Positions 1 through 14,639 of a stretch of 14,639 nt of DNA are shown in pieces; within the stretch, counting starts at the first letter, position 1, and each line of letters begins with the position of its first letter. The notes beneath the pieces are model-generated. The model did no database searches, was not told the DNA's origin, and saw only the letters and a list, made by a program, of their open reading frames with translations. The DNA comes from an uncultured Clostridia bacterium (GTDB lineage Bacteria > Bacillota > Clostridia > Lachnospirales > Lachnospiraceae). A program made the position numbers and the translations under genes. The stretch covers positions 1 to 14,639 of the forward strand of contig CAMOHF010000004.1 in NCBI GenBank assembly GCA_946614685.1. The letters run 5' to 3'.

Positions 1-1256
1 CCGGTTCGGTATACCTTACCCTTCTTTCCGACGGAAAGCGCAAGGCAGTCTGCCGCACCCTTTATGAGCTCGTCTCCGGCCGCATGTCCCAGAGTATCGT
101 TCACCTTCTTCAGTCCGTTCACATCGATGGAGAAAATGGCGAAATCATCAGAGAGCGTGCTCTCTCTGATCTCCTTTAAGTCTTCGTCAAAGCATCTTCT
201 GTTGTACAGTCTGGTCATCTCATCCGTCATGGAGATACGAATCAGGTGTTCCTCACGACGCTTCTCCTCGTCTACGTTTCGGGTGGTATAGATGACCACA
301 TTCGGGATCCCGTCGGGTGTGGTATCCACCGTAATATACTGGGCCCGAAACCATCCGGATACCACATCGATAAAGTCGGCACTGATCAGCTTCTTGTTGG
401 AAAGCCTGCCTCTTAAGGTCTTGATGTTGGTAAAATTCAGGAATTCATCCACCTGATCCGGCATGACCTGGTTTTTCAGTTTCTGATTCATCAGCGTGTG
501 CGTCTGCGCATTTAAGTCAACGCCGTGCTTCTTCTGCTCTGCGTCGCGCAGCGACATCTCGGTGTTCTGTGTAAAATCGATCAGATTGACGTTGTCATAG
601 ATTTCAGCCATGGAGTCGAGGATGTCCATCTTCTCCTCCATACTCCGCTCCTGATCCCTGATCAGTTTGTACTGGTCAAAAAGTCTGCGGAAGTATTCAA
701 GCGTCAGCTTGCCGATGATAAATCCGGACGCGAACATGATGACGGACTCGATCGTGAATCCGCCGATCAAATCCCTGAAATAGGCTATCCTTCCGTCAAA
801 TTCCGTCTGGTGTGCCGCCACATAAGGCGCGGTCACCCACGCCGTGATCACCATCAGGACGTAGTTCATGATCGCCGCATAAAAATAGATAAATTTGTCG
901 CAGAAAAGAAGGCTTAGGAGCGGAACCAAAAACCACGTTAAGTAAATGCTTACGTGGGAAACGGACATATAGACCAGCAGCACATTTAACGCCGAAAGCG
1001 CAAAGAGACAGGTCATTGTTTTGGCCGGAAACTTTATAAGAAGCAGCCGGTGGATGGCGGAAAGCGCAACCACAACCGCGGATATACTAAAGCAGGTCAA
1101 ATATGTGATATCCGGAAAGATACCCGCCTTAACACCCGATGCGATCGCCGGTCCCGTAATCACAAAGAACCACAGCACACGGTTCAGGTACTTATTTACT
1201 TTGATTCGATTGTCGTGCAGAAACTCGTTGTATTCCGTAATTGAATTTGTCTCCAT
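1..1256 (-). CDS. Membrane-anchored GGDEF-domain protein (putative diguanylate cyclase), 3' end outside window
   Basis: About 418 codons are visible and the frame stays open to the window edge. Residues 22-185 hold roughly five or six hydrophobic helices (around 24-46, 50-72, 80-99, 102-142, 162-184), so this is a membrane sensor. Residues 195-330 are a linker and PAS-like region (DSMAEIYDNVNLID near 214-227). The GGDEF domain then begins with MTDEMTRLYNRRCF (343-356), followed by FSIDVNGLKKVNDTLGHAAGDELI, which carries the usual Mg- and GTP-binding framework. The last visible residues, KVYRT, normally come directly before GGDEF, so the catalytic motif lies just outside the window and activity cannot be judged. 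If active, it would make cyclic di-GMP from two GTP. Two adjacent ATGs exist (1259 and 1256); 1256 is chosen because GGGAGG lies 5 nt upstream. It follows lysR by about 20 nt, so it is probably the last gene of the pyk-lysR operon. Confidence 0.88.
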   Translation of the reverse strand, partial: METNSITEYNEFLHDNRIKVNKYLNRVLWFFVITGPAIASGVKAGIFPDITYLTCFSISAVVVALSAIHRLLLIKFPAKTMTCLFALSALNVLLVYMSVSHVSIYLTWFLVPLLSLLFCDKFIYFYAAIMNYVLMVITAWVTAPYVAAHQTEFDGRIAYFRDLIGGFTIESVIMFASGFIIGKLTLEYFRRLFDQYKLIRDQERSMEEKMDILDSMAEIYDNVNLIDFTQNTEMSLRDAEQKKHGVDLNAQTHTLMNQKLKNQVMPDQVDEFLNFTNIKTLRGRLSNKKLISADFIDVVSGWFRAQYITVDTTPDGIPNVVIYTTRNVDEEKRREEHLIRISMTDEMTRLYNRRCFDEDLKEIRESTLSDDFAIFSIDVNGLKKVNDTLGHAAGDELIKGAADCLALSVGKKGKVYRT

Positions 1257-1277
1257 CATACCCTCCCGAAATCTCTT

Positions 1278-2189
1278 CTATTTCAGTCCTTTGTCCTGAT
1301 ACTTAAGAATCTCGTCGATGTAGTGTCTGCCGAGCTTGCTTATGGTGACACCCTTTCTGATGATATAGCCGATGGTCATCTCCTCATTGGAATCAAGGCG
1401 CACGGCGCAGTAGTCATCCCCGTTTAAGTCCTCGCAGATAATACCGGAGCACAAGGTGTAGCCGTTTAAGCCTTTCATCATATTAAGAAGCGTCGCGCGA
1501 TCGCTTGCCTTGATCAGGCGCTTGTACTGATAGGTACTCAAAACCTCCTCCGCAAAGTAGAAGGAATTGTGTGTCCCCTGGTCAAAGGAAAGACACGGAT
1601 AGTCGTCGAGCTCCTCGATGGAGATCTCCTTCTTTGTTGCGAGCGGGTGCGTCTTGGCCATATATACGTAAATACCGCAGTTTAAGAGTTCATGGAACTC
1701 CAGTCCGTACTCATCGAAGAGCTTGGTCAGCACCTGGCGGTTGAAGTCGTTCAAGTACAGGATGCCGATCTCACTGCGGAAGTTTTTGACATCATCGATC
1801 ACATCGTAGGTTCTGGTCTCATGCACCGCAAATTCATAGCGATCCATACCGAACTGCTTCACCATCTCCATAAATGCATTCACGGCGAAGGTGTAATGCT
1901 GCATGGATACACTGAACTTCTTTCTGGAGGTCACCTGATTGATGTACTTATCCTCCATCAGCTGGTACTGCTCCAAAACCTGCTTGGCATAACCGATGAA
2001 TTCCTCGCCCTCCGGCGTTAAGGAAATTCCGCGGTTGGATCTTCGAAAGATCTCGATGCTGAGTTCTTCCTCAAGATCACGGATCGATGCGGAGAGACTC
2101 GGCTGGGAGATGAAAAGCTCCTTCGCCGCCTCGTTCATGGACTTGGAATTGGTTACAGTCACCGCATATTGTAATTGGTTTAAGGTCAT
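1278..2189 (-). CDS. LysR-family transcriptional regulator
   Basis: This is 303 residues, the normal LysR length. The N-terminal winged helix-turn-helix spans about residues 1-60, with AAKELFISQPSLSASIRDLE as the recognition region and LTPEGEEFIGYAKQVLEQ as the start of the linker helix. Residues 90-295 form the periplasmic-binding-like effector domain; no effector can be read from sequence. AGGAGG sits 6 nt before the ATG. The start overlaps the pyruvate kinase stop by 4 bp (ATGA), so the two are probably translationally coupled. LysR regulators are more often divergent from their targets, so this gene, embedded downstream of a glycolytic enzyme, may act elsewhere or feed back on the pyk promoter. 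No obvious T-N11-A box was assigned. Confidence 0.93.
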   Translation of the reverse strand: MTLNQLQYAVTVTNSKSMNEAAKELFISQPSLSASIRDLEEELSIEIFRRSNRGISLTPEGEEFIGYAKQVLEQYQLMEDKYINQVTSRKKFSVSMQHYTFAVNAFMEMVKQFGMDRYEFAVHETRTYDVIDDVKNFRSEIGILYLNDFNRQVLTKLFDEYGLEFHELLNCGIYVYMAKTHPLATKKEISIEELDDYPCLSFDQGTHNSFYFAEEVLSTYQYKRLIKASDRATLLNMMKGLNGYTLCSGIICEDLNGDDYCAVRLDSNEEMTIGYIIRKGVTISKLGRHYIDEILKYQDKGLK

Positions 2190-3610
2190 GAGGCGCCTCC
2201 TACAGTGGCAATTTTGATCAGATTGGTGTTGCCCGAGGTTCCGTTGATCATACCGCCTGTGATCACTACATTGTCTCCCTTGGTAAGAGACATCTTTTCG
2301 ACTGCCGTCTTCTCCGCAAAGTAGAAGAGCACGTCCGTAGACTCAAATTTCTCCGCGAGCACAGGAGTCACGCCCCAGGAAAGTGCAAGTCTTCTGTAAC
2401 TCTTTTCGCTGGTCGTGATACCGATGATATCTACCGGGCAGCGAAAACGCGACACCATGCGCACCGTGATGCCCGACATGGAGCACACCGCAATGGCCTT
2501 CGCATTGACGTCGATGGCCATACCGCACACCGCATGGGAAATGCAGTCCACGTTGTTGCGCATCTCGAAGGAATAGTTGTGGAAACGCTTGTCGTAGTGA
2601 ATCTCCGACTCGGTAGCCTCGGCGATGGACGCCATCATGGATACCGCCTGCTCGGGATACTTGCCCGCAGCGGTCTCTCCTGAAAGCATCACGGCCGAAG
2701 TGCCGTCATATACCGCATTCGCCACATCGGACACCTCCGCTCTGGTGGGTCTCGGTGAGGAGATCATGGACTCAAGCATCTCCGTTGCCGTGATCACACG
2801 CTTGCCGAGAAGTCGGCACTTGGTGATCAGTCTCTTTTGTACGGCGGGGAGTTTCTCGGGTGCGATCTCCACACCCATATCGCCTCTGCCGATCATAATG
2901 CCGGAGCACAGCTCACAGATTTCTTCTATATTATCAATACCGGGCTGGTTTTCAATCTTCGCTATAAGCTCGATATCCGGAGAACCGTTCTCGTCTAAGA
3001 AGTTCTGCACCGCCTCAAGATCCGCCGCACGGGATACGAAGGAGCAGGCGATGAAGTCTACCTCCTCACGGATACCGAAGAGGATGTCTTCCTTATCCTG
3101 GTCGCTTAAGAAGTCCGTGCTCATGATCTTACCCGGAAAATTCATACTCTTTCTGTCGGAGAGCACACCGTCGTTTTGCGCCTCGCAGACCACGTCGTCT
3201 CCGGCGATCTCCTTCACGACGAAGTCCATCAGACCGTTCGCAACCAGGATGTGATCTCCTTCTTCCACGTCCTTCGCAAGCCCCTTAAAGCTTACGCAGA
3301 CACCCGTCTCATCTCCCGGTGCATCGCCCGAACGAAAGGTAAATGTATCGCCTTCCTTGATCGACACCTTGCCGTCCTTAAAGGTTTTGATGCGAAACTC
3401 CGGTCCCTTGGTATCGAGCAGGATGGCGATGGGAAGTCCCAGCCGGCTGCTCACCTCGCGAATATTCTCGATTCTTTTTTTATGTTCCTCGTGTGTACCG
3501 TGAGAAAAGTTGAGTCTTGCCACATTCATACCCGCAAGCATCAGCTTCTCAATCATCTCCGGGCTCTCACTGGCCGGCCCTATGGTACATACGATCTTTG
3601 TCTTTCTCAT
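2186..3610 (-). CDS. pyk: Pyruvate kinase
   Basis: Catalyses phosphoenolpyruvate plus ADP to pyruvate plus ATP, the last ATP-yielding step of glycolysis, in the cytoplasm. The 474 residues match the usual short bacterial form, without the extra C-terminal PEP-utiliser-like domain of some Bacillus enzymes. Visible motifs: MRKTKIVCTIGPAS at the N-terminus; ARLNFSHG (31-38); LDTKGPEFR (65-73), whose Glu71 is the residue typical of potassium-dependent enzymes; IAKIENQPGI (216-225) with the catalytic Lys218; GRGDMGVEI (241-249) with Mg ligand Asp244; ITATEMLESM, where Glu replaces the more usual Gln; RPTRAEVSDVANAVYDGT; and MLSGETAAG. The regulatory C-domain ends at residue 474. An in-frame TTG at 3634 would add eight residues, but the ATG at 3610 fits the family N-terminus and has AGAAAGGA about 10 nt upstream. 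It leads the pyk-lysR-GGDEF operon from its own promoter. Confidence 0.97.
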   Translation of the reverse strand: MRKTKIVCTIGPASESPEMIEKLMLAGMNVARLNFSHGTHEEHKKRIENIREVSSRLGLPIAILLDTKGPEFRIKTFKDGKVSIKEGDTFTFRSGDAPGDETGVCVSFKGLAKDVEEGDHILVANGLMDFVVKEIAGDDVVCEAQNDGVLSDRKSMNFPGKIMSTDFLSDQDKEDILFGIREEVDFIACSFVSRAADLEAVQNFLDENGSPDIELIAKIENQPGIDNIEEICELCSGIMIGRGDMGVEIAPEKLPAVQKRLITKCRLLGKRVITATEMLESMISSPRPTRAEVSDVANAVYDGTSAVMLSGETAAGKYPEQAVSMMASIAEATESEIHYDKRFHNYSFEMRNNVDCISHAVCGMAIDVNAKAIAVCSMSGITVRMVSRFRCPVDIIGITTSEKSYRRLALSWGVTPVLAEKFESTDVLFYFAEKTAVEKMSLTKGDNVVITGGMINGTSGNTNLIKIATVGGAS

Positions 3611-3643
3611 GTCCTTTGTGTCCTTTCTCTGCAAATCAGTTCC

Positions 3644-3672
3644 ATCATATCACAAGCGAAAAAAAGCCTCAA
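3644..3672 (-). promoter_or_regulatory. Sigma-A promoter of pyk-lysR-GGDEF operon
   Basis: Minus strand: -35 TTGAGG (3672-3667), 17-bp spacer, -10 TATGAT (3649-3644) preceded by TG, an extended -10. The predicted start at about 3637 gives a short leader before the ATG at 3610. The -35 lies directly after the T-run of the upstream terminator, so pyk is insulated from the metal operon. Confidence 0.75.
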
Positions 3673-3673
3673 C

Positions 3674-3705
3674 AAAAAAAGTCGGACTTTCGTCCGGACT
3701 TTTTT
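3674..3705 (-). terminator. Intrinsic terminator of the feo-ZIP operon
   Basis: On the minus strand a stem GTCCGGAC / GTCCGAC with one bulged base closes a GAAA tetraloop. It is extended by A/T pairs and followed by seven T (plus-strand A-run 3674-3680). The ZIP stop codon lies inside the upstream A-run, so termination is immediate. Confidence 0.88.
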
Positions 3706-4483
3706 AGCCGAGTGCCACGTCCAAAGCCATCATCAACGAAAAACCGATGGCGAAGGAAATGACGCCGATATTGGAATGTTCCCCCGCCGACATCTCGGGG
3801 ATCAGTTCTTCCACTACCACATAGAGCATCGCGCCTGCCGCAAATGAAAGCAGATACGGCATCGCCGGGACCACAAGTCCCGCAATGAGCACGGTGATGC
3901 CTCCGAAGATCGGTTCCACCGCCCCTGAAAGAACGCCCAGTACGAAGGATTTCGTTTTGCTCTTCCCTTCCGAGTAAAGCGGCATGGATATGATCGCTCC
4001 CTCGGGGAAATTCTGTATGGCGATTCCCAGCGCAAGCGCCAGTGCGCCGCCCGCCGTGATCATCCCGGACCCGTTCACGAGCCCCGCATAGACAACGCCG
4101 ACCGCCATACCCTCCGGGATGTTGTGCAGCGTCACCGCAAGCACCAGCATGGCCGTCCTGGTAAGATGGCTCTTCGGGCCCTCCACCTGGTTGATACTTC
4201 GATGGAGATGCGGTATCACGTGATCCAGCAAAAGCAGAAACAAGATACCCAGCCAGAAGCCGATAAAGGCGGGAAGAAAAGCAAGTCTTCCCTTATCCTC
4301 CGATTGCTCGATGGCCGGAACGATGAGGCTCCATATGGACGCCGCCACCATGACGCCCGCGGCAAATCCCGTAAGTGCTCTTTGAATGCTTGTCTTAAGA
4401 TCCTTCTTTAAGAAGAATACGCATGCCGATCCCGCCGCAGTTCCGGCAAAGGGGATCAGCAGTCCTGTTACTACTGTGTTCAA
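3704..4483 (-). CDS. ZIP-family metal transporter (GufA/ZupT-like)
   Basis: A 259-residue inner-membrane protein with about eight hydrophobic helices, predicted to import a divalent metal (zinc, possibly iron or manganese). The two ZIP signature helices are clear: HNIPEGMAVGV (120-130) and QNFPEGAIISMP (157-168), whose His, Asn, Pro and Glu residues form the binuclear metal site. VVVEELIPE (222-230) is the conserved acidic segment of a later helix. A cytoplasmic loop near 87-105 contains His88, His92 and His94, as is common in ZIPs. The start is TTG (4483): AAGGA lies 8 nt upstream, overlapping the end of the preceding gene, and no in-frame ATG is usable because the nearest runs into a stop. 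It is the last gene of the feo operon, 5 nt after the HMA fusion gene. Substrate cannot be fixed from sequence, but context favours a metal linked to iron status. Confidence 0.92.
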   Translation of the reverse strand: MNTVVTGLLIPFAGTAAGSACVFFLKKDLKTSIQRALTGFAAGVMVAASIWSLIVPAIEQSEDKGRLAFLPAFIGFWLGILFLLLLDHVIPHLHRSINQVEGPKSHLTRTAMLVLAVTLHNIPEGMAVGVVYAGLVNGSGMITAGGALALALGIAIQNFPEGAIISMPLYSEGKSKTKSFVLGVLSGAVEPIFGGITVLIAGLVVPAMPYLLSFAAGAMLYVVVEELIPEMSAGEHSNIGVISFAIGFSLMMALDVALG

Positions 4484-4488
4484 TCAAA

Positions 4489-4869
4489 TCATCCTTCCGA
4501 TCGAATACCGGAAACCGTATAACCGAGATCGGTGATCGTCTGACGAAGCACTTCGTCATCGATGTCCTTCCCGAGCTGTACGATCGCCAGTCCTCTGTTT
4601 CTCTTCACCTTCGCGCATACGCCGTCTACGGAGTTCAATGCGTTCTGGATTCTGGCAGCACAGTGATCACAGGTCATACCTTCTATGAGGATCTTCTTTT
4701 TCGCTATCACACGCGCCGGTTTCTTCGGCTTGATAAGCACCGGCTTTCCGCCACCGCCGCAGCATGCGCCTTCGCCCTTGAAATGCTTTACGGAACTTTT
4801 CACGGCAAAGAACATCATGACCGCTATCACTGCTATGACAATGATATCAGTTATTGTTCCGTTTGTCAC
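4489..4869 (-). CDS. Fusion of FeoB-associated Cys-rich membrane segment and HMA metal-binding domain
   Basis: The protein is 126 residues. Residues 5-24 form one hydrophobic helix, followed by a basic/Cys/Gly stretch, KSSVKHFKGEGACCGGGG, which resembles the FeoB-associated Cys-rich membrane protein family. After a Lys/Pro linker (42-59), residues 60-121 are a heavy-metal-associated ferredoxin-like domain with GMTCDHC (64-70; Cys67 and Cys70 bind metal) and the closing LGYTV. It is probably a membrane-tethered metallochaperone or sensor that works with FeoB or the ZIP transporter. The start is taken as GTG 4869, not the in-frame ATG 4893. GTG gives a 4-bp GTGA overlap with the preceding small gene, and AAGGAG lies upstream (12 nt, rather long). 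The ATG has no good ribosome site and would run far into the preceding gene. HMA domains of this type usually bind copper, so its place in an iron operon is notable. Confidence 0.85.
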   Translation of the reverse strand: MTNGTITDIIVIAVIAVMMFFAVKSSVKHFKGEGACCGGGGKPVLIKPKKPARVIAKKKILIEGMTCDHCAARIQNALNSVDGVCAKVKRNRGLAIVQLGKDIDDEVLRQTITDLGYTVSGIRSEG

Positions 4870-5027
4870 CTTTCGTGTACGCTCCTTCCGCATTTGCAGG
4901 CTTTGCCGCAGCTTTTAGCCATAGGGCAGCCGATACAGTGGCTGCCCTTCTTTTTTTCTTTGTAAATGTAGCCGCCCGCTCCCGCTACGAGCAGGACAAC
5001 TATGATCAATGCGATCAGATTGGCCAT
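4866..5027 (-). CDS. FeoB-associated Cys-rich membrane protein (53 aa)
   Basis: A short gene, easily missed. It begins MANLIALIIVVLLVAGAG, one membrane helix at residues 3-22, then a Lys-rich patch (24-27) and a Cys-rich tail, CIGCPMAKSCGKACKC, with Cys at 31, 34, 40, 44 and 46. This layout (helix, basic residues, clustered CxxC) is that of the small Cys-rich proteins encoded next to feoB in many Firmicutes; their role in Feo-dependent iron uptake is not settled. GAGG lies 8 nt before the ATG. The gene begins 15 nt after the feoB stop, and its TGA overlaps the GTG of the next gene by 4 bp, so it sits inside the operon with coupled translation. A related helix and Cys motif recur in the next gene, suggesting duplication followed by fusion to an HMA domain. 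Confidence 0.88.
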   Translation of the reverse strand: MANLIALIIVVLLVAGAGGYIYKEKKKGSHCIGCPMAKSCGKACKCGRSVHER

Positions 5028-5042
5028 GATTAAAACCTCATC

Positions 5043-7040
5043 TTAGTTAGCCTTCAAACGATACTCCACAACCATCTTTCTTCGATTGGAAAGGATGATG
5101 CCCGTGATCACTGCCGCAAAACAAAGCACTGCGATCAGTCCGCCGACAAATCCTGCGCCGAGGCTGCCTGTGGTGATCAGTGTTCCGATCTGGTATACCA
5201 GGAAGCCTACGGTATATCCTGTTACAAGCTGAAGTCCGATAGCACCCCAGAGCCACTTTGCAGACTTCATCTCGGAATTCATAGCACCGAGGGCCGCAAA
5301 GCAGGGCGGTGTATAAAGGTTGAACATCAGGTATGCAAGTGCAGCGACCTTGGTGATACCGATCACTGCTGCCACGGAAGTTCCCTCTCCGACAAGCTCA
5401 AGTTCGTCGGGATCAACCAGGTTGGTAATTGCATAAACGGTCGCGATGGTTCCTACTACATTTTCCTTTGCGATAAATCCGGTGATGGCTGCAGCTGCAA
5501 GCTGCCATGCTGCCACACCTACGATGGGTACAAGCAGTACGGAGAAGGGTCCTGCGATGGATGCGAGGATGGATGTATCCTCCATGCCTTCCTCCACTGC
5601 CTCGAAGCTCCAGTTGAATGCCTGCATGATCTGTACGACAGTGTTGCAGACAAGGATAACGGTACCGGCCTTGATGATGTATGCCTTACCACGCTCAAGC
5701 ATGGACTTTAATGCGAAGAGCAGGCTGGGTACCTTGTACTCGGGAAGCTCAATGATGAAGAAGCTCTTTCTGTATTTCATACCGGTGATCGCCTTGATCA
5801 AAAGCGCACCGAGAAGGATCAGCACGATACCGACCATGTAGCATACGAAGCTTACCCACTTTGCATCCGGGAAGAATGCGCCTGCGAAGAGCGCGATTAC
5901 GGGAAGCTTGGCACCGCAAGGCATGAAGGTTGTAAGCATGGCAGTTGCGCGTCTTTCTCTTTCGTTACGAATGGTACGGCATGCCATGATGGCGGGGATG
6001 CCGCAACCGGTTCCGATGATCATGGGGATCACGGACTTTCCGGAGAGTCCCACACGCTTAAAGATGGGATCGAGCACAACCGTCGCTCTTGCCATATATC
6101 CGCAATCCTCAAGAAGTGCGATCAGGAAGTACATCACCATAACGAGGGGCAGGAAGCCTACAACTGCGCCGACGCCGCCGATGATACCGTCAACCAAAAG
6201 CGCGTAAAGCAGCGGATTAGCGTCTGCCATCTTGTCTCCGACCCAGCCCTGGAAGGTCTCGATCCAGCCTACCAGTGCATCTGCCAACCAGGTTCCCACC
6301 GTGGTCTGGGAAATGTAGAACACCAGGAACATGATTCCCGCGAAGATGGGAATACCGATGATGGGGTGCGTGATCACCTTGTCGATGGCATCTCCCTTGG
6401 TCTTATCCTTGGTGAGGGTCTTTCGAACCTCAACATCCTTTACGATCTTGTTTACGAAGTCATAACGTCTGCGGTCTGCAGCCTCTACCGACTTCTTGTC
6501 GGTGAGATCCACTTCACCCTCGTCAAAGGGTGCGGTCTGCTTTGCGCCCGCAAGCATCTCTGCTGTTTTCACCACCTCGGCAAGTCCCTTTCCTTCTGTG
6601 GAAACGGTTTCAAGCACAGGGCACCCGAGCTTCTCGGTAAGCTTCTTTACATCGATGGTGTTACCCTTTTTGCTGTTGACATCGCTCTTATTCAGGGCAA
6701 CCACTACAGGGATTCCGAGCTCGAGCAGCTGTGTCGTAAAGAACAGGCTTCGGCTCAGATTGCTTGCGTCCACGATATTGATGATGGCATCGGGATGCTC
6801 GTTCTTCACATATCCACTGGTGATACTTTCCTCCGACGTGAAGGGTGACATGGAATAAGCGCCCGGCAGATCGACTGCGATCAGGTCTTTTCCGCTGCTG
6901 TTAAAGTTCTTCTTGATCGGGCTTTCTTTCCGGTCTACCGTAACGCCGGCCCAGTTACCGATCTTTTCGTTTCTTCCCGTCAGCGCGTTGTACATTGTTG
7001 TCTTTCCGCTGTTGGGGTTGCCTGTTAATGCGATTCTCAT
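5043..7040 (-). CDS. feoB: Ferrous iron transport protein B
   Basis: A 665-residue inner-membrane ferrous iron transporter with a cytoplasmic G domain. The G motifs are intact: GNPNSGKT (7-14), switch I around GNWAGVTVDRKE (28-39), DLPG (57-60), NKSD (117-120). A helical GDI-like region covers about 125-215. The membrane part starts near residue 225 and contains both Gate regions. Conserved Cys residues are visible in IIGTGCGIPAIMACRTIRN (341-359; Cys346) and MPCGAKLP (373-380; Cys375). The C-terminus ends with a hydrophobic helix and a short basic tail, without a fused FeoC-like winged helix. GGGAGG lies 9 nt before the ATG. It follows feoA by 16 nt and precedes the Cys-rich small gene by 15 nt. 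Regulation is expected from the two operators at the feoA promoter. Confidence 0.98.
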   Translation of the reverse strand: MRIALTGNPNSGKTTMYNALTGRNEKIGNWAGVTVDRKESPIKKNFNSSGKDLIAVDLPGAYSMSPFTSEESITSGYVKNEHPDAIINIVDASNLSRSLFFTTQLLELGIPVVVALNKSDVNSKKGNTIDVKKLTEKLGCPVLETVSTEGKGLAEVVKTAEMLAGAKQTAPFDEGEVDLTDKKSVEAADRRRYDFVNKIVKDVEVRKTLTKDKTKGDAIDKVITHPIIGIPIFAGIMFLVFYISQTTVGTWLADALVGWIETFQGWVGDKMADANPLLYALLVDGIIGGVGAVVGFLPLVMVMYFLIALLEDCGYMARATVVLDPIFKRVGLSGKSVIPMIIGTGCGIPAIMACRTIRNERERRATAMLTTFMPCGAKLPVIALFAGAFFPDAKWVSFVCYMVGIVLILLGALLIKAITGMKYRKSFFIIELPEYKVPSLLFALKSMLERGKAYIIKAGTVILVCNTVVQIMQAFNWSFEAVEEGMEDTSILASIAGPFSVLLVPIVGVAAWQLAAAAITGFIAKENVVGTIATVYAITNLVDPDELELVGEGTSVAAVIGITKVAALAYLMFNLYTPPCFAALGAMNSEMKSAKWLWGAIGLQLVTGYTVGFLVYQIGTLITTGSLGAGFVGGLIAVLCFAAVITGIILSNRRKMVVEYRLKAN

Positions 7041-7056
7041 TTCTTACATCCTCCCT

Positions 7057-7275
7057 TTATACCATGATCGCCGAAGCAAGTTCGGGATCAATGTTGTATC
7101 TCGCATCCTTGATTGAAACAACCAGGTTCCTTCTTTTATCTACCACGGTGATCTTCTCACCGCTGTAGCATCCGAGCGAGAACAGAAAGCTCTCCATCTC
7201 TTCATCTCCATCGGTGTCCACACCTGTTATGGTGTACTCTTTTCCGATATCCGCTTCATTCAGATTCATCTTCAT
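7057..7275 (-). CDS. feoA: Ferrous iron transport protein A
   Basis: A small SH3-like cytosolic partner of FeoB, 72 residues from the ATG at 7275. The fold is recognisable from GKEYTITGVDTDGDEEMESFLFSLGC, a turn GEKITVV, and a terminal strand ending in KDARYNIDPELASAIMV, which matches FeoA length and pattern. An in-frame upstream GTG (7302) would add nine residues, but AAGGAG lies between the two, 8 nt before the ATG, so 7275 is preferred; the longer start would also cut into the operator. It is the first gene of the feo operon, with a short leader (predicted +1 near 7311). Confidence 0.94.
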   Translation of the reverse strand: MKMNLNEADIGKEYTITGVDTDGDEEMESFLFSLGCYSGEKITVVDKRRNLVVSIKDARYNIDPELASAIMV

Positions 7276-7294
7276 CACCGCCTCTCCTTCCTTG

Positions 7295-7310
7295 ATTAGC
7301 ACCCGCTAAC
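7295..7310 (-). promoter_or_regulatory. DtxR-type operator 1 of feo (just downstream of +1)
   Basis: Plus-strand ATTAG-CACCCG-CTAAC, arms separated by 6 nt. It begins 7 nt after the feo -10 and ends about 20 nt before the feoA ATG, so an occupying protein would block transcription start. It has the same pattern as the sites at 7324, 11292 and 14458. Confidence 0.72.
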
Positions 7311-7317
7311 CATCCAC

Positions 7318-7346
7318 ATTATAATTAGCAAGGGCTAACTCGTCAA
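7318..7346 (-). promoter_or_regulatory. Sigma-A promoter of the feo operon
   Basis: Minus strand: -35 TTGACG (7346-7341), 17-bp spacer, consensus -10 TATAAT (7323-7318). The spacer holds an entire operator palindrome. This is a strong promoter by consensus and would need a repressor to be silent under iron-replete conditions. Confidence 0.88.
7324..7339 (-). promoter_or_regulatory. DtxR-type operator 2 of feo (inside -35/-10 spacer)
   Basis: Plus-strand ATTAG-CAAGGG-CTAAC fills the feo promoter spacer almost exactly. Its centre lies 29 bp from operator 1, close to three helical turns, so both sites face roughly the same side of the DNA. Confidence 0.75.
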
Positions 7347-7372
7347 GTCTTTTTTTATGACTTCCCAACATC

Positions 7373-7401
7373 TTGATAGATCGGTTCGTTTGTGTTAATC
7401 T
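7373..7401 (+). promoter_or_regulatory. Possible promoter of the DtxR-type regulator gene
   Basis: Plus strand: TTGATA (7373-7378), 17-bp spacer, TAATCT (7396-7401), a weak -10 match. It carries no operator copy; the nearest lies about 34 bp upstream of the -35. Strong direct autorepression is therefore not evident. Confidence 0.4.
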
Positions 7402-7434
7402 ACTTATATCAATATGTCGGAAAGGAATGTTGTT

Positions 7435-7809
7435 ATGGCATTATTGGAATCCGGGGAAATGTACCTCGAAACCATCTATGTGCTTTCCCAGAAATCAAAC
7501 GCCGTCCGCGCGATCGATATCGGCGAGGAAATGGGTTATTCCAAGCCCTCTGTCAGTCGTGCACTCGGACTGCTTAAAGACGACGGTCTCATCAAGAAAG
7601 ACGAAGACGGTTTTATCAAGCTGACCAAGGCCGGAGAGATCCACGCCAAGCAAATCTATGAGCGCCACACCGTACTCTCCGATCTGTTTATCAGTCTCGG
7701 TGTCGACGAGAAGACAGCGACCGAAGATGCCTGCCGGATCGAACACTACATCAGCGACAAAACATTTCAGGCACTCAAAGCACATATCGAAGCTTTCAAA
7801 TCCAAATGA
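7435..7809 (+). CDS. DtxR-family iron-type metalloregulator, short form without SH3 domain
   Basis: The protein is 124 residues from the ATG at 7435, chosen because AAAGGA lies 8 nt upstream; the in-frame ATG at 7414 has no ribosome site. The winged helix (about 5-66) includes the recognition segment YSKPSVSRALGLLKDDGLI. The dimerisation and metal domain follows. By alignment with DtxR and MntR, the primary ligands are Met9, Cys100, Glu103 and His104 (DACRIEH). This is the DtxR/IdeR iron pattern rather than the Asp/Glu pattern of MntR. His78 of the ancillary site is kept, but the DtxR Glu83 and His98 positions are Ser82 and Thr96. The C-terminal SH3-like domain is absent, as in MntR-size members. 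It is the only plus-strand gene here, divergent from feo, and is the obvious candidate to bind the RTTAG-N6-CTAAC sites. Confidence 0.93.
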   Translation: MALLESGEMYLETIYVLSQKSNAVRAIDIGEEMGYSKPSVSRALGLLKDDGLIKKDEDGFIKLTKAGEIHAKQIYERHTVLSDLFISLGVDEKTATEDACRIEHYISDKTFQALKAHIEAFKSK

Positions 7810-7816
7810 TCAAAAT

Positions 7817-7857
7817 CGGCAGCACCGGAACTTATCATCCGGCGCTGCCGTTTTTTT
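7817..7857. terminator. Intrinsic terminator shared by convergent genes
   Basis: Stem CGGCAGC-A-CCGG / CCGG-C-GCTGCCG with one internal mismatch and a 10-nt loop, then seven T on the plus strand. It clearly ends the DtxR-type gene. On the minus strand only four T follow, so it is weaker there, but it is the only candidate for the end of the ABC operon, whose stop codon lies in the A-run. Confidence 0.87.
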
Positions 7858-10546
7858 ATTCTACATTTTTGAGTGCCACATCCATAGGGATATGCTTGAT
7901 CCTGATAAAGTCGATCACTGATACAAAAGCGTAACCGATCAGGAGGTAGAGTACTGCAAGCACCATGGAGCCCGGCTTCATATAGAAAGCGAAATAACCG
8001 TCCATCTGCATCATGAAGACATGGAAGATCCATATCATCAGATAGTAACCGATCACAAAGCTGATCAGCGCAAAGAGGACTACGACAATCGCAGTCGGCA
8101 CGATGTAGAGCGCACCGATCTCACTGTTCTTAAAACCGAGGATCTTCACCATGGAGATGGAATGCTCGTTTCTCTCAATGATGATCTTGGCAAGCAGGTA
8201 GATCAGCGCCGCCGTCATCACGATCAAAGCGTACTTGAATACATCCATCATACCGCCCATCGAGTGCATGAGCTGATTGGTAACCTTTAAGATATCCTTC
8301 GACGTGATCACCGTCGCGATACTTTCCTCATCGATATCCGTGATCTCATTTCTTGAAAAGAATCCGGAAAAGTCATCCTTGTCCTTATCAAATGTCTCGT
8401 TGAAATCTTCGTGTCGCATGAACACTGCGATACCGCCGTCATAATCCACGATTCCGGCAACCGTAAACTCATAGGACTTGTTCTCGTATTCCTCGTGAAG
8501 TTCTACCTTGTCACCTTTTTTGATTCCGAACTTGCTGGCAAATGCACTCGAGATATAGACGTTCTTTCCCTGCGCGTCGCTGCCGAGACTTACATAGTAG
8601 CTGTCGTCTTCAACGCCGTAAACTGTCACGCCTTCGTCTCCGCCGCTTCCCATACCTGTGCGGAAGGATGACTTTCCTTTGTGATACATCAGGCTTGTCA
8701 TGCCGAAGCGCTCTGCGGTCTTCTCAGAGGTTTCGATGGTGTTTCCATCCTCATCCTCCGGTCCCATCAGCATGTACTGGTACTCGGCAAACATCATATC
8801 CGGTGCCTTATCCGCGTAATGTGTAAGGGAATCCGGAAGTCCGAATGCGAAGCACAGCATCAACTGGATGAAGATGACGCCGAAGATCAAAACCAGATAA
8901 TTCGGCATATTCTGGAAAAGTATCCTCAGTCTGAACCTGTGCATAAAGGACCAGGAGGGAAGTCTTCTCGCCTTGGTTCTCTTGGTCTTTACAAGATCGT
9001 GGCGCAGGAACTTCAAGGGACTTAACTGCAGCTTCTTTACGATAACGATCAGGTTGACCGCAAACATCAAAACAAGCGGGATCACCGTGGTCTTCACCAG
9101 GGCCATATTGCTCCAGACGGTACGGCAGGCAGGCAGACTGTAGCTGTTGTAATAAAGTCCTACCGCCACATCCCGGAAGAGGGTGTAGCCGAGGATGTTT
9201 CCGATCAGCGCACCGAGTACCGTCACGATGATGGGCATCGTCATATAGTGCACGATCAGCTCACTCCTGCTGTAACCGGACGCGCGCAGCGTACCGATCA
9301 CGGAAGCCTCCTTGTCGATGGTATTGCTTATGGTGATCGCGAAGATAAATGCGATGACGCCGATCAGGATGTAGCACAGGATGCTTGCACCCGTGGTATC
9401 ACCCTCGATGTCGGTGATCGCAAAGTTGCTCGCCTGTCTTAAATACTCCGGCAGGTAATCTTCTATTTCATTGTCATAAACAAGTGTCTGTGTGATAAGC
9501 GCCTTTAAGAATCGCTCGGAATAATTTTCCTGATCTTCCTTTTCTACGGGCTTTTTGTCATACATGAACCCGTAGCTGTAATGTGTTCTGGTTTTAACCT
9601 CAGCGAAAGCTTCCGGTGTCATCATGGCAACATCGAATCCGAAGGAGTCAAACATCAGATCCGTGTTGTTCTCGTGAAGGGTCAGATAGTTTACATAGGA
9701 AAGAAGACCTACAACCTTGTACTGTTTTCCTCCAACCGTGATCGTATCGCCAATCTTTACGCCCACGTTGTCCGCATGCATTCTGTCGATGGCGATCTCG
9801 TCTGCCGCAGTCGGCGCATGTCCCTCGTTGAAGGACGCAAGATCGATGGTTGCGTCGGTCTTGTAGATTCGGACATTTGCCTCTTCTTCTCCGTCGCCGT
9901 CCACATCCTCGGGTGCTTCCTTATAGAAGTTCTCATAAATCGTTGTGGTGACGGGCTTATGCTCCTCGTTCAGCTTGTACTGATCCGCGATCTCGTCCCA
10001 CTTTTCGTCGACCTTTTCCTCGACGGTGTCGTGCGCTTCCTCGTAAGCCTCCTTCTCTGCCTTCTTGAAGTCGTCCGATTCGCGCGCTTCCTTCATTGCA
10101 TCCTCAAAGGATGCGTCCATGGCTGCATCAATCTGCTGCCCGATCATCTCTTCGTCAGTGATACCGTAGGATGCGCACTGCGCTCTGACGCCATCCTCGA
10201 TGGCCTGCTTCACCTGCTTTTCGAGTTCCTCTTCGACGGCGTCGGCAACTTCCTTATCCGCCTCCCGGATACCCTTGTCGATCAGGTACTGACGTACATC
10301 CGCCATCTCTCCCTTGGAAATATCATCGAGCAGTTCCTGCGATGCCTTACGGGAAAGTTCAAAGCTTCCGTCCTCAAGCTTCAGCGTCTCTCTGCCGTCA
10401 TAGGCCGATGCAAGCATACTGTCATGTCCGACATACATGCCGGAGATCACGCCGATCATCAAGACCATGAAGATGATGATCACCGCATATTTGTGCCAGT
10501 CGGATCTTAATTCTTTCGGCACCCTTTTGATCAATGGATTCCTCAT
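7856..10546 (-). CDS. Large ABC transporter permease, FtsX family, with charged extracellular insert
   Basis: An 896-residue membrane subunit with about eight helices: TM1 at 18-39, then three near 388-410, 436-458 and 484-504 (first FtsX core), one at 547-569, and three near 770-790, 812-838 and 860-882 (second FtsX core). Two large extracytoplasmic regions result (about 40-385 and 570-768). Each contains a MacB-like stretch of the form VGVKIGDTITVGGKQYKVVG (261-280) or FGIKKGDKVELHE (673-685). Residues 62-195 are unusual, a strongly charged Lys/Glu helical segment, probably coiled coil, followed by DVDGDGEEE (214-222). FtsX/MacB-type permeases couple ATP hydrolysis to movement of an external domain rather than classical import. 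The substrate is unknown; lipid, peptide or drug export or envelope signalling are all possible. The ATG at 10546 follows AAGGGGG and is 12 nt after the ATPase gene stop. Confidence 0.92.
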   Translation of the reverse strand: MRNPLIKRVPKELRSDWHKYAVIIIFMVLMIGVISGMYVGHDSMLASAYDGRETLKLEDGSFELSRKASQELLDDISKGEMADVRQYLIDKGIREADKEVADAVEEELEKQVKQAIEDGVRAQCASYGITDEEMIGQQIDAAMDASFEDAMKEARESDDFKKAEKEAYEEAHDTVEEKVDEKWDEIADQYKLNEEHKPVTTTIYENFYKEAPEDVDGDGEEEANVRIYKTDATIDLASFNEGHAPTAADEIAIDRMHADNVGVKIGDTITVGGKQYKVVGLLSYVNYLTLHENNTDLMFDSFGFDVAMMTPEAFAEVKTRTHYSYGFMYDKKPVEKEDQENYSERFLKALITQTLVYDNEIEDYLPEYLRQASNFAITDIEGDTTGASILCYILIGVIAFIFAITISNTIDKEASVIGTLRASGYSRSELIVHYMTMPIIVTVLGALIGNILGYTLFRDVAVGLYYNSYSLPACRTVWSNMALVKTTVIPLVLMFAVNLIVIVKKLQLSPLKFLRHDLVKTKRTKARRLPSWSFMHRFRLRILFQNMPNYLVLIFGVIFIQLMLCFAFGLPDSLTHYADKAPDMMFAEYQYMLMGPEDEDGNTIETSEKTAERFGMTSLMYHKGKSSFRTGMGSGGDEGVTVYGVEDDSYYVSLGSDAQGKNVYISSAFASKFGIKKGDKVELHEEYENKSYEFTVAGIVDYDGGIAVFMRHEDFNETFDKDKDDFSGFFSRNEITDIDEESIATVITSKDILKVTNQLMHSMGGMMDVFKYALIVMTAALIYLLAKIIIERNEHSISMVKILGFKNSEIGALYIVPTAIVVVLFALISFVIGYYLMIWIFHVFMMQMDGYFAFYMKPGSMVLAVLYLLIGYAFVSVIDFIRIKHIPMDVALKNVE

Positions 10547-10558
10547 GTCATCGCCCCC

Positions 10559-11266
10559 TTACCACTCAAGCTCGGCAGCCGGAATCTTGTTCTCAATGAT
10601 ATTGTTGTGGCGAACGACGCCGTCGCGGAGTTTGATCACGTGATCCGCCATATTCTTGATGGCCTCGTTGTGCGTTACCATGATGACAGTGCTTCCGTAC
10701 TTACTGTTGCAATCCTCGATCAAAGCGAGGATCTCCTTGGAGGTCTTATAGTCAAGCGCTCCGGTCGGCTCATCACAGAGCAGGATGTCGGGATTTTTCA
10801 CCACGGCTCTTCCGATGGAAACTCTCTGCTGCTGGCCGCCGGACAGCTGATTGGGATACTTATACTTGTGATCCTGGAGTCCGAGTGTGGTAATCACCTC
10901 TTCAACGTCTAAGGGATTAGACGAAAGATAGGCGCCCACCTCGATGTTCTCCTTTACATTTAAGTTCGGAATCAGGTTGTACATCTGAAACACGTAGCCG
11001 AGGTGGGTGCGGCGGTACTGCGTAAGCTGCTTCTCGCTCATCTCTTCGAGCTTATCCCCTGCGATGCTCACATATCCCTCATCCGGCGTATCGATTCCGC
11101 CGATGATATTTAAGAGCGTCGACTTTCCGGAACCGGAAGGTCCGAGCAGTACGCAAAACTCACCCTTCTTCACGGTGAAATCCATACCGCGCAAAACATC
11201 CTGCCTTGCCTCTCCCGTTCCGAAACTCTTTTTCAGATCCTTGATTTCAAGAAAACGTTCGTCCAT
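10559..11266 (-). CDS. ABC transporter ATP-binding protein (MacB/LolD type)
   Basis: A complete 235-residue nucleotide-binding subunit. Walker A is GPSGSGKST (42-50), the Q-loop is in YVFQMYNLIP (Gln94), the signature is LSGGQQQR (141-148), Walker B is ILLCDEP (161-167), the D-loop is GALD, and the switch His is His199 in VTHN. This order and the VFQMYNLIPNLNV segment are typical of ATPases that pair with FtsX-type permeases. The start is well supported: AGGAGG lies 6 nt before the ATG. The permease gene follows after 12 nt, so the two form one transporter. Upstream, within 40 nt, lies a perfect 7-bp-arm palindrome of the DtxR-like type, and beyond it the TetR gene. No convincing promoter of its own was found, so it may be read from the tetR promoter. 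Confidence 0.96.
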   Translation of the reverse strand: MDERFLEIKDLKKSFGTGEARQDVLRGMDFTVKKGEFCVLLGPSGSGKSTLLNIIGGIDTPDEGYVSIAGDKLEEMSEKQLTQYRRTHLGYVFQMYNLIPNLNVKENIEVGAYLSSNPLDVEEVITTLGLQDHKYKYPNQLSGGQQQRVSIGRAVVKNPDILLCDEPTGALDYKTSKEILALIEDCNSKYGSTVIMVTHNEAIKNMADHVIKLRDGVVRHNNIIENKIPAAELEW

Positions 11267-11289
11267 ATTACTCCTCCTGTTTTATCGAA

Positions 11290-11309
11290 AGGTTAGTCTT
11301 TGCTAACCT
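11290..11309 (-). promoter_or_regulatory. Palindrome upstream of ABC ATPase: candidate DtxR-type operator or mRNA hairpin
   Basis: Perfect 20-bp interrupted palindrome AGGTTAG-TCTTTG-CTAACCT. Its GTTAG-N6-CTAAC core has the same arms and 6-nt spacing as the feo and ATPase-operon sites. Unlike those, it is not tied to a recognisable -35/-10 pair. As RNA it could also form a 7-bp hairpin between tetR and the ABC genes, so its role is uncertain. Confidence 0.5.
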
Positions 11310-11315
11310 CCGTTT

Positions 11316-11343
11316 GCAAAAAACCGGCATTTCATCCGATTTT
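11316..11343 (-). terminator. Weak intrinsic terminator candidate after tetR
   Basis: On the minus strand, AAAATCGG / CCGGTTTTTT can pair over 8 bp (one G-U) around an 8-nt loop, followed by T-run. It lies directly after the tetR stop. The stem is short and A/T-rich at its base, so partial read-through into the ABC genes is plausible. Confidence 0.45.
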
Positions 11344-11961
11344 CTACTGTTCTTTCATCATGACCAATTCGATCCAGCCCTTGACCAGATAATTCAAGAT
11401 CGGTCTCATCCTTCGCTTCGCTTCTTCCACGTCCTCCACATGTCTGATCACATTTGTGAATGCATCGATCGTAAGATGTGCCATCCAGTGGGACATATAC
11501 GCGTCTACGGTATAGCCCTTCATGCCGGATACCATCACAGGGATCGACTGCTCGATCAGATCCACAAACTCATCCACACAGTTTTCGTACACTGTGTTCT
11601 CTGCCGAGTTCAGGACGAGAATAAAGCTGTCACGATAGCGGTAAATGTACTCAATGAACATATCGCTCTCGTCGGAATGATCCGGATCGATATCCTGTAC
11701 CGAATCCATCCCTGACATATACTCGCGATCGTCTTTAAAATGTTTCGCAAGCAGCTCCTTCAGTCCCGCAAGCGGTCCGTCGACAATCTCGGCGAACAGT
11801 TCCTCCTTGTTTTTAAAGAAGAAATACAGGGCCCCCGTGGTAACTCCCGCTTGGGAGCATATGTTTCGCAGGGACGCCTTGTTATACCCCTTCTCAAGGA
11901 ATTCCTTCTTGGCTGCTTCGATCAGAAGTTCTCGTTTCTTATATTCCATATCCTGCTTCAT
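11344..11961 (-). CDS. TetR-family transcriptional regulator
   Basis: The protein is 205 residues. The N-terminal TetR helix-turn-helix is clear: KRELLIEAAKKEFLEKGY (9-26), then ASLRNICSQAGVTTGALYFFFKNKEELF, the recognition helix and canonical follow-on. The rest is an all-helical ligand-binding and dimerisation domain, too variable to suggest a ligand. The ATG at 11961 is taken as start; the upstream ribosome site is only a weak GGCGGG, and Met5 is an alternative. The gene lies directly upstream of the ABC ATPase and permease on the same strand, the common arrangement for a repressor of an efflux-type ABC transporter. A perfect 32-bp palindrome overlaps its promoter, which implies autorepression and, by read-through, control of the transporter. 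Confidence 0.93.
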   Translation of the reverse strand: MKQDMEYKKRELLIEAAKKEFLEKGYNKASLRNICSQAGVTTGALYFFFKNKEELFAEIVDGPLAGLKELLAKHFKDDREYMSGMDSVQDIDPDHSDESDMFIEYIYRYRDSFILVLNSAENTVYENCVDEFVDLIEQSIPVMVSGMKGYTVDAYMSHWMAHLTIDAFTNVIRHVEDVEEAKRRMRPILNYLVKGWIELVMMKEQ

Positions 11962-11978
11962 AATTAAACCCGCCCAAA

Positions 11979-12010
11979 AAGATAACAGCGTTACGTAACG
12001 CTGTTATCTT
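11979..12010. promoter_or_regulatory. Perfect 32-bp palindrome: likely TetR operator
   Basis: The half-site is AAGATAACAGCGTTAC followed by its exact reverse complement with no spacer (centre 11994/11995). It overlaps the -10 and start region of the tetR promoter, the usual place for an autoregulatory TetR operator. On the minus strand it is followed by five T, so the transcript could also fold it into a hairpin that ends the upstream ATPase operon; both roles are possible. Confidence 0.78.
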
Positions 12011-12034
12011 AATGCATCCTTCCGGGTTTGTCAA
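12006..12034 (-). promoter_or_regulatory. Sigma-A promoter of tetR (and possibly the ABC genes)
   Basis: Minus strand: consensus -35 TTGACA (12034-12029), 17-bp spacer, -10 TAAGAT (12011-12006). The -35 lies 7 nt past the stop of the P-type ATPase gene. The -10 overlaps the edge of the 32-bp palindrome. Confidence 0.8.
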
Positions 12035-12041
12035 CACTTTT

Positions 12042-14138
12042 TTATTTGGATGTGCATTTTTCCTCCGGTAAAAGGTTCGTCATACTCCTTAGACCGAGCG
12101 CCACAGTGGAGCCATTATGGAGCGTCGCGCTTGTCGCCGGGGGCAGAACGCCGGCGATGCCGAGTCCGATCAATGCTGTGTTAAATCCCACGATCGTTCT
12201 GTAGTTAAACCGGATCCGCTTCATCAAAAGGGTACTGATCTCCTTTAGCACCACGATGCCGTTTAAGTTATCGGAGCCGATCGTAATATCCGCAATCTGT
12301 CTGGCAATTTCCGCGCCGTCACTGATCGCTATACCTGCATCCGATGCCGCTAAGGCCGGCGAATCATTTATACCGTCTCCCACCATGATCACGCTATGTC
12401 CGCAGGCCTTGGCTTTCTCCACATAGTTTGCCTTATCCTCCGGAAGCACCTCGGCGTAATACTCGGTGATCCCGGCTTCCGCCGCAATCTTTGCGGCTGT
12501 TCTCTCACTGTCGCCGGTCATCATGACGATATGCCGAAATCCCTGCTGCCGTAAGCGATTCACAACATCACGCGCCTCGGTACGCAGCGGATCCTCGATC
12601 AGAATGCAGGCGCACAGACTGCCGTTCTTTGCAAAATACAGGTGTGAATATTCGTCGGGCAGAGAATCAAACAGTTCTTTTTTGCCTTCCGGAATGCACA
12701 CGCCCTCATCCTCGAACAGGAAGTGATAGCTTCCTATGACAGCCTTTTCTCCGTTAATCTCGGATGCGATTCCGTGTGCAACGATATACTCGACATTTGT
12801 ATGCATTTCCTCGTGAAGCAGGCCTTTTTCAAAGGCCGCATCCACAACCGCTCTGGCTACGGAGTGCGGGAAGTGCTCCTCAAGACAGGCCGCCTGTCTT
12901 AACAGCTCATCCTCCGTCTCGTCATTAAACGAAACCACCCTTACCACTGTCGGCTGTGCCTTGGTGATGGTTCCGGTTTTGTCAAACACGATGGTGTCCG
13001 CATCCGCCACAGCCTCGAGGAATTTTCCTCCCTTTACGGTGATGCCGTACTCCGAGGCTTCCTTGATCGCGGAAAGAACGGAGATCGGCATGGCCATCTT
13101 CAAGGCGCAGGAATAATCTACCATCAGAACGGATACCGCCTTAGTGACATTTCTGCTAATCGCCCATGTAAGACCTGCCGCCATCAACGTATACGGCACA
13201 AGCTTATCCGCGATCCTCTCCGCTTTGCTCTCGAGCGCGGATTTCATCTTTTCGGATTCCTCAATCATCCTGACGATCTTATCAAATCTTCCGCAGCCTT
13301 CCGTCTGTGTAACTTTGATGGTCAGGTCTCCCTCGGAAACCACGGTTCCGGCAAAGGCGCTCATACCGACGCACTTGCGCACCGCCGTGGATTCTCCGGT
13401 CATGGATGCCTGATTCACCATCGCCTCACCGGAATCAACCTCACCGTCAAACGGAATCATATTTCCCATTCTGACGACAACTCTGTCTCCGCATTCCACG
13501 GTCGACGCATCCACCTGCACCTCTCCGCTTTCGGTCAGGAGCCATACCTTATCTATATTCAGAGACATCCTTCTGGCCAGGTCATCCACGGATCGCTTAT
13601 GCGTCCACTCCTCCAGCGTATCTCCGATCTTCAGAAGAAACATGACATTGGATGCTGTCTGATAATCCTTGGTCAGCACTGCGGACGAGATGGCCAGTGC
13701 GTCAAGCACCTCCACCTGCAGGTGTCTGTTCCCGAGGGTCTTTACTCCACGCCAAATGTATTTCACAGCCTTGACCGTATCTGCGATCCTTCGAAGTGAA
13801 AACGGCAGAATTATGCGCTTTCCGAAGTGCAGGATCGCAGTCGTAACAATCCTGTCGTAATACTTTGCGGAAAGCTCTCTTCCGGAATACTCAAACCCCC
13901 TTTCCGGAACCTCCGTCCTCTCAAAGGAAAATTCTTTTATGATCTCTATGATCCTCGACCTGTCGCAATCAAAATAAACTGCTACATCCGCGGTTCGTTC
14001 ATATACCCGCACATCCAGGATCCCGTCAAAGCTTTTCAGATAATACTCTATCGTGTCCGCCTCGCGAAAGCTCAGTCGTTTCTTCGCGAGATGGACGCGG
14101 ATTCTGTTCCTTATCTCATGCTTTACCGTGAATTTCAT
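12042..14138 (-). CDS. P1B-type metal ATPase with degenerate HMA_2-like N-terminus (FezB-like candidate)
   Basis: A 698-residue P-type ATPase with all catalytic motifs: TGES (247-250, actuator), DKTGT (phosphorylated Asp386), MTGD (540-543), GDGINDSPA (587-595). The P1B nucleotide-domain signature appears as EEHFPHSVARAV (420-431). Residues 1-75 are a ferredoxin-like domain without the CxxC of copper/zinc HMA domains, opening with an Arg-rich stretch, HEIRNRIRVH. The ion-path helix reads DYSCALKMAMP (341-351) instead of CPC or SPC, so it is not a classical copper, zinc or cobalt pump. The N-terminal membrane helices are weakly hydrophobic and the C-terminus ends after LPPATSATLHNGSTVALGLRSM. 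These traits and the small partner upstream recall the P1B-6 ATPases of ferrosome (Fez) clusters, which move iron into storage vesicles; this assignment is inference. It overlaps the upstream gene by 4 bp (ATGA). Confidence 0.93.
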   Translation of the reverse strand: MKFTVKHEIRNRIRVHLAKKRLSFREADTIEYYLKSFDGILDVRVYERTADVAVYFDCDRSRIIEIIKEFSFERTEVPERGFEYSGRELSAKYYDRIVTTAILHFGKRIILPFSLRRIADTVKAVKYIWRGVKTLGNRHLQVEVLDALAISSAVLTKDYQTASNVMFLLKIGDTLEEWTHKRSVDDLARRMSLNIDKVWLLTESGEVQVDASTVECGDRVVVRMGNMIPFDGEVDSGEAMVNQASMTGESTAVRKCVGMSAFAGTVVSEGDLTIKVTQTEGCGRFDKIVRMIEESEKMKSALESKAERIADKLVPYTLMAAGLTWAISRNVTKAVSVLMVDYSCALKMAMPISVLSAIKEASEYGITVKGGKFLEAVADADTIVFDKTGTITKAQPTVVRVVSFNDETEDELLRQAACLEEHFPHSVARAVVDAAFEKGLLHEEMHTNVEYIVAHGIASEINGEKAVIGSYHFLFEDEGVCIPEGKKELFDSLPDEYSHLYFAKNGSLCACILIEDPLRTEARDVVNRLRQQGFRHIVMMTGDSERTAAKIAAEAGITEYYAEVLPEDKANYVEKAKACGHSVIMVGDGINDSPALAASDAGIAISDGAEIARQIADITIGSDNLNGIVVLKEISTLLMKRIRFNYRTIVGFNTALIGLGIAGVLPPATSATLHNGSTVALGLRSMTNLLPEEKCTSK

Positions 14139-14380
14139 TCTTCTTCCGCATCTTCCTTCTGTGCTCGTTCTTCATTGATTGCCTTGGCTTCTTCATAGAT
14201 GTCTGTGCAATTCTCCTGAAGCGTTGTAACCTGATCGATCACGGAATCTTTCATTCTTAAGACGCCGGCTGTGCAGTGTGCATACACCTTCTTTGCGTCC
14301 TTCGATGAAAGCAGCTTGATCCCCTCCAGTCCGAAGAGTGTTCCGAGTGCAAATACGCCTACATTTTTAAGACTCATCAT
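14135..14380 (-). CDS. Small hydrophobic-N-terminus protein, DUF6110-like (FezA-like candidate)
   Basis: The protein is 81 residues. Residues 5-22 form one hydrophobic Gly-rich helix, VGVFALGTLFGLEGIKLL, with small-residue spacing suited to helix packing. The rest (23-81) is a soluble amphipathic helical region ending in an acidic/Lys tail. KDAKKVYAHCTAGVLRMKDSV resembles what I recall of the DUF6110 family, usually encoded beside metal P-type ATPases in Clostridia; I cannot verify this here. AAAGGAG lies 6 nt before the first of two adjacent ATGs (14380). The stop overlaps the ATPase start by 4 bp, so the two are coupled and probably form one membrane complex. A ferrosome FezA-type role is a hypothesis from this pairing, not from a catalytic motif. 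It is led by the operator-bearing promoter at 14482-14510. Confidence 0.85.
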   Translation of the reverse strand: MMSLKNVGVFALGTLFGLEGIKLLSSKDAKKVYAHCTAGVLRMKDSVIDQVTTLQENCTDIYEEAKAINEERAQKEDAEEE

Positions 14381-14430
14381 GTTGATCTCCTTTCGCTTGT
14401 TGCTGTCTCAATCCCGGTTTTGCATGACGA

Positions 14431-14455
14431 AACCGCAGTCGTAACAACTGCGGTT
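14431..14455 (-). other. Stable hairpin in the 5' leader of the ATPase operon
   Basis: Perfect 9-bp stem AACCGCAGT / ACTGCGGTT around a 7-nt loop, extendable with one bulge. It lies between the predicted +1 (about 14475) and the first ATG (14380), so it would be in the mRNA leader. No T-run follows, so it is not a terminator. It may stabilise the message or bind a regulator. Confidence 0.5.
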
Positions 14456-14457
14456 CG

Positions 14458-14473
14458 GTTAGCCACGCCTAAC
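14458..14473 (-). promoter_or_regulatory. DtxR-type operator of the P-type ATPase operon
   Basis: Plus-strand GTTAG-CCACGC-CTAAC. It begins 8 nt after the -10 of the operon promoter, almost the same geometry as feo operator 1 (7 nt). This implies that the ATPase operon is repressed together with feo. Confidence 0.72.
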
Positions 14474-14481
14474 TAGATACC

Positions 14482-14510
14482 AATGTATCACAAGCATTTA
14501 TGAAAGTCAA
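14482..14510 (-). promoter_or_regulatory. Sigma-A promoter of the P-type ATPase operon
   Basis: Minus strand: -35 TTGACT (14510-14505), 17-bp spacer, extended -10 TG-A-TACATT (14487-14482). The leader to the first ATG is about 95 nt and contains the operator and a 9-bp hairpin. Confidence 0.8.
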
Positions 14511-14639
14511 CGACAAAGAACAGGGGAATTCCCTTGCGTCTGCAATCTAACAAATCGTATTCCTTCTTCACACGAAACGGTCTGAAACACTCTGAAACGT
14601 ACTTTTGTTCCGAAAACAAAAAGTGCCGCAAACCCTTAT
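14511..14639. other. Upstream intergenic stretch with no supported gene
   Basis: This stretch holds a GGGGAATTCCC-like palindrome near 14523-14533, three GAAAC words spaced exactly 10 bp (14574, 14584, 14594), and an imperfect inverted repeat ACTTTTGTT / AACAAAAAGT (14601-14624). A minus-strand frame stays open from the window edge to about 14490, but its codon choice differs from neighbouring genes and it would cover the promoter, so it is not called. Confidence 0.4.

Follow-up and report, generated by a model that had tools for sequence, protein, structure and literature searches.

The interrupted palindrome RTTAG-N6-CTAAY, which recurs at intergenic positions in DNA from an uncultured Clostridia bacterium of the Lachnospiraceae (14,639 nucleotides, hereafter the window), is probably the operator of a DtxR/MntR-family protein encoded at 7435-7809. 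This protein would bind as a single dimer, with Fe2+ as its co-repressor, and repress the Feo, DUF6110-P1B6 ATPase and ABC-transporter operons. One metal-loaded dimer would occupy one copy of the palindrome, with the TTAG...CTAA spacing that the 19-bp DtxR/IdeR box offers to one of its two dimers. Because the sites are positioned either at the transcription start or between the -35 and -10 elements, the loaded protein would be expected to block RNA polymerase; at feo, two candidate sites stand side by side. As iron falls, the protein would be released and FeoAB uptake made, and release would also turn on the DUF6110-P1B6 ATPase pair and both ABC-transporter operons, the ABC-FtsX one in the window and a second one on another contig. 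If the ATPase serves iron storage, iron limitation would turn on uptake and storage machinery together.

Number and sequence of the sites

The pattern RTTAGNNNNNNCTAAY has exactly four matches in the window: candidate operator sites 1 (7295-7310, ATTAGCACCCGCTAAC), 2 (7324-7339, ATTAGCAAGGGCTAAC), 3 (11292-11307, GTTAGTCTTTGCTAAC) and 4 (14458-14473, GTTAGCCACGCCTAAC), none of which is assigned a strand. The four intergenic copies given in a preliminary description of this DNA are thereby confirmed. The mean chance expectation for RTTAG-N6-CTAAY in the window is 0.01, and four matches were reached in 0 of 200 shuffles. The bacterium's own genome (1.386 Mb, in an assembly that is 64% complete) holds five sites, four of them within the window, and three matches to the control pattern, a reversed version of RTTAG-N6-CTAAY. 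All five sites are intergenic. The fifth (G000:C130:2728) lies on another contig, ahead of an ABC-transporter operon, and the system is therefore not purely local. The earlier term 'local' is too narrow, given this fifth site and the sites found at iron genes across the order.

The arms of site 3 extend to 7 nt (AGGTTAG/CTAACCT). At site 4, GTTAG and CTAA are invariant across seven aligned leaders, which were picked for having a site. Across 62 intergenic sites, the inner base of the half site is C in 39%, T in 44%, A in 11% and G in 6%, and the flanks show only weak base preferences; the site is one unit, not a 19-bp two-unit operator. A search for an RNA element in the leaders found nothing in Rfam that matched the window above the gathering thresholds.

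Promoters and target genes

At feo, site 2 occupies the spacer of the promoter TTGACG-17-TATAAT (7318..7346, minus strand; 11 of 12 matches), covering 16 of its 17 bases, and site 1 starts 7 nt after the -10. Site 4 begins 8 nt past the -10 of the DUF6110-ATPase promoter, TTGACT-17-TACATT (14482..14510, minus strand; 9 of 12 matches, with TG before the -10). Both arrangements had been noted previously and hold. Site 3 lies 25 nt before the ABC ATPase open reading frame, and a search for promoter-like sequence at this site gave no match. In 20 of 32 promoter/site pairs the site begins 2-11 nt past the -10, and in five it begins 18-24 nt before the end of the -10; among 21 scored pairs at the ATPase operon in relatives, ten start 0-11 nt after the -10 and two lie in the spacer. 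The pairs that fit neither position number 7 of 32 and 9 of 21, all of these being raw counts with no shuffled baseline. The sites thus often lie where a repressor site would, just past the -10 or inside the spacer.

The feo genes are encoded on the minus strand, as are the genes beside them: feoA (7057..7275, start chosen by Shine-Dalgarno sequence), a short-type feoB of 665 aa (5043..7040, profile matches), a FeoB-associated Cys-rich small membrane protein (4866..5027; PF12669, E 6.9e-5, below the curated cut-off), a small protein with an HMA domain (4489..4893; PF00403) and a ZIP-family metal transporter (3704..4483; PF02535). The longest feoA frame has a GTG start at 7302, within site 1. 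More probably, translation starts at the ATG at 7275, which AAGGAG precedes, so that site 1 stays intergenic. Downstream of site 3 are an ABC transporter ATPase (10559..11266, minus strand) and, directly downstream of it in the same orientation, an FtsX/MacB-like permease (7856..10546, minus strand), each recognized by a profile match. TetR genes lie directly upstream of site 3 (11344-11961) and of the fifth site.

The operon behind site 4 had been described simply as an ATPase operon; its place as a site target stands, and it is better described as a P1B6-type metal ATPase (12042..14138, minus strand; SCAL and HN motifs) with its DUF6110 partner, a PacL-like protein (14135..14380, minus strand; PF19605, E 3.6e-32). 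The SCA motif in the metal-site helix, which we take to be the mark of P1B6 ATPases, is present in 80 of 80 ATPase relatives and invariant in a set of 16. The HN motif in the last transmembrane region occurs in 79 of 79 long-enough relatives (TLHNGST in the window protein), and a DUF6110 partner gene stands beside the ATPase in 79 of 80 loci. Around the 80 related ATPase genes (named records, 1.09 Mb), 124 sites were found versus eight control sites. None of the 124 falls inside the ATPase gene, and 58 of the 80 loci have sites. Among the 77 loci with enough upstream sequence, 59 lack a site in the 800 nt upstream, and 14 of 30 DUF6110 loci are without an exact site. The cultured relative Lachnospiraceae bacterium AC2029 carries the same operon, and there two sites stand ahead of the DUF6110 gene. 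An iron-repressed P1B6 pump suggests ferrosome-type storage: since the promoter layout predicts shut-off by iron, the ATPase is read as a putative loader of an iron store, not as an exporter of toxic iron.

The candidate regulator

The protein encoded at 7435..7809 (plus strand; alternative start 7414) has 124 aa and two domains, an N-terminal winged helix of the iron-dependent-repressor type (PF01325, 43.8 bits, cut-off 26) and a metal-binding and dimerisation domain (PF02742, 52.5 bits, cut-off 27). Both matches, above their cut-offs, place it in the DtxR/MntR metalloregulator family. A C-terminal SH3-like domain is absent, the full-length DtxR/IdeR chains listed having 226-233 aa. The primary-site ligands of DtxR, which we take to be Met10, Cys102, Glu105 and His106, are all kept in the alignment, as M9, C100, E103 and H104. 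The ancillary site, presumably formed in DtxR by His79, Glu83 and His98, is mostly lost; only His79 is kept, Glu83 being replaced by Ser and His98 by Thr. The use of Cys102 as a primary ligand in DtxR/IdeR is described in an excerpt of a review (PMC10317159).

Across 30 regulator sequences, the Cys, Glu and His ligands are kept in all 30, as are the equivalents of Glu11 and His77 of MntR, and Ser37 is kept in 27 and Pro39 in 28. The position of Met10 carries Asp or Asn in 28 of the 30 (Asp in 21) and Met in the window protein and its sibling. At the position of Gln43, the window regulator has Arg and 21 of the 30 sequences have Val. In the window protein, Met9 and Cys100 stand where MntR has its ligands Asp8 and Glu99. 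As the sensed metal, iron is more probable than manganese, given a primary metal site like that of DtxR, though the size of the protein is MntR-like; with Asp or Asn at the Met10 position in 28 of 30 sequences, the choice of metal may vary or be manganese. The own genome also has two Fur-family genes.

Recurrence of the site in related bacteria

In the sibling genome (100% complete, regulator 99% identical), all four genome-wide sites lie in the same locus. Across 37 genomes of the genus, a site stands upstream of 24 of 27 feoB genes of the 'short' class, to which that of the window belongs, versus 5 of 34 'long' ones (Fisher p 4e-9, the genomes not being independent), and the reversed control stands upstream of none of these 61 genes. 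The second feoB of the own genome is of the long type and has no site. Four genomes of the genus are without a detected regulator, and three of them carry only long, site-less feoB; G025 has a site before feoB although no regulator was detected.

The 15 relatives and the fifth own site together give 74 sites, of which 58 are intergenic and 16 fall inside open reading frames; of the control sites, 13 of 41 are intergenic. The preliminary description had named, as the outcome contrary to its proposal, a motif equally common within genes and upstream of them; with these counts, and with the own sites intergenic in every case, that outcome was not observed. A FeoA, FeoB or DtxR gene follows within 300 nt downstream of 25 of the 74 sites, in 13 of 15 relatives, and the other 49 do not adjoin such genes. 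The genes behind sites in relatives include dtxR, feoA/B, FTR1 with an Fe2+ transport protein, flavodoxin, DUF3793, the DUF6110-ATPase pair and, in one relative, a Fur-family gene. At 30 regulator loci with fetched flanks of up to 1.5 kb, 15 are without an exact site. Since whole-genome totals are in many genomes no higher than those of the reversed control, the signal of the site is its placement and not its number.

The reading of the locus as an iron regulon is supported by these upstream sites at iron genes, tempered by the site-less long feoB and the Fur-family genes of the same genome; binding of the sites by the 7435-7809 protein is predicted from sequence. The recurrence at iron genes points to a widespread, little-studied iron-control system, and among the matches listed in a search of open-licence literature we recognized no described DtxR regulon of this kind.

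Alternative explanations

With operator and regulator unchanged, the sensed metal might be manganese, in which case the genes would form an MntR regulon with a manganese-type FeoB, ZIP transporter and metal ATPase. We consider this unlikely. Met as a ligand in the window and sibling proteins, as in DtxR, the Cys ligand in all 30 sequences, and the sites ahead of FTR1 with an Fe2+ transport protein and of a flavodoxin gene in relatives all argue for iron. On the side of manganese are the best NCBIfam match of the regulator (E. coli-type MntR, below its cut-off), its lack of an SH3 domain, the Asp that 21 of 30 sequences share with MntR at the first ligand position, together with the conserved Glu11 and His77 equivalents, and the existence of two feoB classes of which one only is regularly under a site. 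Further, an Nramp manganese importer was found above cut-off in none of 24 genomes (weaker matches in two), so that manganese could enter by another route, and Porphyromonas gingivalis provides a known example of a FeoB that transports manganese.

Iron-dependent repression at all three operons is also to be weighed against a protein that represses only at feo and activates at the ATPase and ABC operons. B. subtilis MntR both represses and, at efflux genes, activates, although it activates from an array of sites, one of them over the -35 (PMC11275975, excerpt). The ATPase could be an efflux pump comparable to PacL-CtpC, but its site begins 8 nt past the -10, and 12 of the 21 sites scored in relatives begin 0-11 nt past it or lie in the spacer; this arrangement is very unlikely to serve activation. 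It is about as improbable that the palindrome belongs to another regulator of the neighbourhood, such as the TetR protein encoded at 11344-11961 or a Fur-family protein. TetR genes are directly upstream of sites 3 and 5, but a relative of this gene occurs in only 2 of 80 ATPase loci, whereas 58 have sites. The TetR protein was set aside as the binder: its gene has a perfect palindrome of its own (16-nt arms, 11979-12010) overlapping its TTGACA-17-TAAGAT promoter. The two Fur-family genes of the genome and the site before such a gene in a relative would fit Fur, but the palindrome is, we assume, unlike a Fur box. Chance palindromes in AT-rich intergenic DNA have a negligible probability: whole-genome totals are often no higher than control totals, but the window count, the intergenic excess, the counts at ATPase loci and feoB versus control and the recurrent promoter positions all speak against them.

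Comparison with known systems

The sites share the TTAG-N6-CTAA unit with the 19-bp IdeR/DtxR box TTAGGTTAGSCTAACCTAA, and the regulator shares the primary ligands and the Ser37 and Pro39 contact residues. DtxR/IdeR operators lie over +1 or the -10, as do sites here (PMC10317159). In contrast to the IdeR/DtxR system, there is a single unit here rather than two overlapping ones, the SH3 domain and most of the ancillary site are missing, and Gln43 is replaced by Arg. The earlier view of the site as half of the DtxR/IdeR box thus holds for the unit and fails for the inner base, which is mostly C or T here versus G in IdeR; the site is therefore not an exact half of the box. This departing base is the one contacted by Gln43 in IdeR (PMC8464063, excerpt), the contact residue changed here. 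According to the same excerpt, IdeR Q43A still binds, and binding is lost when both C1 and C2 of the repeats are T; hence the IdeR readout is not simply transferable to the present regulator.

A half box is bound by IdeR as one dimer with a KD of 78 nM (PMC8464063, excerpt). There, the 14-bp half-site TTAGGNNNNCCTAA of S. erythraea nuo likewise takes one dimer per TTAG-N6-CTAA unit, but it appears as a divergent single target, whereas the sites here apparently serve a whole regulon as its standard operator and differ at the inner base. The present protein shares its two-domain size with MntR of B. subtilis and E. coli; it keeps the Glu11 and His77 equivalents but has Met and Cys in place of Asp8 and Glu99. 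Repressed B. subtilis promoters are bound by a single MntR dimer (PMC11275975, excerpt). The B. subtilis mntH site contains TTTGCCTTAAGGAAA, which differs from TTAG-N6-CTAA.

The DUF6110-ATPase operon resembles the C. difficile fez operon in combining a gene for a small membrane-type protein, a P1B6-type ATPase gene (FezB is presumably also of this type) and an iron-type repressor site. The FezA/FezB ferrosome operon is repressed by Fur (PMC12574912, excerpt), in contrast to the DtxR-type control proposed here. DUF6110 and DUF1490 (PacL) are related families, and DUF6110 genes typically accompany P1B6 ATPase genes, a pairing comparable to PacL1-CtpC of M. tuberculosis. CtpC, however, resists excess zinc, whereas the promoter layout here would have the operon switched off at high levels of the sensed metal.

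We propose, tentatively and at somewhat less than even odds, that Lachnospirales-type bacteria use a small two-domain DtxR-type iron sensor with single-dimer half boxes as its normal operator, pairing ferrosome-type DUF6110-P1B6 storage with Feo, and that this sensor replaces or accompanies Fur in many gut and rumen commensals. This would give the large group of such commensals a candidate iron regulator with a list of targets. A 2023 review (PMC10317159, excerpt) names the role of IdeR half sites among the open questions; the half sites here look like a regulon's default operator, at defined promoter positions, which makes their function directly testable. The poorly characterized DUF6110-P1B6 pair would in turn be tied to iron through its promoter.

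Sites in the Window and in the Genome

The palindrome RTTAG-N6-CTAAY occurs in the window at 7295-7310, 7324-7339, 11292-11307 and 14458-14473 (sites 1 to 4), exactly the four copies reported in the preliminary description, and nowhere else in it. By chance 0.01 sites would be expected, and four were reached in 0 of 200 shuffles. Across the own genome assembly (1.386 Mb, 64% complete) there are five sites, four of them inside the window, and three matches to a control pattern, the reversed motif. The fifth site (C130:2728) is intergenic and lies 27 nt 5' of the gene for a 600-aa ABC transporter, with another ABC gene behind it; a TetR gene lies on the opposite side. In the sibling genome G027 (100% complete; regulator 99% identical), all four genome-wide sites fall within the orthologous 5-kb stretch, and the control pattern occurs eight times. 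Together with their counterparts in relatives, the sites form a real, conserved putative regulon of a known regulator family. The putative operator is unusual, with one unit instead of two and another inner base.

Placement Relative to Genes

Surroundings were retrieved for 74 sites: the fifth one of the own genome and all those of 15 relatives, which were selected as largely complete genomes with few sites. The reading in the preliminary description would have been refuted had the motif been as common within genes as upstream of them, which was not so: by a crude ORF caller, 58 of 74 sites are intergenic versus 13 of 41 control sites from eight of these genomes (Fisher p 1e-6, the genomes not being independent). 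The coding fraction of the control loci is 0.84. Intergenic placement was found for 46/49 GTTAG...CTAAC sites, 10/18 with mixed ends and 2/7 ATTAG...CTAAT sites. A FeoA, FeoB or DtxR gene begins at most 300 nt downstream of 25/74 sites, with 13 of the 15 relatives represented. Among 40 control loci a single FeoB relative was found (L126), its match starting about 0.2 kb past a control site that was counted as inside an ORF.

The association was also followed through 61 FeoB genes (E below 1e-50) from 37 genomes of the genus, nine of which are also among the 15 relatives and some others of which had been examined in part; up to 960 nt upstream were scanned, less at contig ends. Short FeoB, the window's kind, was taken as an open frame below 720 aa, so that frames of 203, 445 and 649 aa are included. 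On this definition a site precedes 24/27 short versus 5/34 long FeoB genes (p 4e-9), and the control pattern precedes 0/61. No regulator was detected in four genomes, three of which (G002, G007, G021) have only long, site-less FeoB. In the fourth, G025, a FeoB frame of 203 aa is preceded by a site, which either contradicts strict co-occurrence of regulator and site or shows an assembly gap. Many genomes of the genus have both FeoB classes; the own genome's second FeoB (G000:C2:12159-12617) is long, with no site upstream.

Content of the Putative Regulon

Exact sites are present in 15 of 30 regulator loci with flanks of up to 1.5 kb and absent from the other 15. In relatives, sites precede the DtxR gene itself, FeoA, FeoB, ABC gene pairs, an HMA protein, a DUF2325 gene, and an FTR1 permease gene with that of an Fe2+ transport protein behind it. 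The ABC-FtsX pair behind site 3 (10559..11266 and 7856..10546, minus strand) is preceded by a site in two relatives, G032 and G036 (ABC ATPase 76-80% identical).

Relatives of the metal ATPase (12042..14138, minus strand) were sought in named records, and the best 80 of the matches listed were used; their titles are mostly Lachnospiraceae or its genera, several of the closest being from rumen. Around them, 1.09 Mb contains 124 sites versus 8 control sites, in a set enriched by the choice of locus. At least one site occurs in 58 of these 80 loci, none of the 124 inside the ATPase gene. Three of the sites are within ORFs, and for 17 no gene begins within 300 nt. The targets are DUF6110 (16), FeoB (14), DtxR (9), FeoA (8), ABC (2), TetR (2), HMA (2) and others (77). 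By their representatives, the only members scanned, the others include BLAST clusters of nine (Fur family; a stricter word check for Fur gave two), six (DUF3793), five (DUF2325) and four (methyltransferase), plus one flavodoxin. In one relative (L226, 1983-2429) a Fur-family gene is preceded by a site, which suggests that DtxR-type and Fur-type regulators are linked there.

Proposed Operator Recognition and the Sensed Metal

The regulator (7435-7809, plus strand) has 124 aa and both DtxR-family Pfam domains. Aligned to solved DtxR, its M9, C100, E103 and H104 correspond to Met10, Cys102, Glu105 and His106; His79 is retained, Glu83 is replaced by Ser and His98 by Thr. Across 30 regulator sequences, counting those of the window and its sibling, the Cys, Glu and His ligands are invariant; at the position of the first ligand 21 have Asp, 7 have Asn, and 2, the window and its sibling, have Met. 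The contact residues Ser37 and Pro39 are kept in 27/30 and 28/30; the Gln43 position carries Arg in the window regulator and Val in 21/30. The operator differs from the IdeR/DtxR box in having one unit instead of two and a different inner base, which is C or T, not G, in 83% of half sites (62 intergenic sites). Gln43 of IdeR is described as touching the first C of CCTAA, which is this inner base; Q43A retains box binding, and changing both C to T abolishes it (PMC8464063). Residue and base have changed together, which fits the protein at 7435-7809 as the putative binder. The same source reports that a single IdeR dimer binds a half box with a KD of 78 nM and proposes a 14-bp consensus, TTAGGNNNNCCTAA.

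As for the metal, iron is indicated by the targets (Feo, FTR1 with the Fe2+ transport protein, flavodoxin) and by Met plus Cys among the ligands. Manganese is a less likely candidate: the regulator is MntR-like in size, has MntR as its best NCBIfam match, and carries Asp at the first ligand in most orthologues; Nramp, the usual manganese marker, was found above the cut-off in 0/24 genomes.

Position Within Promoters

The layout proposed earlier for two promoters was recovered. Site 2 fills the spacer of TTGACG-17-TATAAT, 5' of feoA (7057..7275, minus strand), and site 1 starts 7 nt past its -10; site 4 starts 8 nt past the -10 of TTGACT-17-TACATT, 5' of the DUF6110 gene (14135..14380, minus strand). 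No promoter-like match was found at site 3. On the plus strand, a promoter-like match (TTAGCA-18-TATAAT, 7296-7325) overlaps both feo sites and has its -10 region in common with the feo promoter. The regulator gene may be transcribed from it and would then be autoregulated.

As raw counts, here and for the ATPase operons below, 32 promoter/site pairs scored at 9 or more of 12 promoter matches. In 20 of them the site begins 2-11 nt past the -10; in five it is in the spacer, beginning 18-24 nt before the end of the -10; seven sites lie elsewhere. For the ATPase operons of the best 80 listed loci, 10 of 21 such pairs begin 0-11 nt past the -10, two lie in the spacer and nine elsewhere; three more sites lack a promoter of that quality. 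Double sites like those at feo (spacer plus +1) also occur in two relatives (G040, G043) and at the ATPase promoters of loci L203 and L205. When seven DUF6110 leaders, selected because each has a site, are aligned (mean column identity 42%), no base of GTTAG or CTAA varies. The placement is a repressor layout; the box of repressed IdeR genes is likewise reported to overlap the +1 and/or -10 (PMC10317159).

The DUF6110-ATPase Pair

The pair is conserved: DUF6110 lies directly 5' of the ATPase in 79/80 of the best matches listed, and these ATPases carry the SCA motif in 80/80 and the HN motif in 79/79. A site lies within 800 nt 5' of the ATPase in only 18/77 of these loci, and in 11/21 among the closest. 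Among 295 genomes sampled from the order, 49 have DUF6110, and 16 of 30 DUF6110 loci, the window's included, have an exact site. DUF6110 proteins are described as related to PacL, partners of mycobacterial CtpC, and as typically encoded alongside poorly characterised P1B6 ATPases (PMC9374683). An exported metal that shuts off its own efflux pump would make little sense, and FezA/FezB of C. difficile, reported as needed for ferrosomes, are Fur-repressed (PMC12574912); we therefore favour, by analogy, a putative iron-storage (ferrosome) role for the pair.

This operon is missing from G027, where about 2.1 kb has been deleted between direct repeats of 11 bp (window 12236-12246 and 14383-14393; G027 counterpart L069 12489); site 4 is retained there despite the loss of the operon behind it. 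The part of the leader that separates site 4 from the DUF6110 gene holds a near-perfect inverted repeat with 12-nt arms (14431-14455), also present in the sibling, for which no Rfam match was found at gathering thresholds. A perfect inverted repeat with 16-nt arms (11979-12010) overlaps the -10 and the start of the TTGACA-17-TAAGAT promoter 5' of the TetR gene (11344-11961) and is likely that gene's own operator.
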